A stretch of 64,000 nt of DNA from Cnuibacter physcomitrellae (GTDB lineage: Bacteria; Actinomycetota; Actinomycetes; Actinomycetales; Microbacteriaceae): positions 560,214 to 624,213 of the forward strand of contig NZ_BMHD01000001.1 of NCBI RefSeq assembly GCF_014640535.1, written 5' to 3'. The position numbers were made by a program, and so were the translations under genes. Positions 1 to 64,000 of the stretch are shown here, one piece after another (the first letter of the stretch is position 1; each line of letters begins with the position of its first letter). The notes below the pieces were generated by a model. It was not told where the DNA came from and searched no databases. It saw nothing but the letters and a program-made list of their open reading frames with translations.

Positions 1-1
1 C

Positions 2-217
2 CGCCGCCGGGTCGAGGACGGCCTGGCCGACGAGGTGCACCGGATGCTCGAGGACCACGTCGTCGAGGCGGCCGAGGACATCGACCTCTGCCTCATCCTG
101 GGCGCCGGCTACCCGTTCCAGATGGGTGGTCTCACGCCCTATCTCGACCGCGTGGGCGCCTCCGAGCGGGTCTTCGGCGACACCTTCCACCACCCGCCGA
201 TCCTCGGCGTGGAGTAG
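2..217 (+). CDS. 3-hydroxyacyl-CoA dehydrogenase / FadB-type fatty oxidation protein, C-terminal end (partial)
   Basis: Only the last 71 codons lie in the window; the frame is open from base 2. The visible part contains the stretch DIDLCLILGAGYPFQMGG, followed by TPYLDRVGASERVFG. This matches the C-terminal helical domain of 3-hydroxyacyl-CoA dehydrogenases, especially the multifunctional FadB alpha subunit of beta-oxidation, which oxidises L-3-hydroxyacyl-CoA with NAD+. The hydratase and NAD-binding parts would lie upstream. Family assignment rests on this motif only; a stand-alone dehydrogenase is possible. Confidence 0.75.
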   Translation, partial: RRRVEDGLADEVHRMLEDHVVEAAEDIDLCLILGAGYPFQMGGLTPYLDRVGASERVFGDTFHHPPILGVE

Positions 218-274
218 CGATCGGGAGCATCCGGACACCTGCATCTCTTCGCTGAGGAATGCTCAGCAGTGGTG

Positions 275-280
275 TATGGT
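275..280 (+). promoter_or_regulatory. -10 box of leaderless glucoamylase promoter
   Basis: TATGGT, six bases before ATG 287. It supports that start over the in-frame GTG at 269. Confidence 0.5.
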
Positions 281-286
281 GTCCGG

Positions 287-2719
287 ATGCACCGTCGCAT
301 CCTCTCCTCTGCTCTCGCCGTCGGCATCGTGGCCGCCGGCCTCGGGTTCGTCCCGATCCCGTCGGCGACCGCCGCGCCGTTGGTCCCCCTCGCGCCCGGC
401 GCCCCCGGTGTCGCCGCCACCTGGACCAGCGGCGACAAGCACGGCCTCGGCACCGCCGTCTCCGACGCGTCGAAGGTCTGGTACACGCTGGGATCCGGGA
501 CCACCACCGAGGTGTTCTATCCCACGGTCGACCGTCCTCAGGTCCAGGACCTCCAGTTCGTCGTCACCGACGGCGTCTCGCGCACCTACGTCGAGCGCGA
601 CGACTCGGTGCACGAGACCACGCTGGTCGACCCCGAGGCTCTCGAGTACCGCCAGACCGACACCGCGAAGGACGGGTCGTTCCGCATCACGAAGACGTAC
701 GTCACGAGCCCCGGCCGGCAGACGCTCCTCATCGACACGCGCTTCGAGCAGCTGAGCGGCACGACTCCGCTGCACCTCTACGTGCTCTTCAACCCGTCGA
801 CCGGGGGCGATGGCAACGCCAACCGCGGCAACACCCTGGACGGGATGCTGATCTCGCAGGGCGGACCGACATCGGCCGCGCTCGCCTCCTCGCTCGGCTT
901 CGGCGACACCACCACCGGGTACAGCGGCACGGCGAGCGATCCGTACCGCCAGCTCACCGCCGATCACCGTCTGTCGACGCTCTACGGCGGGGCCGCGACC
1001 GACGGGAACATCGTGCAGTCCGCCGAGATCACGGTCGGTCGAGACACCCGCTTCACGCTCGCCCTCGGATTCGGGTCGACGCTCAACGATGCGCAGGGTG
1101 CGGCGTCCAATGCCCTGGGCGACGGCTTCGCGGCGACCGAGTCCGCCTACGTGGCGGGATGGCGCGGGTACCTCTCGTCCCTCTCCCCCGCACCGTCGAG
1201 CGTGGCCGGCACGAGCCTGGAGACCCAATACGACGTCGCCGTGATGACGCTCCGGGCGCACGAGGACAAGACCGTTCGCGGCGCGTTCGTCGCCTCGCTC
1301 TCCGTCCCCTGGGGGCAGGCAGTGCCCGGGACGATGGCCAACCCCGGGTACCACGCCATCTGGGCCCGTGACCTCTATCAGGTCGCCACCGCCCTGCTGG
1401 CCGCGGGCGATCGTGCCGGTGCCGCCCGTGCGCTCGACTACATGCTGAACGTGCAGCAGCGCGCCGACGGCAGCATGCCGCACAACACCATGGTCGACGG
1501 AAGCGACACCGGGCTGACCGGCATCCAGCTCGACGAGGTCGCCTTCCCCGCTGTGCTGGCGTCGATGCTCGGGCGCTCCGACAGCGCCACCTGGGCGAAG
1601 CTCAAGCTCTCGGCTGACTACCTCGTGTCCCACGGGCCGTCGACGCCCCAGGAACGCTGGGAGGAGCAGGCCGGCTTCTCCCCCTCCACCATCGCCGCCG
1701 AGATCGCCGGGCTCGTCGCGTCCGCCGACATCGCCGTCAAGAACGGCGACCGGGCGTCGGCGACCCGCTACCTCGACACCGCCGACCTCTGGCGCGCCAG
1801 CCTCGAGTCGTGGACCGTGACGCACACCGGGTCGATCGGAACCCCGCATTACGAGCGCATCGACCCCATAGGCACCCCGGATGCGGGCACGACCGTCTGC
1901 GACACGAACGGCGCCGGATGCACAGACGCTCGCGACCTCGTCGACGGCGGATTCCTCGAGCTCGTGCGGTTGGGCATCCGCTCGGCCGACGACCCGACCA
2001 TCGCCGCCTCGGTCGCGGTCGTCGACGCCCAGCTTCGTGTCGACACGCCTTCGGGCGCGATGTGGCGGCGGTACAACCGTGACGGGTACGGCGAGCATGC
2101 CGACGGATCCCCCTTCAACGGCACGGCGGGCGGGATCGGCCGGCCGTGGCCCGTCCTCGCGGGCGAGCGGGGGCAGTACGAGCTCGCGAACGGCCGCGAC
2201 GCGATGCCCTACCTTCGCTCGATGGCGGCGACGGCGAACGACGCGTACATGATCCCCGAGCAGGTGTGGGACACCGCCGACACGGGCCGCTTCACCGCGG
2301 GCGAGGCCACCGACTCGGCCGCTCCCCTGGCCTGGGCGATGGCGCAGTACGTCAGACTCGCGCAGTCCATCAGCGCCGGCCGCAACGTCGACACGCCCGC
2401 TGTCGTCGCAGCCCGCTACGCGACGGGTGTCGAGGCCACCTTCCGCGCGAACGCCACGACGACCTGGGGTGAGAGCCTCTTCGTCGTGGGGAGCATCCCC
2501 GCGCTGGGCTCCTGGGACACGTCGAAGGCGATCCGGCTCTCGAGCGCGTCGTATCCGGACTGGGCCGTCGAGGTGGCCCTGCCCGCGGGTGTCTCCCTCG
2601 AGTACAAGTACATCCGGAAGTCGGCCGACGGCACCGTGACGTGGGAGTCCGGCGCCAACCGGACCATCACCCTGCCGGGCTCCGGCACCCCCGTCTACCG
2701 AGACACCTGGCGCCGCTGA
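287..2719 (+). CDS. Secreted GH15 glucoamylase (glucan 1,4-alpha-glucosidase) with C-terminal starch-binding CBM20
   Basis: An exported 810-aa enzyme expected to release glucose from alpha-glucan ends. Residues 1 to about 26 form a signal peptide (MHRRILSSALAVG, hydrophobic core, then SATAA). A beta-rich N-terminal glucodextranase-type domain follows, then the GH15 (alpha/alpha)6 barrel with YHAIWARDLYQVATAL, GSMPHNTMVDG and WEEQAGFSPST; Glu459 in the last motif is the likely general acid. The last ~95 residues (FRANATTTWGESLFVVGS, LGSWDTSKAI, EYKYIRKS) are a CBM20. No LPXTG or membrane tail is seen, so it should be released. An in-frame GTG at 269 would add six residues; the -10 box favours 287. 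Confidence 0.87.
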   Translation: MHRRILSSALAVGIVAAGLGFVPIPSATAAPLVPLAPGAPGVAATWTSGDKHGLGTAVSDASKVWYTLGSGTTTEVFYPTVDRPQVQDLQFVVTDGVSRTYVERDDSVHETTLVDPEALEYRQTDTAKDGSFRITKTYVTSPGRQTLLIDTRFEQLSGTTPLHLYVLFNPSTGGDGNANRGNTLDGMLISQGGPTSAALASSLGFGDTTTGYSGTASDPYRQLTADHRLSTLYGGAATDGNIVQSAEITVGRDTRFTLALGFGSTLNDAQGAASNALGDGFAATESAYVAGWRGYLSSLSPAPSSVAGTSLETQYDVAVMTLRAHEDKTVRGAFVASLSVPWGQAVPGTMANPGYHAIWARDLYQVATALLAAGDRAGAARALDYMLNVQQRADGSMPHNTMVDGSDTGLTGIQLDEVAFPAVLASMLGRSDSATWAKLKLSADYLVSHGPSTPQERWEEQAGFSPSTIAAEIAGLVASADIAVKNGDRASATRYLDTADLWRASLESWTVTHTGSIGTPHYERIDPIGTPDAGTTVCDTNGAGCTDARDLVDGGFLELVRLGIRSADDPTIAASVAVVDAQLRVDTPSGAMWRRYNRDGYGEHADGSPFNGTAGGIGRPWPVLAGERGQYELANGRDAMPYLRSMAATANDAYMIPEQVWDTADTGRFTAGEATDSAAPLAWAMAQYVRLAQSISAGRNVDTPAVVAARYATGVEATFRANATTTWGESLFVVGSIPALGSWDTSKAIRLSSASYPDWAVEVALPAGVSLEYKYIRKSADGTVTWESGANRTITLPGSGTPVYRDTWRR

Positions 2720-2738
2720 CGATGTCGGAGGCCGCGGG

Positions 2739-2744
2739 TAGCGT
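2739..2744 (+). promoter_or_regulatory. -10 box of leaderless promoter (DHFR-fold gene)
   Basis: TAGCGT, seven bases before ATG 2752. Confidence 0.45.
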
Positions 2745-2751
2745 CGGCTGC

Positions 2752-3288
2752 ATGACCAGCACCGTCTACTACGTGGCCTCCAGCATCGACGGGTTCATCG
2801 CCGACCGGGATGGCCGGCTCGACTGGCTCCTCGAGTTCGGCATGGAGGATTTCTCGCCCCACTACGAGGCCTTCCTCGAGAACGTGGGTGTGGTGGTCAT
2901 GGGTTCGACGACGTACGAGTTCGTGCTCGGTGAGGGCCTCGAGGCGTGGCCGTACGACGGTCGTCAGACCCGGGTGCTCACGCACCGCGACCTCCCCGTC
3001 GCCGTCGAGGGCGCCGACATCCGCTTCGAGTCCGGCGACGTGGTCGACCTCCACGCGGAGTGGGTCGAGGCCGCAGCGGGACGCGACGTCTGGATCGTGG
3101 GCGGTGGCGCCATCGCGGCCGCCCTGGCCGACGCAGGCCTGCTCGACGTCCTCGACCTCACCATCATGCCCGTCGCCCTCGGCGAGGGAGCACCGCTCCT
3201 TCCCCTGGCGGGCACGCGAGCCCTCGAGGTCCAGGCGACCACGACATACCCCAGCGGCGCTGTGGGCGTCACCTCCCGGCTCACCTGA
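2752..3288 (+). CDS. Dihydrofolate-reductase-fold protein (RibD C-terminal family)
   Basis: A 178-aa single-domain protein of the RibD-C/YwjB family. The N-terminus STVYYVASSIDGFIADRDG is the typical first strand and loop. VVVMGSTTYEFVL and DVWIVGGGAIAAALADAGLLD are the glycine-rich NADPH-side motifs, and LDLTIMPVALGEGAPL lies near the end. These proteins are usually annotated as putative NADPH-dependent reductases; substrate unknown, and this one lacks the deaminase half of RibD. An upstream in-frame ATG (2722) is less likely because 2752 has a well-placed -10 box. It stands alone, convergent with dxs. Confidence 0.8.
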   Translation: MTSTVYYVASSIDGFIADRDGRLDWLLEFGMEDFSPHYEAFLENVGVVVMGSTTYEFVLGEGLEAWPYDGRQTRVLTHRDLPVAVEGADIRFESGDVVDLHAEWVEAAAGRDVWIVGGGAIAAALADAGLLDVLDLTIMPVALGEGAPLLPLAGTRALEVQATTTYPSGAVGVTSRLT

Positions 3289-3318
3289 TCGCCGCTCTGC
3301 CCGGCGAGGGCGGGGAGG

Positions 3319-5256
3319 TCAGTGCAGGCGCAGCTCGGCGGTGTCGGCCGGGCTCACCGGCCGCGCGACCGGGATCTTGTTGCCGCTCACCTGGGCGACG
3401 ATGTCCTCGGTGATCTGATCGGCCGTGAGACCCACGTGGGCGAGGATCTCCTCCCTGGAGGCGTGCTCGAGGAACTCGTCGGGCAGCCCCAGCTCGTCGA
3501 CCGCCGTGTCGACACCGGCTGCCCGGAGGTCCTGCCTGATGCGGGTGCCGATGCCACCCACCCGCACGCCGTCCTCGATCGAGACCACGATCCGGTGCGC
3601 GTCGGCGAGCTCGATCACCGAGAACGGCACGGGGACGACCCAGCGCGGGTCGATCACGGTCGCACCGATGCCGTGCTCCTCGAGCCGCTCGGCGACCTCG
3701 AGGGCGAGCCCGGCCATCGAGCCGACCGCGACCAGGAGCACGTCGTGGCGCTCACTCTCGAACAGCACGTCGACGCCGTCACGGAGCCGTCGCAGAGCCG
3801 GGAGGGCGGGGCTGACCTCGCCCTTCGGGAACCGCACGACGGTGGGCGCATCCGAGACGCGGACCGCCTCGTCGAACTCCTCGCGGAGCCGCTCGGCGTC
3901 GCGCGGTGCGGCGATCCGGATGCGGGGCACCACCTGCAGGATCGCGAGGTCCCACATGCCGTGGTGGCTCGGCCCGTCCGGTCCGGTCACGCCGGAGCGG
4001 TCGAGCACGAACGTGACGCCCGCGTGATGGAGGCCGACGTCCATCAGGACCTGATCGAAGGCGCGGTTCATGAACGTCGCGTACAGCGCGACGACCGGGT
4101 GCATGCCGCCGAAGGCGAGGCCCGCCGCGGAGGCGACGGCGTGCTGCTCGGCGATGCCCACGTCGAGCACACGGGTGGGGAACCGCTCGGCCATCTTGTG
4201 CAGCCCGGTCGGGCGCAGCATGGCGGCGGTGATCGCCACGAGCGAGGGGTCGCGCTCGGCCTGGGCGACGAGCTCGTCGGCGAAGACGCCCGTCCATGAG
4301 GGGGCGCCCGACGGACCCGACACGGGCTCGCCGGTCTCGGGGTCGATCTTGCCGACCGCGTGGAACCGGTCGGCCGCGTCGGTGAGGGCCGGCTCGTAGC
4401 CGCGGCCCTTCTGGGTGATCGCGTGCACGATCACCGGGGCGGCGTACTCCTTCGCCTGATGGAGTGCCTCCTCGACCGCGTGCTGGTCGTGCCCGTCGAT
4501 GGGTCCGATGTACTTGATGTCGAGGTTGGAGTAGAGCGCGTCGTTGTTGCTGAACCGGCTGAGGAAGCCGTGCGTGCCGCCGCGGATGCCGCGGTAGAAG
4601 GCGCGGCCGGGCGCGCCGAAGCGATCGAAGAGACGTCGGCTCGTGTGGTAGAGCTCTCGGTACCCGCGCTTCGTCCGCACGCCGTTCAGGTAGCGCGCGA
4701 TCCCGCCGATGGTCGGAGCGTACGACCGGCCGTTGTCGTTGACGATGATGACCAGGTTGCGGGTGTTGTCGTCGCTGATGTTGTTCAGCGCCTCCCACGT
4801 CATGCCGCCGGTGAGGGCGCCGTCGCCGACAACGGCCACGACGTGACGGTCGCTCTGCCCGGTCATCTCGAACGCGCGGGAGATGCCGTCCGCCCACGAC
4901 AGCGAACTGGACGCGTGCGAAGACTCCACGACGTCGTGGTCGCTCTCGGAGCGCTGCGGGTAGCCGGCCAGTCCGCCGCTCTGGCGCAGTCGCGAGAAGT
5001 CCTGGCGCCCCGTGAGGAGCTTGTGCACGTAGGACTGGTGACCGGTGTCGAAGACGATCGCGTCGCGCGGGGAGTCGAAGACCCGGTGGATGCCGAGCGT
5101 GAGTTCGACCACACCCAGGTTCGGGCCGAGGTGACCACCCGTCTTCGAGACCTCGGTGACGAGGAAGGTGCGGATCTCCCGCGCCAGCTGCTCGAGCTCT
5201 TCGGGTCGCAGCGAATCGAGGTCGCGCGGACCGGAGATGTTCTCGAGCAGACTCAT
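3319..5256 (-). CDS. dxs: 1-deoxy-D-xylulose-5-phosphate synthase
   Basis: First enzyme of the MEP isoprenoid pathway: condenses pyruvate and glyceraldehyde-3-phosphate to DXP with thiamine diphosphate. The 645-aa length is normal. Visible motifs are HLGPNLGVVELTLGIH, FDTGHQSYVHKLLTGR, the ThDP/Mg site GDGALTGGMTWEALNN, PIDGHD, and in the pyrimidine domain DVGIAEQHAVASAAGLA and DRSGVTGPDGPSHHG. The start at 5256 (MSLLENISGPRDL) follows a GGAAGG ribosome-binding site; the frame is open further upstream but without family similarity. It follows acnA in the same direction across a strong hairpin, so it is probably transcribed separately. Confidence 0.96.
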   Translation of the reverse strand: MSLLENISGPRDLDSLRPEELEQLAREIRTFLVTEVSKTGGHLGPNLGVVELTLGIHRVFDSPRDAIVFDTGHQSYVHKLLTGRQDFSRLRQSGGLAGYPQRSESDHDVVESSHASSSLSWADGISRAFEMTGQSDRHVVAVVGDGALTGGMTWEALNNISDDNTRNLVIIVNDNGRSYAPTIGGIARYLNGVRTKRGYRELYHTSRRLFDRFGAPGRAFYRGIRGGTHGFLSRFSNNDALYSNLDIKYIGPIDGHDQHAVEEALHQAKEYAAPVIVHAITQKGRGYEPALTDAADRFHAVGKIDPETGEPVSGPSGAPSWTGVFADELVAQAERDPSLVAITAAMLRPTGLHKMAERFPTRVLDVGIAEQHAVASAAGLAFGGMHPVVALYATFMNRAFDQVLMDVGLHHAGVTFVLDRSGVTGPDGPSHHGMWDLAILQVVPRIRIAAPRDAERLREEFDEAVRVSDAPTVVRFPKGEVSPALPALRRLRDGVDVLFESERHDVLLVAVGSMAGLALEVAERLEEHGIGATVIDPRWVVPVPFSVIELADAHRIVVSIEDGVRVGGIGTRIRQDLRAAGVDTAVDELGLPDEFLEHASREEILAHVGLTADQITEDIVAQVSGNKIPVARPVSPADTAELRLH

Positions 5257-5320
5257 GCTCCACCTTCCCATCGTTCGGCCGTCGGGCCGGCCGTCGTCAC
5301 ACTCTACGCCCGACGAACAG

Positions 5321-5357
5321 ACGATCGGCGGGACGCGAAGCGCGTCCCGCCGATCGT
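5321..5357. terminator. 17-bp perfect hairpin between acnA and dxs
   Basis: Stem 5321-5337 pairs with 5341-5357 without mismatch around a 3-nt loop (AAG). No U tract follows. It lies just past the acnA stop on the minus strand, so it probably terminates acnA. Confidence 0.75.
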
Positions 5358-5389
5358 GATCCGATCGCCGCCTGGCGATCAGCTGGTGC

Positions 5390-8233
<2,844 letters not shown>

Positions 8234-8340
8234 GCGCTACCTCGCCTTCGCTAGTACGTCAATTCTTTCGCTGTGTGCGAGGGGTGGCTAGCAAGGCGGG
8301 CCTTACCGCGGGCCAGCGAGGCATCTCTCGCACCGAGGTC

Positions 8341-8366
8341 GATTTATCTCGACGTCAAGATAAATC
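8341..8366. promoter_or_regulatory. 26-bp near-perfect palindrome upstream of acnA (possible TamR-type operator)
   Basis: Half-sites 8341-8353 and 8354-8366 match at 12 of 13 positions; the AT-rich core reads TTATCTCGAC then GTCAAGATAA. It lies 108 bp upstream of the acnA start in the gap after the P-type ATPase gene. Its length, symmetry and AT-richness against GC-rich surroundings fit a dimeric winged-helix regulator. From memory it resembles the sites of TamR, a MarR-family regulator of aconitase genes in Streptomyces; the regulator here is not in the window. Confidence 0.6.
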
Positions 8367-8393
8367 ATACCACCGCGCGGATGGCCGGCCCGT

Positions 8394-10754
8394 TCACTCG
8401 CGGTCGAACACGAGGCCCCGCCGTCGAGCGACGCGGTACCAGGCCTCGATGGCCGCGGCTCCCGCGCATCCGATGCCGGCCGCGACGAGCAGAGGGAGGG
8501 GCTGCGGCACCACGAGGACGAAGAAGTCACGCCCGAGCGGCACGGCGAAGGCGAGCGCGAAGACGATCGCCACCCCGACGACCAGGCCGAGGCGCCACCG
8601 CGTCAGTGGTCGCGCGAGCACGCAGAGCACCCAGAGCGAGGGCAGGAAGAGCGCGATCGTGGTGGCGCTCCTGGCCTCGTCGAGCGGTACGACGCCGGAC
8701 AGCAGCGCGTACACCGACACGCAGGACGCCGCGGCGAGGAGCCCCGCCGGGACCGAGAAGCCCAGGATGCGCCGGAGCACTCCCGGGACGTAGCGGCGGC
8801 GGTTCGGGGCCAGGGCGAGGAAGAACGACGGGATGCCGATGGCCAGGGTGGACACCAGGGTCATCTGTCGGGGCAGGAACGGGAAGCGCCAGAGCAGGAA
8901 CGCGCTGACGAGCGCGAGCACGATGCCGTAGACGGTCTTGGTGATGAAGAGGTTGGAGACCCGCTCGACGTTCGCGGTGACCCGCCGAGCGTAGGAGAGC
9001 ACGGTCGGCAGCCGCTCGAAGCGGCTGTCGAGGAGGACGATGCGCGACACGGCCCTGGTGGCGGGTGTGGCGTTGCCCATCGCGATGCCGAGGTCCGACT
9101 CCTTCACCGCCATCGCGTCGTTCACCCCGTCGCCGGTCATCGCCACGGTCCGGCCGTCCGCCTGCAGCGCGTGGACGATGTCGCGCTTGCGCTCCGGGCC
9201 GACGCGGCCGAACACGTCGGTCCGCGCCAGGGCCGGGACCACCTCGTCGTCGTCCAGCGCGGAGGCGTCGACGGCGTCGCCGCGGATGCCGAGCTCGCCG
9301 GCGATCGAGCCCACGGTGACGGGGTTGTCGCCGGAGATGACGATGGTCCGCACCTCCTGGTCGGAGAAGTACCCCAGGGTGTCGGCCGCGTCGGAGCGCA
9401 CGCTCTCGCGGAAGACCGCGATCGCGACCGGACGCGCGCCCGCGATGCCCTCGGCGTGGTCGGCTGCGCGTCCGTCGCCGAGCGCCAGCGCGAGCGTGCG
9501 GCGCCCCGTGGCGGCGATCTCCATGGCCTTCGCCAGCGACTCGGAGCCCGGAGGCAGCAGGCGCTCCGGTGCGCCGAGCAACCACGTCGCGGCGGCGTCG
9601 CCCACTCCGAAGGTCAGCGCGCTGTAGCCGCGCCGGGAGCTGAAGGGCAGGCGGTCGGACACGGGGATGGCCGGTTCGACGTAGTGCGGTCGCAGCGCGA
9701 GCGCCGTCTGGTTGGCGGCCACGTCGTGGGCGATGAGCCCGAGGACCGCGTCGATCCGCGACTCGGGCATCCGATCGTCGAGCGTGACCAGGCGCTCGAA
9801 GCCGATCTCACCCGTCGTGAGCGTGCCGGTCTTGTCGAGGCAGAGCACGTCCACCCGCGCCAGCACCTCGACGGCCGCCAGCTCCTGTACCAGCACCCGC
9901 TGCCGGGCGAGCTGGATGACGGCCACGCCGAAGGCGAGGCTGGTGAGCAGGACGAGGCCCTCCGGGATCATGCCGACCACGCTCGCCACGGCATCGAGCG
10001 CGGCCTGACGCCATGCCGCGGGCTCGACGGAGCCGAGGTCGTCGAGGCCGCCGCCGTACGTGAGCACGCGTCCTCCGAGCACGATGAGGATGACGGGGAC
10101 CAGGAGCCAGGTCAGGTAGACGAGGATGCGGTTGGTCGCCGCTCGGAGCTCGGAGTGCACCAGGGTGCGCCGGCGGATGCGCTCGGTGAGCCGATTCGCG
10201 TAGGCGTCGGCCCCCACCGCGACGACCTCCGCCTCGGAGGTCCCGGACACGACGTACGAGCCCGAGAGCAGGGCATCCCCGGTCGTCTTCGCCACGGGCT
10301 CCGACTCCCCCGTGAGCATCGACTCGTCGAGCAGGAGATCGGTCGAGGCGGTGACCGTCGCATCCGCCTGCACCTGATCGCCGGGCCTGAGCAGCACGGT
10401 CTCGCCGAGCACGATCTGCGCCGGAGGGATCGAGACCTCCGCGCCGTCGCGGCGGACGAGCACGTCGGCCTCCGCCAGGAGGGCGAGGCGGTCGAGGCTG
10501 CGCTTGGCGCGGAGCTCCTGGACTATCCCGATCGCCGAGTTGACCACGACGATGCCGTAGAAGAGGCCATCGGCGAGGTCGCCGAGCAGCAGCACCGCGA
10601 GGAAGCAGACGGTCAGGATGCCGTTGAAGAACGTCAGCACGTTCTCGCGGAGGATCGAGCCGACCGTCCGCGACGTGCGGATCGTGGAGACGTTGACCTG
10701 CCCCGCGGCGATGCGGTCGGCGACCTCCGCGCCGGTCAGGCCCCGCGCCGACAT
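8394..10754 (-). CDS. ctpE: P-type cation-transporting ATPase, CtpE-like
   Basis: Membrane pump of 786 aa. Phosphorylation motif DKTGTLTTGE, actuator loop LLDESMLTGESEPVAK, hinge AMTGDGVNDAMAVKESDLGIAMG, and transmembrane stretch SVVGMIPEGLVLLTSLAF. The N-terminus (GLTGAEVADRIAAGQVN) and overall size match actinobacterial CtpE, implicated in Ca2+ uptake in mycobacteria; ion specificity cannot be read directly. There is no heavy-metal CxxC domain and no CPx motif. It directly abuts the DUF3159 gene (stop TAG followed at once by ATG), so translation is probably coupled. The order dut-DUF3710-DUF3159-ATPase on the minus strand looks like one operon. Confidence 0.85.
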   Translation of the reverse strand: MSARGLTGAEVADRIAAGQVNVSTIRTSRTVGSILRENVLTFFNGILTVCFLAVLLLGDLADGLFYGIVVVNSAIGIVQELRAKRSLDRLALLAEADVLVRRDGAEVSIPPAQIVLGETVLLRPGDQVQADATVTASTDLLLDESMLTGESEPVAKTTGDALLSGSYVVSGTSEAEVVAVGADAYANRLTERIRRRTLVHSELRAATNRILVYLTWLLVPVILIVLGGRVLTYGGGLDDLGSVEPAAWRQAALDAVASVVGMIPEGLVLLTSLAFGVAVIQLARQRVLVQELAAVEVLARVDVLCLDKTGTLTTGEIGFERLVTLDDRMPESRIDAVLGLIAHDVAANQTALALRPHYVEPAIPVSDRLPFSSRRGYSALTFGVGDAAATWLLGAPERLLPPGSESLAKAMEIAATGRRTLALALGDGRAADHAEGIAGARPVAIAVFRESVRSDAADTLGYFSDQEVRTIVISGDNPVTVGSIAGELGIRGDAVDASALDDDEVVPALARTDVFGRVGPERKRDIVHALQADGRTVAMTGDGVNDAMAVKESDLGIAMGNATPATRAVSRIVLLDSRFERLPTVLSYARRVTANVERVSNLFITKTVYGIVLALVSAFLLWRFPFLPRQMTLVSTLAIGIPSFFLALAPNRRRYVPGVLRRILGFSVPAGLLAAASCVSVYALLSGVVPLDEARSATTIALFLPSLWVLCVLARPLTRWRLGLVVGVAIVFALAFAVPLGRDFFVLVVPQPLPLLVAAGIGCAGAAAIEAWYRVARRRGLVFDRE

Positions 10755-11483
10755 CTACCGGGCGACGTCGTCCGCGACCGGCTGGTCGCGGTTCCGCGCG
10801 AAGGCGGTGCGCACGAGGAGCCAGGTCACCCAGAGCATCGCGGCGTAGAACGGCACGCCCAGGACCAGCTTCGCGCCTGCGAGCAGCTCGGTCTGGGCCG
10901 TGAGGTAGAGCGGGACCTCGACGGCCAGACGCACCACGAACAGACCCACCCAGCACCACGTGGCGATCAGGACCACTCGGGACTTCGCCGGGTCGGCCCG
11001 CCAACCGCTGTCGCCGGTCAGCAGGCCCACGATGACCCCGATGAAGGGCCTCCGCACCACGAGCGAGACGAGGAGGACCAGGAGGCACACGATGTTGATG
11101 CCGATGCCCAGGACGAAGTTGTCCTCGGCGCGACCCGTGAAGAGGGCGAGCCCGGCCGAGATGCCCACCCCGAGCAAGCCCGCGATGGCCGGCATGACCG
11201 GGCTGCGGGTGACGAGCCGGACGAGCACGAACACCACCGACAGGGCGACCGGCGCGAGCACCGACAGCACGAGGTCCTTCGTGATCGCGTAGATCACGAG
11301 GAAGCCGAATCCCGGGAGGATCGACTCGATCAGGCCGCGGACACCGCCCATGGCGGCGAGCAGCGACGAGGCGGTCGGGGTCTCCCCCGGCGCCACCTTC
11401 GCCAGACCCGACCGTCTGGCGGCCTGGGCGAAGGCGTCGGACAGGGTGGGGCCCTCCGGCTCCGGCGTGCGGTCGTCGCTCAT
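10755..11483 (-). CDS. DUF3159 family integral membrane protein
   Basis: A 242-aa actinobacterial membrane protein of unknown function. After a polar N-terminus of about 45 residues there are six hydrophobic segments, for example LIESILPGFGFLVIYAIT, LVLSVLAPVALSVVFVLV and VLIATWCWVGLFVVRLAVEV. Its start (ATG 11483) lies one base after the DUF3710 stop (TGA C ATG) and its own stop touches the ATPase ATG. The tight packing suggests joint expression; a role with the pump is only a guess. Confidence 0.82.
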   Translation of the reverse strand: MSDDRTPEPEGPTLSDAFAQAARRSGLAKVAPGETPTASSLLAAMGGVRGLIESILPGFGFLVIYAITKDLVLSVLAPVALSVVFVLVRLVTRSPVMPAIAGLLGVGISAGLALFTGRAEDNFVLGIGINIVCLLVLLVSLVVRRPFIGVIVGLLTGDSGWRADPAKSRVVLIATWCWVGLFVVRLAVEVPLYLTAQTELLAGAKLVLGVPFYAAMLWVTWLLVRTAFARNRDQPVADDVAR

Positions 11484-11484
11484 G

Positions 11485-12207
11485 TCAGCGCGCGGCGCCG
11501 CCGGTCGGACTCCCCGGCGTCGCGTTCGGACCCTGGGCGCCGGCAGGGCCCTGCCCGGCCGCGGTCTGCGGGATCGTCAGCGGGATGAGGTCGCGCGGCG
11601 GCATCGGGTTCCCGCCGCGAACGACCACCACGCTCCGGAAGAGGTCCTCCACCGCGGCCTTGGCCGCCGGGTCCTCGATCGCCCGGCCGGCGATCACCCC
11701 GCGCAGCAGCCAACGGGGGCCGTCGACGCCCACGAAGCGAGCGCGGCGGGCCGCGGTGGTGCCGTCGGGGGCCGCGGCGGGGACGGCGGCGAGGAGCTCC
11801 GGCCCGAACGGCCCGTTCTCCAGGGTGCTGGTGCCGCCCTGCTTGAGGATCTGATCCTCGATCTGCTCGCGGATCTCGTGCCAGAGGCCCGTCGTGCGCG
11901 GTGCGGCGAACGCCTGCACCTGGAGGGTCGATCCGGCGTAGTCGAGTCCGATGGCGACCACGCGGTTCGTGCCCTCCTCGACCTCCAGGCGGAGGTGGAG
12001 GCCCTCGCGCGGCAGGATCTTGATGCCGCCCAGGTCGACGTAGGGGCGGGCGGGGTTCGCCTCGGAGGCGTCGAAGGGGCCCTCCGTCGCGCGGTCCTCG
12101 GGAGCCGACTTCGAGTCGTCGGGGCCGGTCGCGATCTCGTTCGCGAGCTCGGTGGCCTCCTCGTCCGCGGCGACGACCTCGAGGGCGTCGTCCTTGTCGT
12201 CGGTCAT
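11485..12207 (-). CDS. DUF3710 family protein
   Basis: A 240-aa soluble protein of an actinobacterium-restricted family usually found beside dut. An acidic N-terminal ~55 residues precede the conserved part: YVDLGGIKILPREGLHLRL, VQAFAAPRTTGLWHEIREQI, GPRWLLRGVIAGRAI and DLFRSVVVVRGGNPMPPRD. The C-terminus is low-complexity Gly/Pro/Ala. The start ATG overlaps the dut stop by four bases (ATGA). The function is not known. Confidence 0.83.
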   Translation of the reverse strand: MTDDKDDALEVVAADEEATELANEIATGPDDSKSAPEDRATEGPFDASEANPARPYVDLGGIKILPREGLHLRLEVEEGTNRVVAIGLDYAGSTLQVQAFAAPRTTGLWHEIREQIEDQILKQGGTSTLENGPFGPELLAAVPAAAPDGTTAARRARFVGVDGPRWLLRGVIAGRAIEDPAAKAAVEDLFRSVVVVRGGNPMPPRDLIPLTIPQTAAGQGPAGAQGPNATPGSPTGGAAR

Positions 12208-12659
12208 GCTCTGCCGCCTTCCTGGGATCCGTATCCGGTGGAGCCGAAGCCGCCCTCGCCGCGTGCGCTCCCGGGGAGCGTCTCGACGGGCACGAAGACG
12301 GCCCTGGTCACCGGCATGATGATGAGCTGCGCGATGCGGTCGCCGACCGCGACCTCGTAGGAGGCGTCGGCGTCGGTGTTGAGCAGCGCGACCTTGATCT
12401 CGCCGCGGTAGCCGGCGTCGACCGTGCCCGGGGCGTTCACGATGGTGATGCCGTGCTTGGAGGCGAGCCCGCTGCGGGGCACCACGAACGCGGCGTACCC
12501 GTCGGGCAGGGCCAGCGCGACGCCGGTCGGCACCGTGCGGCGCTCGCCCGGAGCGAGGACGAACGCCTCGGCTGAGAGCAGATCGGCCCCGGCGTCTCCC
12601 GGATGCGCGTACGCGGGTACGTAGGGCGCCGTGATGAGGATCTCGGTGCTGTCGGTCAC
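12204..12659 (-). CDS. dut: dUTP diphosphatase (dUTPase)
   Basis: Hydrolyses dUTP to dUMP and PPi, keeping uracil out of DNA and feeding dTMP synthesis. The 151-aa trimeric-type enzyme shows the five motifs: HPGDAGADL, PRSGLASKHGITIVNAPG, TVDAGYRGEIKVALLN, GDRIAQLIIMPV, and the C-terminal GEGGFGSTGYG that closes over the substrate. The start GTG 12659 (VTDSTEILIT) follows TACCCT by seven bases; the upstream in-frame ATG at 12701 would add an unrelated leader and overlap the divergent gene. It is the first gene of the operon leading to the P-type ATPase. Confidence 0.93.
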   Translation of the reverse strand: MTDSTEILITAPYVPAYAHPGDAGADLLSAEAFVLAPGERRTVPTGVALALPDGYAAFVVPRSGLASKHGITIVNAPGTVDAGYRGEIKVALLNTDADASYEVAVGDRIAQLIIMPVTRAVFVPVETLPGSARGEGGFGSTGYGSQEGGRA

Positions 12660-12666
12660 CCTGTCG

Positions 12667-12672
12667 AGGGTA
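12667..12672 (-). promoter_or_regulatory. -10 box of leaderless dut promoter
   Basis: TACCCT on the minus strand, seven bases before GTG 12659. Confidence 0.5.
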
Positions 12673-12699
12673 GTGCAGAAAGGATGATCGAATAGGGGC

Positions 12700-13158
12700 A
12701 TGGCCTCCTACCGCGAACGTCTGGTGCCCTCGCCCTGGATCTTCATCGCCACGGCTCTGCTGATCCCGGCGAGCATGGTCGTCTTCGCACCCATCCAGGG
12801 GATCGGGTTCGCTCTCGGCGCAGGGATCGGCGTGGTGCTCTATGCGGGGGTGATCGGGACCCTCGTCGGGACCGCACCCGTGATCGAGGTCGCCGACGGG
12901 GAGCTCAGGGCGGGACGCGCGCACATCCCGGTGGGGCTGGTCTCGGCCGTCGAGGGCTTCGACGGCTCGGACGCGGCGCTGGAGCGCGGTCGCCGGCTGG
13001 ATGCGCGGGCCTATCTGTGCATCCGCGGCTGGATCGCGCCGGTCGTCAAAGCGACGATCGCCGACCCGCAGGATCCGACACCCTATTGGTTGGTGTCGAC
13101 CAGGCGGCCCGGCGATCTGAAGAAGGCTGTGGAGGCGGCCCGCTCGTCGGCCGTGTGA
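12700..13158 (+). CDS. DUF3093 family membrane protein
   Basis: A 152-aa actinobacterial protein, divergent from dut. Two N-terminal transmembrane helices (SPWIFIATALLIPASMVVF and GFALGAGIGVVLYAGVIGTL) lead to a cytoplasmic domain with VADGELRAGRAHIPVGLVSAV, RGWIAPVVKATIADPQDPTP and WLVSTRRPGDLKKAV. This PH-like region is diagnostic of DUF3093. Function unknown. The start ATG 12700 is 40 bp from the dut start, so the promoters must overlap. Confidence 0.85.
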   Translation: MASYRERLVPSPWIFIATALLIPASMVVFAPIQGIGFALGAGIGVVLYAGVIGTLVGTAPVIEVADGELRAGRAHIPVGLVSAVEGFDGSDAALERGRRLDARAYLCIRGWIAPVVKATIADPQDPTPYWLVSTRRPGDLKKAVEAARSSAV

Positions 13159-13183
13159 CCGGCGAGCGAACCGCGGTGCAGAT

Positions 13184-13203
13184 TCCCTCTCTCTGAGGAG
13201 GGA
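13184..13203. terminator. Short hairpin between convergent DUF3093 and DUF4193 genes
   Basis: TCCCTC (13184-13189) pairs with GAGGGA (13198-13203). A six-bp stem without a U tract, so weak, but it is the only dyad between the two convergent genes. Confidence 0.4.
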
Positions 13204-13210
13204 CTCGGTC

Positions 13211-13504
13211 TCAGGAGGCGCATTCGACGCAGATGGCGCCGAGCTTCTCCTCGTGGTCGATCTGCGAGCGGTGCTTCACCAGGAAGCAGCTGATGCAGGT
13301 GAACTCGTCCGCCTGGGGCGGGAGCACGACCACGTCGAGGTCGAGATCGGAGAGGTCGGCACCCGGCAGGTCGAAGCTGCCCGGGTTGTCGGCGTCATCG
13401 ACGTCTACGACGCCGGACATCTTGTCCGGCACACGCTCCTTCAGCGCCTCGATCGACTCCGAGTCGTCATCGGTCTTGCGCGGTGCGTCGTAATCAGTCG
13501 CCAT
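13211..13504 (-). CDS. DUF4193 family zinc-ribbon-like protein
   Basis: A 97-aa acidic protein beginning MATDYDAPRKTDDDSESIE, the usual start of this actinobacterial family; an ATG six bases upstream is less likely. The C-terminus holds two CxxC knuckles, FTCISCFLVKHR and AICVECAS, spaced as in a zinc ribbon. The central region is rich in Asp. The function is unknown; it usually sits close to sepH and dut, as here. Confidence 0.88.
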   Translation of the reverse strand: MATDYDAPRKTDDDSESIEALKERVPDKMSGVVDVDDADNPGSFDLPGADLSDLDLDVVVLPPQADEFTCISCFLVKHRSQIDHEEKLGAICVECAS

Positions 13505-13702
13505 GCCCATCCATTCTCATTACATGCCGGTCAAGAATCGGCGGGGACAGTGTGCACCAATGCGATGCGAATAGCAAACCGCCGAATGAGCAGAAATTGC
13601 TCACGTCGACCCAACTCGCGGCACGCCCTCGGCATTCCCGTTCGCAGGGCCGCCTCCGTGGCATCCTGGCCTGACATTGCGAGCTCTGGAGGGCCTTTCA
13701 CG

Positions 13703-14797
13703 ATGCAGGAACTGACGGTGATCGGGGTCGAGAACGGAGCGCTCGTCGTCGCCAGCGACGCAGGCGAGCGATTCCGCATCGTCATCGACGACGTGCTGCA
13801 GTCGAGGATGAGACAGTCCCTCGCCAGCGCCGCGGGCGGCAAGAAGGTCTCACCCCGCGAGATCCAGACGCACATCCGTGCCGGGCTCTCGGCGAGCGAG
13901 GTCGCGGAGCTCACCGGCGCGGCGCTCGAGTACGTCGAGCGGTTCGAGGGACCGGTGCTCGCGGAGCGCCAGTTCATGGTCGACTCCGCCCTGCGTGTGC
14001 CCGTGCAGCCCACCGGCCCCGCCGACCCGCTCGGCGAGGAGCCGCTGTCCACCTTCGGCGAGGCGATCGAGGGCCGACTGGAGTCGCTCTCGGCGACCGA
14101 CGTCCGCTGGGCCAGCTGGAAGGACGAGGAGGGGTGGACGGTGAAGCTCACCTTCACCGCCTCGCAGATCGACCACGACGCGCGGTGGCAGTTCGACCCG
14201 AAGCGCCACTCGCTCTCCCCCCTCAACAACGAGGCGACGACGCTCTCCCGTCACGGCGAGCTCACCGAGGGGCTCATCCCCCGGCTGCGAGCCGTCGGAC
14301 CCGATGCGCCCGCCGACGAGCGCTTCGACAGCGGTGTCTTCGAGCCCGCCGAGCCGGCCGGGCCGCAGGTGACCGTCGAGATCATCGCGGAGCCCGTGCA
14401 GCAGGCGCAGCCGACGGCCCAGGTCAGGACGTTGCGTCCGGAGTCGTCTCGAGCCGTCGACGCCGCCGCGGTGAACCGGGCGCCCGACACGGCCGACACC
14501 AACGACCACAACCAGACGGCCGACCTCCTGGAGGCGCTGCGCCGCCGTCGGGGCGAGCGGGCCTCCGCGCCCGTCGAACCCCCGCAGGACGACGACCAGA
14601 GGCCGCTGGTCGATCCGGCGCCGCTCACCCGTCCCGAGGAGATCGACACCCCTCTGGCGGGTCTCGAGGCCGAGATCGTCACCACGGCGAAGCCGTCGGC
14701 TCCGCAGAAGACCGGTCCGGTCAAGCGCCAGCGCGCCGCGATGCCCACCTGGGACGAGATCGTCTTCGGTGCACGCTCGGAGGACGACCCCGCGTAG
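13703..14797 (+). CDS. sepH: Septation protein SepH (DUF3071)
   Basis: A 364-aa homologue of SepH, which in Streptomyces binds FtsZ and promotes Z-ring assembly. The conserved N-terminal domain is QELTVIGVENGALVVASD, RFRIVIDDVLQSRMRQ, then the helix-turn-helix-like VSPREIQTHIRAGLSASEV. Also conserved are RWASWKDEEGWTVKLTF and RWQFDPKRHSLSPLNNEA. The C-terminal half is Pro/Ala/acidic and probably disordered, ending in PTWDEIVFG, the conserved C-terminal peptide. GGAGGG lies eight bases before ATG 13703. Confidence 0.92.
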   Translation: MQELTVIGVENGALVVASDAGERFRIVIDDVLQSRMRQSLASAAGGKKVSPREIQTHIRAGLSASEVAELTGAALEYVERFEGPVLAERQFMVDSALRVPVQPTGPADPLGEEPLSTFGEAIEGRLESLSATDVRWASWKDEEGWTVKLTFTASQIDHDARWQFDPKRHSLSPLNNEATTLSRHGELTEGLIPRLRAVGPDAPADERFDSGVFEPAEPAGPQVTVEIIAEPVQQAQPTAQVRTLRPESSRAVDAAAVNRAPDTADTNDHNQTADLLEALRRRRGERASAPVEPPQDDDQRPLVDPAPLTRPEEIDTPLAGLEAEIVTTAKPSAPQKTGPVKRQRAAMPTWDEIVFGARSEDDPA

Positions 14798-14839
14798 TCA
14801 CGCCCGCCGAGCGGCGGGAGCGGGCACGCCCCGGCCGTG

Positions 14840-15985
14840 TCAGCCGGCCTGGGCGAACGCACCCGCCCGAAGGAGCGGTACACGCTGCTCCTCCGGCGTG
14901 CACGAACCGTGCTGTCCGATCATCGACCGGCCCTCGCTGCGCGCGTCGCGGTAGTAGGCGACGAGCCGCCTGGCGCCGACGATGACGTGACCGAGACGGG
15001 GAAGCACCTCGGGCGCGACCTCGCCGAACCACCCGGAGGCGACGGCCTCCTCCCGGGTGACCACCCAGGCGTTGTCTCCCTGCGACTCGCGCCAGGCCGC
15101 CGCCAGCCTCTCGGCGTCGTCGGGCGACGAGTCGGCGTCCAGGTAGAGGTGCACGCACCGCGGGTCGCCGCCCACGTGCCGGACCCCGTCGACGAGGGAC
15201 GGCGTCTCGCCGAACAGGATCTGACGGTCGGCGGGCACGTCGAGGACACCGTGGTCGGCGCTCAGGAGCACACCCTCACGGCGCCCGAGCGACGACGTGA
15301 ACGTGGCGAAGGCCCGGTCCACGGACTCGAGCCGCTCGGTCCACCGATCCGACTCCCATCCCCTGGCATGGCCGGCCTGGTCGAGCTCGGGGATGTAGAG
15401 GTACGCGAGCTGCCGGCCGCCCTCCTCGAAGAGCCGTCGTGCCGCGGCGAAGCGGTCCTCGATCGACTCCCCCACCACGTACTCGGCACCGCGGAGGATC
15501 GCGTGGGTGAGACCGGAGTCCGCGTAGCGCGCGGGGCCGATGGTGCTGCAGCGGATCCCGTCGGCGGAGACCCTCTCGAAGACCGTCTCGCTTCGCTGCC
15601 ACGTGTCGGGCGCCATCGTCTCCGACCATCCCGACAGCTGGTTGACCACCGTGTCGGTCGCGGGCACGAGCGCCGTGTAGCCGACGATGCCGTGCTCCCC
15701 CGGCAGCGTGCCCGTCATGAGCGTCGTCAGCGCCGCCGCCGTGGTGGTGGGGAACCCGCTCGTCAGCACGGCGCGCTTGGTCGCCAGGGCTGCGAGATGA
15801 CGGGCGTGTCCGGCGCGTGCCCGGAGGTTCGCCATGCCCAGCCCGTCGACGAGGATCACGAGGACGAGCTCCGCCGCGGGAAGGGCGAGGGCGTTCGGCT
15901 CGGACCGGAGGGCGGCCACGCAACTCGGCAACACGTCGGCCAGCGTCGGGGCCGAGACGTCGCGCATCGGTAGCATGGGGGGCAT
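14840..15985 (-). CDS. Alkaline-phosphatase-superfamily protein (nucleotide pyrophosphatase/phosphodiesterase type)
   Basis: A 381-aa soluble hydrolase. VLVILVDGLGMANL carries the first metal-binding Asp, TSGFPTTTAAALTTLMTG contains the likely Thr nucleophile, IPELDQAGHARG the Asp/His pair, and LLSADHGVLDV the last metal ligands (DHG). This order is typical of type I phosphodiesterase/nucleotide pyrophosphatases. No signal peptide is seen. Substrate unknown. The start is ambiguous among three in-frame ATGs (15985, 15976, 15967); the longest is given. Confidence 0.83.
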   Translation of the reverse strand: MPPMLPMRDVSAPTLADVLPSCVAALRSEPNALALPAAELVLVILVDGLGMANLRARAGHARHLAALATKRAVLTSGFPTTTAAALTTLMTGTLPGEHGIVGYTALVPATDTVVNQLSGWSETMAPDTWQRSETVFERVSADGIRCSTIGPARYADSGLTHAILRGAEYVVGESIEDRFAAARRLFEEGGRQLAYLYIPELDQAGHARGWESDRWTERLESVDRAFATFTSSLGRREGVLLSADHGVLDVPADRQILFGETPSLVDGVRHVGGDPRCVHLYLDADSSPDDAERLAAAWRESQGDNAWVVTREEAVASGWFGEVAPEVLPRLGHVIVGARRLVAYYRDARSEGRSMIGQHGSCTPEEQRVPLLRAGAFAQAG

Positions 15986-16047
15986 CCGGCTCAGTCTCGC
16001 ACAGCCGGAGTGCGCATCCCCTCACAGAAGGCGTCGAGTAGACCCGC

Positions 16048-18489
16048 ATGACCCCGAAGAACGAGAGCATCGACGCCGCCGCAGAGAAGATCCTCGACGT
16101 CGACGTCTCTCAGGAGATGCAGGAGTCCTTCCTCGAGTACGCGTACTCGGTGATCTACTCGCGTGCCCTGCCCGACGCCCGAGACGGCCTCAAGCCGGTG
16201 CAGCGCCGCATCCTCTACCAGATGGACGAGATGGGCCTGCGTCCCGACCGCGGGCACGTGAAGAGCGCCCGCGTCGTCGGCGAGGTGATGGGGAAGCTGC
16301 ACCCCCACGGCGACACCGCCATCTACGACGCCCTGGTGCGTCTGGCCCAGCCGTGGACCATGCGCCTGACCCTGGTCGACGGTCACGGCAACTTCGGCTC
16401 GCCCGACGACGGGCCCGCCGCCCAGCGCTACACCGAGGCACGGCTGGCCCCGGCCGCCATGGCGATGGTCGCCGACCTCGACGAGGACGTCGTCGACTTC
16501 GTGCCCAACTACGACAACCAGTTCACCGAGCCGTCCGTGCTCCCGGCGGCGATCCCGAACCTCCTGGTCAACGGGGCGAGCGGCATCGCGGTGGGCATGG
16601 CCACGAACATGGCCCCGCACAACCTCATCGAGGTGGTCGCGGGCGCCCAGCACCTGCTCGAGAACCCGCAGGCCTCGGTCGACGACTTGATGCGCTTCAT
16701 CCCCGGCCCCGACCTGCCCGGCGGCGGGACGATCGTCGGGCTCGACGGCGTCCGCGACGCGTACGAGAACGGCCGCGGTGCGTTCAAGACGCGCGCGAAG
16801 GTCAGCATCGAGACGCTCTCGCCCCGCAAGACGGGGCTCGTCGTCACCGAGCTGCCGTACCTGGTCGGGCCGGAGAAGGTGATCGCGAAGATCAAGGACG
16901 GCGTCACCTCGAAGAAGATCGGCGGCATCAGCGACGTCACCGACCTCACCGACCGCTCGCACGGGCTCCGTCTCGTCATCGGCATCAAGACGGGGTTCAA
17001 CCCCGAGGCGGTGCTCGAGCAGCTGTACAAGCTCACTCCGCTCGAGGAGAGCTTCAACATCAACAACGTCGCGCTCGTCGACGGCGGCCCCGCCACGCTC
17101 GGTCTGCGAGACCTGCTCGCGGTCTACATCAACCACCGCATCGAGGTCGTCACCCGCCGCACGCGCTATCGGCTCGCACGGCGCAAGGAGCGGCTGCACC
17201 TCGTCGAGGGTCTGCTCATCGCGATCCTCGACATCGACGAGGTCATCCAGCTGATCCGGTCCTCGGACGACAGCGAGCAGGCTCGCGAGCGGCTGATGAC
17301 GGTGTTCGACCTCAGCCAGGTGCAGGCCGAGTACATCCTCGAGCTGCGCCTGCGCCGCCTCACCCGCTTCTCGCGGATCGAGCTCGAGGCCGAGCGCGAC
17401 GAGCTCCGCGCCGAGATCGAGCGGCTCGAGGCCATGCTGGCCGATCCCGCGCTCGTGCGTGCCGCGGTGTCGGAGGAGCTCGACGCCGTCGCCGACACGT
17501 ACGGGACCCCGCGTCGCACCCTGCTGACCGAGGCCCGCCCCGCGGCCGCCGGCTCGGCGAAGAAGAACCAGCCCGTGCTCGAGCTGTCGGATGCGCCCTG
17601 CGTCGTCCTCTTCAGCACCACCGGCCGCGTGGTGCGCATCGACCGGGGCGACGACGAGGACGCTCCCGCCGCGCCCACGCGACGGAGCAAGCACGACGCC
17701 CTGCGCTCCGTGGTCGAGACCACGCGACGGGCCGAGATCGGCGCCGTCACCGACACCGGGCGGCTCGTGCGGATGCCGGTCATGGACCTGCCGTCCGTGC
17801 CCGCGGGATCCGTGCAGCTGGGCGCCGGGGTCAAGGTGAACGAGTACCTCGGCCTCGACCGCAAGGAGCGTGTGGTCGGGCTCGTGTCGCTCGACTCGGA
17901 GGTGCCGATCGCGCTGGGGACACGTCAGGGCGTGGTCAAGCGGGTCGCGACCGGCGCCTATCCGCCGCGTCCCGACTTCGAGATCATCGCGCTCAAGCCG
18001 GGCGACGCCGTGGTGGGGGTGGCGCAGTCGACCGACGAGGAGCTCGTCTTCATCGCGACCGACGCGCAGCTGCTCCGCTTCCCGCAGGCGTCGGTCCGGC
18101 CCCAGGGCGTCGCGGCGGGCGGCATGGCGGGCATCAACCTCGGCGCGGGATCGTCGGTGATCTTCTTCGGCTCCGTCGATGCCTCCGCCGAGACGGTCGT
18201 GGTCACGGTCGCGGGATCGACGGCTGCCCTCCCGGGGACCGATCCCGGATCGAGCAAGGTCTCCGACCTCAGCGAGTTCCCTCCGAAGGGGCGCGCGACC
18301 GGCGGCGTCCGGGCGCAGCGATTCCTGAAGGGCGAGGACGCACTGACCGCGGCCTGGGCAGGTCGTGCCCCGGCGCTCGCCGTCGGAGACGACGGCGCCG
18401 CCCGGGCCCTCCCGGAATCGGGAGCCCGACGCGATGCGTCCGGAGTGGCCCTGGGCGGCGTGATCGGCTCGATCGGCTTCTCCCGCTAG
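16048..18489 (+). CDS. parC: DNA topoisomerase IV subunit A
   Basis: Type IIA topoisomerase cleavage subunit, 813 aa, expected to decatenate chromosomes with the ParE-like subunit encoded 0.4 kb downstream. Winged-helix region: [19 protein letters not shown] and [20 protein letters not shown] (the quinolone-determining region, Thr90 where GyrA usually has Ser or Ala). The active-site Tyr is Tyr128 in [10 protein letters not shown]. The C-terminal beta-pinwheel is degenerate ([26 protein letters not shown]) without a clear GyrA box, favouring ParC over GyrA. Its stop codon lies in the loop of a terminator hairpin. Confidence 0.9.
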
Positions 18490-18500
18490 CCGGGAGAAGC
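18476..18500. terminator. Hairpin spanning the parC stop codon
   Basis: GCTTCTCCCG (18476-18485) pairs perfectly with CGGGAGAAGC (18491-18500); the loop CTAGC contains the parC stop TAG. It sits between convergent genes, so it could act in both directions. Confidence 0.65.
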
Positions 18501-18513
18501 GCCTCGAGCGAGG

Positions 18514-18735
18514 TCAGTCGGCGAGCAGCTTGCTCGACTCGTCGTGCCAACCGGTCGAGACCTGGGAGAGCTTCTCCTGGTACTTGCGACCGTGGTGCGC
18601 GCAGAACAGCAGCTCGGAGCCCGAGGGCATGTCGACGCGGATGTAAGCCTGCGCACCGCAGCTGTCGCAACGGTCGGCGGCGGTGAGCTCGAAGCGGGTG
18701 CTCAGCTCGTCGGGGGTCGTGGCCACGGTGTTCAT
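18514..18735 (-). CDS. DUF7455 family small zinc-finger protein
   Basis: A 73-aa protein: ELTAADRCDSCGAQAYIRV gives a CxxC, and LLFCAHHGRKYQEKL gives Cys-x-His-His, together a likely zinc site. This family is regularly found beside topoisomerase or sigma-factor genes in actinobacteria; the role is unknown. The start ATG 18735 is preceded by AGAGGAG at good spacing; an upstream in-frame ATG gives no conserved sequence. Confidence 0.85.
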   Translation of the reverse strand: MNTVATTPDELSTRFELTAADRCDSCGAQAYIRVDMPSGSELLFCAHHGRKYQEKLSQVSTGWHDESSKLLAD

Positions 18736-18902
18736 CTTCTGCTCCTCTGCGAAAGGATCGGGAACTGCGAAGTACACACATCCAAGCACGCTTGTGTGAC
18801 GGTCATGTCTCATTCACCTGTGTTTCGCTGTGCGCGTAGCCTTCGCCGCCGTTCTCCGTCCCCTCGACGGTGTGGTGGCGACCCGCCGTCGGCGGTGACG
18901 CT

Positions 18903-18908
18903 TAGCCT
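18903..18908 (+). promoter_or_regulatory. -10 box of leaderless parE promoter
   Basis: TAGCCT, six bases before GTG 18915. Confidence 0.5.
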
Positions 18909-18914
18909 TGATCC

Positions 18915-20999
18915 GTGGCTTCTCCCTCCGACTACTCCGCCCGGCACCTCTCCGTCCTCGAGGGGCTCGAGGCGGTGCGCAAGCGCCCCGGCATGTACAT
19001 CGGCTCGACCGACTCGCGCGGGCTCATGCACTGCCTGTGGGAGATCATCGACAACTCGGTCGACGAGGCTCTGGCCGGACACGGTGACCGCATCGACGTG
19101 GTGCTGCACGACGACGGCAGCGTCGAGGTGCGCGACCGCGCCCGCGGCATCCCCGTCGACATCGAGCCGAAGACCGGGCTCTCGGGTGTGGAGGTCGTCT
19201 TCACGAAGCTCCACGCCGGCGGCAAGTTCGGGGCGGGCTCCTACGGGGCGTCCGGCGGTCTCCACGGCGTGGGCGCCTCGGTCGTGAACGCCCTGTCGGA
19301 GCGGCTCGACGTCGAGGTCGACCGCGACGGGAAGACCTGGGCGATGTCGTTCCACCGCGGCGAGCCGGGTGTGTTCGACGACAAGGGCACCCCCTCCCCC
19401 GACGCCCCCTTCACGCCCTTCGAGTCGGGCAGCGAGCTGCGCGTCGTCGGCAAGGTGGCGAAGGGCGTCACCGGCACGCGCATCCGATACTGGGCCGACC
19501 GTCAGATCTTCAGCCCCGGCGCCACCTTCCAGGCCGAGGGCCTGGTCGATCGTGCCCGGCAGACCGCGTTCCTCGTTCCCGGCATCCTCATCGAGATCAC
19601 CGACCGTCGCACCGAGGGCGAGAACGTGGAGTCGTTCCGCTTCGAGGGCGGGATCTCCGAGTTCGTCGAGCACCTCGCCGCCGACGCTCCCGTCACCGAC
19701 GTGTGGCGGATCAGCGGGACCGGCTTCTTCACCGAGACCGTCCCCGTGCTCACCGAGGGCGGGGCGATGGTCCCCACCGAGGTCTCGCGCGACTGCGAGG
19801 TCGACCTCGCCCTCCGCTGGGGCATCGGGTACGACACCGACGTCAAGTCGTTCGTCAACATCATCTCCACGCCCAAGGGCGGGACGCACCTCGCGGGCTT
19901 CGAGGCGGGCCTGCTCAAGTTCCTGCGGCAGACGGTCGAGGCGAACGCACGCCGACTCAAGGTGGGCAACGACAAGCTCGAGAAGGACGACGTGCTCGCC
20001 GGCCTCACCGCCGTGCTCACGGTGCGCCTGCCCGAGCCTCAGTTCGAGGGTCAGACCAAGGAGGTGCTGGGCACCCCCGCCGCGCGGGCGATCGTCTCCA
20101 AGGTGCTCACCGACGGGTTGAAGGAGCGCTTCTCGTCCAGCAAGCGCGACGACAAGACGCAGTCGTCCCTGGTGCTCGACAAGGTCGTGGCCGAGATGAA
20201 GGCCCGCGTCTCCGCCCGGGCGCACAAGGAGACTCAGCGACGCAAGAACGCGCTCGAGTCGTCGTCGCTCCCCGCGAAGCTCGTCGACTGCCGCAGCAAC
20301 GACGTCGCCTCGAGCGAGCTGTTCATCGTCGAGGGCGACTCCGCGCTCGGCACCGCCAAGCTGGCCCGCTCGAGCGAGTTCCAGGCGCTCCTGCCCATCC
20401 GCGGCAAGATCCTCAACGTGCAGAAGGCGTCGATCGCCGACATGCTCTCGAACGCGGAGTGCGCGTCGATCATCCAGGTGATCGGGGCCGGGTCCGGCCG
20501 GACGTTCGACCTCTCGGCTGCGCGCTACGGCAAGATCATCCTGATGAGCGACGCCGACGTCGACGGGGCGCACATCCGCACCCTTCTGCTCACGCTGTTC
20601 TTCCGGTACATGCGTCCGCTCATCGAGGACGGCCGCGTCTACGCCGCCGTGCCGCCGCTGCACCGCGTCATCGCGATCAACCCCGGGTCGAAGCCGAACG
20701 ACGTCATCTACACCTACTCCGAGGCCGAGCTCCGCGGTGTGGTGAAGGACATCCAGCGCTCTAAGCGCCGGTACCAGGAGCCGATCCAGCGGTACAAGGG
20801 CCTCGGCGAGATGGATGCCGACCAGCTGGCATCGACGACGATGGACCGCGCTCAGCGCACGCTGCGCCGCGTGAACGTCGCCGACGCCGCCGCGGCCGAG
20901 AAGACGTTCGAGCTCCTCATGGGCGACGAGGTGGCCCCGCGCAAGGAGTTCATCATCGCCGGCTCGAACGACCTCACCCGCGACCGCATCGACGTCTAG
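18915..20999 (+). CDS. parE: DNA topoisomerase IV subunit B
   Basis: ATPase subunit of topoisomerase IV, 694 aa. GHKL ATP site: EIIDNSVDEALAGHGD, RARGIPVDI, GGLHGVGASVVNALS. Transducer lysine region: LKVGNDKLEKDDVLAGLTAV. TOPRIM domain: SELFIVEGDSALGTAK, LLPIRGKILNVQKA and LMSDADVDGAHIRTLLLT (the DxD metal site), then QRYKGLGEMDADQLASTTMD. It begins with GTG. Convergent with gatD across hairpins. Confidence 0.93.
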   Translation: MASPSDYSARHLSVLEGLEAVRKRPGMYIGSTDSRGLMHCLWEIIDNSVDEALAGHGDRIDVVLHDDGSVEVRDRARGIPVDIEPKTGLSGVEVVFTKLHAGGKFGAGSYGASGGLHGVGASVVNALSERLDVEVDRDGKTWAMSFHRGEPGVFDDKGTPSPDAPFTPFESGSELRVVGKVAKGVTGTRIRYWADRQIFSPGATFQAEGLVDRARQTAFLVPGILIEITDRRTEGENVESFRFEGGISEFVEHLAADAPVTDVWRISGTGFFTETVPVLTEGGAMVPTEVSRDCEVDLALRWGIGYDTDVKSFVNIISTPKGGTHLAGFEAGLLKFLRQTVEANARRLKVGNDKLEKDDVLAGLTAVLTVRLPEPQFEGQTKEVLGTPAARAIVSKVLTDGLKERFSSSKRDDKTQSSLVLDKVVAEMKARVSARAHKETQRRKNALESSSLPAKLVDCRSNDVASSELFIVEGDSALGTAKLARSSEFQALLPIRGKILNVQKASIADMLSNAECASIIQVIGAGSGRTFDLSAARYGKIILMSDADVDGAHIRTLLLTLFFRYMRPLIEDGRVYAAVPPLHRVIAINPGSKPNDVIYTYSEAELRGVVKDIQRSKRRYQEPIQRYKGLGEMDADQLASTTMDRAQRTLRRVNVADAAAAEKTFELLMGDEVAPRKEFIIAGSNDLTRDRIDV

Positions 21000-21028
21000 T
21001 CCCACGAAGGGCGCGTCCCACCCCGCAC

Positions 21029-21061
21029 CGAGCCGCGAGGAGCCGCCCTTCCGCGGGCTCG
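21029..21061. terminator. Hairpin after parE
   Basis: CGAGCCGCG (21029-21037) pairs with CCGCGGGCTCG (21051-21061) with a small bulge, between convergent parE and gatD. Confidence 0.45.
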
Positions 21062-21078
21062 CGAGGGGCCGGTTCTCA

Positions 21079-21102
21079 CCGCTCGGCGCGGGAGACGAGC
21101 GG
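21079..21102. terminator. Second hairpin between parE and gatD
   Basis: CCGCTCG (21079-21085) pairs perfectly with CGAGCGG (21096-21102) around a 10-nt loop, just past the gatD stop on the minus strand. Confidence 0.45.
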
Positions 21103-21105
21103 GGG

Positions 21106-21861
21106 CTACTCGCTGAGGGGGCGGGCGGCGATCGTGTCGCGGGCCTGGCGGGCGCGCTCGTCGATCTCGGCGAGGCGCTCCTCGGCGGCGGCCGCGTCGG
21201 GGTACGACTGGCCTCGTACCGCGAGGGCCTGCTCGAGCAGGACGTCGGCGAGCTCGGGGTTGTTCGCCAGGATGGGGCCGTGCATGTGGGTGCCCAGGAG
21301 TGTGCCCTCCCAGAAGCCCTCCTCGCCTCGCACTCCCTCGACGGCGGCGGTGTTGCCGCGACCGTAGACCACGGTGCCCAGGGTGGCGTGCGACCCGACG
21401 TCGACGAACGAGCCGCGATTCTCGAAGCCCACGACCGTGCCGAGGCGCGGCGAGGAGAGGACGAAGTCGCCCACGACACGGTCGCCGCCGTGCCGCGTGG
21501 TCACCGGGAAGACACCGGCCCCCGAGACGGTCTCGCCTGTCTCCAGGGTGATCGACTCGCCGAGGAGCTGGAACCCCGCCCCCACGGCGAGGAACGGCAC
21601 GCCCGACGAGGGGAGCTCGCGCAGGGGCGAAGCCAGCGCCTCCACGACGGACCGCGACACGAGCTGCGCCGAGACGGGACCGCTGCCGACGAACACCAGG
21701 TCGATGCCGTCGATCGAGGGAAGCGCATCCGGCTCGTCGACCGCGACGACCTCGACGGGCAGGCCCCGCCACTCGGACCGCAGCCGGAGGATCTCGACGT
21801 TCCCCGACTCGCCGTTCATGCCGAGGAGCCGGGGCAGCAGGTGGAGGATGCGCAGGGTCAC
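21106..21861 (-). CDS. gatD: GatD-like CobB/CobQ-type glutamine amidotransferase lacking the catalytic cysteine
   Basis: Homologue of GatD, which supplies ammonia from glutamine to MurT for amidation of D-Glu in lipid II. The 251-aa protein keeps the class-I fold: IDLVFVGSGPVSAQLV, PFLAVGAGFQLLGESITL, GFENRGSFVDVG, and GTHMHGPILANNPELAD with the catalytic-type His194. The nucleophile elbow, normally CGGYQ or CAGYQ, reads GAGFQ: Gly94 (codon GGG at 21580-21582) replaces Cys, and the protein has no Cys at all. It should therefore have no Cys-dependent glutaminase activity. The start GTG 21861 overlaps the murT stop (GTGA), so the two are coupled. Confidence 0.85.
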   Translation of the reverse strand: MTLRILHLLPRLLGMNGESGNVEILRLRSEWRGLPVEVVAVDEPDALPSIDGIDLVFVGSGPVSAQLVSRSVVEALASPLRELPSSGVPFLAVGAGFQLLGESITLETGETVSGAGVFPVTTRHGGDRVVGDFVLSSPRLGTVVGFENRGSFVDVGSHATLGTVVYGRGNTAAVEGVRGEEGFWEGTLLGTHMHGPILANNPELADVLLEQALAVRGQSYPDAAAAEERLAEIDERARQARDTIAARPLSE

Positions 21862-23141
21862 GCCCCACCGCCTTCCAGCTCCTTGAAGCCGAGCACCTTG
21901 CGGATCGACATCATGAGCTCGTAGTTCAGGATCATCACCTTGTGTCCGGTGGAGGGCGGCGGCAGCGCGAGGAAGCGCTTCACCGCGCGCCGCACGTCGA
22001 GGTCGACCTCGCCCACCGGCATCCCGAGGTAGCCGAAGCGCACGGCGAACTGCCACGCCTTCGAGCCCGTGATGCCGTCGACGTGGTCGAGACGGGAGAA
22101 GTCGATGTCGTAGATCCACGACGGATCCGGCGTGCCCTCGTCGACCGCGAGGAACACCTGCTCCGGCGTCGCGTCGAGAGCGTCGAGGTTCAGCTGCAGC
22201 GAGGCCGGGTTCTTCATCATGATGATCTCGACCTGCTCGCCGTCGATCTCGAGCATCTCGCCGCGACCGTAGACGGTCTCGAGAGCGTCGAGCGCCAGCG
22301 CCACCAGCTCGGGCTGGAAGCGGTCTCCGAGCACGCTCTTCGCCGTCGCCGCGGCCGCGGCCGCATCGAGCGCGTAGTGCATGCCTCGCGCGGGAAGCCG
22401 GACGACGACCTGCGTGTCGCCCAGGGCGAGCGTCGCGTGGACGCCGTCGAGGGCGACGACCTCGACCGAGGCGGGGCGCTCCTTCGACGTGGAAGGGGAG
22501 TCGAACCGATCGGCGGTCGCGACCCCGTGCCCTGCGGCCTCCACCAGCGCGGGCGCGCCGCCGAACCAGCTCACGCGTCGGCCCTCACGGGCGGGGATGC
22601 GCTCGTCGATGTCGACGAGAAAGTTGTCCTCGCGGTTGAGGATGAGACCGTCGGTCGCCGAGGCCGCGACGGTGGCGAGCATGGTCGCCACCCGGTCGGG
22701 CTCGTGGTACCGGTTGAGCTGGTCGATCTGGATGTTCAGCAGCAGCACGGTGCGGGGCTTGAGGAGCCCGGCCAGCCGCGGACCGTAGCCCTCGTCGACC
22801 TCCAGCACGGCGATGTCGGCGTCGAGCCGGCCCGAGACCGACACGTCGGCGAGCAGAGCCGACGCGATGCCCTGCGGAAGATTGCCCCCCGACGGGTTGG
22901 TGAAGACCTTCAGGCCGTGCGCCCGGACGATCGCCGCGAGCATGTTGGTCGTCGTGGACTTGCCGTTCGACCCGGAGACCGCGACGACCCCGTCGGGGAT
23001 CGCCGAGATCGTCCGGGCGAGGAAGCCGGGATCGACCTTCAGCGCCGTCGCACCCGGGATCGCCGAGCCGCCGCCGCGCAGACGCGCGGCGACGCGGACG
23101 GCGCGGCCGATCAGGACGGCCGCGGCCGTTCGTGCTCCCAC
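21858..23141 (-). CDS. murT: MurT-like Mur ligase-family enzyme without the zinc ribbon
   Basis: A 427-aa Mur-ligase-fold protein. ATP loop VVAVSGSNGKSTTTNMLAAI (GSNGKST at 57-63), then TNPSGGNLPQGIASALL, LEVDEGYG and LLNIQIDQLNRYHEPDRV, typical of MurT. The C-terminal DUF1727-type domain has MMKNPASLQ, PDPSWIYDIDFSRLD and GSKAWQFAVRFGYLGMPV. Canonical MurT carries four Cys in a zinc ribbon in the middle domain (around residues 190-225 here); this protein has no cysteine. Canonical NPAGFNEVL is changed to NPASLQLNL. It starts with GTG four bases after the sigA stop and overlaps gatD, so it probably lies in one operon with both. Confidence 0.85.
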   Translation of the reverse strand: MGARTAAAVLIGRAVRVAARLRGGGSAIPGATALKVDPGFLARTISAIPDGVVAVSGSNGKSTTTNMLAAIVRAHGLKVFTNPSGGNLPQGIASALLADVSVSGRLDADIAVLEVDEGYGPRLAGLLKPRTVLLLNIQIDQLNRYHEPDRVATMLATVAASATDGLILNREDNFLVDIDERIPAREGRRVSWFGGAPALVEAAGHGVATADRFDSPSTSKERPASVEVVALDGVHATLALGDTQVVVRLPARGMHYALDAAAAAATAKSVLGDRFQPELVALALDALETVYGRGEMLEIDGEQVEIIMMKNPASLQLNLDALDATPEQVFLAVDEGTPDPSWIYDIDFSRLDHVDGITGSKAWQFAVRFGYLGMPVGEVDLDVRRAVKRFLALPPPSTGHKVMILNYELMMSIRKVLGFKELEGGGA

Positions 23142-23145
23142 GGGC

Positions 23146-24453
<1,308 letters not shown>

Positions 24454-24676
24454 CAGATCACCTTTCGTCCCCAGGATCGGAAGATCGCGCACGAGGTGCA
24501 GAGCGGCGGGGCTTCCGGTCCGTGATGTTTTCGGACATTACTAAGACCCATGTCAAGTCGTGACGTTCGCTCACCGAGGATCCGGGTGCGACTCGCGACA
24601 GGAACGGGTCTGTACCTTCGATTATTGCACGGAAGCCCGTGTGCTCCTCACACGCGCCGGCGCGAACACCGCACCG

Positions 24677-25993
24677 TCACGCTCCGCGGCGCCTCCATGC
24701 TCTGATGAGTGCAACCCAGATGGGGCCCACCGTTATTCCCTCGTCCTGCTCCAGACGACGGCGTGTCCGCCTTCGCGCACGCACCAGCATGACCAGGCCG
24801 AAGCCGATCACGACGTACTGGACGAGGAACGCGCGGCGGAACGCATCCAGCTCGTAGAGGGTCGAGCTCACGCCGGTGTCGAGCTGGATGTCGAGCAGCA
24901 GCCCGATGACGAACATCATCACGAACGAGGCGAGGAAGCCGCCCACGTTGACGATGCCGTTGGCGGAGCCGAGCGAGCGCATGGGGTTGAAGGAGCGCGC
25001 GAAGTCGAAGCCGATGAGCGACCCGGGGCCTCCCACGCCCAGCACGACGAGGAGGACGATGATCAGCCACAGGGGCGGGATTCCCGGCCAGAGGATGACC
25101 GCGGTCCACACGGCGAGGATCGCGAGGGTGATCCCCAGCACCAGGTTCGAGCGCCGCAGCGGGAACCGAGCCGTCAGCAGGCCCAGGATGGGCCCGGCGA
25201 TCACCCCGCTGATGACGATCACGACGAGCAGCGAGGACGCCGCCTCGGGAGGAAGGCCCACCGCCGACACCAGGAACGGGTAGCCCCAGAACAGGGCGAA
25301 CACCGTTCCGCTCGACTGAGACACGAAGTGCGACCAGAACCCGAGTTGCGTCCCGGGTCGCCGGAGCGCCGCCCGCAGTCCGCTCAGGGCCTCACGGATG
25401 TCGGCGGCCTTCGCGGGCTCGGGTGCCGACCGCGGGCGGTCGGCGAGCAGGGCGATGCCGAGCAGGAAGGCCAGCAGCGACAGCCCGGCCGCCGCGGAGA
25501 ACGCGGGCGTCCAGCCGAACGAGTGGAGGATGAGCGCGAACGGGATCGCGGACAGGATCTGCCCGAACTGCCCGATGTTGCCGACCCACTGCGACAGCTG
25601 CGGGACGATCCGACCCTGGAACCACGACGACGTGAGCCGGATCACCGAGATGAACACCGCCGCATCACCCGTGCCCACGAGGATCCGGCCGAGGATGGCG
25701 GGCTCGATGGTGGGAGCGAACGCCAGCACCAGCTGGCCGGCGACCATGACGATCGATCCGCCGCAGATGAGCGCCTTGGGGCCCACCCGGTCGAGGAGGA
25801 TCCCGAACGGGATCTGCCACGCGGCGTAGACCACGAGCTGGAGCACCGCCAGGCTCGACAGCAGAGCGGCCGAGGACTCGAAGCGCTCGGCAGCCGAGAC
25901 GCCGGCGACCCCGATGGTGGTCCGCTGGAGGACGGCGGCGGTGTAGGCGAACACACCGACCCCGAAGACGAGCCAGGACCGAGCGGAGTTCAC
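24677..25993 (-). CDS. Major facilitator superfamily transporter
   Basis: A 438-aa inner-membrane carrier with about 12 hydrophobic helices. Between TM2 and TM3 lies FGILLDRVGPKALICGGSI, the usual MFS loop (GxLxDRxGxK), and VGTGDAAVFISVIRLTSSWF resembles the nitrate/hexose-phosphate antiporter branch. The C-terminal tail is very basic (RARRRTRRRLEQDEG). Substrate unknown. The start GTG 25993 follows a -10 box by seven bases. Confidence 0.85.
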   Translation of the reverse strand: MNSARSWLVFGVGVFAYTAAVLQRTTIGVAGVSAAERFESSAALLSSLAVLQLVVYAAWQIPFGILLDRVGPKALICGGSIVMVAGQLVLAFAPTIEPAILGRILVGTGDAAVFISVIRLTSSWFQGRIVPQLSQWVGNIGQFGQILSAIPFALILHSFGWTPAFSAAAGLSLLAFLLGIALLADRPRSAPEPAKAADIREALSGLRAALRRPGTQLGFWSHFVSQSSGTVFALFWGYPFLVSAVGLPPEAASSLLVVIVISGVIAGPILGLLTARFPLRRSNLVLGITLAILAVWTAVILWPGIPPLWLIIVLLVVLGVGGPGSLIGFDFARSFNPMRSLGSANGIVNVGGFLASFVMMFVIGLLLDIQLDTGVSSTLYELDAFRRAFLVQYVVIGFGLVMLVRARRRTRRRLEQDEGITVGPIWVALIRAWRRRGA

Positions 25994-26000
25994 TGCATCG

Positions 26001-26006
26001 ATGGTA
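26001..26006 (-). promoter_or_regulatory. -10 box of leaderless MFS gene promoter
   Basis: TACCAT on the minus strand, seven bases before GTG 25993. Confidence 0.45.
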
Positions 26007-26029
26007 CCGAGCCCGGAGACGAGCCGCGT

Positions 26030-26950
26030 TCAGTCGGCGCTGTCGTCGTCTCCGCGGCGCTTCCCCGCGAGGAACCGCTCCAGCTCGGCGCCGATCTCGT
26101 CGGCCGTCGGCAGCTCGCCGTCGACGGTCAACGGGGACTGGAGGTTCGTGCCCTCCATGTAGGCGTCGTGTCGCTCCTCGAGCGTCTGCACGAGCTTGGC
26201 CAGCTCGGCGTTGCTCGTGACCTGCTCGTCGATGCGGCCGAGGAAGACCCGGCCCTCCTCGCGGATGCGATCAGTCGGGAAGATCAGACCGGTCGCCGCC
26301 GACACGCTCTCGAGCCCGGCGAGAGCCGCGCCGGGGAACTCGGTGTCGGCCAGGTAGTGGGGCACCAGGAGCACGAACCCGGTGATGGGGTGATCGAGCT
26401 CGCTCAGGCGGTACTCCACCAGGTGCATCGCGTTGCCCGGCGCCTGCGTCGTGGGACGCCAGACCGACATCGACTCGATGAGCTCCTGGCGGTTGCCGCT
26501 GACCGTCACGTTGATCGGCCGGGTGTGCGGCACGGGCATCGGGATCGCGTGCACCCACGTCGTCGCCTTGACCTTGAAGCGGTCGACCAGCTCGGTGACG
26601 GCGGCGGCGAACCGCTCCCACTTGAAGTCGGGCTCGAAGCCGGTGAGGAACAGGAAGCGGCTGCCGAGCTCATCGGTCATGAGATAGAGGCGCAGCGACT
26701 GCGGCTCGTACTCGCTGATGTGATCCTCGTCGAACGTGACCACCGGGCGCCGAGCACGGTAGTCGAGCAGCTCGTCGGCGTCGAACTCGGCGATCAGCGT
26801 CGAGCTGAGCGACTCGAGGAGGTACTCCTTCAGCTGCGCCACGGCTGCGCCGGCATCGCTGAAGCCGGTGAGACCGGCGACGAGGTCGAGACCCTCGGGC
26901 ACGAGCTCCGCCTCGGCGGTGAGCTCGTACAGCCTCTGCTCGTAGTCCAT
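26030..26950 (-). CDS. PAC2 family protein
   Basis: A 306-aa protein of the proteasome-assembly-chaperone-2-like family common in actinobacteria. Signatures: LVAGLTGFSDAGAAVAQLKE, LLDYRARRPVVTFDEDHI, LFLTGFEPDFKWERFAAAV and VHAIPMPVPHTRPINVTV. The C-terminus, about 60 residues rich in Glu (SNAELAKLVQTLEERHDAYM), is probably helical. These proteins are usually described as ATP-grasp or proteasome-assembly related; the role in a bacterium without a visible proteasome locus is not established. Confidence 0.87.
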   Translation of the reverse strand: MDYEQRLYELTAEAELVPEGLDLVAGLTGFSDAGAAVAQLKEYLLESLSSTLIAEFDADELLDYRARRPVVTFDEDHISEYEPQSLRLYLMTDELGSRFLFLTGFEPDFKWERFAAAVTELVDRFKVKATTWVHAIPMPVPHTRPINVTVSGNRQELIESMSVWRPTTQAPGNAMHLVEYRLSELDHPITGFVLLVPHYLADTEFPGAALAGLESVSAATGLIFPTDRIREEGRVFLGRIDEQVTSNAELAKLVQTLEERHDAYMEGTNLQSPLTVDGELPTADEIGAELERFLAGKRRGDDDSAD

Positions 26951-26956
26951 GGCACA

Positions 26957-26962
26957 ACTCTA
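26957..26962 (-). promoter_or_regulatory. -10 box of leaderless PAC2 gene promoter
   Basis: TAGAGT on the minus strand, six bases before ATG 26950. Confidence 0.5.
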
Positions 26963-27029
26963 ATCGGGCGGGCTCACCGAGCCGCGGGGCCCGGACAAGC
27001 CCTCAGCGAACAGCGTCGGGGCACCCGAT

Positions 27030-27035
27030 TAGCAT
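27030..27035 (+). promoter_or_regulatory. -10 box of leaderless pepA promoter
   Basis: TAGCAT, seven bases before ATG 27043; it includes the ATG at 27034, arguing against that codon as start. Confidence 0.5.
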
Positions 27036-27042
27036 GGCCGAC

Positions 27043-28524
27043 ATGGCACGCGCATCCGTCTCCCTCTCCCCCGCCCGACCCTCGTCCCTCGACTCCGACG
27101 CCGTCCTCGTCGTCGCCGCGTGGAAGAAGGACGGCGGGATCGCCCTGCGCGGGAGCGACGACGCCGCGCTGGTCGCCGACCTCGCCGCGGTCGGGTTCTC
27201 CGGCAAGCGCGACGAGCTCGTCCGCCTGCCGAACCGATCCGGAGCGGGCTCCGTGGCCGTCGTCGGCCTCGGGACGGCGGAGCCGACCGTCGACGACCTC
27301 CGCGCCGCCGCGGGCTCGGCGACGCGGCGCCTGAGCGGGTCCCTCGTCCTCGACCTCGCTCCCGCCGCCGCCACGGAGACCGAGGCGATCGCCGAGGGCG
27401 CGCTCCTCGGCGCCTACCGCTACGACGACTACCGCGGCGCAGGTCGCGACGACTCCGAGTCCGACGCGGAGGCCGCCTCGATCGTCGTCGTCGCACCGGA
27501 GTCGGATCAGGATGCGATCGACCGCGCCGTGATCACGACCGACGCGGTCAGCCTGGTCAAGGACCTCGTCAACATCCCCGCTCTCGACCTCTACCCCGCC
27601 GTCTTCGCCGACCGCGTCGCGGACGAGGTGGCCGGCCTCGCCGACGTCTCGGTGCGGACCTGGGACGAGGCGCAGCTCGCCGCCGACGGCTTCGGCGGCA
27701 TCCTCGGCGTGGGCCAGGGCTCGACCCGGCCGCCCCGTCTGGTGCGCGTCGAGTACGCGCCGGAGGGTGCGTCCGCGCACCTCGCCCTGGTCGGCAAGGG
27801 CATCACGTTCGACACGGGCGGCCTGTCGCTCAAGCCCCCGGTGTCGATGATCGGCATGAAGGACGACATGGCCGGCTCGGCCACCGTGCTCGCCACCCTC
27901 ATCGCCGCGGCGCGCCGGCGGATCCCGGTGCGCCTCACGGCCTGGCTGTGCCTCGCCGAGAACATGCCCTCCGGGGTGGCGATCCGTCCCGGCGACGTGC
28001 TCACCATCCGCGGCGGACGGACCGTCGAGGTGCTCAACACCGACGCCGAGGGGCGTCTGGTGATGGCCGACGGGCTGGTCGCCGCCTCGGAGGAGCAGCC
28101 CGACGCCATCATCGACGTCGCGACGCTCACCGGAGCGCAGGTGGTCGCCCTCGGCAACCGGTACGTCGGCGTCATGGGCGACGACCCCGTGGTCCCCCGC
28201 GTGATCGACGCGGCCGCCGAGACGGGCGAGACCATGTGGCGGATGCCCATCCCGGTCGAGATGCGGCCGATGCTCGCCTCCGACATCGCCGACATCGCCA
28301 ACGTGAAGCCGGGCAACACCGCGGGCGGGATGCTCGTGGCCGCCGCGTTCCTGGCCGACTTCGTCGGGACAGGGCCCGACGGCGAGCGGATCCCGTGGGC
28401 CCACCTCGACATCGCCGGTCCTGCTCTCAACAAGGAGGGCGGCTACGGATACGTCGGCAAGGGACCCACGGGTGTGGGCGTGCGGACCCTCCTGCGCGTT
28501 GCCGAGGCGTACTCCCGCGCGTAG
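27043..28524 (+). CDS. pepA: Leucyl aminopeptidase (M17)
   Basis: Cytosolic aminopeptidase with two metal ions, normally a hexamer; removes N-terminal residues from peptides. The 493-aa protein has the M17 C-terminal catalytic domain: LVGKGITFDTGGLSLKPP, MKDDMAGSATVLATLIA, LCLAENMPSGVAIRPGDVL, and the signature NTDAEGRLVMADGL (consensus NTDAEGRL). PGNTAGGMLVAAAFLADFVG and WAHLDIAGPALNK follow. The start at 27043 (MARASVSLSP) is chosen because 27034 lies within the -10 box. It is followed by lpdA in the same direction after an 83-bp gap. Confidence 0.93.
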   Translation: MARASVSLSPARPSSLDSDAVLVVAAWKKDGGIALRGSDDAALVADLAAVGFSGKRDELVRLPNRSGAGSVAVVGLGTAEPTVDDLRAAAGSATRRLSGSLVLDLAPAAATETEAIAEGALLGAYRYDDYRGAGRDDSESDAEAASIVVVAPESDQDAIDRAVITTDAVSLVKDLVNIPALDLYPAVFADRVADEVAGLADVSVRTWDEAQLAADGFGGILGVGQGSTRPPRLVRVEYAPEGASAHLALVGKGITFDTGGLSLKPPVSMIGMKDDMAGSATVLATLIAAARRRIPVRLTAWLCLAENMPSGVAIRPGDVLTIRGGRTVEVLNTDAEGRLVMADGLVAASEEQPDAIIDVATLTGAQVVALGNRYVGVMGDDPVVPRVIDAAAETGETMWRMPIPVEMRPMLASDIADIANVKPGNTAGGMLVAAAFLADFVGTGPDGERIPWAHLDIAGPALNKEGGYGYVGKGPTGVGVRTLLRVAEAYSRA

Positions 28525-28607
28525 TAAGGTCTTATGGGCGAGACGCTCGCCCTCGAGGCCAGGCCTACGGTGCCCGGCCGGATCCTGACGCACGAGGGAG
28601 TTGCTAG

Positions 28608-29981
28608 GTGTCGGAACAGAAGTTTGACATTGTCGTGCTCGGCGGCGGCAGCGGCGGATACGCTGCAGCGCTGCGAGCGACCGAGCTGGGGTTCTCGGTG
28701 GCGCTCATCGAGAAGGACAAGGTCGGCGGCACCTGCCTGCACCGGGGCTGCATCCCGACGAAGGCCCTGCTCCACGCGGCCGAGGTCGCGGACGTGAGCC
28801 GCGAGTCGGAGAAGTTCGGCGTGCGCTCGACGTTCGAGGGCATCGACCTGCCGTCGGTGAAGGAGTACCGCGACGAGGTCGTGCAGAGCAAGTTCAAGGG
28901 TCTGCAGGGGCTGCTGAAGGCGCGCAAGATCACCACGATCGCCGGTGAGGGTCGGCTCACGTCGCCCACCACGGTCCAGGTCGGCGATGACACGATCGTC
29001 GGCGACAAGGTCGTCCTCGCCACCGGCTCCTACTCGCGCACGCTGCCCGGCCTCGAGATCGGCGGTCGCGTGATCACGTCCGAGACCGCGCTGGCCCTCG
29101 ACTGGATCCCGAACAAGGTCGTCATCCTCGGCGGCGGCGTCATCGGCGTCGAGTTCGCGAGCGTGTGGAAGTCGTTCGGCGCCGACGTGCAGATCGTGGA
29201 GGCGCTGCCCCACCTGGTCCCGAACGAGGACGAGGCGATCAGCAAGCAGTTCGAGCGTGCGTTCCGCAAGCGCGGCATCCAGTTCAACCTCGGCACCCGC
29301 TTCTCCGGTGTCACCCAGGACGACCAGGGCGTCGTCGTGACCCTCGAGGACGGCAAGACCTTCGAGGGCGACATCCTCCTGGTCGCCGTCGGCCGCGGCC
29401 CGGCCACCCAGGGCCTCGGCTTCGAGGAGGCGGGCATCACCGTCGACCGCGGCTTCGTGATCACCAACGACCGTCTCGAGACGAGCGTGCCCGGCGTCTA
29501 CGCCGTCGGCGACATCGTCCCCGGACTCCAGCTGGCCCACCGCGGCTTCCAGCAGGGCATCTTCGTCGCCGAGGAGATCGCGGGCCTCAACCCGCAGATC
29601 GTCGAGGACGTCAACATCCCCAAGGTCACCTACTCCGAGCCCGAGGTCGCCTCGGTCGGTCTGACCGAGGCGAAGGCGGCCGCCCAGTACGGCGCCGACT
29701 CGATCACCGCCTACGACTACAGCCTCGCCGGCAACGGCAAGAGCCACATCCTCGGCACCTCCGGCTCGATCAAGGTCGTGCGCGTCAACGACGGCCCGGT
29801 CGTCGGGGTGCACATGATCGGCGCCCGTGTCGGCGAGCTCATCGGCGAGGCCCAGCTCGTGGTCAACTGGGAGGCCTACCCGGAGGACATCGCCCCCCTG
29901 GTCCACGCCCACCCCACCCAGAACGAGGCCCTCGGAGAGGCGTTCCTCGCTCTCGCCGGCAAGCCGCTCCACGCGCTCTGA
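28608..29981 (+). CDS. lpdA: Dihydrolipoyl dehydrogenase (E3)
   Basis: FAD enzyme reoxidising dihydrolipoyl groups of 2-oxoacid dehydrogenase complexes with NAD+; 457 aa. [20 protein letters not shown] is the FAD-binding loop, [17 protein letters not shown] the redox-active Cxxxx[18 protein letters not shown] the NAD-binding loop, [17 protein letters not shown] the second FAD contact, and [16 protein letters not shown] the interface His-Glu. GTG start (28608) with GGGAG upstream. sucB follows 43 bp later, so E3 and E2 are probably co-transcribed. Confidence 0.95.
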
Positions 29982-30024
29982 TCAGCGCCCCCAGCACAGA
30001 GTTCCCACAAGGAGAGAGAGTCCC

Positions 30025-31494
30025 ATGAGCGAATCCGTCAACCTCCCCGCGCTCGGAGAGAGCGTCACGGAGGGCACGGTCACCCGCTGGCTGAAGAACG
30101 TCGGCGATCGAGTCGAGGTCGACGAGCCCCTGCTCGAGGTGTCGACCGACAAGGTCGACACCGAGATCCCGTCGCCCGTCGCGGGTGTGATCGAGGAGAT
30201 CCTCGTCCCTGAGGACGAGACCGTCGAGGTCGGCACCGCGCTGGTCCGCATCGGTGACGGGTCGGGGGCAGCGGCGCCCGCCGAGCCCGAGGCGCCGCAG
30301 CAGCAGGAGCCCGAGACCGTCGTCACGCCGTCGGCCGAGGCCCCGGCTCCCGCTGAGGAGCCCGCTCCCGCTGCGCCCGCCCCGGTGACGCAGGCTCCCG
30401 CGGCGCCCGCCGCTCCTGCTGCTCCCCCGGCCCCGCCCGCTCCGCCGGCCGCCCCCGCTGCGCCGGCCCAGGCCGCGCCCGCCGCTCCGGCGGCACCCGC
30501 CCCCGCTGCCGCTGCACCGGCCGCGCCCGCTGCACCGGCGGCTCCGGCCGCTCCGGCCGCCCCCGCTGCTCCGGCCGCGGCCGAGTCGGGCAACGCCGGG
30601 TACGTCACCCCGATCGTCCGCAAGCTCGCGCACGACCAGGGCGTCGACCTCGCCACCGTGACGGGCACGGGCGTCGGCGGACGCATCCGCAAGGAGGACG
30701 TCCTCGCCGCCGCGGCCTCGGCCTCGACCGGTTCGACGGCGGCCCCCGCTGCGGCCTCGACCAAGCTCGAGACGTCGCCGCTGCGCGGCACCACGCAGCC
30801 GATGTCCCGCCTCCGCAAGGTCGTCGCCGAGCGTGCCGTGGCGTCGCTTCAGGCGTCGGCGCAGCTCACCACCGTGGTGGAGGTCGACGTCACCAAGGTG
30901 GCGGCGCTCCGCGACCGCGTGAAGGCGCAGTTCCTGGAGAAGACGGGCAGCAAGCTGTCGTTCCTCCCCTTCTTCGCGCTCGCCGCGACGGAGGCGCTGA
31001 AGGCGTACCCGATCATCAACGCGACGGTCGACGGGGAGAACATCGTCTACCCCGACCACGAGGGCCTGAGCATCGCCGTCGACACCGAGCGCGGACTCCT
31101 CACCCCCGTGGTGAAGAACGCGGGCGACCTCGACATCGCGGGCTTCGCGAAGGAGATCGCCGACCTCGCCGAGCGGACCCGCGACAACAAGCTGAAGCCC
31201 GACGAGCTGGCCGGCGGCACCTTCACGCTGACCAACACGGGCTCGCGCGGCGCGCTCTTCGACACCCCGCTGGTGTTCCTGCCTCAGAGCGCGATCCTCG
31301 GAACGGGTGCGGTCGTCAAGCGCCCGGCCGTGGTCAAGGTCGACGGGGCCGACGCGATCGCCGTCCGGTCGACCGTGTACCTGGCGCTGAGCTACGACCA
31401 CCGCATCATCGACGGCGCCGACGCCGCGCGCTTCCTCACGGCGGTCAAGAACCGTCTCGAGGAGGGCGCCTTCGACGCCGACCTGGGGATCTGA
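30025..31494 (+). CDS. sucB: Dihydrolipoamide acyltransferase, 2-oxoglutarate dehydrogenase E2 type
   Basis: E2 of a 2-oxoacid dehydrogenase complex, 489 aa. One lipoyl domain (residues 1-80) with the lipoylated Lys in [15 protein letters not shown] linker of roughly 110 residues, almost pure Ala/Pro, follows. Then the peripheral subunit-binding domain [20 protein letters not shown] plus [15 protein letters not shown], and the catalytic domain ending [19 protein letters not shown] (His and Asp). Many actinobacterial E2s have two lipoyl domains; this has one. AAGGAGAGAG precedes the ATG. The E1 gene is not in the window; a pyruvate or branched-chain complex cannot be excluded. Confidence 0.88.
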
Positions 31495-31500
31495 TCCACC

Positions 31501-32535
31501 GGGATCGTACGACCTGATCAGCCAGCCGGCCGCTCCCCTCACCATGAGGAGGGAGGCCGGTTCGCTGTCTCCGGGTGACGGCACGGCCCCGGACTCCGCC
31601 TCATACGACAGGATCACGACACCACCGAGATCGTCGGCCATCCGCCACGAGCCCTCGGCTCCCCCGACTCCTCCGACTCCCCCGACGCCCTCGAGAGGGT
31701 CCGCTGCTCCGCTCGCGAGGAGGGCGAGATCGTCGTGGAGCGCGGCCGACCCCCACTCGTCGACGTCGTCGAGGCAGGCCGGATCCGCGCTCGCGAGACA
31801 GTCCGATCGACGCGCGAGCAGTCCTCCCACCGCCGAGAGCGGGTCTGACGCGGGCGCGGCGGAGGGGACGGTGGGCGAGACGGCCGATGGGCCCGATGTC
31901 GGCGCTGAGGCGACGCTCGTCGTCCCGGGGCCGGCATCCGCGTCGCGCTCTCCGTCGGCTCCGACGCTCGAGAGCGTGACCCCGGCAACGATCGCCAACC
32001 CGAGCGCGATCGCCCCGACGAGCATCCGCCTCCGGCCGATCCTGCGACGGAGGGCGGAGACGAGGGAGGGGATGCTGTCTCGGAGAGCCTGGAGCGCGGC
32101 CAGAGCCGGTTCGATGCTCTCCACGATCCCCTCGGGACGGACTGTCTCGCCCTCCGCCGGCGCCTCGTCGCGCCACGTCCACTCCGGGGCCCGGCCCGAG
32201 CCGGGGACTGGGACCGATGCCGCCCCTGTCGGCGGTGGGAGCACAGCCCGCCCCGGCGGGTTCGTGCCGTCGAGGGCCGCCCGCCTGTCCCGGTCGGCAC
32301 GGAAGACCAGGACGACGCCCCCGTCGTCCGAGTGCACGTCGATCAGCGCGCCCGGCTCCTCGCCGCCGTCGTGCCCGGCCTCGCTCGCGGCAGGCGGCGC
32401 AGCACCGTGCAGCTGGTGCACCTCCACCGGCTCGCCGTCCGGACCGAGGCCCGCGTGCACCGTGCGGTCGACGCCGACGCGGACCACCTCCTCGAGGTGG
32501 TAGCCGTGGAACGGGGGCGCGGGGCTGCGGGTCAC
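31501..32535 (-). CDS. Hypothetical single-pass membrane protein; 3' end unclear (no stop before sucB)
   Basis: About 345 codons of protein-like sequence, family not recognised. The N-terminus FHGYHLEEVVRVGVDRTVHA followed by PDGEPVEVHQLHG vaguely recalls the glycine loop of a kinase but lacks catalytic motifs. After a Pro/Ala-rich stretch come one transmembrane helix (RRMLVGAIALGLAIVAGVTL), a Ser/Pro-rich segment and a presumably extracellular domain ending GGVVILSYEAESGAVPSP and AAGWLIRSYDPGG. The frame then has no stop and stays open through all of sucB to 29863, so the true end is unresolved: a lost stop or a frameshift near 31500 is likely. The right boundary given is where protein-like sequence ends. 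GTG start at 32535. Confidence 0.5.
31526..31560. terminator. Imperfect hairpin after sucB
   Basis: Arms 31526-31540 and 31546-31560 pair at 12 of 15 positions (CCGGCC/GGCCGG at the base) around ACCAT. It lies 31 bp past the sucB stop and inside the opposite-strand coding region. Confidence 0.45.
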
Positions 32536-32667
32536 GGCACGATCATCGTGGGTTGCAGGAACGCCTGATCGACGGAGCCCGGATCCGTGCACAGCTCTCG
32601 CGATGAGCGGCCTTGTGCAGGAGCGGCGGCCATCGCCGAGCGGCCGGAGCCGCACCCGCGGACGAAG

Positions 32668-32673
32668 TATCCT
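32668..32673 (+). promoter_or_regulatory. -10 box of DUF4191 gene promoter
   Basis: TATCCT, seven bases before ATG 32681. Confidence 0.5.
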
Positions 32674-32680
32674 TGAGGAC

Positions 32681-33397
32681 ATGGCACGTTCCTCCGACAA
32701 GGCTCAGAAGCAGCCGAAAGAGCCCGGTCGTATCAAGCAGATGTGGCAGGTCTTCCAGATGACCCGCCGCTACGACCCCAACGCGATGTGGATCATGGCG
32801 CTCGGCTTCGCGCTCCCCGTCCTCGCGGGAGTCGCGGTCGCCCTGATCATCTCGCGCGACAACGTGTTCGGGATCGTCATGTGGATCCTCGCGGGCGTGC
32901 TCGCGGGCCTCCTCATCGCCCTGGTCATCCTGGGTCGTCGCGCCGAGCGTGCCGCCTACAAGCAGATCGAAGGACAGGCGGGCGCGGTCGGCGCCGTGCT
33001 GCGCAGCTCGCTGCGTCGCAGCTGGCGCGGCAGCGAGATGCCCGTCGCCGTGAACCCCCGCTCGCAGGATGCGGTCTACCGCGCCGTCGGGCGTGGTGGG
33101 GTCGTGCTCATCGGCGAGGGACCCCGCTCGCGCACCCAGCGCATGCTCGACGACGAGAAGCGGAAGGTGCAGCGCATCCTGCCGAACGTGCCGGTCACGT
33201 TCATGGTCGTCGGGCCCGACGAGGACTCCGTGCCGCTGCACCGTGTCGCCACGAAGATGGCCCGCATCAAGCCGGTCCTCACCAAGCCCGAGGTGATGGC
33301 CGTCAGCAACCGCCTCACTTCACTCACCTCGGCGTCGCCGGTCGCGATCCCGAAGGGCATCGACCCGATGCGGATGCGCCCCCAGCGCCCGCGCTGA
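32681..33397 (+). CDS. DUF4191 family membrane protein
   Basis: A 238-aa actinobacterial protein of unknown function. Basic N-terminus (MARSSDKAQKQPKEPGRIKQ), MWQVFQMTRRYDPNAM, two transmembrane helices (WIMALGFALPVLAGVAVALI; FGIVMWILAGVLAGLLIALV), then GRRAERAAYKQIEGQAGAVG and a cytosolic domain with RVATKMARIKPVLTKPEVMA, all typical of DUF4191. The stop codon lies within a hairpin shared with the convergent RDD gene. Confidence 0.88.
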   Translation: MARSSDKAQKQPKEPGRIKQMWQVFQMTRRYDPNAMWIMALGFALPVLAGVAVALIISRDNVFGIVMWILAGVLAGLLIALVILGRRAERAAYKQIEGQAGAVGAVLRSSLRRSWRGSEMPVAVNPRSQDAVYRAVGRGGVVLIGEGPRSRTQRMLDDEKRKVQRILPNVPVTFMVVGPDEDSVPLHRVATKMARIKPVLTKPEVMAVSNRLTSLTSASPVAIPKGIDPMRMRPQRPR

Positions 33398-33415
33398 TCG
33401 GCTTCCGACCAGCGC
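33391..33415. terminator. Bidirectional hairpin over the DUF4191 stop codon
   Basis: GCGCTGATCGG (33391-33401) pairs with CCGACCAGCGC (33405-33415) with one mismatch and a 3-nt loop. It contains the DUF4191 stop TGA and ends just before the convergent RDD stop. Confidence 0.6.
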
Positions 33416-33418
33416 GGC

Positions 33419-33847
33419 TCAGCGCTTGACGAGGACGGTGCCCGAGAACACGTCGTGGAGGCCGCGCTGGTCCGAGTCCCAGATCACCGCGGGGACGACG
33501 AGCATCAGCAGCACCGTGCGGAGGATGGGCCGCCACCAACCGGCCCAGGCGCCGTTCAGCATCACCACGCGCATCCCGAGCAGCAGATGCCCCACGCCGC
33601 CGCCGAGAGTGGCGATGAAGAGGCACTGCTCGACGAAGAACACCAGCGAGCTGCCCCACCAGGTCCCGAAGAAGAACGCGTAGTAGATCAGGTAGCAGAG
33701 GGCGAAGTCGATGAGGAGCGCTGCGATCCGTCGACCAGGACGGGCGACGGATCCGCGACCCTCCTGAGGGAAGCCGAGGCGTTCCCCGGGCCACCGGCTG
33801 GGAGCCGCTCCCCCGGTGGACGCGGGACGATCATCGGGTCTGCTCAC
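33419..33847 (-). CDS. RDD family membrane protein
   Basis: A 142-aa protein with the RDD pattern: GRRIAALLIDFALCYLIYYA in the first helix (Arg-x-x-Ala ... Asp), LFIATLGGGVGHLLLGMRVV in the second, and a third segment ILRTVLLMLVVPAVIWDSDQ followed by RGLHDVFSGTVLVKR, the usual C-terminal signature. About 35 polar residues precede TM1. The function is unknown; some relatives are implicated in ion transport. GTG start at 33847. Confidence 0.85.
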   Translation of the reverse strand: MSRPDDRPASTGGAAPSRWPGERLGFPQEGRGSVARPGRRIAALLIDFALCYLIYYAFFFGTWWGSSLVFFVEQCLFIATLGGGVGHLLLGMRVVMLNGAWAGWWRPILRTVLLMLVVPAVIWDSDQRGLHDVFSGTVLVKR

Positions 33848-33925
33848 CGGTCGAGCCTATCGCCCGACCGGCGGCGTCCTCCGCGGCTCGCTCCGGGCGA
33901 CCGTTCCGGCAGAACCCAGGCGGAC

Positions 33926-33963
33926 GTAACATGCCGGAAACAATGGTGACACCGCCGCGTCAC
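33926..33963 (+). promoter_or_regulatory. GlnR-type operator of glnA: four half-sites at 11-bp spacing
   Basis: GTAAC (33926-33930), GAAAC (33937-33941), GACAC (33948-33952) and GTCAC (33959-33963), each separated by exactly six bases. This is the a1-b1-a2-b2 layout of actinobacterial GlnR boxes (gTnAC-n6-GnnAC). It ends 10 bp before the -10 box, a position for activation. The glnR gene is not in the window. Confidence 0.75.
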
Positions 33964-33973
33964 GACGCACCCG

Positions 33974-33979
33974 TAGGGT
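33974..33979 (+). promoter_or_regulatory. -10 box of glnA promoter
   Basis: TAGGGT just downstream of the GlnR-type operator; it predicts a transcript starting near 33986 with a leader of about 45 nt carrying TTGGAG before the ATG. Confidence 0.5.
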
Positions 33980-34029
33980 GACGCGTAGCTGTACCCGCAG
34001 CTGCTCAGTACCACAGCCATTGGAGACTC

Positions 34030-35454
34030 ATGTTCAGCGATTCTTCCGAGGTGCTCAAGTTCATCAAGGACACCGACGTCAAGTTCCTTGATATCCGGTT
34101 CACCGATCTTCCCGGTGTCCAGCAGCACTTCAACATCCCCGCCTCGACCGTCGACGAGGAGTTCTTCTCGGTCGGGCAGCTCTTCGACGGCTCCTCGATC
34201 CGCGGCTTCGCGTCGATCCACGAGTCGGACATGCAGCTCATCCCGGATGTGTCGACCGCCTACATCGACCCGTTCCGCGCCGAGCGCACGCTGATCATGG
34301 TCTTCGACATCTACAACCCGCGCAACGGGGAGATCTACGGCAAGGACCCGCGCCAGGTCGCCAAGAAGGCCGAGAAGTACCTCGCCTCCACCGGCATCGC
34401 CGACACCGCCTTCTTCGCCCCCGAGGCGGAGTTCTACATCTTCGACGACGTGCGCTACGAGGTGAAGCAGAACTCCTCGTTCTACAAGGTCGACTCCAGC
34501 GAGGCCGCGTGGAACTCCGGCCGCGAGGAGGAGGGCGGGAACCTCGCCAACAAGACCCCCTACAAGGGCGGCTACTTCCCCGTCTCCCCCGTCGACCAGC
34601 ACGCCGACCTCCGCGACGACATCTCGCTGAAGCTCATCGACTCGGGCCTCATCCTCGAGCGCGCTCACCACGAGGTGGGCACCGCGGGCCAGGGTGAGAT
34701 CAACTACCGCTTCGACACCATGGTGCACGCGGCCGACGACATCCTGAAGTTCAAGTACATCGTGAAGAACACCGCGAACCTGTGGGGCAAGACCGCCACC
34801 TTCATGCCGAAGCCGCTCTTCGGCGACAACGGCTCGGGCATGCACACCCACCAGTCGCTCTGGAGCGACGGCAAGCCGCTGTTCTACGACGAGGCCGGCT
34901 ACGGCGGTCTCTCCGACATCGCGCGCTGGTACATCGGCGGTCTGCTGAAGCACGCCCCCGCGGTGCTCGCCTTCACCAACCCGACCGTGAACTCGTACCA
35001 CCGTCTGGTCCCCGGCTTCGAGGCCCCGGTCAACCTGGTCTACTCGGCCGGCAACCGCTCGGCGTCGATCCGCATCCCGATCACGGGCACCAACCCGAAG
35101 GCGAAGCGCATCGAGTTCCGTGCGCCCGACGCCTCCGGCAACCCGTACCTCGCGTTCGCCGCGCAGATGATGGCGGGCCTCGACGGCATCCTGAACCGCA
35201 TCGAGCCGCACGAGCCCGTCGACAAGGACCTCTACGAGCTCCCGCCCGAGGAGGCCAAGAACATCCCGCAGGTGCCGGCGTCGCTCGGCGAGGCCCTCGA
35301 CGCGCTCGAGGCCGACCACGAGTTCCTCACCAAGGGCAACGTCTTCACGCCCGACCTCATCGAGACCTGGATCTCGTACAAGCGTGAGAACGAGATCAAG
35401 CCGATCGCCCAGCGCCCGCACCCCTTCGAGTACGAGCTCTACTACGGCGTCTGA
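34030..35454 (+). CDS. glnA: Glutamine synthetase type I
   Basis: Makes glutamine from glutamate, ammonia and ATP; 474 aa, dodecameric [19 protein letters not shown] and [17 protein letters not shown] (N-terminal beta-grasp), [12 protein letters not shown] (metal Glu), [37 protein letters not shown] (ATP site), NRSASIRIP. The adenylylation site is Tyr402 in [10 protein letters not shown], the substrate of the GlnE encoded at 47.7-50.7 kb. A mobile element is integrated exactly at its 3' end: the last codons (ELYYGV, stop) lie in the 28-bp att repeat, so the product is unchanged, but the host terminator is now 10.9 kb away. Confidence 0.97.
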
Positions 35455-35460
35455 TCAGAC
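35433..35460 (+). repeat. attL: 28-bp direct repeat at glnA stop
   Basis: Identical to 46326-46353; flanking bases differ (35432 a versus 46325 t; 35461 t versus 46354 c). It encodes the last glnA residues ELYYGV, the stop, and six more bases, and also the last codon and stop of the integrase on the other strand. Confidence 0.9.
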
Positions 35461-36558
35461 TCCCCCGGAATGGCGGGGGTCGGGCACGTCCTGATCCCCG
35501 CTAGTCCGCAAAAAGTCCGCACGAGCGTCCAGTACCGTCTGGATCACCGCTCGTGCGGACTCGTCTTTGTCCGGGAACATGTGCCCGTAGGTGTCAAGCG
35601 TCGTCTTCGCGGACGAGTGACGCATCCGCTTCTGCACCGTCTTGATATCGAGCCCTGCAGCAATCAGGAGCGACGCGAAGTAGTGGCGCAGGTCGTGGAT
35701 GCGGAACCCGTTGGGCAGCCCCTCGACCGCCGTGCGCGCCTTCGCGAACGCGGTTTCGATCGTGTACGGCGCAACGGGCCGCCCGAAGGCGCCCACGACG
35801 AGCGTGCTACTCCCCCACTCGGCTGGAACCCGGTTGAGCTCAAGCGCGAGGTCGGTGGGGATCGGGATGGGCGTCTTCGAGATGTCCGTCTTGAGTGGCT
35901 CGTCGGGGTACTGGATCTCGGGCGAGACGATGCCGCGCATGAAGTCGACGTCGCGCGTGCGGATTGCGGCAATCTCGGCGACCCGCAGGCCGACGAACGC
36001 TCCGAGCAGCACAACGGGACGCATCCCATCCGGCATCGCCTCGTAGAGCGCCCACACCTGCTCGGTGGTCGCGACGTAGGGGCGCTGCTTCGGGGCCGGC
36101 GGCGCTGTCCTGCGGCTGACCGGCGACCGCGGGATCAGTCCGTCGCGCACGGCGTCGGAGAAAATCTGCGATAGGCGCGAGTGCAACGCGTAGACGGTCG
36201 ACGTCGCGAGCCCCTGCGCTGCAAGCTTCGTGGTCCACGCCTTGACCTGCGACGGACGGACAGCGGCTAGCGGCTGACCTCCGAATTCGGCGGCAATGTG
36301 CTTGACGTGCGTGCGCGCCTGTCGGATCGTCGAGTCCCGGCCTCCGTAGCCGTCGAGCCACGTTTGGCACCACTCCCCGACAGTCGTCTTCGCAGTCTTC
36401 GGATCGGTCCATGTCCCAGCCCGCATCTTGGCGATCTCGCCATCGAGCCAGTCCTGGCCCTCACGCTTCGTCTTCGTGTGCTTCGCATGCTCACGGCCCG
36501 CGGCGTCGCGGTAGCGTGCCCTCCACATGCCGTCCGGCCTTCGCTTCAGACTAGCCAT
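35455..36558 (-). CDS. int: Tyrosine site-specific integrase
   Basis: A 367-aa phage-type recombinase expected to drive integration and excision at the glnA core. The N-terminal ~60 residues (MASLKRRPDGMWRARYRDAA) resemble an arm-type DNA-binding domain; a SAM-like core-binding domain follows (TVGEWCQTWLDGYGG, HVKHIAAEFGGQPL). Catalytic residues are Arg192 (VGLRVAEIAAIR), His288-Arg291 (HDLRH), His314 and the nucleophile Tyr324 (LDTYGHMFPD). The start ATG 36558 overlaps the repressor stop by eight bases. The stop TGA lies inside attL, so the gene reads to the very edge of the element. Confidence 0.93.
   Translation of the reverse strand: MASLKRRPDGMWRARYRDAAGREHAKHTKTKREGQDWLDGEIAKMRAGTWTDPKTAKTTVGEWCQTWLDGYGGRDSTIRQARTHVKHIAAEFGGQPLAAVRPSQVKAWTTKLAAQGLATSTVYALHSRLSQIFSDAVRDGLIPRSPVSRRTAPPAPKQRPYVATTEQVWALYEAMPDGMRPVVLLGAFVGLRVAEIAAIRTRDVDFMRGIVSPEIQYPDEPLKTDISKTPIPIPTDLALELNRVPAEWGSSTLVVGAFGRPVAPYTIETAFAKARTAVEGLPNGFRIHDLRHYFASLLIAAGLDIKTVQKRMRHSSAKTTLDTYGHMFPDKDESARAVIQTVLDARADFLRTSGDQDVPDPRHSGGV
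35504..35521 (+). repeat. Left arm-type integrase sites
   Basis: GTCCGCA at 35504-35510 and 35515-35521, 11 bp apart, each followed by purines or an A run in the first case. The same heptamer pair with the same 11-bp spacing and orientation occurs at the right end (46200, 46211). Confidence 0.55.
35515..35560. terminator. Element-borne hairpin downstream of glnA
   Basis: A 13-bp perfect stem: GTCCGCACGAGCG (35515-35527) with CGCTCGTGCGGAC (35548-35560). An inner 5-bp stem, TCCAG/CTGGA, lies inside. Its core CCGCACGAGC/GCTCGTGCGG equals that of the displaced host glnA terminator at 46367-46407. It lies within the int 3' coding region. Confidence 0.55.
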
Positions 36559-37009
36559 CCCGCTGCAACCCCTCGCGAGTCGACGGAGACAGCTCCTGAA
36601 GGAGCTGGTTGTAGCGGGCGACGACCTGCTCGTACTCCGACTGCAACGACTCCGTGTGACGCTGCCGATCTGCCAGCTCGCCCGCCAACCGCGCTGCCTC
36701 ACCAGCCAGCCGAGCAAGGCGACTCTGCACCTCGACTTCTGGATCGGTGGTGAACAGGCTCGGCACGTCGGTCTCGAAGATCAATGCCAGAAGGTAGAGC
36801 TCCTCGACGGACGTTGGCCGTGCACCCTTCTCGAGCTTGGCGACGGTGGTCTGATGGAACGGCCGTCCGACCGCAGTCAGCATGCGCGCGAGGGCCTCCT
36901 GGCTGAGTCCGCGCTCGACACGGAGCGAGCGCACTCGGTCTCCCAGCCTACGGACGCCGCCCTCTACATAAGCCTCAACGTCCCCCGACTGCTTTTTGCT
37001 ATTCGCCAC
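36551..37009 (-). CDS. XRE-family transcriptional repressor
   Basis: A 152-aa protein with an N-terminal helix-turn-helix (LGDRVRSLRVERGLSQEALA, then HQTTVAKLEKGARPTSVEEL) and a C-terminal coiled-coil-like region (RLARLAGEAARLAGELADRQ). There is no peptidase domain, so no LexA-like autocleavage. It lies divergent from the excisionase-like gene and in one unit with int, the layout of a lysogeny repressor. The GTG start at 37009 has a minus-strand -10 (TACGCT) close upstream; an in-frame ATG at 37114 would run through the promoter region. Confidence 0.82.
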   Translation of the reverse strand: MANSKKQSGDVEAYVEGGVRRLGDRVRSLRVERGLSQEALARMLTAVGRPFHQTTVAKLEKGARPTSVEELYLLALIFETDVPSLFTTDPEVEVQSRLARLAGEAARLAGELADRQRHTESLQSEYEQVVARYNQLLQELSPSTREGLQRDG

Positions 37010-37017
37010 GAGTATGA

Positions 37018-37047
37018 AGCGTAGTTGCCTGAGCCGCTTGACAGCAA
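37018..37047 (-). promoter_or_regulatory. Repressor/integrase promoter
   Basis: Minus strand: -35 TTGCTG (37047-37042), 18-bp spacer, -10 TACGCT (37023-37018), GTG eight bases further. Its -35 overlaps the -35 of the divergent early promoter. Confidence 0.5.
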
Positions 37048-37066
37048 CACCGAGTGTGCCTAGCCT
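37038..37066 (+). promoter_or_regulatory. Early promoter of the element
   Basis: Consensus-like -35 TTGACA (37038-37043), 17-bp spacer, -10 TAGCCT (37061-37066), start near 37073. Reads into the excisionase-like gene and the small-gene block. Confidence 0.65.
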
Positions 37067-37080
37067 AATGCTCACAACGC

Positions 37081-37314
37081 ATGAACGAGGCATGCGCAGA
37101 GCGAATGGGAGCAATGAGAGTGACAGGAATCGTCGTGCTGCTGACGCTCACGGAGACCGCCGAACGTCTTCGCAAGACGCCGCAGGCACTGCGCTGGATG
37201 ATCCACCAGGGGACGGCGCCTAGGAGCGCGGTCATCGGTGGGCGGCGAATGTTCCGTGAGGCAGACGTCAACGAGTTCATCGAGGCAGCCTTCGCCAAGG
37301 AGGCCGCGTCGTGA
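37081..37314 (+). CDS. Excisionase-like small helix-turn-helix protein
   Basis: A 77-aa protein with a MerR/Xis-type winged helix: LTLTETAERLRKTPQALRWM, IHQGTAPRSAVIGGRRMFRE, ADVNEFIEAAF. Such proteins direct excision or regulate phage promoters. It is the first gene after the early promoter, opposite the repressor. In-frame starts at 37081, 37105 and 37114 are possible; 37114 has GGGAG upstream. The stop overlaps the next GTG (GTGA). Confidence 0.65.
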   Translation: MNEACAERMGAMRVTGIVVLLTLTETAERLRKTPQALRWMIHQGTAPRSAVIGGRRMFREADVNEFIEAAFAKEAAS

Positions 37315-37766
37315 CATCACCAATGAGTGAGGCCCCAACGGTGGCACCCGTCGAGGCCTCGGAAGAAGTACCCATCCACCCCTATCAGGAAGAAGGATCC
37401 ATCATGGTCGACACTACCAGCACCGCCCAGCTGCTGCCTCACGAGTTCTATGAGCGCCGCGCCGAGTGGATCGAGCAGCTCACGGCAGCGGCTTCTCCGT
37501 CTGGCGTCGTGGGCGATGTCACGAGTCCGATCGACCACGACGGCAGCGTCATGAATTACCGCGAGGTCAATCTCGGCTCCGAGAATGACGCGATCGTGCA
37601 AGAGCTCGAGCCGTCGATGCGGCCATGGCGGGTGTACCTCGAGTACCCGAACGACTCGCTGTCGGTGTCCGAAGCACGGCTCTTCGCGCTCAAGCTCGTC
37701 GACGCCATCGCCCGCGCGGACGTCCTGAACGTGGCGTTCGAGGAGACGCAGGGAGCCCCGGAGTGA
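37311..37766 (+). CDS. Hypothetical protein of the element's early region
   Basis: A 151-aa protein not recognised. Acidic, Pro-rich first ~30 residues, then LPHEFYERRAEWIEQLTAAA and a mixed alpha/beta part (RVYLEYPNDSLSVSEARLFA). No membrane segment, Cys pairs or catalytic motif. It overlaps its neighbours by four bases at both ends (GTGA), so it is translationally coupled in a chain of four genes. Confidence 0.6.
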   Translation: MTSPMSEAPTVAPVEASEEVPIHPYQEEGSIMVDTTSTAQLLPHEFYERRAEWIEQLTAAASPSGVVGDVTSPIDHDGSVMNYREVNLGSENDAIVQELEPSMRPWRVYLEYPNDSLSVSEARLFALKLVDAIARADVLNVAFEETQGAPE

Positions 37767-38002
37767 CCAAGGGGACTCGTCCGAAGGTGATCGCACTGCT
37801 CGACAGCGAACACTGGGGAATCGGCGTCACGCTCGAGGCGGACCCGAGCTCCGGCGCGCAGATCGTGATCTCGCCGATGGACAGGTGGGAGCTCGGAACG
37901 GCGGACTACGCGAAACGCATCGAGGAGCTGCGGTCGCTCCTGAAGGACGCTCGCGCGCAGATCAGCGACTACCTGCTGAAGCATCCGGAGGTGGCGGAAT
38001 GA
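37763..38002 (+). CDS. Hypothetical small protein
   Basis: A 79-aa protein not recognised. A beta-rich first half (RPKVIALLDSEHWGIGVTLE) and an amphipathic C-terminal helix (RIEELRSLLKDARAQISDYL). GTG start within GTGA; stop within ATGA of the next gene. Confidence 0.55.
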   Translation: MTKGTRPKVIALLDSEHWGIGVTLEADPSSGAQIVISPMDRWELGTADYAKRIEELRSLLKDARAQISDYLLKHPEVAE

Positions 38003-38211
38003 TCACTCGCACGATCTCCACAGCCCGATCCGGTGCTCTGCGCGTCAGTCTCCTGGGCTCGGGTGAACCGGCGCCATCCGTGACTCTCGACGACCGCAAG
38101 ACGGTGTTTGTGTTCGCCCCCGACGAAGCCCGGTCGGTAGCTCTACGGCTGATCGAGGCTGCGCGGGCAGCCGAGCTACGAGCCGCGAACCCCGAGATCA
38201 GGGAGGTGTAG
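37999..38211 (+). CDS. Hypothetical small protein
   Basis: A 70-aa protein not recognised: strands (SGALRVSLLGSGEP, KTVFVFAP) then a helix rich in Ala and Arg (RSVALRLIEAARAAELRAAN). ATG start overlaps the previous stop. The fold pattern resembles the end of the 151-aa protein two genes upstream, which may indicate duplication. Confidence 0.5.
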   Translation: MITRTISTARSGALRVSLLGSGEPAPSVTLDDRKTVFVFAPDEARSVALRLIEAARAAELRAANPEIREV

Positions 38212-38216
38212 GCCGT

Positions 38217-38597
38217 GTGGCACGTATCACGTCCAGATGGCTGCTCCGTGGTGGGATCGGCCAGCTCGGGCTCAGCAAGACGGAGGCCCTCGTGCTTCTC
38301 GCTCTGCTCGACCACGCCGACAAGGGCGTGGCGTGGTGCCCGCAGACCCACCTGTCGCGAGACCTACGGGTCTCACGCTCGCAAGTCAATGAGGCCCAGG
38401 CTCGCCTTCGCGAGATCGGTGCGCTCGTCGAGCACGAGCCGGGGCGTCAGGGGCGGGCGACTCGGTACCGGTTCGGAGAGGTCGCGTCGACCGTTCAACA
38501 TGTCCGGTCAGGCGACAGGTTGGAGGGGGCAAACATGTCGGATTACCAAGGCAACTTCAACGTGGTCGACATGTCGTCCTATCGGGCTGGAGGTTAA
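38217..38597 (+). CDS. Helix-turn-helix protein (replication/regulatory type)
   Basis: A 126-aa protein with a winged helix-turn-helix: LGLSKTEALVLLALLDHADK, GVAWCPQTHLSRDLRVSRSQ, VNEAQARLREIGALVEHEPG, and the wing GRATRYRFGE. This resembles the N-terminal wHTH of plasmid/phage replication or GntR/MarR-like proteins. The C-terminal 30 residues look disordered. GTG start with GGGAGG upstream. A role in replication or regulation is inferred from the fold only. Confidence 0.6.
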   Translation: MARITSRWLLRGGIGQLGLSKTEALVLLALLDHADKGVAWCPQTHLSRDLRVSRSQVNEAQARLREIGALVEHEPGRQGRATRYRFGEVASTVQHVRSGDRLEGANMSDYQGNFNVVDMSSYRAGG

Positions 38598-38694
38598 GAG
38601 ATCTCACGTCGGCCGCTCTGCCGCGTCGATGCACGCCCTCCCGGGCGCTCGCCGCTCGCTCCGCTCGCTGAGTGTGATCTCGGTGAGCCTGCAC

Positions 38695-38955
38695 ATGATC
38701 ATCTTCATCGCGTGCGTCGACCGCTTGCGGGCGACGTTCCCCCTGAGGGGGCGGAGGGGGGAGCGACTCGAGGTGGCCGGGAGCCGCTACGTCGCGTCGA
38801 CCATCTGGTCACGGTTGCGCCGCCTCCCGGCGCCGCTCAGCAGGGATGACGAGCTGCCGAGGTGGAGGCTCACGCGCCTGGCCGGCGGCTTCGTAGATGG
38901 CTGCCTGTGGCGATTCGCGAGGCGACCACAGTACGCGCGCGAGAGGAGCCGCTGA
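38695..38955 (+). CDS. Possible small basic protein (uncertain)
   Basis: An 86-codon frame (MIIFIACVDRLRATFPLRGR) very rich in Arg, without recognised similarity. The only support is that its stop TGA overlaps the next gene's ATG (TGATG) in the element's usual coupling style. The 357 bases from 38598 to 38954 otherwise hold only a short hairpin (CCCCC/GGGGG, 38739-38751), so this may simply be non-coding. Confidence 0.25.
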   Translation: MIIFIACVDRLRATFPLRGRRGERLEVAGSRYVASTIWSRLRRLPAPLSRDDELPRWRLTRLAGGFVDGCLWRFARRPQYARERSR

Positions 38956-39266
38956 TGGGGTACAGGAAGACCGAGCTGGAGCTTGCGCATGCGGCGAAGC
39001 TTGCGGCCGCGCGGATGGTGCTCGCTCGTGGTGATGCGCAGCGCGCGTTCGACGCGATGGCCGAGGTGAAGGCGGGGCTGCTGCCGATGCCTCAGCGGGA
39101 TGCGCAGCGGTTCGAGAGTCTGACGGTCGCGTGGCTGCTCGAGTGGTTCGAGGTGCTGGTGTTCAGCTCTGAGGATCCTGTCGCGCTGCTCGCTCCGCTT
39201 CAGAAGGCCGTCGACGAGGCGACGTTCGCGGAGATCATCGCCTCGTTCGGAGGCGACCGTGACTGA
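38955..39266 (+). CDS. Hypothetical alpha-helical protein
   Basis: A 103-aa protein not recognised, predicted mostly helical: KTELELAHAAKLAAARMVLA, RGDAQRAFDAMAEVKAGLLP, ESLTVAWLLEWFEVLVF. GAGAGGAG precedes ATG 38955. The stop lies inside the next gene (8-bp overlap). Confidence 0.55.
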   Translation: MGYRKTELELAHAAKLAAARMVLARGDAQRAFDAMAEVKAGLLPMPQRDAQRFESLTVAWLLEWFEVLVFSSEDPVALLAPLQKAVDEATFAEIIASFGGDRD

Positions 39267-39441
39267 GGTCGAGGAACTCCGTGAGCAGCTTGCCGCGGAG
39301 CGCGCGGAGACGAAGAAGTGGCGGGACATCGCTCGCCGTCATGAGAAGGACTGGCGGCGCCATTCGGCGGCGCTGAACAAGGTGCTGGACGCCCTCGAGG
39401 CGGCCGGCTATGTGGGCTCGGATGAGCCCGAAAGGAGATAG
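39259..39441 (+). CDS. Small coiled-coil protein
   Basis: A 60-aa charged protein, a single predicted coiled coil (VEELREQLAAERAETKKWRD, IARRHEKDWRRHSAALNKV). GTG start inside the previous gene. Not recognised. Confidence 0.5.
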   Translation: MTEVEELREQLAAERAETKKWRDIARRHEKDWRRHSAALNKVLDALEAAGYVGSDEPERR

Positions 39442-39443
39442 AC

Positions 39444-40355
39444 GTGACCACCACTCAGATCAAGCGGCCCTTGCCGCGGCTGTTCAGCCTCGACAGTGGA
39501 CGAGCGGCACTCAACTCGGACAAGCTCTTCCACGAGGTGGCTGCTGGCGTGCCCGGCTACGACGAGCTGACCGCGACGAGCGACCGGATCGAGGCCCTGC
39601 AGCTACCGACGTTCCGCGACGAGCACCTCGAGGTGAGCTTGGCCCGAGCCGTGCTCGATGGCTCTTCGACGATGGAGGAGGCAGCGCGCGGCCTCGAGCG
39701 GGAACTGGCGGAGCTGAAGTTCCGCGAGGGCGCAGGACGCCTGCAGTCCATCGCCGCCGACGAGCTCAGCGTTCGGGCCGTCAACTGGCTGGTCGAGCAC
39801 GAGGACGAGCTGGTCGCCGGCTACGAGAAGCGACTCCAGGAGCTCTACGGCACCGCGCGCGACGTCGTGTCGAGGCTCGGGAGCGTGCACAAGCCCGACG
39901 ATCTCGTCGCCCACCCGGAAGCGGCTGTCGACTACTCCAAGCTGATCAAGCTGTCACAGGAGTTCAACCGGATCGTGTCGTCGGTCCGGAACTTCAACGG
40001 CTCCACGGATCCCTCCAGCATGAGCCAGGACGAACCGACCCGCTGGCTCTTCGCCGATCTCATCCGCAACTACGAGGACGTCTGGCCCGAGTTCTATCTC
40101 AGCCGCCCCCTGGTCATCTGGGACGGTGGCGGCAATCCGGGTCTGGGTCAGATCGACGCCGTCCCGGCGCCGTGGGACACCACGTCGCCTGACCGGTTCC
40201 TCCGATGGCTCATCGACCATGACGCGGAGGTGTGGGCGCCGTCATCGCGTCGCCTCCGTGCGAAGCAGCGACAGCTCACAGAGAACGCCGAGGCCGCCCG
40301 CCTCGAGCGCAACGACGCCGAACTGAAGGCGGCAGGAAGGATGTACACCCCATGA
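39444..40355 (+). CDS. Hypothetical protein of the element (303 aa)
   Basis: The largest unrecognised protein of the early region. Helical first two thirds (LARAVLDGSSTMEEAARGLE, LVEHEDELVAGYEKRLQELY), then a Trp/Asp-rich segment (WLFADLIRNYEDVWPEFYLS, WDGGGNPGLGQIDAVPAPWD) and a helical, charged C-terminus. No known catalytic motif or membrane segment. GAAAGGAGAT precedes the GTG. Its stop overlaps the next ATG (ATGA). In phage operons such a gene before HNH and structural genes could be a scaffold-like or replication accessory protein, but nothing proves it. Confidence 0.6.
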   Translation: MTTTQIKRPLPRLFSLDSGRAALNSDKLFHEVAAGVPGYDELTATSDRIEALQLPTFRDEHLEVSLARAVLDGSSTMEEAARGLERELAELKFREGAGRLQSIAADELSVRAVNWLVEHEDELVAGYEKRLQELYGTARDVVSRLGSVHKPDDLVAHPEAAVDYSKLIKLSQEFNRIVSSVRNFNGSTDPSSMSQDEPTRWLFADLIRNYEDVWPEFYLSRPLVIWDGGGNPGLGQIDAVPAPWDTTSPDRFLRWLIDHDAEVWAPSSRRLRAKQRQLTENAEAARLERNDAELKAAGRMYTP

Positions 40356-40594
40356 CCGGCATTCGAGATAAGCGCGCCCAGCACGCCGACGCGATCAAGA
40401 CCCGCAGCACCCCGACTCCCCGGATCGACCCGAAGGACGCTCGGGCGGTGCGTGAGATGAAGCAGGAGCGGGTGAAGACGCGGCGGGAGCAGATGCACGT
40501 CCAGAACCCGATCGAGCCCATGACACCGACCGAGCCGGTGCTCGACCTAGACCGACAGCCCGAACCCCCTGAGTCCGAAGGAGACCCGTCATGA
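40352..40594 (+). CDS. Hypothetical basic/disordered small protein
   Basis: An 80-aa protein: Lys/Arg-rich first half (RDKRAQHADAIKTRSTPTPR), Pro/Glu-rich end. Probably disordered. Overlaps both neighbours by four bases (ATGA). Confidence 0.5.
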   Translation: MTGIRDKRAQHADAIKTRSTPTPRIDPKDARAVREMKQERVKTRREQMHVQNPIEPMTPTEPVLDLDRQPEPPESEGDPS

Positions 40595-40884
40595 CCGCCA
40601 CCATCTACACGCCCGGCCTGCTGGCCACCGACGCCTACCTCGACGACGGCACCCTCCTGCCCGCCGGCAGCGAACCCACCCAAGAGCAGGCAGCACAGCT
40701 CACCAACCCGAAGCTGTGGCGCATCCCGCCCTCGACTGGCGTGCCCGTCACGCCCGAGCGTGAGCGCACCGTCGCTGACCTCGCACTCCACAGCCGCGGC
40801 GCCGCCACAGTGCAAGAGATCATCGACGCAGACGAGGATGACATCCTCCGCAACGCACTCCGTGACTACCTCGGGGTGAAGTAG
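40591..40884 (+). CDS. Hypothetical small protein
   Basis: A 97-aa protein not recognised (TPGLLATDAYLDDGTLLPAG, TNPKLWRIPPSTGVPV, EIIDADEDDILRNALRDYLG). Acidic C-terminus. Ends three bases before the HNH gene, so likely in the same transcript. Confidence 0.5.
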   Translation: MTATIYTPGLLATDAYLDDGTLLPAGSEPTQEQAAQLTNPKLWRIPPSTGVPVTPERERTVADLALHSRGAATVQEIIDADEDDILRNALRDYLGVK

Positions 40885-40887
40885 CTG

Positions 40888-41250
40888 ATGCCGACGGGAT
40901 GGGTTGGCAGCACCCGACGCAGCGACCTGCCGAAGGACTGGCCCAAGATCAGAGCGCAACGGCTCATGATCGACGGCCACCGCTGCCAACACATCCGCGT
41001 CGACACCGACCGCCTCTGCAACGCTCGCGCCACCGACGTCGACCACATCGGAGACCGCGACGACCACCGCGTCGAGATGCTCCGCAGCAAGTGCAGGTAC
41101 CACCACCAGCAGAAGGACTCCCGCCTCGCCGGCGAAGCGTCAGGCAGGGCACGACGAGCCGCTCGAGACGCAGCTAAGCCCACACACCCGGGACTGCTCT
41201 CACCTGCCCTGAAGCAGAGCCATGATCGCCACAGCCGTGGCCACGAGTGA
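40888..41250 (+). CDS. HNH endonuclease
   Basis: A 120-aa phage-type HNH nuclease. A Cys knuckle (HRCQHIR ... RLCNARATD), the HNH core VDHIGDRDDHRVEMLRSKC, then RYHHQQKDSR with the last metal/active His. Small HNH proteins encoded beside cos sites often act with the terminase in phages; no terminase is present here. The ATG 40888 is closely spaced after the previous gene. The last 50 bases overlap the convergent membrane-protein gene. Confidence 0.8.
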   Translation: MPTGWVGSTRRSDLPKDWPKIRAQRLMIDGHRCQHIRVDTDRLCNARATDVDHIGDRDDHRVEMLRSKCRYHHQQKDSRLAGEASGRARRAARDAAKPTHPGLLSPALKQSHDRHSRGHE

Positions 41251-41472
41251 CAGCACAGACGATGCCACGGTCATCCAGTAGCTGCGACGTGCGAGAGCCT
41301 GGCTCTCGATAGCCAGCTGCCTGCTCGCCTGGGCATCGCGGTCACGAGACCGACGCTCAAGCTCATCCAAGTAGTACTGCGTGCCCACGATCGTGTGGGT
41401 CGCTGCCGCGTCATGCTCCGCGATCAGTTGCTCATCAGACACAGCGCGCATCTGCGCAATCGAATAGCTCAC
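41200..41472 (-). CDS. Small C-terminal-anchored membrane protein
   Basis: A 90-aa protein: cytosolic helix (MRAVSDEQLIAEHDAAATHT, VGTQYYLDELERRSRDRDAQ) and one C-terminal transmembrane helix (SYWMTVASSVLSLVATAVAI). This DEQLIxEHD...YYLDEL pattern recurs in small actinobacterial proteins of unknown function. Encoded on the opposite strand from its neighbours, with its own leaderless promoter, so it may be expressed in the integrated state, like a lysogenic-conversion gene. Confidence 0.65.
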   Translation of the reverse strand: MSYSIAQMRAVSDEQLIAEHDAAATHTIVGTQYYLDELERRSRDRDAQASRQLAIESQALARRSYWMTVASSVLSLVATAVAIMALLQGR

Positions 41473-41478
41473 GCCCGC

Positions 41479-41484
41479 ACCGTA
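41479..41484 (-). promoter_or_regulatory. -10 box of leaderless promoter of the small membrane protein
   Basis: TACGGT on the minus strand, six bases before GTG 41472. Confidence 0.45.
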
Positions 41485-41788
41485 CCCACACCCACCGACA
41501 CAGGGGGAGGCACCCACCCTCCCCCCACCCCCACCCCTTCGCCCGCTTCGCGTTCTGCCCGACGCTGTGCGCGCGACTCTGGAGGGTGGGATTTCTGCGG
41601 GCGCAGAATGGGGGATTTTCGCGTGATTCCGCACTGAACACGGGTTCAGGAGGGGCCTAATTCCGCGCCTTTTCGGTAGAATCGGAGCAGTCATCCCAAC
41701 TCGCATGTAAAGGGTCCGCAGAACCTGGAGTTGCCCGGATGGGCACCAATTTCTGCACCTTCGCCGCCTCTGAGAGCGGCGCCGGCTG
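41485..41788. other. Intergenic region before the tape-measure gene
   Basis: About 300 bases without a convincing gene. It starts with a C-rich tract (41507-41540) and holds small dyads (CTGCGGGCGCAG; TGAAC/GTTCA around 41634-41647) and a -10-like TAGAAT at 41677-41682. It separates the HNH block from the tape-measure gene, which therefore probably has its own promoter. Confidence 0.45.
41677..41682 (+). promoter_or_regulatory. Possible promoter of the tape-measure gene
   Basis: TAGAAT, no clear -35; predicts a leader of about 100 nt before ATG 41789. Confidence 0.35.
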
Positions 41789-44404
41789 ATGGCGGTCCCG
41801 GCGGGGAAGAACGTCGGCAATGTCTCGATCCGAGTTCTGCCGAACGCGACTCAGTTCCGTGAGGATCTGAAGAAGCTGCTCGTGCGTGTCGAGCAGTCGA
41901 TGTCCGCGACCATCCGTGTCGACGCGGACACGCGGCCGGCGATGGACGCCGTGGACCGGTTGCAGGATCGGATCCGCAGGATTCGGGAGAGCGTCAAGGT
42001 CGACGCCGACACGCTCCGGGCGTCGGCTCAGGTCGCTCGAGTGACCCGGGATCGGGTGACGAACATCCGTCTGCGGGTCGACAGTGGGTCGGTCGCGAAG
42101 GTCGGCGCGGCGATCGCTGCGCTGTCTGGTGGGCGCGCGGTGGGCGGGATCTTCGCGGACATCGGCCGTGGCCTCTCGAACCTCGACAAGAACCTGCCCA
42201 AGATCGCGTTGCTCGCGACGAGCATCGTCTCTTTGACCGCTGCGGCGCTGTCGTCTGGGGCCGGGCTGGTGAGCTTGGGCGCGGGCATCGCGTCGATCGC
42301 GGCGGCGGCTGTTCTGCTGCCTGGTCTGTTCGCTGGCGCGGCGGTCGGCCTGGTCACGCTGTTCGTCGCTCTCCGGGGCGCTGGGACCCAGCTCGAGCCG
42401 TTGAAGCAGTCGTTCCTCGATCTGCGGGACACGATCGGTGCCGAGTTCTGGGCTCGCGCCCGCGACCCGATCATCGACTTCGTCAACGGCGTCCTGCCGC
42501 AGCTGCAGACGGGGTTCGCGTCGGTCGCGAGCTCGCTGGGTGGCTATGCGTCGAGTCTGGCGGCGTCCTTCGCGTCGGCGTTCAGCGGTGACCGTCTGCA
42601 GGGCATGTTCGCCTCGCTGGCCCAGTCGATCGACATCGCGTCGACCGGCACGGGCGCGATAGCCGGCGCCATCGCCACGCTGGGCACGGTCGGGGCGTCG
42701 TACCTGCCGAATCTGGCGTCCTGGTTCGTTGACATCTCGACTCGGTTCGATGCGTTCTTGTCTCAGGCGGCCGCGGACGGGTCTCTGCAGACGTGGGTGG
42801 ACACGGCGCTCACGGCGTTGCAGCAGCTCGGGTCGGGCATCGCGTCGATCGTGAGCATCTTTGGCGGCATCGAGTCCGCGGCTGCAGCGGCCGGCGGCGG
42901 GGGCCTCGCGACGTTCGCGTCGGTGCTTCAGCTGGTCGCGGATACCATCAACGGACCGGCGTTCCAGTCGGGTCTCACGACTGTGCTGCAGGGCGCGAAT
43001 GCGGGCTTCGCGGCCCTGGGAGCGGCTCTGGGGCCGATCGGGGACGCGTTCGATGCTCTGGCCCCCACGATCTCCTCGGTGCTCACCACGGCCGGTGAGG
43101 CGCTGGGTGGGTTCATCTCGAACATCGCCGACGCGTTCGGTAACTCCGAGGTCTTCCAGACCGGTCTCAGCTCGTTCTTCGACGGCATCAAGGCGGGTCT
43201 CGACGCGATCGGGCCGGCGATGCCTGCCGTTGCTGATGCCCTCGGCACTCTGGGTGAGGTCGCAGGCACTCTGGCGTCGACTATCGGCTCGCTTCTCGGC
43301 ACGGCTCTCACCGAGCTCGCCCCCGTCTTCCAGAACGTCCTCGAAACGATCGAGCCGCTCATCCCTGTCTTGGGCGACGCCCTGATCGGCGCGCTCGAGG
43401 CCATCATCCCGGCCTTCGGGCAGGTCGCCCAGGACATCCTGCCTACCCTCGCGGACGCGATCACGGCCGTCGCCCCGCTGATACCCGAGCTGGCACAGTT
43501 CATCGCAGATCTCGCAACCACGATCGCTCCCCACGCGGGCCAGTTGCTCGAGACGCTGCTGCCGGCCTTCGAGCAGCTCGTGCCCGCGATCATCTCCATG
43601 CTCGACGCGCTCACCCCGCTGCTCCCCCTGCTTCCGATGATCGGCGCGCAGGTGCAGATCCTCGCGGGCGTGATCTCCACAGTCTTGACGGTCGCGCTCG
43701 CGATCACGCAGATCGCGTTCACGACCTTCACCGCCCTCCTGACGGGCGACTGGTCGAACTTCGCTCAGAAGATCACCAGCATCACGGGCGGGCTCGGAGA
43801 CAGTCTCGCTGGCATCTGGAACGGGATCACCTCGTACATCACCAACGCCTTCAGCGGCCTGATCAACACCCTCTCCGGTGTCATGCAGTCGATCATCGGC
43901 ACCATCTCCGGGTTCGTCTCCCAGGCCTTCTCCGCGGGCAAGTCCATCGTCGACGGGATCGCGAACGGTATCCGTTCCGCGATCAACGCCGTGAAGGACG
44001 CGATCGGCGGTGTGATGCAGGCGATCGCGAACTTCCTCCCGCACTCGCCTGCGAAGGTCGGCCCGCTGTCCGGCAAGGGTTACTCGCTGTACTCGGGTAT
44101 CGCGATCGGTCGTGGTCTCGAGGAGGGGATGGACGCCTCGGTGAGGGGTGTGAGCGCGGCCGCTGGGCGCATGACCGCTGCTGCTCGCGTGGGAGTCGGA
44201 TCCTCGGGCCTGGCCGGTCAGGCCGGGGACGCCTCGACGTTCCTAGCGACCACGGTTCAGGCCGCTATGCCGGGTCAGGTGACGTTGGTGGACGCTGACG
44301 GTTCGATTCTTGCGCGGACAAGGGTGGTCGCCGCCACGGCAGTTCGGTCTGGCAACGTGCAGCGCAGGGTCGGTCTGGAGAACGGCCGTAACGGGAAGGT
44401 CTGA
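41789..44404 (+). CDS. Phage tail tape-measure-like protein
   Basis: An 871-aa protein with the hallmarks of tape-measure proteins: N-terminal NVSIRVLPNATQFREDLKKL, a long helical region dominated by Ala, Gly, Ile and Leu with hydrophobic segments (IALLATSIVSLTAAALSSGA, GAGIASIAAAAVLLPGLFAG), repeating helical stretches, and near the C-terminus FLPHSPAKVGPLSGKGYSLY then GRGLEEGMDASVRG, the motif found at the end of many siphophage tape measures. These proteins set tail length and enter the host membrane. No chaperone frameshift pair, tail tube or baseplate gene accompanies it, which is unusual. At about 0.15 nm per residue it would specify a tail of roughly 130 nm. Confidence 0.85.
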   Translation: MAVPAGKNVGNVSIRVLPNATQFREDLKKLLVRVEQSMSATIRVDADTRPAMDAVDRLQDRIRRIRESVKVDADTLRASAQVARVTRDRVTNIRLRVDSGSVAKVGAAIAALSGGRAVGGIFADIGRGLSNLDKNLPKIALLATSIVSLTAAALSSGAGLVSLGAGIASIAAAAVLLPGLFAGAAVGLVTLFVALRGAGTQLEPLKQSFLDLRDTIGAEFWARARDPIIDFVNGVLPQLQTGFASVASSLGGYASSLAASFASAFSGDRLQGMFASLAQSIDIASTGTGAIAGAIATLGTVGASYLPNLASWFVDISTRFDAFLSQAAADGSLQTWVDTALTALQQLGSGIASIVSIFGGIESAAAAAGGGGLATFASVLQLVADTINGPAFQSGLTTVLQGANAGFAALGAALGPIGDAFDALAPTISSVLTTAGEALGGFISNIADAFGNSEVFQTGLSSFFDGIKAGLDAIGPAMPAVADALGTLGEVAGTLASTIGSLLGTALTELAPVFQNVLETIEPLIPVLGDALIGALEAIIPAFGQVAQDILPTLADAITAVAPLIPELAQFIADLATTIAPHAGQLLETLLPAFEQLVPAIISMLDALTPLLPLLPMIGAQVQILAGVISTVLTVALAITQIAFTTFTALLTGDWSNFAQKITSITGGLGDSLAGIWNGITSYITNAFSGLINTLSGVMQSIIGTISGFVSQAFSAGKSIVDGIANGIRSAINAVKDAIGGVMQAIANFLPHSPAKVGPLSGKGYSLYSGIAIGRGLEEGMDASVRGVSAAAGRMTAAARVGVGSSGLAGQAGDASTFLATTVQAAMPGQVTLVDADGSILARTRVVAATAVRSGNVQRRVGLENGRNGKV

Positions 44405-44475
44405 GAGGTGTTCGCCCTCCCGGAAGTGTGATGGGCCCTTTCCTGCAGTGCGCACGCGATGAGATCCTTCCTCGC

Positions 44476-45072
44476 ATGGATCACACTGCACAGGAGCGAG
44501 ACGACTATCTGAATTTGATGATCGGGAAGATCGTCCGGGCTGATGTGTGGCTCGAACAACAGATGCAGTTTCTCTATCGGGCGTTCCTCGGACCCAGTAT
44601 CGCCGCTCGTCGGCTCACGCCTGACAACTTTCGCGACCTCGCGGAGGGAGCACGACGGATGATGGCGAGCATCGAGGACGACGCTGATCGCGATCTGGCC
44701 AATGGAGCTCTCACAAGAGCTCGAGCCGCCCACAAGCGCCGCGCAGAGATCGTGCACGACATGTGGCTGCATCGCGGCGAGTCCGGGACGGAATCGATGG
44801 CCTGGGACGCACTGAGAATGGTGCCCTCGGGGCGGCCGCAGACCCTGACTGACGCGGATCTCGCGACGGCACTCTCCGATTTGAATCGCTCGGCAATCTC
44901 GATCGGGATGCTCGCGCAGAAGATCCAGGCCGAGACGTTGCAGATTCCACCAGACGACGACGAGATGTGGTCTGCGCGAGAGCTCTCTGCGGGCATCGCG
45001 GGTGACATCATCTTCCTGTCGGACGGCGGGCGGGTGTTTAGATTCCCATGGCAGGAGGGGCCAGGCTCGTGA
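44476..45072 (+). CDS. Hypothetical protein with HEPN-like RxxxxH motif
   Basis: A 198-aa all-helical protein. ADVWLEQQMQFLYRAFLGPS and KRRAEIVHDMWLHRG: the Arg89-x4-His94 arrangement with the following Asp-Met-Trp is like the active-site helix of HEPN-fold RNases and their inactive relatives. No other domain is seen. The stop overlaps the GTG of the membrane gene (GTGA), so the two are coupled. Alternative starts at 44428/44431 would add 15-16 residues. Fold assignment is tentative. Confidence 0.5.
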   Translation: MDHTAQERDDYLNLMIGKIVRADVWLEQQMQFLYRAFLGPSIAARRLTPDNFRDLAEGARRMMASIEDDADRDLANGALTRARAAHKRRAEIVHDMWLHRGESGTESMAWDALRMVPSGRPQTLTDADLATALSDLNRSAISIGMLAQKIQAETLQIPPDDDEMWSARELSAGIAGDIIFLSDGGRVFRFPWQEGPGS

Positions 45073-45665
45073 GCTGTGATCCCGGAGACATCGCATGTCA
45101 GCTCAGCCTCTTGGTCGAAGCGAAGAACGGCTGGGACTGGAATGCGTTCATCTCGACCCTGCTGTCCACTCTCGCCGGTTCCGCTGCGGCGTTTCTCGGG
45201 GCGTTTCTCGTGTTCCGCAACGAGCAGCGCGAACGTTACGAATCACGCGTCGACGATGCTCTCGCGGGCGTGTTCCGAAGCCTGAACGACCGATCAGTCA
45301 TCATGCGCGAGCGGACTTTGGAAGACCGCGAGCGGGAGCGAACTGAGCGAGTTATCCGGAAGAAGTTGCCCCCGCTACCAGCTCTCCCGAGCGACTTCGA
45401 TCTGATCAATGCGATCACGATCGCTGAGGTGATCGCCCGAAGGCCACGGGATCGGAAGGTGCTCTATGCGCTCATGGTGTCAGTGGCGAACATGCGCGCT
45501 CTCACCGCGCAGGAACAGAAGATTGGCCTCGGGTCGCTAATTATGACCCTCCGGCGTTGGCGCCTCGGCGACGAGACCGCCGAGAGGGCGATTGAGAACA
45601 TGGTGAATCCCCACATCATTCGCGCGACCCTGATCGAGAAGGTCCCCGACGATGGTGGCCAGTAG
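45069..45665 (+). CDS. Single-pass membrane protein coupled to the HEPN-like gene
   Basis: A 198-aa protein. A short N-terminal part, one transmembrane helix (STLLSTLAGSAAAFLGAFLV), then a charged helical cytosolic domain (NEQRERYESRVDDALAGVFR; RERTLEDRERERTERVIRKK) and DFDLINAITIAEVIARRP. Function unknown. GTG 45069 lies in the GTGA overlap with GGAGGGG upstream; an ATG at 45048 is possible. Partnering with the preceding cytosolic helical protein is inferred from coupling. Confidence 0.55.
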   Translation: MSCDPGDIACQLSLLVEAKNGWDWNAFISTLLSTLAGSAAAFLGAFLVFRNEQRERYESRVDDALAGVFRSLNDRSVIMRERTLEDRERERTERVIRKKLPPLPALPSDFDLINAITIAEVIARRPRDRKVLYALMVSVANMRALTAQEQKIGLGSLIMTLRRWRLGDETAERAIENMVNPHIIRATLIEKVPDDGGQ

Positions 45666-45864
45666 GCGCCTCATCGTGGACGAGGCTGCCGCCGCGGCCC
45701 GCATGCACCCCGGATCGATTCGCCGGCTCCTGGAGTCGGGCGATCTGCACGGGACTCAGCCGAAGCCCGGCGCCCGCTGGACCATCCGCGAGGAGTGCCT
45801 CGAGGCGTACCTCGACGGCATCCCGTGTCCCCACAGGCAGAACGTCACTGCGATCGAGAGCTAG
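45652..45864 (+). CDS. Excisionase-like small HTH protein
   Basis: A 70-aa MerR/Xis-type winged helix: RLIVDEAAAAARMHPGSIRR, LLESGDLHGTQPKPGARWTI, REECLEAYLDG. It overlaps the preceding gene by 14 bases. One of three such proteins in the element, it lies immediately before the phased TCGCGA repeats near attR. Confidence 0.65.
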   Translation: MVASRRLIVDEAAAAARMHPGSIRRLLESGDLHGTQPKPGARWTIREECLEAYLDGIPCPHRQNVTAIES

Positions 45865-45876
45865 CGCCGCTGACGT

Positions 45877-45915
45877 TCGCGGGACCGTCGCGACAGTTTC
45901 GCGACACTCTCGCGA
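45877..45915 (+). repeat. Four iterons with exact 11-bp spacing
   Basis: TCGCGG at 45877 and TCGCGA at 45888, 45899 and 45910. One copy per ~helical turn, ending next to the -35 region of the following HTH gene and 411 bp from the attR core. Likely binding sites for one of the small HTH proteins. Confidence 0.7.
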
Positions 45916-45944
45916 GACCATTCAGGTCGACTACAGGGTCAGGG

Positions 45945-45950
45945 TACTAT
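45945..45950 (+). promoter_or_regulatory. -10 box of leaderless promoter downstream of the iterons
   Basis: TACTAT, six bases before ATG 45957; TTCAGG 18 bp upstream may be the -35. Confidence 0.5.
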
Positions 45951-45956
45951 CCCCGC

Positions 45957-46199
45957 ATGGCGCTTCAAGATGTGCAGTCGGAGCCTCAGACCCTCGGCAT
46001 CCGCGCTGCCTGCCGGCGTGTGAACCGTAGCCGACGGACGCTCTACCTATGGATGGCTCAGGGCATGCCGTCGAGGAAGGTCGGTGGTGGGAGGTTCGTC
46101 GAGCTCGATGACCTCCTGACCTGGTACCGACGCGCGATGGTCAACGAGCGACGCGGTCAGTTCCAGCCCGGCAACACTGCGGCTTCCCGGGTCAACTAG
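45957..46199 (+). CDS. Small HTH DNA-binding protein (excisionase-like)
   Basis: An 80-aa protein with LGIRAACRRVNRSRRTLYLW, MAQGMPSRKVGGGRFVELDD, LLTWYRRAM: a MerR/AlpA/Xis-type winged helix. Own leaderless promoter directly downstream of four phased repeats, so probably autoregulated. The stop is followed at once by the right arm-type sites. Position beside attR fits an excision directionality factor. Confidence 0.68.
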   Translation: MALQDVQSEPQTLGIRAACRRVNRSRRTLYLWMAQGMPSRKVGGGRFVELDDLLTWYRRAMVNERRGQFQPGNTAASRVN

Positions 46200-46217
46200 G
46201 TCCGCAGAAAGTCCGCA
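46200..46217 (+). repeat. Right arm-type integrase sites
   Basis: Tandem copies of GTCCGCAGAAA starting at 46200 and 46211, the same heptamer, orientation and 11-bp spacing as the pair near attL. Confidence 0.6.
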
Positions 46218-46226
46218 GAAATCTCA

Positions 46227-46246
46227 ATCGAGCCCCATCGAGCCCC
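46227..46246 (+). repeat. Tandem 10-bp repeat between arm sites and attR
   Basis: ATCGAGCCCC twice in a row. It may be a further protein-binding site for excision; no other evidence. Confidence 0.45.
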
Positions 46247-46325
46247 ACCATGACCAACGGTTGGAAGCCCGGAATCACGCTGAAATTCGTGGTTCCCAAC
46301 GCATCACAACGTCAGCTGAGGGCTT

Positions 46326-46353
46326 CGAGCTCTACTACGGCGTCTGATCAGAC
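46326..46353 (+). repeat. attR: 28-bp direct repeat
   Basis: Identical to 35433-35460. The upstream sequence is element DNA, so this is a glnA tail fragment, not a gene. Past it lies the original chromosomal glnA downstream sequence. Confidence 0.9.
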
Positions 46354-46366
46354 CCGCTGAACTCCA

Positions 46367-46407
46367 GGAGAGCCCGCACGAGCATCTTTCGCTCGTGCGG
46401 GCTCTCC
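46367..46407. terminator. Original glnA terminator, displaced by the element
   Basis: A 17-bp perfect stem, 46367-46383 with 46391-46407, loop ATCTTTC. It lies 20 bp after the glnA-derived stop of attR, as expected for the pre-insertion glnA transcript. Confidence 0.8.
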
Positions 46408-46425
46408 CGTGTCCGGGGCTGTGCC

Positions 46426-46431
46426 TAGCAT
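46426..46431 (+). promoter_or_regulatory. -10 box of leaderless aldo/keto reductase promoter
   Basis: TAGCAT, seven bases before ATG 46439. Confidence 0.5.
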
Positions 46432-46438
46432 GGGGAGC

Positions 46439-47260
46439 ATGAGCGCTCTCACGGACACCTTCACCCTCTCGAACGGCGTCGAGATCCCGCAGGTCGGGTT
46501 CGGAACCTGGCAGATCCCCGACGGCAGCGAGACCTACGACTCCGTGCGGGTCGCCCTCGACGCGGGCTACCGGCACATCGACACGGCGGCCGCCTACGGC
46601 AACGAGGCGAGCGTCGGCAGGGCGGTGCGCGACAGCGGTGTGCCGCGCGAGGAGATCTTCATCACGACGAAGCTCAAGGCCGAGATCAAGGACGCGGACG
46701 GCGCCCGGCGCGCCTTCGACGGTTCCGAGGCCGCGCTCGATCTCGGGGTCATCGACCTCTACCTGATCCATGCACCCTGGCCCTGGACCGACATGGGGTC
46801 CGACCACCGTGCGGGCAACATCGAGGTCTGGAAGGTGTTCGAGGAGCTGTACGGCGAGGGCCGCGTGCGGTCCATCGGGGTCTCGAACTTCGTGGTCCCC
46901 GACCTGGAGTCCCTCGTCTCCGCCACCGAGATCATCCCCCATGCCGATCAGATCCGCTGGTTCATCGGCCACACGCAGGACGACACGACCGCCTGGTGCA
47001 GAGAGCACGGCGTGCTCGTCGAGGGCTACTCCCCGCTCGCCACGGGTCGTCTCCTGGAGGACGACCGGCTCGTCGCGATCGCCGAGAAGTACGGTGTCAG
47101 CGTCGCCCAGCTGTCGATCCGGTACCTGCTCGAGCACGGCGTCCTGCCTCTCCCGAAGTCCGTCACCCCCGAGCGCATCCGCGCCAACGGAGAGCTCGAC
47201 TTCGAGATCGCACCCGACGACGTGGCCGCACTCGACGAGCTGTCGAACACCGTCGACTGA
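46439..47260 (+). CDS. Aldo/keto reductase
   Basis: A 273-aa NADPH-dependent (alpha/beta)8 reductase of the AKR3/5-like 2,5-diketo-gluconate reductase group. Catalytic tetrad visible: Asp48 (GYRHIDTAAAYGNE), Tyr53, Lys78 (IFITTKLK) and His111 (LYLIHAPWPW). GRVRSIGVSNFVVPDLESL, then LLEHGVLPLPKSVTPERIRAN as the phosphate-binding end. In many relatives the SNF motif is followed by a Gln-Asn pair; the position here reads differently (HADQIRWF). Natural substrate unknown. Start 46439 by -10 placement; an in-frame GTG or ATG upstream lies in the terminator. Confidence 0.9.
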   Translation: MSALTDTFTLSNGVEIPQVGFGTWQIPDGSETYDSVRVALDAGYRHIDTAAAYGNEASVGRAVRDSGVPREEIFITTKLKAEIKDADGARRAFDGSEAALDLGVIDLYLIHAPWPWTDMGSDHRAGNIEVWKVFEELYGEGRVRSIGVSNFVVPDLESLVSATEIIPHADQIRWFIGHTQDDTTAWCREHGVLVEGYSPLATGRLLEDDRLVAIAEKYGVSVAQLSIRYLLEHGVLPLPKSVTPERIRANGELDFEIAPDDVAALDELSNTVD

Positions 47261-47282
47261 GGCACATGCCGGCGGCGAGCCT

Positions 47283-47621
47283 CTACGCGGACAGGAACCG
47301 CTGGAAGGACTCGTACGTGGAGTAGGTGGGGTCGGTGGCGGCCGCGAGCCCGTCCGGGGCGGGCGCCGCCGCATCCCTGCCTCGCGGATCGACGAATCGC
47401 CATCCGCCCGCCGGGTCGACCGCCACGAGGGCGGAGACCAGGACCCGGCGGTCCGCTGCGGTCACCGCGACCGAGATGCACCACCACGGCCGACGTCGAG
47501 ATCCTCCGTTGTACTTGACCTCCAGGCGCTCGGCCTGCCCGGGGAGCTCCGAGGAGAAGCGGGCGATCGCGGCGATGCACTCGTCGAACTTCGCGACGTC
47601 GTCGCTCTGCACCCCATCCAC
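47283..47621 (-). CDS. Hypothetical protein
   Basis: A 112-aa protein not recognised: DDVAKFDECIAAIARFSSEL helix, then strands (RLEVKYNGGSRRRPWWCISV, AADRRVLVSALVAVDPAGGW) and STYESFQRFLSA at the end. No membrane segment. The GTG start at 47621 follows TAGAGT by six bases. Convergent with the aldo/keto reductase and in line after glnE. Confidence 0.6.
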   Translation of the reverse strand: MDGVQSDDVAKFDECIAAIARFSSELPGQAERLEVKYNGGSRRRPWWCISVAVTAADRRVLVSALVAVDPAGGWRFVDPRGRDAAAPAPDGLAAATDPTYSTYESFQRFLSA

Positions 47622-47627
47622 ACCTCG

Positions 47628-47633
47628 ACTCTA
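47628..47633 (-). promoter_or_regulatory. -10 box of leaderless promoter (112-aa gene)
   Basis: TAGAGT on the minus strand, six bases before GTG 47621. Confidence 0.45.
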
Positions 47634-47648
47634 TCCCCCGTCGTGGGC

Positions 47649-47669
47649 ACGCGACGTCGCACCCGTCGC
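47649..47669. terminator. Hairpin after glnE
   Basis: CGCGACG (47649-47655) pairs with CGTCGCG (47663-47669), 7-nt loop, a few bases past the glnE stop on the minus strand. Confidence 0.45.
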
Positions 47670-47674
47670 GACGT

Positions 47675-50665
47675 TCAGGAGTCGTAGAACAGCCGCTCGA
47701 ACACGGCTCGCGCGCGCCTGGTGACGCCGAGGTAGTCCTCCTCCAGCTGGGTCGCCGACCCCGGCGGGTACTCGAGGAGGCGCGCCACGCCCTCGAGCTG
47801 CGTGCGGTCGGACGGCAGCACGTCGGAGGTCCGGTTCAGCCAGAGCGTCACCGCCGACCGTGCCCTCGACGCGAGGATCCAGGCGGCCCGCAGCCGGTCG
47901 GCGTCGGGCGCCGAGATGAGGCCGTGGCCCTCCATCGCCGAGAGGGCGTCGAGGGTCGACGTGGTGCGCAGGGACGGCGTCGCGACCGCGTGCTCCAGCT
48001 GCGTGAGCTGGACGAGCCACTCGACGTCCGACAGCGAGCCACGTCCGAGCTTGAGATGGCGAGCCGGGTCGGCCCCCTGCGGAAGCCGCTCGTTCTCGAC
48101 CCGCGCCTTGATGCGCTTCACCTCGCGCACCTCCTGCGGGGCGATCGATGCCGGGTACCGGACACTGTCGGCGAGGGCGGTGAAGTCGTCGATGAGGGCC
48201 TGGTCGCCCGCCACCCCGCGTGCCCGGAGCAGGGCCTGAGCCTCCCACGTGAGGGACCACCGGCGATAGTAGGCCGCGTACGACTCCAGCGACCGGACGG
48301 GAGGCCCGTTCTTGCCCTCGGGGCGGAGGTCGATGTCGAGGTCGAGCGGCAGGCGAGCGTCGTCGGTGAGCCGGTTCAGCTCGTTGACGATGAACATCGC
48401 GACCGAGCCTGCCGTCTGCGGGTCGACATCGCGGGCCCGGTACACGTAGAGGACGTCGGCGTCCGAACCGAAGCCCAGCTCTCCTCCCCCGTACCGGCCC
48501 ATGCCGATGATGGCGAACTCGATCCCGTCACCCCTCGTGGCCGCGGTGGCCTCGCGGATGACGCGGAGCGTCCCGCGCAGGTGCACGGTCGTCACGTCGG
48601 TGAGGGCACGACCGAGCTCCTCGACGCCGATCATGCCGAGGATGGCGGCCACCGCGAGGCGCAGCGTCTCGCGCCGGCGCGCCGTCCGGAGTCCGAACGC
48701 GGCGGCATCGGGGGTGTCGTGCCGTTGCACGATCGCGGCCACCTCGTCCTCGAGGGTCGCGAAGGGACGCGGACGCAGCTCGTCGTCGTTCTCGAGCCAC
48801 GCCGCGGCCTCGGGGATGCGCTCGAACAGCTCGCCCGCGTACCTCGACGCGGAGAGCACCTGGGTGAGGCGCCGGGCTGCGCCGGACGAGTCGCGCAGCA
48901 TGCGGAGGAACCAGTAGGTGTCGCCGAGCGAGTCGGAGAGGCGCCGGAACGCCAGCAGTCCGTAGTCGGGATCGGCGCCCTCCGCGAACCACTGCAGCAT
49001 GACCGGGAGGAGGTGGCGCTGGATCGTGGCCTTGCGCGACACCCCCGACGTCATGGCCGCGATGTGGGCGAGGGCCCCCTTCGGGTTCTGGAAGCCGATC
49101 GCGGAGAGCCGGGCCTCCGCCTGCTCACTGGTCAGGGCGATCTCGTCGGCGCTGAGCGCCGCGACCGCGGCGAGGAGGGGGCGGTAGAACAGTCGCTCGT
49201 GCAGGGACCGGACGCGGTGCTTGATCCCCGACCACATCTCGACGAGGTCGTGGGCGTTGGGAGCGAGGCCGCTCGACCGCGCGAGCACGCGCAGCTCCTC
49301 GTCGTCGCGCGGCATCAGGTGCGTGCGCGCGAGGTGCCGCAGCTGCAGGCGGTGCTCGAGGAGCCGCAGGACACGGTAGTCACGGCCGAACTCCGCCGCC
49401 TCGACTCGACCGACGTAGCCGGCGTCGGCGAGGGCCTGGAGGGCCTCCAGCGTGCCCCTCTGCCTGACGGACGGGTCGCTCTGCCCGTGCACGAGCTGCA
49501 GGAGCTGCACGGTGAACTCGACGTCGCGCAAGCCTCCCGGCCCGAGCTTCAGCTGCACGTCCACGTCGTCGGGCCGGATGTTCTGCGTGACGCGCTCGCG
49601 CATCCGCTGGACCGAGCCGACGAAGTCCTCGCGCGATGCGCTGCTCCACACCAGCGGGGAGACCGTCTGGGCGTACTCCTCGCCCAGCTCCAGGTCGCCT
49701 GCCAGAGGACGGGACTTGAGCAGAGCCTGGAACTCCCAGTTCTTCGCCCAGCGCTCGTAGTAGGCGCGGTGGGACTCGAGCGTGCGCACCAGCGCGCCCT
49801 GCTTGCCCTCGGGTCGGAGGTTCGCGTCGACCTCCCACAGCGCGGGCTCGAGGCCCGCCTCGCCGATGCCGCGCATCGTCAGCATCGCCAGACGCGTGGC
49901 GATGTCGAGAGCCCTCGCCGGTTCCAATGCGGAGGCGTCGGCCGACTCCCCGACGAAGATGACGTCGACGTCGCTGACGTAGTTGAGCTCCGACGCCCCC
50001 GTCTTGCCCATGGCGATCACCGCGAGCCTGGTGAGCCGGACCTCATCGGCCGGGAAATACCACAGCCCGTGTCCGCGCGTCGACAGCTGGGTGCGCGCCA
50101 CGGCGAGCGACGCCTCGATCGCGCCCGCGGCGAGGTCGGCGAGCGAACGGGTGACCGCGCCGAGTCCGCCGAGCGGATCAGCCTGCTCGAGGTCGAACGC
50201 CGCGACACCGGCCAGCAGCGACCGGTAGCGCACCCGCAGCGCGTTCCACGCATCCTCCCCCGCCTGCGCCGCGAACCCGTCGACCGCCCCGACCGAATCG
50301 AGCAGCTGCCGCCGGGCCACCACCACGTCGGGCAGCTGCGGCGGCCGGGAGGCGAACGCGGCGAGCTCGACGGGGTGACGCTCGAAGAACTCGAGGAACC
50401 CGTCGGAGGCGCCCAGCACGAGGAGCAGCCGGGTCCGTCCGGGCCCGCGGAGCGCGTCGTCGACGGTGCCGGGATGGCGGGACCTCAGTCGGAGGACCGC
50501 CTCCAGCGCCTGGTCGGGGTCGGCGGAGCGCTGGAACGACGCGAGCAGGTCGTCCGCGTCCAGCCCCAGCGCGTCCGCCAGGGCGGGGATCTCCTCGGCC
50601 GCTCGTGTGAGCTCCGTGAAGCCGGCCCGGGCGAAGCCGGTGAGTGACGTCCTCGATCGTTGCAT
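47675..50665 (-). CDS. glnE: Bifunctional glutamine synthetase adenylyltransferase / adenylyl-removing enzyme
   Basis: A 996-aa enzyme that adenylylates and deadenylylates a tyrosine of glutamine synthetase (Tyr402 of the GlnA in this window). Two nucleotidyltransferase domains: N-terminal removing domain with KTGASELNYVSDVDVIFVGE and C-terminal transferase with MGRYGGGELGFGSDADVLYV, each with the G-x11-D-x-D metal motif; DIDLRPEGKNGPPVRSLESY repeats the LRPEGKQGALVRTLES of the first half. The length is normal for actinobacterial GlnE. Downstream of glnA2 with a short gap, so likely one operon. Confidence 0.95.
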   Translation of the reverse strand: MQRSRTSLTGFARAGFTELTRAAEEIPALADALGLDADDLLASFQRSADPDQALEAVLRLRSRHPGTVDDALRGPGRTRLLLVLGASDGFLEFFERHPVELAAFASRPPQLPDVVVARRQLLDSVGAVDGFAAQAGEDAWNALRVRYRSLLAGVAAFDLEQADPLGGLGAVTRSLADLAAGAIEASLAVARTQLSTRGHGLWYFPADEVRLTRLAVIAMGKTGASELNYVSDVDVIFVGESADASALEPARALDIATRLAMLTMRGIGEAGLEPALWEVDANLRPEGKQGALVRTLESHRAYYERWAKNWEFQALLKSRPLAGDLELGEEYAQTVSPLVWSSASREDFVGSVQRMRERVTQNIRPDDVDVQLKLGPGGLRDVEFTVQLLQLVHGQSDPSVRQRGTLEALQALADAGYVGRVEAAEFGRDYRVLRLLEHRLQLRHLARTHLMPRDDEELRVLARSSGLAPNAHDLVEMWSGIKHRVRSLHERLFYRPLLAAVAALSADEIALTSEQAEARLSAIGFQNPKGALAHIAAMTSGVSRKATIQRHLLPVMLQWFAEGADPDYGLLAFRRLSDSLGDTYWFLRMLRDSSGAARRLTQVLSASRYAGELFERIPEAAAWLENDDELRPRPFATLEDEVAAIVQRHDTPDAAAFGLRTARRRETLRLAVAAILGMIGVEELGRALTDVTTVHLRGTLRVIREATAATRGDGIEFAIIGMGRYGGGELGFGSDADVLYVYRARDVDPQTAGSVAMFIVNELNRLTDDARLPLDLDIDLRPEGKNGPPVRSLESYAAYYRRWSLTWEAQALLRARGVAGDQALIDDFTALADSVRYPASIAPQEVREVKRIKARVENERLPQGADPARHLKLGRGSLSDVEWLVQLTQLEHAVATPSLRTTSTLDALSAMEGHGLISAPDADRLRAAWILASRARSAVTLWLNRTSDVLPSDRTQLEGVARLLEYPPGSATQLEEDYLGVTRRARAVFERLFYDS

Positions 50666-50693
50666 GGTGCCGACGCGGCCGGAGCCGCCCTCG

Positions 50694-52031
50694 TCAGAGG
50701 ATCTCGAGGTTGCTCTCGAGCTCGTACGGCGTGACCTGCGCCCGGTAGGCGCGCCAGTCCTGTCGCTTGTTGAGGAGGACGTAGTTGAAGACCTGCTCGC
50801 CGAGCGTCTCGGCGACGAGCTCGGAGCCCTCCATCAGGCTGATGGCGCGGTCGAGGCTCGCGGGCAGCGGGTCGTAGCCGAGCGCACGGCGCTCCGCGTC
50901 GGTCAGCGACCAGACGTTGTCCTCGGCCTCGGGCGGCAGCTCGTAGTTGCCCTCGATGCCCTTCAGGCCCGCGGCGAGCAGCAGCGAGTAGGCGAGATAG
51001 GGGTTCGCCGCCGAGTCGATCGCGCGGTACTCGATGCGCGACGACTGGCCCTTGTTGGGCTTGTAGAGCGGCACGCGCACGAGGGCGGAGCGGTTGTTGT
51101 GGCCCCAGCAGACGAAGCTCGGCGCCTCGTCGCCACCCCAGAGGCGCTTGTACGAGTTGACGAACTGGTTCGTGACCGCCGTGATCTCGGGGGCGTGACG
51201 CAGGAGACCGGCGATGAAGTTGCGGCCGATCTTCGACAGCTGGTACTCCGCGCCCTGCTCGTAGAAGGCGTTGGAGTCGCCCTCGAACAGCGACATGTGG
51301 GTGTGCATGCCGGATCCGGGGTGACCGGCCAGCGGCTTGGGCATGAACGTCGCGTAGACGCCCTGCTCGATCGCCACCTCCTTGATCACCGTGCGGAAGG
51401 TCATGATGTTGTCGGCCATCGTCAGGGCGTCCGCGTACCGCAGGTCGATCTCGTTCTGACCGGGGCCCGCCTCGTGGTGGCTGAACTCGACCGAGATGCC
51501 CAGGTCCTCCAGCATCCGCACCGATCGGCGGCGGAAGTCGTGGGCGGTGCCGCCGGGCACGTTGTCGAAGTAGCCCGCCGAGTCGACGGGCTCGGGACCC
51601 TTGGGCCCGTACTGCGACGACTTGAGCAGGTAGAACTCGATCTCCGGATGCGTGTAGAAGGTGAACCCGCGGTCGGCCGCCTTGGCCAGGGTCCGCTTCA
51701 GCACGTTGCGCGGGTCGGCGACCGCCGGCTGGCCGTCGGGCGTCGTGATGTCGCAGAACATGCGGGCCGTGGGGTCGACCTCGCCGCGCCACGGCAGGAT
51801 CTGGAACGTCGTGGGGTCGGGGTGCGCCAGGACGTCCGCCTCGTAGGACCGGGTGAGTCCCTCGATCGCGGAGCCGTCGAACCCCAGGCCCTCGGCGAAC
51901 GCGCCCTCGACCTCGGCGGGAGCGATGGCGACCGACTTCAGCGTGCCCACGACGTCGGTGAACCAGAGCCGGACGAACTTGATCCCGCGCTCCTCGATCG
52001 TGCGCAGAACGAAGTCCCGTTGCTTGTCCAT
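50694..52031 (-). CDS. glnA2: Glutamine synthetase, GlnA2 type
   Basis: A 445-aa glutamine synthetase paralogue, shorter than GlnA and lacking the adenylylation loop (no KxLYxLPPEE; the corresponding region reads LPPEAEDNVWSLTDAERRAL). LWFTDVVGTLKSVAIAPAEV, GFDGSAIEGLTRSYEADVLA, THPEIEFYLL, GPGQNEIDLRYADALTMADN, GHPGSGMHTHMSLFEG and RVPLYKPNKG. In mycobacteria and Streptomyces this gene sits next to glnE, as here. Start ATG 52031 (MDKQRDFVLRTIEE); an upstream GTG (52067) would add 12 unconserved residues. Confidence 0.93.
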   Translation of the reverse strand: MDKQRDFVLRTIEERGIKFVRLWFTDVVGTLKSVAIAPAEVEGAFAEGLGFDGSAIEGLTRSYEADVLAHPDPTTFQILPWRGEVDPTARMFCDITTPDGQPAVADPRNVLKRTLAKAADRGFTFYTHPEIEFYLLKSSQYGPKGPEPVDSAGYFDNVPGGTAHDFRRRSVRMLEDLGISVEFSHHEAGPGQNEIDLRYADALTMADNIMTFRTVIKEVAIEQGVYATFMPKPLAGHPGSGMHTHMSLFEGDSNAFYEQGAEYQLSKIGRNFIAGLLRHAPEITAVTNQFVNSYKRLWGGDEAPSFVCWGHNNRSALVRVPLYKPNKGQSSRIEYRAIDSAANPYLAYSLLLAAGLKGIEGNYELPPEAEDNVWSLTDAERRALGYDPLPASLDRAISLMEGSELVAETLGEQVFNYVLLNKRQDWRAYRAQVTPYELESNLEIL

Positions 52032-52159
52032 CGGTGATGCAGACCCTTCCTCAGGACGCCGGATCACGCCCTGTCATCAGGCTATCGGCTCTGTCGCGAC
52101 TTCGTGTAGCGCCCAGCCGCGTCTCCGCGGCCGGGCTCGCGGCCCGTCGCCGGCGGCGC

Positions 52160-54208
52160 TCAGCTGGAGAGCACGGCGATCCAGGCGAACCAGACCATCA
52201 TGGCGATCCACACCAGCGTCGCTCCGGCTGCGAGTGCGGCAGCGCCCCGCCCGCGTAGGCGCCAGACGGGGATGATCGCGAGGAATCCGACGCCGAGGAG
52301 GATGCCCAGCCACGGCACCAGGGGCGGGACACCCACGAGAGGGAGTCCGGGGGTCGCGGCGATCGCGCCGGAGACGACGATCCACGCCGCGGCCAGGAAG
52401 GCGACGCCCGTGATCGGCGGCACGCCGCTGGCGATGAGGAGACCGACGGGCTCGCGTCGGGCGGCCTGGACGATGAGGGTGATCACCCAGCCGAGCAGCC
52501 ACAGCACGGCGAAGGCGCCGAAGACGAGCGGGACCACGAGCCCGAGCGGGTCGAGCGTGCGGACCGACTCGACGACCGAGGCGACTCGAATGGTCTCGTG
52601 CACGTCGTCGGCGGCGATCACCGGGTAGCGGTCCGCCCCGTCGGTGCAGTCGGTCTGCACCGGGGTCTCCGGCGAGGCCAGCCAGCTCGAGAGCTGCTGC
52701 AGGCCGCAGTCGAGGCTCGTGGCGCTGGCGGCGCCGTTCGACTGCATGCGCACCACCTGCGACCTCGGGAAGGACGCGGCGGCGAACCCGCTCACGGAGT
52801 CGGAGGGCAGGTCCGGATCGGTGTCGGACGCGAAGACGAGGGCAGGCGCACCGCTCGCGGGGATGCTGCGGGTGCCGCCGTCGACCGCGGGCACGCCGAT
52901 GCCGGAGCAGATCCTGTCGGCGGCGACGAACGTGGTCAGCCCCGGCAGAGGGGTGGGATCCTCCCCCGAGCCCTCGGCCGCCGGCTGGGTGGGATCGGCG
53001 GACCAGAAGGGCTGCCAGTCCTGACACTGCTCCAGCCAGGTGAGCGCGGGGTCGCCGGCGACCAGCCGTTCCACGGCCACGTCGGCGAAGGGTTGGAGCG
53101 AGTTCGTCTCGCCGCCGGTGACGCGGTTCAGCATGAACGGCACGCTCTCCGCTGCGGCCGGGTCGCCGAGGGCGAGCTGCGTGAGCGTCACGACGTCGGA
53201 GGCCGTGAGGTCGTAGTAGCGATCGCGCTGTGACACCGGGTCGGAGACGATCCCGTTCGCCGACTCCTCCCCCACGAGCGTTCCGGCGTCGGACAGCGTC
53301 GTCGGCAGATCGGGGTACTCGTCAGAGGAGCGGCTCGAGAGGTTCGTGAGCGCCGCGGAGAGACCCGCGTACGCCAGTCCCTTGAGGTCGGAGTCGGCGG
53401 GCACGAAGCCGTCGAGGACGACCCCGGCCACCGCGGCGGGATCGATCGCCGCAACCGTCTGCATGACGCTCGTCGTCGTGCCCTGGCCCATCAGCGTCCA
53501 GGTCGGATACCCGAGCGCCGCCCGCAGATCCACCACGTCGGCGGCCGTCTGCGCGCGGTTGTACCCGCTCGGGTCGCCGCCCTCGGCGATCATGTCGGCG
53601 ATGCACGCCTGCATCGCCGTGACCACGTCGCCCATCTCCTCGGCCGGGGTGTCGGTGGTGGTCATCGTGCCGATGTACGCGGTCACCGCCGGGTCGCAGC
53701 GGAAGGGCGCCGTCGTCTCGGACCCGCCGCGCTGCGCCAGCACCACGACGTCGTGTGCGGCGCCGATCGACGGATCGCCGGCGAGTCGTTCGGCGACTTC
53801 GGACGACTGCGCGCTCGATCCGGTCATGACGAGCACCGGGACACCCGCCGCGGGCTGCTGCGACGCGGGGATGACGAGGTACGGCAGCCCGATCGTGCGC
53901 GTGGACGGGTTGTTGCGGTTCTCGGGCACGGTCAGCGTGCCGCAGGTGGAGCCGCCGGGCGCGCCTGGCGGACAGTCCGCCGGCGCGATCTCGGCACGCG
54001 GCGCCGCTGCGGCGCTGACGGAGGCGGCGTCGCCGGCGGCCGCGGAGGACGCCCCGGAGCCCCCGGGCGACGGGGTCGCGAGGGCGCTCGAGGCGCCCAT
54101 GAGCGAGAAGGCCAATACTGCGATCACGGCCCCTGCACCAGTGGCGCGGATCCCGATGGCTCTGCGTCGGTCCACGTCTCCCCTTCGAACTCGGATCGGC
54201 GTTGTCAC
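52160..54208 (-). CDS. Membrane-anchored alpha/beta-hydrolase-like protein without nucleophile (pseudo-enzyme)
   Basis: A 682-aa protein. N-terminal signal/anchor helix (residues ~22-45), an extracellular alpha/beta-hydrolase domain of the TAP/tripeptidyl-aminopeptidase type (TCGTLTVPENRNNPSTRTIG, VVVLAQRGGSETTAPFRC, TAADVVDLRAALGYPTWTLM), then four C-terminal transmembrane helices (553-680). The nucleophile elbow, normally GxSxG, reads GQGTT: Gly243 replaces Ser (codon 53480-53482). The His motif near residue 491 reads NGAAS instead of GHG. The acid Asp in SDTDPDLP remains. Probably inactive as a hydrolase, perhaps a binding protein. GTG start at 54208. Confidence 0.78.
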   Translation of the reverse strand: MTTPIRVRRGDVDRRRAIGIRATGAGAVIAVLAFSLMGASSALATPSPGGSGASSAAAGDAASVSAAAAPRAEIAPADCPPGAPGGSTCGTLTVPENRNNPSTRTIGLPYLVIPASQQPAAGVPVLVMTGSSAQSSEVAERLAGDPSIGAAHDVVVLAQRGGSETTAPFRCDPAVTAYIGTMTTTDTPAEEMGDVVTAMQACIADMIAEGGDPSGYNRAQTAADVVDLRAALGYPTWTLMGQGTTTSVMQTVAAIDPAAVAGVVLDGFVPADSDLKGLAYAGLSAALTNLSSRSSDEYPDLPTTLSDAGTLVGEESANGIVSDPVSQRDRYYDLTASDVVTLTQLALGDPAAAESVPFMLNRVTGGETNSLQPFADVAVERLVAGDPALTWLEQCQDWQPFWSADPTQPAAEGSGEDPTPLPGLTTFVAADRICSGIGVPAVDGGTRSIPASGAPALVFASDTDPDLPSDSVSGFAAASFPRSQVVRMQSNGAASATSLDCGLQQLSSWLASPETPVQTDCTDGADRYPVIAADDVHETIRVASVVESVRTLDPLGLVVPLVFGAFAVLWLLGWVITLIVQAARREPVGLLIASGVPPITGVAFLAAAWIVVSGAIAATPGLPLVGVPPLVPWLGILLGVGFLAIIPVWRLRGRGAAALAAGATLVWIAMMVWFAWIAVLSS

Positions 54209-54253
54209 GCGCTCGGGTCGCGTGACAGCCACAATACCCAGGCCCTGCGCAAC

Positions 54254-54259
54254 TAGACT
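54254..54259 (+). promoter_or_regulatory. -10 box of leaderless panB promoter
   Basis: TAGACT, six bases before ATG 54266. Confidence 0.5.
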
Positions 54260-54265
54260 GACGAC

Positions 54266-55099
54266 ATGCCAGAGCAGTCCCCCGTGCCCGAGCGCGCCGT
54301 CGTGAAGCGGGTCAGGACCCGCCACTTCCAGAACGCGAAGGACAACGGCATCGTCATCACCGGCCTCACGAGCTACGACCAGCTCACGGCTCGGATCTTC
54401 GACGAGGCGGGTGTCGACTTCCTCCTGGTCGGCGACTCGGCCGGCAACACCGTGCTGGGCTACGAGACCACCGTGCCGGTGACGGTCGACGAGCTCATCC
54501 CCTTCGCCCGGGCGGTGGCGGGCGCCGCGCAGCGCGCGCTGGTGATCGCCGACATGCCCTTCGGGTCGTACGAGACCAGTGCCGAGGAGGCCCTCCGCAC
54601 GGCGGTGCGGTTCATGAAGGAGTCACGGGTCCACGCGGTCAAGCTCGAGGGCGGTGTGCGCAGCGCCGACAAGATCAACCGGATCGTGGGCGCGGGCATC
54701 CCGGTGATGGCCCACATCGGCTTCACCCCGCAGAGCGAGCACGGCCTGGGCGGGCACATCATCCAGGGCCGCGGCGACCAGCTCGAGCGACTCCTCGACG
54801 ATGCGAGGGCGATCCAGGATGCGGGCGCCTTCGCGGTCGTCCTGGAGATGGTGCCGGCGGAGGCGGCGCGTCGGGTGACGGACGAGCTGCGCATCCCCAC
54901 GATCGGCGTCGGCGCCGGCCCGCACGTCGACGGCCAGCTGCTGGTCTGGACCGACTTCGCCGGCCTCACGACGGGCCGGGTCCCGAAGTTCGTGAAGCAG
55001 TACGCCGACCTCCGGGGCACCCTCACGGATGCGGTGAGCCGGTTCCGGGCCGAGGTCGCCGACAGGACGTACCCCGGCCCCGAGCACAGCTACGAGTGA
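54266..55099 (+). CDS. panB: 3-methyl-2-oxobutanoate hydroxymethyltransferase
   Basis: First committed step of pantothenate synthesis: transfers a hydroxymethyl group from methylene-THF to ketoisovalerate. 277 aa. ITGLTSYDQLTARIFDEAGV, FLLVGDSAGNTVLGYETTVP (metal Asp), VIADMPFGSYETSAEEALRT, AVKLEGG, AHIGFTPQSEHGLGGHIIQG, FAVVLEMVPAEAARRVTDEL and PTIGVGAGPHVDGQLLVWTD are all typical. It stands alone; panC/panD are not in the window. Confidence 0.96.
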   Translation: MPEQSPVPERAVVKRVRTRHFQNAKDNGIVITGLTSYDQLTARIFDEAGVDFLLVGDSAGNTVLGYETTVPVTVDELIPFARAVAGAAQRALVIADMPFGSYETSAEEALRTAVRFMKESRVHAVKLEGGVRSADKINRIVGAGIPVMAHIGFTPQSEHGLGGHIIQGRGDQLERLLDDARAIQDAGAFAVVLEMVPAEAARRVTDELRIPTIGVGAGPHVDGQLLVWTDFAGLTTGRVPKFVKQYADLRGTLTDAVSRFRAEVADRTYPGPEHSYE

Positions 55100-55112
55100 C
55101 GGTCCGCCGTCG

Positions 55113-55301
55113 TCAGCGGTTCTCGCGGGCGTCGTCCTCGGCCCACTTCTCGCTGTTCTCGCGGAGCTTCTCCAGAGCGTGCGAGGCCTCCTCGCGGGTG
55201 GCGAAAGGTCCGACACGGTCGACGACGCTCGAGACGTAGCCCTGCTCCACCTCACCGGTCTTCATGTTGTACCAGTACTGGGTCGACGGATCTTCGGCCA
55301 T
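55113..55301 (-). CDS. Small SPOR-domain-like protein
   Basis: A 62-aa protein, QYWYNMKTGEVEQGYVSSVV then RVGPFATREEASHALEKLRE, matching small actinobacterial proteins annotated as SPOR/WW-like; usually encoded near methionine aminopeptidase or polyphosphate glucokinase. GGAGGA six bases before ATG 55301. Divergent from ppgK. Role unknown. Confidence 0.8.
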   Translation of the reverse strand: MAEDPSTQYWYNMKTGEVEQGYVSSVVDRVGPFATREEASHALEKLRENSEKWAEDDARENR

Positions 55302-55388
55302 GGTGTCCTCCGGAGGTTCGTTCACGCGCCGGGCGCGACGGCTGCGCCCCTCTAAGCTGATCATAGAGCCGACCGATGGAGAGGGATC

Positions 55389-56192
55389 ATGACGGAGTCT
55401 GCGTCTGAGAGCACCGAGGCCACCCAGTCCGACACCGTGGCGGTGGGGATCGACATCGGAGGGACGGGCATCAAGGGTGCGATCGTGAACGTCGCGACCG
55501 GCGAGCTGCTCACCGACCGCAAGAAGCTGCCCACCCCCGACGGGGGCGAGCCCGACGCCATCGTGGCGACGACCAAGGAGCTCCTGGCGTCGCTCGGCGA
55601 CATCCCCGCCGACGCCAGCGTCGGGATCTGCTTCCCGGCTGTGGTCCGCCACGGCCGCACGATGTCGGCCGCGAACGTGTCGAAGAAGTGGATCGGGTTC
55701 GAAGCGGAGGCCCTGTTCGAGAAGGAGCTCGGCCGCGACATCACGTTCGTCAACGACGCGGATGCCGCGGGTTACGCCGAGGTCACCTACGGCGCCGCGA
55801 AGGGACGCGAGGGACTGATCATCCTCACCACCCTCGGCACCGGAATCGGGACGGCCCTCATCTACAACGGCGTCCTCATCCCGAACGCCGAGCTCGGCCA
55901 CATCCAGATCGACGGTGGCGACTACGAGCCGAAGGCGGCTTACTCCGCGAAGGAGCGCGAGGACCTGAGCTGGAAGAAGTGGGCCAAGCGCCTCAACACC
56001 TACTACCACGAGCTCGAGGCGCTGCTCTCCCCCGACCTGTTCATCGTGGGCGGCGGGGTGTCGAAGAACTACGGCGACTTCTTCCCGCTCCTCGAGCTGA
56101 ACACGGAGATCGTGGTGGCCGAGCTGCGCAACAACGCCGGCATCATGGGTGCGGCGCGGCTGTCGACCACGAAGTCGCTGCGGCTGGAGTAG
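55389..56192 (+). CDS. ppgK: Polyphosphate glucokinase (ROK family)
   Basis: Phosphorylates glucose with polyphosphate or ATP. 267 aa. VAVGIDIGGTGIKGAIVNVA (phosphate loop), KKWIGFEAEALFEKELG, FVNDADAAGYAEVTYG, ILTTLGTGIGTALIYNGVLI, PNAELGHI, then YEPKAAYSAKEREDLSWKKW and AKRLNTYYHELEALLSPDLF, the segment diagnostic of actinobacterial polyphosphate glucokinases. The CxCGxxGC zinc motif of other ROK kinases is absent, as usual in this subgroup. GGAGAGGGATC precedes the ATG. Confidence 0.93.
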   Translation: MTESASESTEATQSDTVAVGIDIGGTGIKGAIVNVATGELLTDRKKLPTPDGGEPDAIVATTKELLASLGDIPADASVGICFPAVVRHGRTMSAANVSKKWIGFEAEALFEKELGRDITFVNDADAAGYAEVTYGAAKGREGLIILTTLGTGIGTALIYNGVLIPNAELGHIQIDGGDYEPKAAYSAKEREDLSWKKWAKRLNTYYHELEALLSPDLFIVGGGVSKNYGDFFPLLELNTEIVVAELRNNAGIMGAARLSTTKSLRLE

Positions 56193-56228
56193 CCGACTCC
56201 CTGCGGGGCGCCCGAGGGCGCCTCGCGG

Positions 56229-56603
56229 GGCGTGAATGGGCCGGCTGTACGCCGGGTTCTGTACGGAGTCTCCTCCGTGACGGCCATCTCTCTCGGGGAC
56301 GTGTTGCCACGGCCCTCCAGCGGTCTACCCGGAAGCTCGGCGAGCCACCTCGACGCTTCCTGTCTGACCTTGCTCCGGACGAGGTTTGCCTAGCCGGCCG
56401 GGTCACCCCGGTCGCTGGTGGTCTCTTACTCCACCGTTTCACCCTTACCGGAGGTTCCCCTCCGGCGGTCTGTTCTCTGTGGCACTGTCTCGCGGGTCAC
56501 CCCGGGTGGGTGTTACCCACCGCCCTGCTCTGTGGAGCCCGGACGTTCCTCGGCGCGGGGCTCTCGCCCCGCGACGCGACCGTCCGCCGACCCATTCACG
56601 CGC
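56229..56603 (-). ncRNA. rnpB: RNase P RNA (type A)
   Basis: The catalytic RNA that trims tRNA 5' ends. Read on the minus strand, the 5' end (GCGCGTGAATGGGTCGGCGG) pairs with the 3' end (GCCGGCCCATTCACGC) to form helix P1. Between them lie conserved blocks such as GAGGAAAGTCC-like sequence represented by GAGGAACGTCCGGGCTCCAC near the 5' end, and CAGAACCCGGCGTACAG near the 3' end. The length of ~375 nt is normal. A -10-like TACCCT (56613-56608) is correctly placed for a start near 56602. Exact ends are approximate. Confidence 0.95.
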
Positions 56604-56607
56604 TTCC

Positions 56608-56613
56608 AGGGTA
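56608..56613 (-). promoter_or_regulatory. -10 box of rnpB promoter
   Basis: TACCCT on the minus strand, about six bases upstream of the predicted RNA 5' end. Confidence 0.5.
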
Positions 56614-56688
56614 GCGGATGGGGATGAGGGCGACGACGGACGGCCCGCCTCCCGGGCTGCCGGGGACGGGCCGTCCAGGCGGGTCGCG

Positions 56689-59265
56689 TCAGGCCCGCGC
56701 GCGCTTGTGCCGGACGATCACGGCGATGCCGCCGGCGAGCAGCGCCACGAGGGCGATGCCGAGCGGGAGCACCGGATCGGATCCTGTCGCGGCGAGGTGG
56801 GCGGCACCACGATCGCCGGCCGCCGATCCCGTGCCTGCCGATCCCGTGCCCGCCGATCCCGTGCCCGCCGATCCCGTGCCCGTTCCGCCTGCGGCACCGC
56901 CGCCGTTCCCCGATCCGGGCGCGGGTTCCTGGCCCGGGTCCACGGCCGCGGCGATCGAGAACGAGACCGCGAGGGGCTCCGAGGCGCGGCTGCCGAGCGC
57001 CTGCGTCACGGCGTACTGATAGCTGCCTGCCCCGCTGAGAGGCTCGGCGAACGGGACGGACCAGGTGCCGTCCTCGGCCACGACGGCCTCGGAAGCGGCG
57101 AGGGTCGACATGCCCGCGACCACACCGCCGTCCACGCGGACGGTGGCGCCGGGCAGGCCCGTGCCGCCGAGTGCCGCGACGCTGCTGCCCGCCGGCAGCT
57201 CGCCTGTGGGCGCGTCGGAGACGGTGAGACCGGTGAGATCGGCCCGCGACGTCAGCCACTCGGCGGGACCGGTGGCGTGGTCGATGATCCGGGTCTCCCC
57301 GACGCAGCCGTTCCAGCCGTTGCGGGCGGCGTCGTCGACCCAGTCGGCGCCGATGATCCACGGCATGTGCGGGTTGGCGGCGAGCCCGGCGGCGTCCATC
57401 GCGTTGCGGAGCACGGGCGCGCCGTCGACGTACATCGTGACGGTGGCGTCCTCCGGGTCGCCGACGATCGCGACGTGGGCCCAGGTGTCGACCATGATCT
57501 CGCCCGACCACGCGGTCTTGTCGCCCTTGGTCGGATCGCCGGGCACGGCGGTCCACTGGAACTCGCGCAGGTTCGAGATGCCGAGGGCGGTCGGCGACGC
57601 CGTCCAGTCCCACTGGGTCTCCGCGAAGCCGTCGATCCTCGAGCGGTTCCCGGTGTGCACGAGGAACTTCGACCAGCCGTTCGTCCCCGAGTCCCAGGTC
57701 GGGTCCATCTTCACGAAGGTCTCGATGGTGTACCCCTTCGAGAGGTCGGCGTCGTTGACCGGGGCGTTCGCATCCGTCGTGAGGTAGCTGTAGCGCGATC
57801 CGCTCGAGTCGGCGAAGCAGACCGCCGCGCCGTCCGAGGAGTAGCCGTGCACGTCACCGCTCTCGATCGTGACGTCGGAGAGCTCGGTGCCGGTCGTGTT
57901 CGTCGTCGCCGGGTCCGGGCGGTGCAGGTCGTTGCCGCCCGCGACGTCCGGGATCACCGTATCGGTGCCCACCACGCCGTCGAGTCCGTTGAAGCGCCAG
58001 TGGGCGAGGGTGCCGGGCACCTCGACGTAGTCCTGCTCGTCGCCGGGCAGCTCGGTCGAGACGGGATCGGGCCCGACGAAGCCGTCGAGCAGGATGTCGC
58101 GTGCCTTCTGCGACAGCGACGCCTCCTCCGCCGGGCCGGCCGAGAACGACGGGTTGAAGCCCGAGAAGCGCTCCGAGAAGTCGATCGGCAGCGAGAACCT
58201 CTGCTGCGGCCCCTCGAGGAGCGGCTGGTCGTAGCTGGTCAGCGACTCCTGGGGCTTCCAGGTGACCCAGGGCGAGGCGGTCTGCACGTTGATGACGTCG
58301 TGCGTGAGATCGAACTCGTAGAGGCCGAGGTAGCCGTCGCCGCCCTCGTACGCCATCTGGTAGTCGATGACGACCTCGGTGACGGTGTGCCCGAAGTCGT
58401 TCGTCTTCTCCAGGCGGGAGGCGCCGTGGAAGTGCCCGTTGAGGGTGAGGAAGATCTGGTCGTGGCTTCTGATGAGCTCGTCCCACAGCCTCAACCCGTA
58501 GTCGGTCTCCCGCGGCGTCGTCTGGTCGGCGTCGATGTTGAGCACCTCGTGGCTGGTGAGGATCACCGGCACGGTGGGGTGCGCGGCCATCACATCGCCG
58601 GCCCACTGCAGCGTGGCGTCGGAGGCGCGCCACGACAGGGCGAGCACCATGTACTGCTGCCCGTCGGCCTCGAAGATGTGGAACTGGTTCATCCCGGTGG
58701 GGTCGCTGCCCTCGAACGTCGAGACGCTCTTCGCGCGCTCCGGTCCGAACCACTGCAGGAACGGCTCGCGGCTGAGGTCGTACTGGTCGTCGTAGAGCGT
58801 GTCGGTGCTGTCGCGCACGTCGTGGTTGCCCGCGAGGATCGAGTACGGCAGCGCCGCGTCGTCGAGGGTGCGGATGGCGGCATCCGCTGCCTGCCACTCC
58901 CGCTCGACACCCACCCGGTCGACGATGTCGCCGAGGTGCGTGACGAACGGGATGTCGAGGGCGTCCGCGTTCTGCGCCAGCCACTGCGTCTGCACGGCGA
59001 ACGGGTCGCTTCCGTAACGGGGAATGAACTGGTCTGCCGAATACCGCGAGTAGAACTGGGTGTCGGGGAGAACCGCGAGCGTGAAGCGCGAGCCGAGCTC
59101 GTCGTCGGTCGGGGCGGCAGGAGCCGCAGCCTGAGTGACCGCGGGAGCCGCGATCAGCGTGCCGAGCGCGAGGGTGCCCGCGGCCGTCGCGGCGAGGGTG
59201 CGCGCGAGTCCGCGTCGGCCGCGATGGCCGCGTGTCGAGCGCGGTTCGGGAGGAGAGGAGGTCAC
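56689..59265 (-). CDS. Secreted, cell-wall-anchored metallophosphoesterase with LamG-like domain
   Basis: An 858-aa surface protein. Signal peptide about 1-47 (basic start, ARTLAATAAGTLALGTLIAA). Calcineurin-type phosphoesterase: VLPDTQFYSR (DxQ instead of DxH), THLGDIVDRVG, SILAGNHDVRDS, LTSHEVLN, LNGHFHGASR. A LamG/concanavalin-like domain follows (SKGYTIETFVKMDPTWDSGT; AHVAIVGDPEDATVTMYVDG), then an Ig-like segment, a Gly/Thr/Ser linker with GTGSA repeats, and a sorting signal LAATG, a hydrophobic helix and a basic tail. It should be attached by a sortase. Substrate unknown. GTG start. Confidence 0.85.
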   Translation of the reverse strand: MTSSPPEPRSTRGHRGRRGLARTLAATAAGTLALGTLIAAPAVTQAAAPAAPTDDELGSRFTLAVLPDTQFYSRYSADQFIPRYGSDPFAVQTQWLAQNADALDIPFVTHLGDIVDRVGVEREWQAADAAIRTLDDAALPYSILAGNHDVRDSTDTLYDDQYDLSREPFLQWFGPERAKSVSTFEGSDPTGMNQFHIFEADGQQYMVLALSWRASDATLQWAGDVMAAHPTVPVILTSHEVLNIDADQTTPRETDYGLRLWDELIRSHDQIFLTLNGHFHGASRLEKTNDFGHTVTEVVIDYQMAYEGGDGYLGLYEFDLTHDVINVQTASPWVTWKPQESLTSYDQPLLEGPQQRFSLPIDFSERFSGFNPSFSAGPAEEASLSQKARDILLDGFVGPDPVSTELPGDEQDYVEVPGTLAHWRFNGLDGVVGTDTVIPDVAGGNDLHRPDPATTNTTGTELSDVTIESGDVHGYSSDGAAVCFADSSGSRYSYLTTDANAPVNDADLSKGYTIETFVKMDPTWDSGTNGWSKFLVHTGNRSRIDGFAETQWDWTASPTALGISNLREFQWTAVPGDPTKGDKTAWSGEIMVDTWAHVAIVGDPEDATVTMYVDGAPVLRNAMDAAGLAANPHMPWIIGADWVDDAARNGWNGCVGETRIIDHATGPAEWLTSRADLTGLTVSDAPTGELPAGSSVAALGGTGLPGATVRVDGGVVAGMSTLAASEAVVAEDGTWSVPFAEPLSGAGSYQYAVTQALGSRASEPLAVSFSIAAAVDPGQEPAPGSGNGGGAAGGTGTGSAGTGSAGTGSAGTGSAAGDRGAAHLAATGSDPVLPLGIALVALLAGGIAVIVRHKRARA
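56822..56881 (+). repeat. Four 15-bp tandem repeats in the phosphoesterase linker
   Basis: Period of 15 bp (GCCGATCCCGTGCCC and one-base variants), coding GTGSA on the minus strand. In-frame repeat number change would alter the wall linker length. Confidence 0.75.
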
Positions 59266-59360
59266 AGATCGTCCTTGTCGATGAGGGGGCTATGAGGCTT
59301 CCATGAGCCTCAGCCACCCTCCACACCCGCGAAGAACGGCGTGTGGACGCAGGATGAATG

Positions 59361-59378
59361 ACCCCCCGACCAGGGGGT
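59361..59378. terminator. Short hairpin after the coiled-coil gene
   Basis: ACCCCC (59361-59366) pairs with GGGGGT (59373-59378), downstream of the minus-strand gene ending at 59422. Weak. Confidence 0.35.
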
Positions 59379-59421
59379 GAACGGACGACCGCCTCTGAGC
59401 CCGAGCCAGCGCCCGCGCGCG

Positions 59422-60156
59422 TCAGAGCCCGGACTCCTCCGTGCGGACGAGGATGCAGCTGGAGTCGGGGCAGAGGACGACGTCCTCGGGGTCGGCTCGG
59501 CGGATCGCGTCGAGGTCCTCGGCCGTGAGCGCCACGTTGCTGCCGAGCGAGATCCCGCGCTGCAGGAGCGCCGCGCCGATGCCGTACCGCTCTCGCTGCC
59601 GCTCGTAGAGCGCGAGCAGATCCGCGGGCACCTCCGCGGCGATGGCGGCGCGCTCGGAGGTGGCGGCCTCCCGCTGACGCTCCAGGGTGCCTCGCTGGGC
59701 GTCGCGCTCGGCGACGAGCAGGCGCTCCTCGGTGGCGAGGTCGTCGCGCCGCGTCGCGATCTCGGCGAGGGTGGCCTCGATCCCTTCGACGCGTTCCATG
59801 ACCTCGAGCTCCGCATCCTCGAGCGTGGAGCGGCGGGTGGCGAGCGACGCCAGCTCCGACTCGAGGCCCTGGATGTCCTTCGTCGAGCTCGAGGACGCCA
59901 GACGCTCACGGTCGCGCTTCTCCCGGGCCGAGACGGTCTCGACGTCGGCCTCGATCCGGGAGATCTCGAGCCGAGCCTGCTCGAGCTCGCCGCTCGCGGC
60001 TCCGTACTCGGCGCGGGCCGCGGCGGAGAGCCGCTCGAGCTCGGCCAGCCTGGCCTGCTGCGGCAGGGTCTGGATGGCGCGGTTCGCCTGCAGGATGCGG
60101 TTGTCGGCCGCCTGGAGGTCGAGGAGTCGGCGCTGAGCTGCGACCGGTGCCTTCAT
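59422..60156 (-). CDS. CT398-like coiled-coil protein with a degenerate zinc ribbon
   Basis: A 244-aa protein: long antiparallel coiled coil (residues 5-185: LLDLQAADNRILQANRAIQT, LEQARLEISRIEADVETVSA) and a C-terminal domain that in the family is a C4 zinc ribbon (CxxC ... CxxC). Here the first pair is absent (ALLQRGISLGSNVALTAEDL) and the second reads CPDSSC. LDAIRRADPEDVVLCPD and ILVRTEES match the family end. Follows the Nif3 gene by 25 bp, the usual actinobacterial pairing. Function unclear. Confidence 0.83.
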   Translation of the reverse strand: MKAPVAAQRRLLDLQAADNRILQANRAIQTLPQQARLAELERLSAAARAEYGAASGELEQARLEISRIEADVETVSAREKRDRERLASSSSTKDIQGLESELASLATRRSTLEDAELEVMERVEGIEATLAEIATRRDDLATEERLLVAERDAQRGTLERQREAATSERAAIAAEVPADLLALYERQRERYGIGAALLQRGISLGSNVALTAEDLDAIRRADPEDVVLCPDSSCILVRTEESGL

Positions 60157-60181
60157 CGGGTGGCCCTTCTCTCGGACGGGG

Positions 60182-61000
60182 TCATTGCGTGATCACGAAC
60201 TCCCAGGGGTCGGTGCGCAGTTCGCTCACGACGACCTCGACGTCGGGGAGGGCGGAGCGGAGCTGGGCGGCGGCCGTGTCGAGCCAGAGCCACTCGCTGG
60301 CCCAGTGCGACGTGTCGATGAGCGCCGGCCCGCTGCCCACGAGGGCGCGCTCGCGCGCCTCGCTCGCGGGATGGTGGCGCAGGTCGGAGGTGATGTAGAC
60401 GTCGGCGGCGGTGACCGCGGGATGGTCGAGCAGCGAGTCGCCGGCGCCGCCGCAGAGCGCGACGGTCCTGATCTCCTGGTCGTAGTCGCCGGCGACGCGG
60501 ATGCCGGTCGCGGTGGCCGGCAGGAGCTCGCCGAGGGCGAGCGCCAGGCGACCGAGCGCGAGCGGATGCTCGAGACGGCCCACCCTGCCGAGCCCGGTCC
60601 CCTCGCGTTCCCCCGGCACGATGGGCTGCTGGTCGAGCAGCCCCAGGCGCTTGGCGAGGACGGAGGACGTGCCGTCGTCGACGATGTCGGCGTTGGTGTG
60701 GGCGGCGATGAGCGCGCATCGGCTGCGGATCAGCGTCGCGAGGAGCGATCCCTTCGAGGTGGTCTCCGCCACGCTCGTCACCCCTCTGAGCAGGAGCGGG
60801 TGATGGGTCAGCAGCACGTCGGCGCCGGTGGACACGGCCTCGTCGACGGTGGCCCGCACCGCGTCGACGGCGAGGAGGACGCGGTCGACCTCGTCGTCCG
60901 GATCGCCGCTGATCAGGCCGGGCGCATCCCAGCCCTCGGCGTACCGGGTCGGCCACAGGGACTCGACCACGGTGTGGAACTCGGCGACGGTGGTACTCAT
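60182..61000 (-). CDS. Nif3-like dinuclear metal center protein
   Basis: A 272-aa protein of the Nif3/YbgI family (also annotated GTP cyclohydrolase 1 type 2). VLLAVDAVRATVDEAVSTGA, LLTHHPLLLRGVTSV (metal His pair), ALIAAHTNADIVDDGTSSVL (metal His/Asp), TVALCGGAGDSLLDHP, VYITSDLRHHPASEARER and LIDTSHWASEWLWLDTAA (last metal His/Glu). Actual substrate unknown in most members. Start 61000 by -10 placement; the frame is open further upstream but unrelated. Confidence 0.9.
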   Translation of the reverse strand: MSTTVAEFHTVVESLWPTRYAEGWDAPGLISGDPDDEVDRVLLAVDAVRATVDEAVSTGADVLLTHHPLLLRGVTSVAETTSKGSLLATLIRSRCALIAAHTNADIVDDGTSSVLAKRLGLLDQQPIVPGEREGTGLGRVGRLEHPLALGRLALALGELLPATATGIRVAGDYDQEIRTVALCGGAGDSLLDHPAVTAADVYITSDLRHHPASEARERALVGSGPALIDTSHWASEWLWLDTAAAQLRSALPDVEVVVSELRTDPWEFVITQ

Positions 61001-61007
61001 CCCCACA

Positions 61008-61013
61008 ACCCTA
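61008..61013 (-). promoter_or_regulatory. -10 box of leaderless Nif3-like gene promoter
   Basis: TAGGGT on the minus strand, seven bases before ATG 61000. Confidence 0.5.
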
Positions 61014-61028
61014 TCCGCGTGCGGGACG

Positions 61029-61862
61029 TCACTCCGGATCGAGCCCGACGAGCTCGGCCGTCCTGGTCCACAGCGCGGCCTGGAGGTCCTCATCCGTGGA
61101 CTGGCGCGCCGTCGCGCCGTTCGCCCTGAGCCGGTCGAAGTACGCGCCGCTCGCGGCCGGCACGGGCGCAGGGCCCGCCAGTGCGTAGAGCGGGACGGCG
61201 CCCGCCTCGGGAGTGAGACCGTAGTGACCGCGCGTGAGGACGTTCCCGATCTTGATGAGCGGCGAATCCATCCCGAAGCCCGTGACCACCGCGCCAGGGT
61301 GCACGGAGTACGCGTCGATCCCGGCGGGCGCCCAACGGCGCGCGAGCTCCTTGATGAAGAGGATCGTGGCGAGCTTGGCCTGACCGTACGCGGGCCAGCC
61401 CGCACGCCACCGGCGACGCTCGAACTCGAGGTCGTCGAGGTCGACGTGACCGAAGCGGTTGGCGACGCTCGCGGTGGAGATCACCCGGGCGTCCGCGCCC
61501 CGCGCGAGAGCAGGCCGCAGCAGCCTGGTCAGGAGGTAGGGCGCGAGGTGGTTCGACTGCAGCGTCCGCTCGTGGCCGTCGACGGTGAGGCTGCGGGTGC
61601 CGACGAGTCCGCCCGCGTTGTTCATCAGGACGTCGACGTGGTCGTAGGCGTCCTGGAGCTCGGCGGCGAGACGGCGCACGTCGTCGAGACGGTCGAAGTC
61701 GGCGAGGAACGCCCTGCCGCCGGTCTGGTCTGCGACTGCACGGGTGCGGTCGGGGTTCCGCCCGACGACGGCGACCGTGTCCCCGTCCTGGGCGAGACGA
61801 CCCGCGACGACTCGACCGATGCCGGAGCTCGCGCCCGTGACGACGACGACGCGACCGCTCAT
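61029..61862 (-). CDS. Short-chain dehydrogenase/reductase
   Basis: A 277-aa NAD(P)-dependent oxidoreductase: VVVVTGASSGIGRVVAGRLA (TGxxxGIG), VDVLMNNAGGLVGTRSLTVD (NNAG), RVISTASVANRFG (Ser), and YGQAKLATILF (YxxxK). The spacing resembles the retinol-dehydrogenase/WW-oxidoreductase-like SDRs. Substrate unknown. The start lies four bases after the DUF3151 stop, so the two are co-transcribed. Confidence 0.9.
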   Translation of the reverse strand: MSGRVVVVTGASSGIGRVVAGRLAQDGDTVAVVGRNPDRTRAVADQTGGRAFLADFDRLDDVRRLAAELQDAYDHVDVLMNNAGGLVGTRSLTVDGHERTLQSNHLAPYLLTRLLRPALARGADARVISTASVANRFGHVDLDDLEFERRRWRAGWPAYGQAKLATILFIKELARRWAPAGIDAYSVHPGAVVTGFGMDSPLIKIGNVLTRGHYGLTPEAGAVPLYALAGPAPVPAASGAYFDRLRANGATARQSTDEDLQAALWTRTAELVGLDPE

Positions 61863-61866
61863 GGCG

Positions 61867-62304
61867 CTACCTCTCCCCCGCCTCGATGCGGGCGATGGCC
61901 TGCGGGTCGGCGCCGTTCAGGAACTCCGTGAGGCGGTCCACCTCCGCGGTCTCGCCGATGCCCTCGGCCGCGCGACGGAGCATGTAGAGCGAGAGCAGCA
62001 CTCCCCGGTTGGGCTCGTGCGACCACGGCACCGGACCCTGTCCGCGCCAGCCCGCCTTGCGGAGGGCGTCGAGCCCGCGGTGGTAACCGACCCGGGCGTA
62101 GGCGTACGCGGGGACCTTCTCCCGGCGTGACCACGCCCGGTCGGACAGGGTGGCCCAGGCGAGCGACGACGTCGGGAAGCGCGTGACCGCCTCCGCCAGC
62201 GCCTCGTCGACCTCGTATCCCACCGCTCGCGCGAGGGCGTCGGCGACGCCGGGTTCGGCCGGGAGGAGGGTCGGCGGCAGGCCGAGCAGGTTCTCAGAGG
62301 TCAT
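61867..62304 (-). CDS. DUF3151 family protein
   Basis: A 145-aa actinobacterial protein: MTSENLLGLPPTLLPAEPGV, ALAEAVTRFPTSSLAWATLS, YAYARVGYHRGLDALRKAGW, GQGPVPWSHEPNRGVLLSLY and MLRRAAEGIGETAEVDRLTE, all characteristic. All-helical; the role is unknown. Start 62304 by -10 placement. Confidence 0.9.
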   Translation of the reverse strand: MTSENLLGLPPTLLPAEPGVADALARAVGYEVDEALAEAVTRFPTSSLAWATLSDRAWSRREKVPAYAYARVGYHRGLDALRKAGWRGQGPVPWSHEPNRGVLLSLYMLRRAAEGIGETAEVDRLTEFLNGADPQAIARIEAGER

Positions 62305-62310
62305 GCTCCG

Positions 62311-62316
62311 ATCGTA
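62311..62316 (-). promoter_or_regulatory. -10 box of leaderless DUF3151 promoter
   Basis: TACGAT on the minus strand, six bases before ATG 62304. Confidence 0.5.
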
Positions 62317-62397
62317 CGTCGCTCCTGCACCGCGCCTGGCGCCTCGGGAGTTCTCCACATCCTCGGTCGGTCACCACCGTCGGGTTCGCTCGCTCTG

Positions 62398-62403
62398 TAC
62401 CGT
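62398..62403 (+). promoter_or_regulatory. -10 box of leaderless promoter (199-aa gene)
   Basis: TACCGT, six bases before ATG 62410. Confidence 0.45.
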
Positions 62404-62409
62404 CGCGTC

Positions 62410-63009
62410 ATGCCGAACCCCACCGCATCCGCCCTGCACCCCCGTGACGAGATCGCCCGTTCGTGGCGGCGTCTCTGGGGAGACGCTCCGCCCATCCCGG
62501 TCCACGTCGCCGATCTCTACCCGTGGCGACGGATCCGACTCGACGGATCGCCCGACACCGGGCTCGATGAGCCGTTCCACGTCTCGCGTTCCGAGGAGCG
62601 GCGTCGCGTCCGCGCCGTGCTCGACGGCCTCGAGCCCGGGCACGACACGCTCGTCGGGCTGTGGATCGACGAGGAGCCGCCGGAGCGCGGGGAGTGGACG
62701 CCGCTGCCCGGGCTCGACGGGCGCCGGCTCCGGTGCGCTCAGGCCGAGCACGTGCACGTGGCCCCTCGGCTCGACCGGACGGCGGTCGACGCGCTGGTCC
62801 GGCGAGTCGTCGACGGCTCCGTCGGGATGCTCCTGCTCGGGCCGCCCGACCTCGCGTGGCTCGTGCACCCCTTCCAGGACGGCATCGAGATCCTGGTCGC
62901 GTCACCCGAGCGGCGCGAGGAGCTGCTCGACCGCTGGTCGTCGTGGCTCTGCATGCACGACCCCTGGTACGAGGAGGCCGTGCCCGGGCCGGATGCTCTG
63001 CTTGACTGA
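62410..63009 (+). CDS. Hypothetical protein (199 aa)
   Basis: Not recognised. Trp- and Arg-rich soluble protein: DEIARSWRRLWGDAPPIPVH, VADLYPWRRIRLDGSP, TLVGLWIDEEPPERGEWTPL, GMLLLGPPDLAWLVHPFQDG and SSWLCMHDPWYEE. No known catalytic motif or membrane segment. Four bases separate it from the next gene; both are probably one transcript. Confidence 0.65.
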   Translation: MPNPTASALHPRDEIARSWRRLWGDAPPIPVHVADLYPWRRIRLDGSPDTGLDEPFHVSRSEERRRVRAVLDGLEPGHDTLVGLWIDEEPPERGEWTPLPGLDGRRLRCAQAEHVHVAPRLDRTAVDALVRRVVDGSVGMLLLGPPDLAWLVHPFQDGIEILVASPERREELLDRWSSWLCMHDPWYEEAVPGPDALLD

Positions 63010-63013
63010 GTCC

Positions 63014-63496
63014 ATGACCGATCTGCCCCGCGAGCTCCGCATCCGAGACGTCGTCCTCGACCTCATCACCGACGACGACGAGGTCGGCTGCTGGGCTGGC
63101 GAGCTCCCCCGTGAGGAGCACTCGATGATCAGCATCGTGGTCGAGCCGGCCGCCGAGCCCTCGCGGGAGGCGCTCGAGACGGCGGCGGGAGTCATCGACG
63201 GCTTCGACGACCTCGTCGAGGCGGCGATCACGTATCTGGTGGCCGAGCTGTCGTCGGGTCGGCGGATGCGCACCGACGCCGACCGCGCGCGCCTGTCGGA
63301 GTCCTCGCCGACGTTCGGCCTGCCCGAGGCCACCGTGTGGGACGACGGCACCTGGCTCCTCCGCTTCGCCGAGGCCGACCTCGACCTCGCGGGCGACCTG
63401 GGCCTCGCCGTCCGCTTCGTCGGCACCGCCCCGGTCGCCGTCGACGACCTCTCCGACGCGGACGACGATCTCGAGGAGGGCGCCCAGCCCGTGTGA
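63014..63496 (+). CDS. Hypothetical acidic protein (160 aa)
   Basis: Not recognised. Strongly acidic: RIRDVVLDLITDDDEVGCWA, then strands SMISIVVEPAAEPSREAL, helix IDGFDDLVEAAITYLVAELS, and an Asp-rich C-terminus (AVDDLSDADDDLEEG). GC-rich codon use like its neighbours. The start 63014 is the first ATG after the preceding stop; the frame is open upstream inside the previous gene. Confidence 0.65.
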   Translation: MTDLPRELRIRDVVLDLITDDDEVGCWAGELPREEHSMISIVVEPAAEPSREALETAAGVIDGFDDLVEAAITYLVAELSSGRRMRTDADRARLSESSPTFGLPEATVWDDGTWLLRFAEADLDLAGDLGLAVRFVGTAPVAVDDLSDADDDLEEGAQPV

Positions 63497-63537
63497 CTCG
63501 CTACGCTCGCCGGCGCTTGCCTGGACAGCCGGGCATC

Positions 63538-63708
63538 TCAGCGGAAGAGCGAGAACACGTCGAGCGCGTCGAAGACCACGCCCACCTTCTCCCACCAGCG
63601 CATCCGACGCGGGCGGGCGTAGCCCAATCCGTCGCGGGCGGCAGCCTGCGACCGTTGCTGCCGTTTTCCGGCGGTGACCCGCCTCCCGAGATCCCCCACG
63701 TGCGCCAT
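63538..63708 (-). CDS. Small hypothetical protein (56 aa)
   Basis: Basic N-terminal half (MAHVGDLGRRVTAGKRQQRS) and a hydrophobic, aromatic end (MRWWEKVGVVFDALDVFSLF). CACAGT six bases before the ATG is a weak -10. Plausible but unproven; adjacent to the tRNA gene, same strand. Confidence 0.4.
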   Translation of the reverse strand: MAHVGDLGRRVTAGKRQQRSQAAARDGLGYARPRRMRWWEKVGVVFDALDVFSLFR

Positions 63709-63779
63709 GGATCCACTGTGGCGCAGCCGAGCCGTCGTCCGGCTGTCAGCCTGCTTCACGACTGCTGTGAGGAGAGGGG

Positions 63780-63852
63780 TGGGCCCTACCGGGCTCGAAC
63801 CGATGACATCCACGGTGTAAGCGTGGCGCTCTACCAACTGAGCTAAAGGCCC
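63780..63852 (-). tRNA. tRNA-Val (UAC anticodon)
   Basis: A complete cloverleaf on the minus strand: acceptor GGGCCTT with AGGGCCC plus discriminator A, D arm GCTC-AGTTGGTA-GAGC, anticodon arm CCACG-CTTACAC-CGTGG (anticodon TAC), T arm with GGTTCGAGCC. No encoded CCA. Confidence 0.96.
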
Positions 63853-63898
63853 CTGCCGCCCGAGTCTAGCGGCCTGCGCGCGTCCCCTCGGCGAGGCC

Positions 63899-63981
63899 GT
63901 CCGTATTCAGGATGTCCGGGGCGAATCGCCCGTTCTCAGGACGCATCACCCTGAGAACGGGCGGAGCTCCTGAAAACGGAC
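63899..63981. repeat. Nested inverted repeats (four copies of one 14-bp motif)
   Basis: Inner arms CGCCCGTTCTCAGG (63927-63940) and CCTGAGAACGGGCG (63950-63963) are perfect complements with a 9-nt loop. Outer arms GTCCGTATTCAGGA (63899-63912) and TCCTGAAAACGGAC (63968-63981) match at 13 of 14. All four share CCGTTnTCAGGA. No gene is visible from 63853 to 64000. Confidence 0.75.
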
Positions 63982-64000
63982 GCTGCCAGTGGGGCGTGCC

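Follow-up and report, generated by a model that had tools for sequence, protein, structure and literature searches.

In Cnuibacter physcomitrellae, the stretch of 64,000 nucleotides analysed here (the window) carries a murT-like and a gatD-like gene, both intact, which together make up a two-gene unit of the minus strand. The two reading frames overlap by four bases (GTGA, positions 21858-21861), and murT starts 4 bases downstream of the stop codon of a gene that we take, by recognition of its sequence, to be sigA (Table 1). On the other side lies what is presumably, by the same kind of recognition, a type II topoisomerase B subunit gene (parE/gyrB-like), which is convergent with gatD in the window and on the same strand as the pair in most relatives. 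The preliminary description of this locus had reported intact genes with the GTGA overlap and sigA as neighbour, as well as a GatD in which the nucleophile Cys is replaced by Gly94 and His194 is kept, with no Cys in the pair; all of these statements were confirmed from the ORFs and the alignment, the Cys count being zero in either protein.

Table 1. Positions of the murT-gatD pair, of selected codons and of the flanking genes in the window
Feature	Positions	Strand	Basis
gatD, GatD-like subunit of class B, 251 aa, without the catalytic Cys	21106..21861	-	ORF, Pfam and structure match
Gly94 codon, site of the GatD nucleophile Cys	21580..21582	-	computed from the start at 21861
His194 codon (HGP motif), kept in the window, not throughout class B	21280..21282	-	computed
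Arg128 codon, corresponding to the Arg with which canonical GatD captures glutamine	21478..21480	-	alignment; role from the accessible part of PMC6085368
murT, MurT-like ligase of class B, 427 aa	21858..23141	-	ORF, Pfam and structure match
sigA (presumed), directly upstream of murT, fixed edge of the variable locus	23146..24492	-	sequence recognition
type II topoisomerase B subunit, parE/gyrB-like (presumed), other edge of the locus	18915..20999	+	sequence recognition

By sequence comparison, the pair is homologous to GatD and MurT, the two subunits of isoglutaminyl synthase. Pfam matches were obtained to GATase_3 (7e-17), Mur_ligase_M (2e-10) and MurT_C (2e-7), and the window MurT has the traits of the Mur ligase superfamily, namely the Mur_ligase_M and MurT_C domains and the Mur fold. 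The AlphaFold models of GatD and MurT have mean pLDDT values of 95 and 90, with GatD of S. aureus, S. pyogenes and S. pneumoniae and with MurT chains, respectively, as the best PDB matches; the sole internal stretch of MurT with a pLDDT below 50 (residues 141-144) falls within the gate loop. The NCBI cut-offs for isoglutaminyl synthase were reached neither by GatD (84.8 and 125.2 bits versus 400 and 450) nor by MurT (105.5 and 97.9 bits versus 800). The nucleophile elbow reads AVGAGFQ, with Gly94, in the window GatD and TICGGYQ in GatD of S. aureus, and the oxyanion Gly-Gly-Gly of isoglutaminyl synthase has become Gly-Ser-Gly. In the window MurT, the P-loop, the acceptor Asn and the acidic metal residues are kept, and the ADGRD motif is replaced by DEGTPD. 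A genome-wide search for a second GatD or MurT_C, which covered canonical forms, found none beyond this pair.

Distribution and residues of the Cys-less pairs

Among 199 genomes of Microbacteriaceae, a GatD match was found in 152, a MurT_C match in 136 and either of them in 161. The pair is not universal in the family: 28 of the 199 genomes carry a CofE-like gene instead, 18 have a canonical pair only and 10 have neither MurT/GatD nor a CofE-like gene. A canonical and a Cys-less pair occur together in 4 family genomes, and both GatD and MurT ORFs were present in all of the first 111 loci, two of which are the window itself.

Altogether, 221 pairs from family loci, order-level loci and 80 named loci were classified; loci that duplicated a genome were removed before residues were tabulated and the tree was built. 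MurT adjoins GatD in 218 of them; in the other three, the best match is a fragment, has a shifted start or lies elsewhere on the locus. The sorting into classes A, B and C relied on the Cys-column residue together with a THNA-type motif, so that the presence of Cys in all class A pairs is true by definition, and statements made by synteny, by family or by tree are independent of this rule. Class A, with Cys, comprises 16 pairs in the family and 46 outside it; class B, to which the window belongs, 145 pairs, all within the family; and class C, with the motif THNA or TQNA, 14 pairs, again all in the family. Cys is present in every one of the 46 pairs studied in the order's other families, and no class B pair was seen outside Microbacteriaceae in the order-level sample. 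In a tree of MurT plus GatD that was built without the class rule, and whose long branches leave the details unsure, 142 of the 145 class B pairs fall in one clade and class C in another, Cys-bearing pairs lie outside both, and the three remaining divergent non-Cys pairs group near class C. Because classes B and C form separate clades, Cys was lost at least twice unless it was regained.

The roles of individual residues are taken from the accessible parts of PMC6113224 and PMC6085368, according to which replacement of C94 of S. aureus GatD by Gly or Ser abolishes amidation, C94G being the change seen in the window. The Cys column of class B (n=145) holds Gly in 107 pairs, Ala in 24, Ser in 7, Asn in 5 and Thr in 2, and the middle Gly of the oxyanion site, found in all 62 Cys-bearing pairs, remains in 6/145 class B and 0/14 class C pairs. 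Retention of the His of the HGP motif, correctly reported for the window, is not a general trait of Cys-less pairs (98/145 in class B, 0/14 in class C), and the Gly of this contact motif is retained. The glutamine-capturing Arg of GatD is kept in 137/145 class B and 14/14 class C pairs. On the side of MurT, Lys59, Asn85, Glu110, Glu113 and Arg304 (pneumococcal numbers), which serve ATP and the acceptor, are invariant in all 221 rows. The ammonia-gate Arg135 is Val, Ile or Thr in 136/145 class B pairs and kept in class C, and the ADGRD/DNAAD motif, placed near the muropeptide site in the available text of the same two papers, is absent from the displayed class B and class C rows. Judged from these residues, the glutaminase cannot work by the known route, and the residues of the ATP-dependent half are intact. 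The dN/dS ratio over 12 pairs of related loci was 0.06-0.28 for GatD and 0.03-0.20 for MurT (0.22 and 0.18, respectively, for one canonical pair), and these low values indicate that both proteins are maintained. Identity to the window GatD in other genera is mostly about 29-53%, and higher in the two nearest genera only.

Two further features were rejected as signals. The zinc ribbon (CxxC...CxxC pattern), whose loss the preliminary description had tied to that of the nucleophile, is present in 6/46 Cys-bearing pairs outside the family, 2/16 inside it and 2/145 class B pairs, and is kept in 12/14 class C pairs; its loss is general in pairs of the order, Cys-bearing ones included. Absence of Cys from the whole pair is likewise no special signal, being common in class B (88/145).

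Taken as a whole, the window-type class B pair shares with the MurT-GatD isoglutaminyl synthase of S. aureus, S. pneumoniae and mycobacteria the overlapping genes, the folds, the ATP and acceptor residues and the glutamine-capturing Arg, but differs from it in the missing nucleophile, the broken oxyanion Gly-Gly-Gly, the loss of gate Arg135 and ADGRD, and the fixed position at sigA.

The sigA-parE interval and its CofE-like gene

Where the flanking sequence suffices, sigA lies directly upstream of 110/114 class B pairs, 14/14 class C pairs and 0/23 Cys-bearing pairs, 15 of the latter being in the family. None of the 124 family pairs directly downstream of sigA (110 of class B and 14 of class C) has Cys, and its loss is no peculiarity of a single genome. 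No pair was found between sigA and parE in 12 canonical-only family genomes (2 of them assigned by MurT_C score alone) or in Amnibacterium sp. CER49.

MurT/GatD was missing from 38 family genomes. A sigA gene was located in 37 of them; in the remaining one (G022), the best match is a 50% paralogue. Twenty sigA regions from such genomes were inspected, in 14 of which the gene after sigA encodes a 235-aa member of PF01996; of the remaining intervals, 4 are empty, 1 holds transporter genes and 1 is ended by the contig end. This Pfam family also contains CofE, the F420-0:L-glutamate ligase. The replacement gene represents a separate subfamily, as it scores 34.9 bits against the CofE equivalog (cut-off 180.65) and its protein has no significant PDB match (best E 0.08). 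Its neighbours are often an alanine-racemase homologue or an ATP-grasp gene (PF14397), and in one such locus an EctB-type diaminobutyrate aminotransferase scores above the NCBI cut-off. ATP-grasp genes of this kind also adjoin several class C pairs and are rare beside the class B loci inspected.

In a genome-wide search, a close CofE-like gene (E <1e-80) was found in 28/38 genomes without MurT/GatD versus 0/161 genomes with it (Fisher 5e-26; in this and the following counts, genomes and genera are related, not independent, units). By coordinates, 25 of the 28 genes lie within 1.5 kb after sigA; those of G043, G093 and G155 are on another contig, and in G093 the sigA-parE interval is empty although the gene is present. 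A distant CofE homologue (37-39% identity) occurs in 3 of the 161 genomes with MurT/GatD, and in 2 of these it adjoins MurT-GatD, an arrangement seen in genus g53. Among 80 named genomes, the locus holds a class B pair in 59, a class C pair in 4 and a CofE-like gene in 12, no cassette was seen in 2 (L290, L291), and the locus is incomplete in 3 (L244, L250, L273). Even sister species differ, Microcella putealis having a class B pair and M. alkaliphila a CofE-like gene, and both forms are found under the names Cryobacterium, Frigoribacterium and Salinibacterium. On a FastTree phylogeny of SigA plus ParE, in which many rows are short and support is weak at many forks, the CofE label changes 19 times, at least 13 of the changes being forced by well-supported branches, and the class C label 9 times (6 forced). 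On this phylogenetic evidence, the cassettes have been swapped many times at one locus. Two unrelated ligases of equal function would be expected to replace each other in just this way, repeatedly and exclusively at one site.

Comparison with wall type

Group-B peptidoglycan, in which the cross-link starts from D-Glu instead of residue 3, has been used in taxonomy for decades. In A-type walls, interpeptide bridges are built on residue 3 by the tRNA-dependent transferases FemAB/MurM, which are bridge makers too but belong to another family and serve another attachment site. Bridges made of D-diamino acids require a racemase of some kind.

The wall types available for carriers are mostly genus-level statements: B2gamma for Subtercola and Agreia and B2beta with D-Orn for Frondihabitans (PMC5945732), B2gamma for Herbiconiux (PMC10011130), group B for Cryobacterium, Frigoribacterium, Glaciihabitans and Salinibacterium (PMC7033078), and B2beta for Rhodoluna (PMC4156110), a genus whose genome in the sample is only tentatively assigned. 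The named cassette carriers belong to B-wall genera. These include Clavibacter, of which C. michiganensis carries a class B pair and, according to the available portion of the source, has a B2gamma wall with a D-DAB bridge on the D-Glu carboxyl. A simple link between module and diamino acid was considered and rejected, since the genus names under which class B was found include ones with DAB, D-Orn and D-Lys walls, and the CofE-like form was found in Salinibacterium (Lys, Orn). As the descriptions found give B-type walls for carriers of either module, the CofE-like gene or MurT-GatD, the module is not taken to fix the bridge residue.

The expectation that Cys loss tracks group-B walls fits the carriers named within the family, but is weakened beyond it. 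When 396 genomes from the phylum were searched with a class C GatD, there were 19 matches, of which 10 weaker ones have Cys and 9 strong, class-C-like ones, from two families other than Microbacteriaceae, do not. One of these 9 Cys-less pairs is attributed to Atopobium parvulum, the wall of which is reported as A4alpha with L-Lys-D-Asp in the accessible text of PMC3035223, so that Cys loss alone does not equal a B wall. Given this wall, the A. parvulum pair must have another role or substitute residue 2 without cross-linking.

FemAB and racemase genes were counted in 66 chosen genomes of the 199; among these, the assignment of 6 of the 18 'canonical-only' ones was based solely on the MurT_C score. 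FemAB, which can be only a rough stand-in for A-type bridges since it also matches in the Bacteroides control, was distributed roughly inversely to the cassettes: it was found in 3/41 genomes with a Cys-less pair or a CofE-like gene versus 18/25 without (Fisher 6e-8), or, by genus, in 3/34 with a cassette versus 12/15 without (Fisher 2e-6). By type, the counts were 2/19 for class B only, 0/4 for both pairs, 0/6 for class C and 1/12 for CofE-like, and, without a cassette, 13/18 for canonical-only and 5/7 for the best assembled genomes with neither MurT/GatD nor a CofE-like gene. FemAB was thus absent from 5 of these 18 and 2 of these 7 genomes. Amnibacterium sp. CER49, with a canonical pair only, has no FemAB; a class B pair is present in A. 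setariae, a relative.

Two or more alanine-racemase ORFs, several matches in one reading frame being counted as one (G020, G048, G072, G118, G173), were present in 27/41 cassette genomes versus 1/25 without (Fisher 3e-7), and in 23/34 genera with a cassette versus 1/15 without. By type, they were found in 14/19 genomes with class B only, 4/4 with both pairs, 1/6 with class C and 8/12 with the CofE-like gene. Racemase homologues are often located in the sigA-parE locus itself; the window genome has two alanine-racemase ORFs in tandem, on another contig than the pair.

A candidate ligase for the group-B bridge

It is considered probable, at moderate confidence, that the pair is a ligase that loads the bridge amino acid of the group-B wall, derived from isoglutaminyl synthase, with GatD as a non-catalytic subunit. 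In such a route, MurT would bind ATP and, acting on the wall precursor as Mur ligases do, convert the alpha-carboxyl of its D-Glu (or hydroxy-Glu) residue to an acyl phosphate. The acyl phosphate would then be attacked by the amine of the bridge amino acid instead of ammonia, giving the 2-to-4 bridge of group-B peptidoglycan. The amino acid is probably a D-diamino acid such as D-DAB, D-Orn or D-Lys, although certain species may use Gly, and the pocket for it may have opened when the ADGRD motif disappeared and, in class B, the gate Arg as well. GatD, its glutaminase lost, would be kept as a structural subunit that holds or guides the amino acid, and retention of the glutamine-gripping Arg suggests a part in its binding or delivery. 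Other family members could rely for this role on the CofE-like ligase, encoded at the same place, and where the bridge has two residues, the ATP-grasp gene beside CofE-like and some class C loci might, as a guess, add the second. Acyl-phosphate chemistry with an amino acid as the amine is known from MurC-MurF and the pseudomurein ligases, whose folds match; unlike MurT, they have no GatD-like partner, and they possess an N-terminal UDP-binding domain that MurT lacks (PMC6113224, accessible part).

Several findings count against this proposal: the class-C-like pair attributed to the A4alpha organism A. parvulum, the 4 family genomes that combine a canonical with a Cys-less pair, the FemAB matches in 3 of 41 cassette genomes and the lack of FemAB in 5 of 18 canonical-only genomes and 2 of 7 with neither module, the rarity of extra racemases with class C, the CofE-like genes of G093 and G155 on another contig than sigA, and the distant CofE homologue beside MurT-GatD in genus g53. 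Several other readings have to be weighed against this bridge-loading proposal. MurT might still amidate D-Glu with free ammonia beside GatD as a dead scaffold, which would agree with the retention of all its ATP and acceptor residues and of the Gly of the HGP contact motif, and with the A4alpha wall of A. parvulum, since the carboxyl remains available for amidation in A-type walls. This is quite unlikely, however, because a bridge occupies that carboxyl in the carrier C. michiganensis (as the source portion at hand describes it), class B has lost the gate Arg135, both B and C lack the ADGRD motif, and the CofE-like exchange and the extra racemase homologues are left unexplained. The pair might, alternatively, attach an amino acid such as glycine to the D-Glu carboxyl as a side substituent, the bridge being made by other genes such as the ATP-grasp. 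Such genes do adjoin the CofE-like gene and several class C pairs, and the A4alpha organism with its class-C-like pair would also fit. Yet the class B loci inspected rarely have an ATP-grasp neighbour, no close CofE-like gene was found in any sampled genome with class B, and C. michiganensis has, by the same partial account, complete B2gamma bridges with a class B pair; this reading is considered unlikely.

That the pair is a pseudoenzyme or a regulator, or acts on another precursor unrelated to the bridge, is very unlikely. The glutaminase site and one MurT motif are indeed gone, and GatD identities between the window and other genera are mostly low, but five ligase residues are invariant throughout the 221 rows, dN/dS is low, and a different ligase family takes the place of the unit at this locus in other genomes.

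The bridge-loading proposal, put forward in the preliminary description as abandonment of the ammonia supply followed by coupling of a bridge amino acid by MurT, is thus in our view the best-supported explanation and probably correct, insofar as comparative data can tell. It fits the syntenic Cys loss, the intact ligase residues, the exchange of ligases, the inverse FemAB relation, the extra racemases and the B-wall genera of the family; the parts on the zinc ribbon, on His as a general trait and on exclusivity had to be corrected, and a second candidate enzyme family had to be added. A broader proposal, to which we give an even chance, is that the sigA-parE interval is an exchangeable wall-bridge cassette. 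Here the Cys-less MurT-GatD, arisen at least twice, and the unrelated CofE-like ligase would be interchangeable bridge loaders, the dead glutaminase would serve as a subunit that feeds in the amino acid, and lineages would switch between A-type (FemAB) and B-type cross-linking by gaining or losing the cassette.

In the portions of the literature searched, no enzyme is named as starting the bridge of group-B peptidoglycan. If the proposal is true, two candidate enzyme families would be at hand for this step, and two purified proteins together with lipid II would allow a direct test of bridge loading. It would also provide a case of a glutamine amidotransferase that lost its glutaminase and became an amino-acid ligase. 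For the family, a single locus, readable in any of its genomes, would help to predict the wall type from sequence.

Genomes combining or lacking the two cassette types

Besides genomes that carry the Cys-less MurT-GatD pair at sigA, as in the window, or the CofE-like gene (a PF01996 member) in its place, the family includes some with other combinations. The canonical pair, with the GatD catalytic Cys, and a Cys-less pair occur together in four genomes (G053, G065, G123 and G162). Of the loci from genus g53 (L336 and L335), L336 lines up sigA with a distant homologue of CofE, then MurT and GatD, then a racemase homologue, possibly an intermediate state. Elsewhere, at locus L363, a class-C-like MurT likewise has a CofE neighbour. 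A strongly diverged Cys-less pair is retained at sigA in L044, and MurT-GatD without Cys is likewise found there in L056, from G029, taken as Pontimonas salivibrio; the available portion of the genome paper of this species reports no pentaglycine-bridge enzymology (PMC6106888).

In three genomes of genus g49 (G048, G118 and G173), neither MurT-GatD nor a CofE-like gene was found, and each has seven matches to FemAB, a rough stand-in for A-type bridges. The sigA-parE interval of G048 (L131) holds an ABC transporter, judged by eye to be of the amino-acid type.

Genes accompanying the cassette

An ATP-grasp gene (PF14397) on the opposite strand accompanies the CofE-like gene in L114, L116, L123, L124, L129, L212 and L230, as well as several class C Cys-less pairs (L037, L061, L062, L074, L075 and L085); it is rare beside class B pairs.

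Possible amino-acid supply genes

Features at loci of the family
Feature	Locus	Coordinates	Strand	Location
EctB-type diaminobutyrate aminotransferase	L127	3619-4897 (reverse-complement coordinates)	minus	CofE-type locus of G056
Tandem alanine-racemase homologues	L118	3008-4807		sigA-parE cassette

The EctB-type aminotransferase would be an obvious supplier of diaminobutyrate. One of the racemase homologues in L118 is full length and the other is short (~240 aa), and tandem homologues are likewise present in G057, G138, G163 and further genomes. Such tandems in the cassette may represent a two-part racemase for diamino acids.
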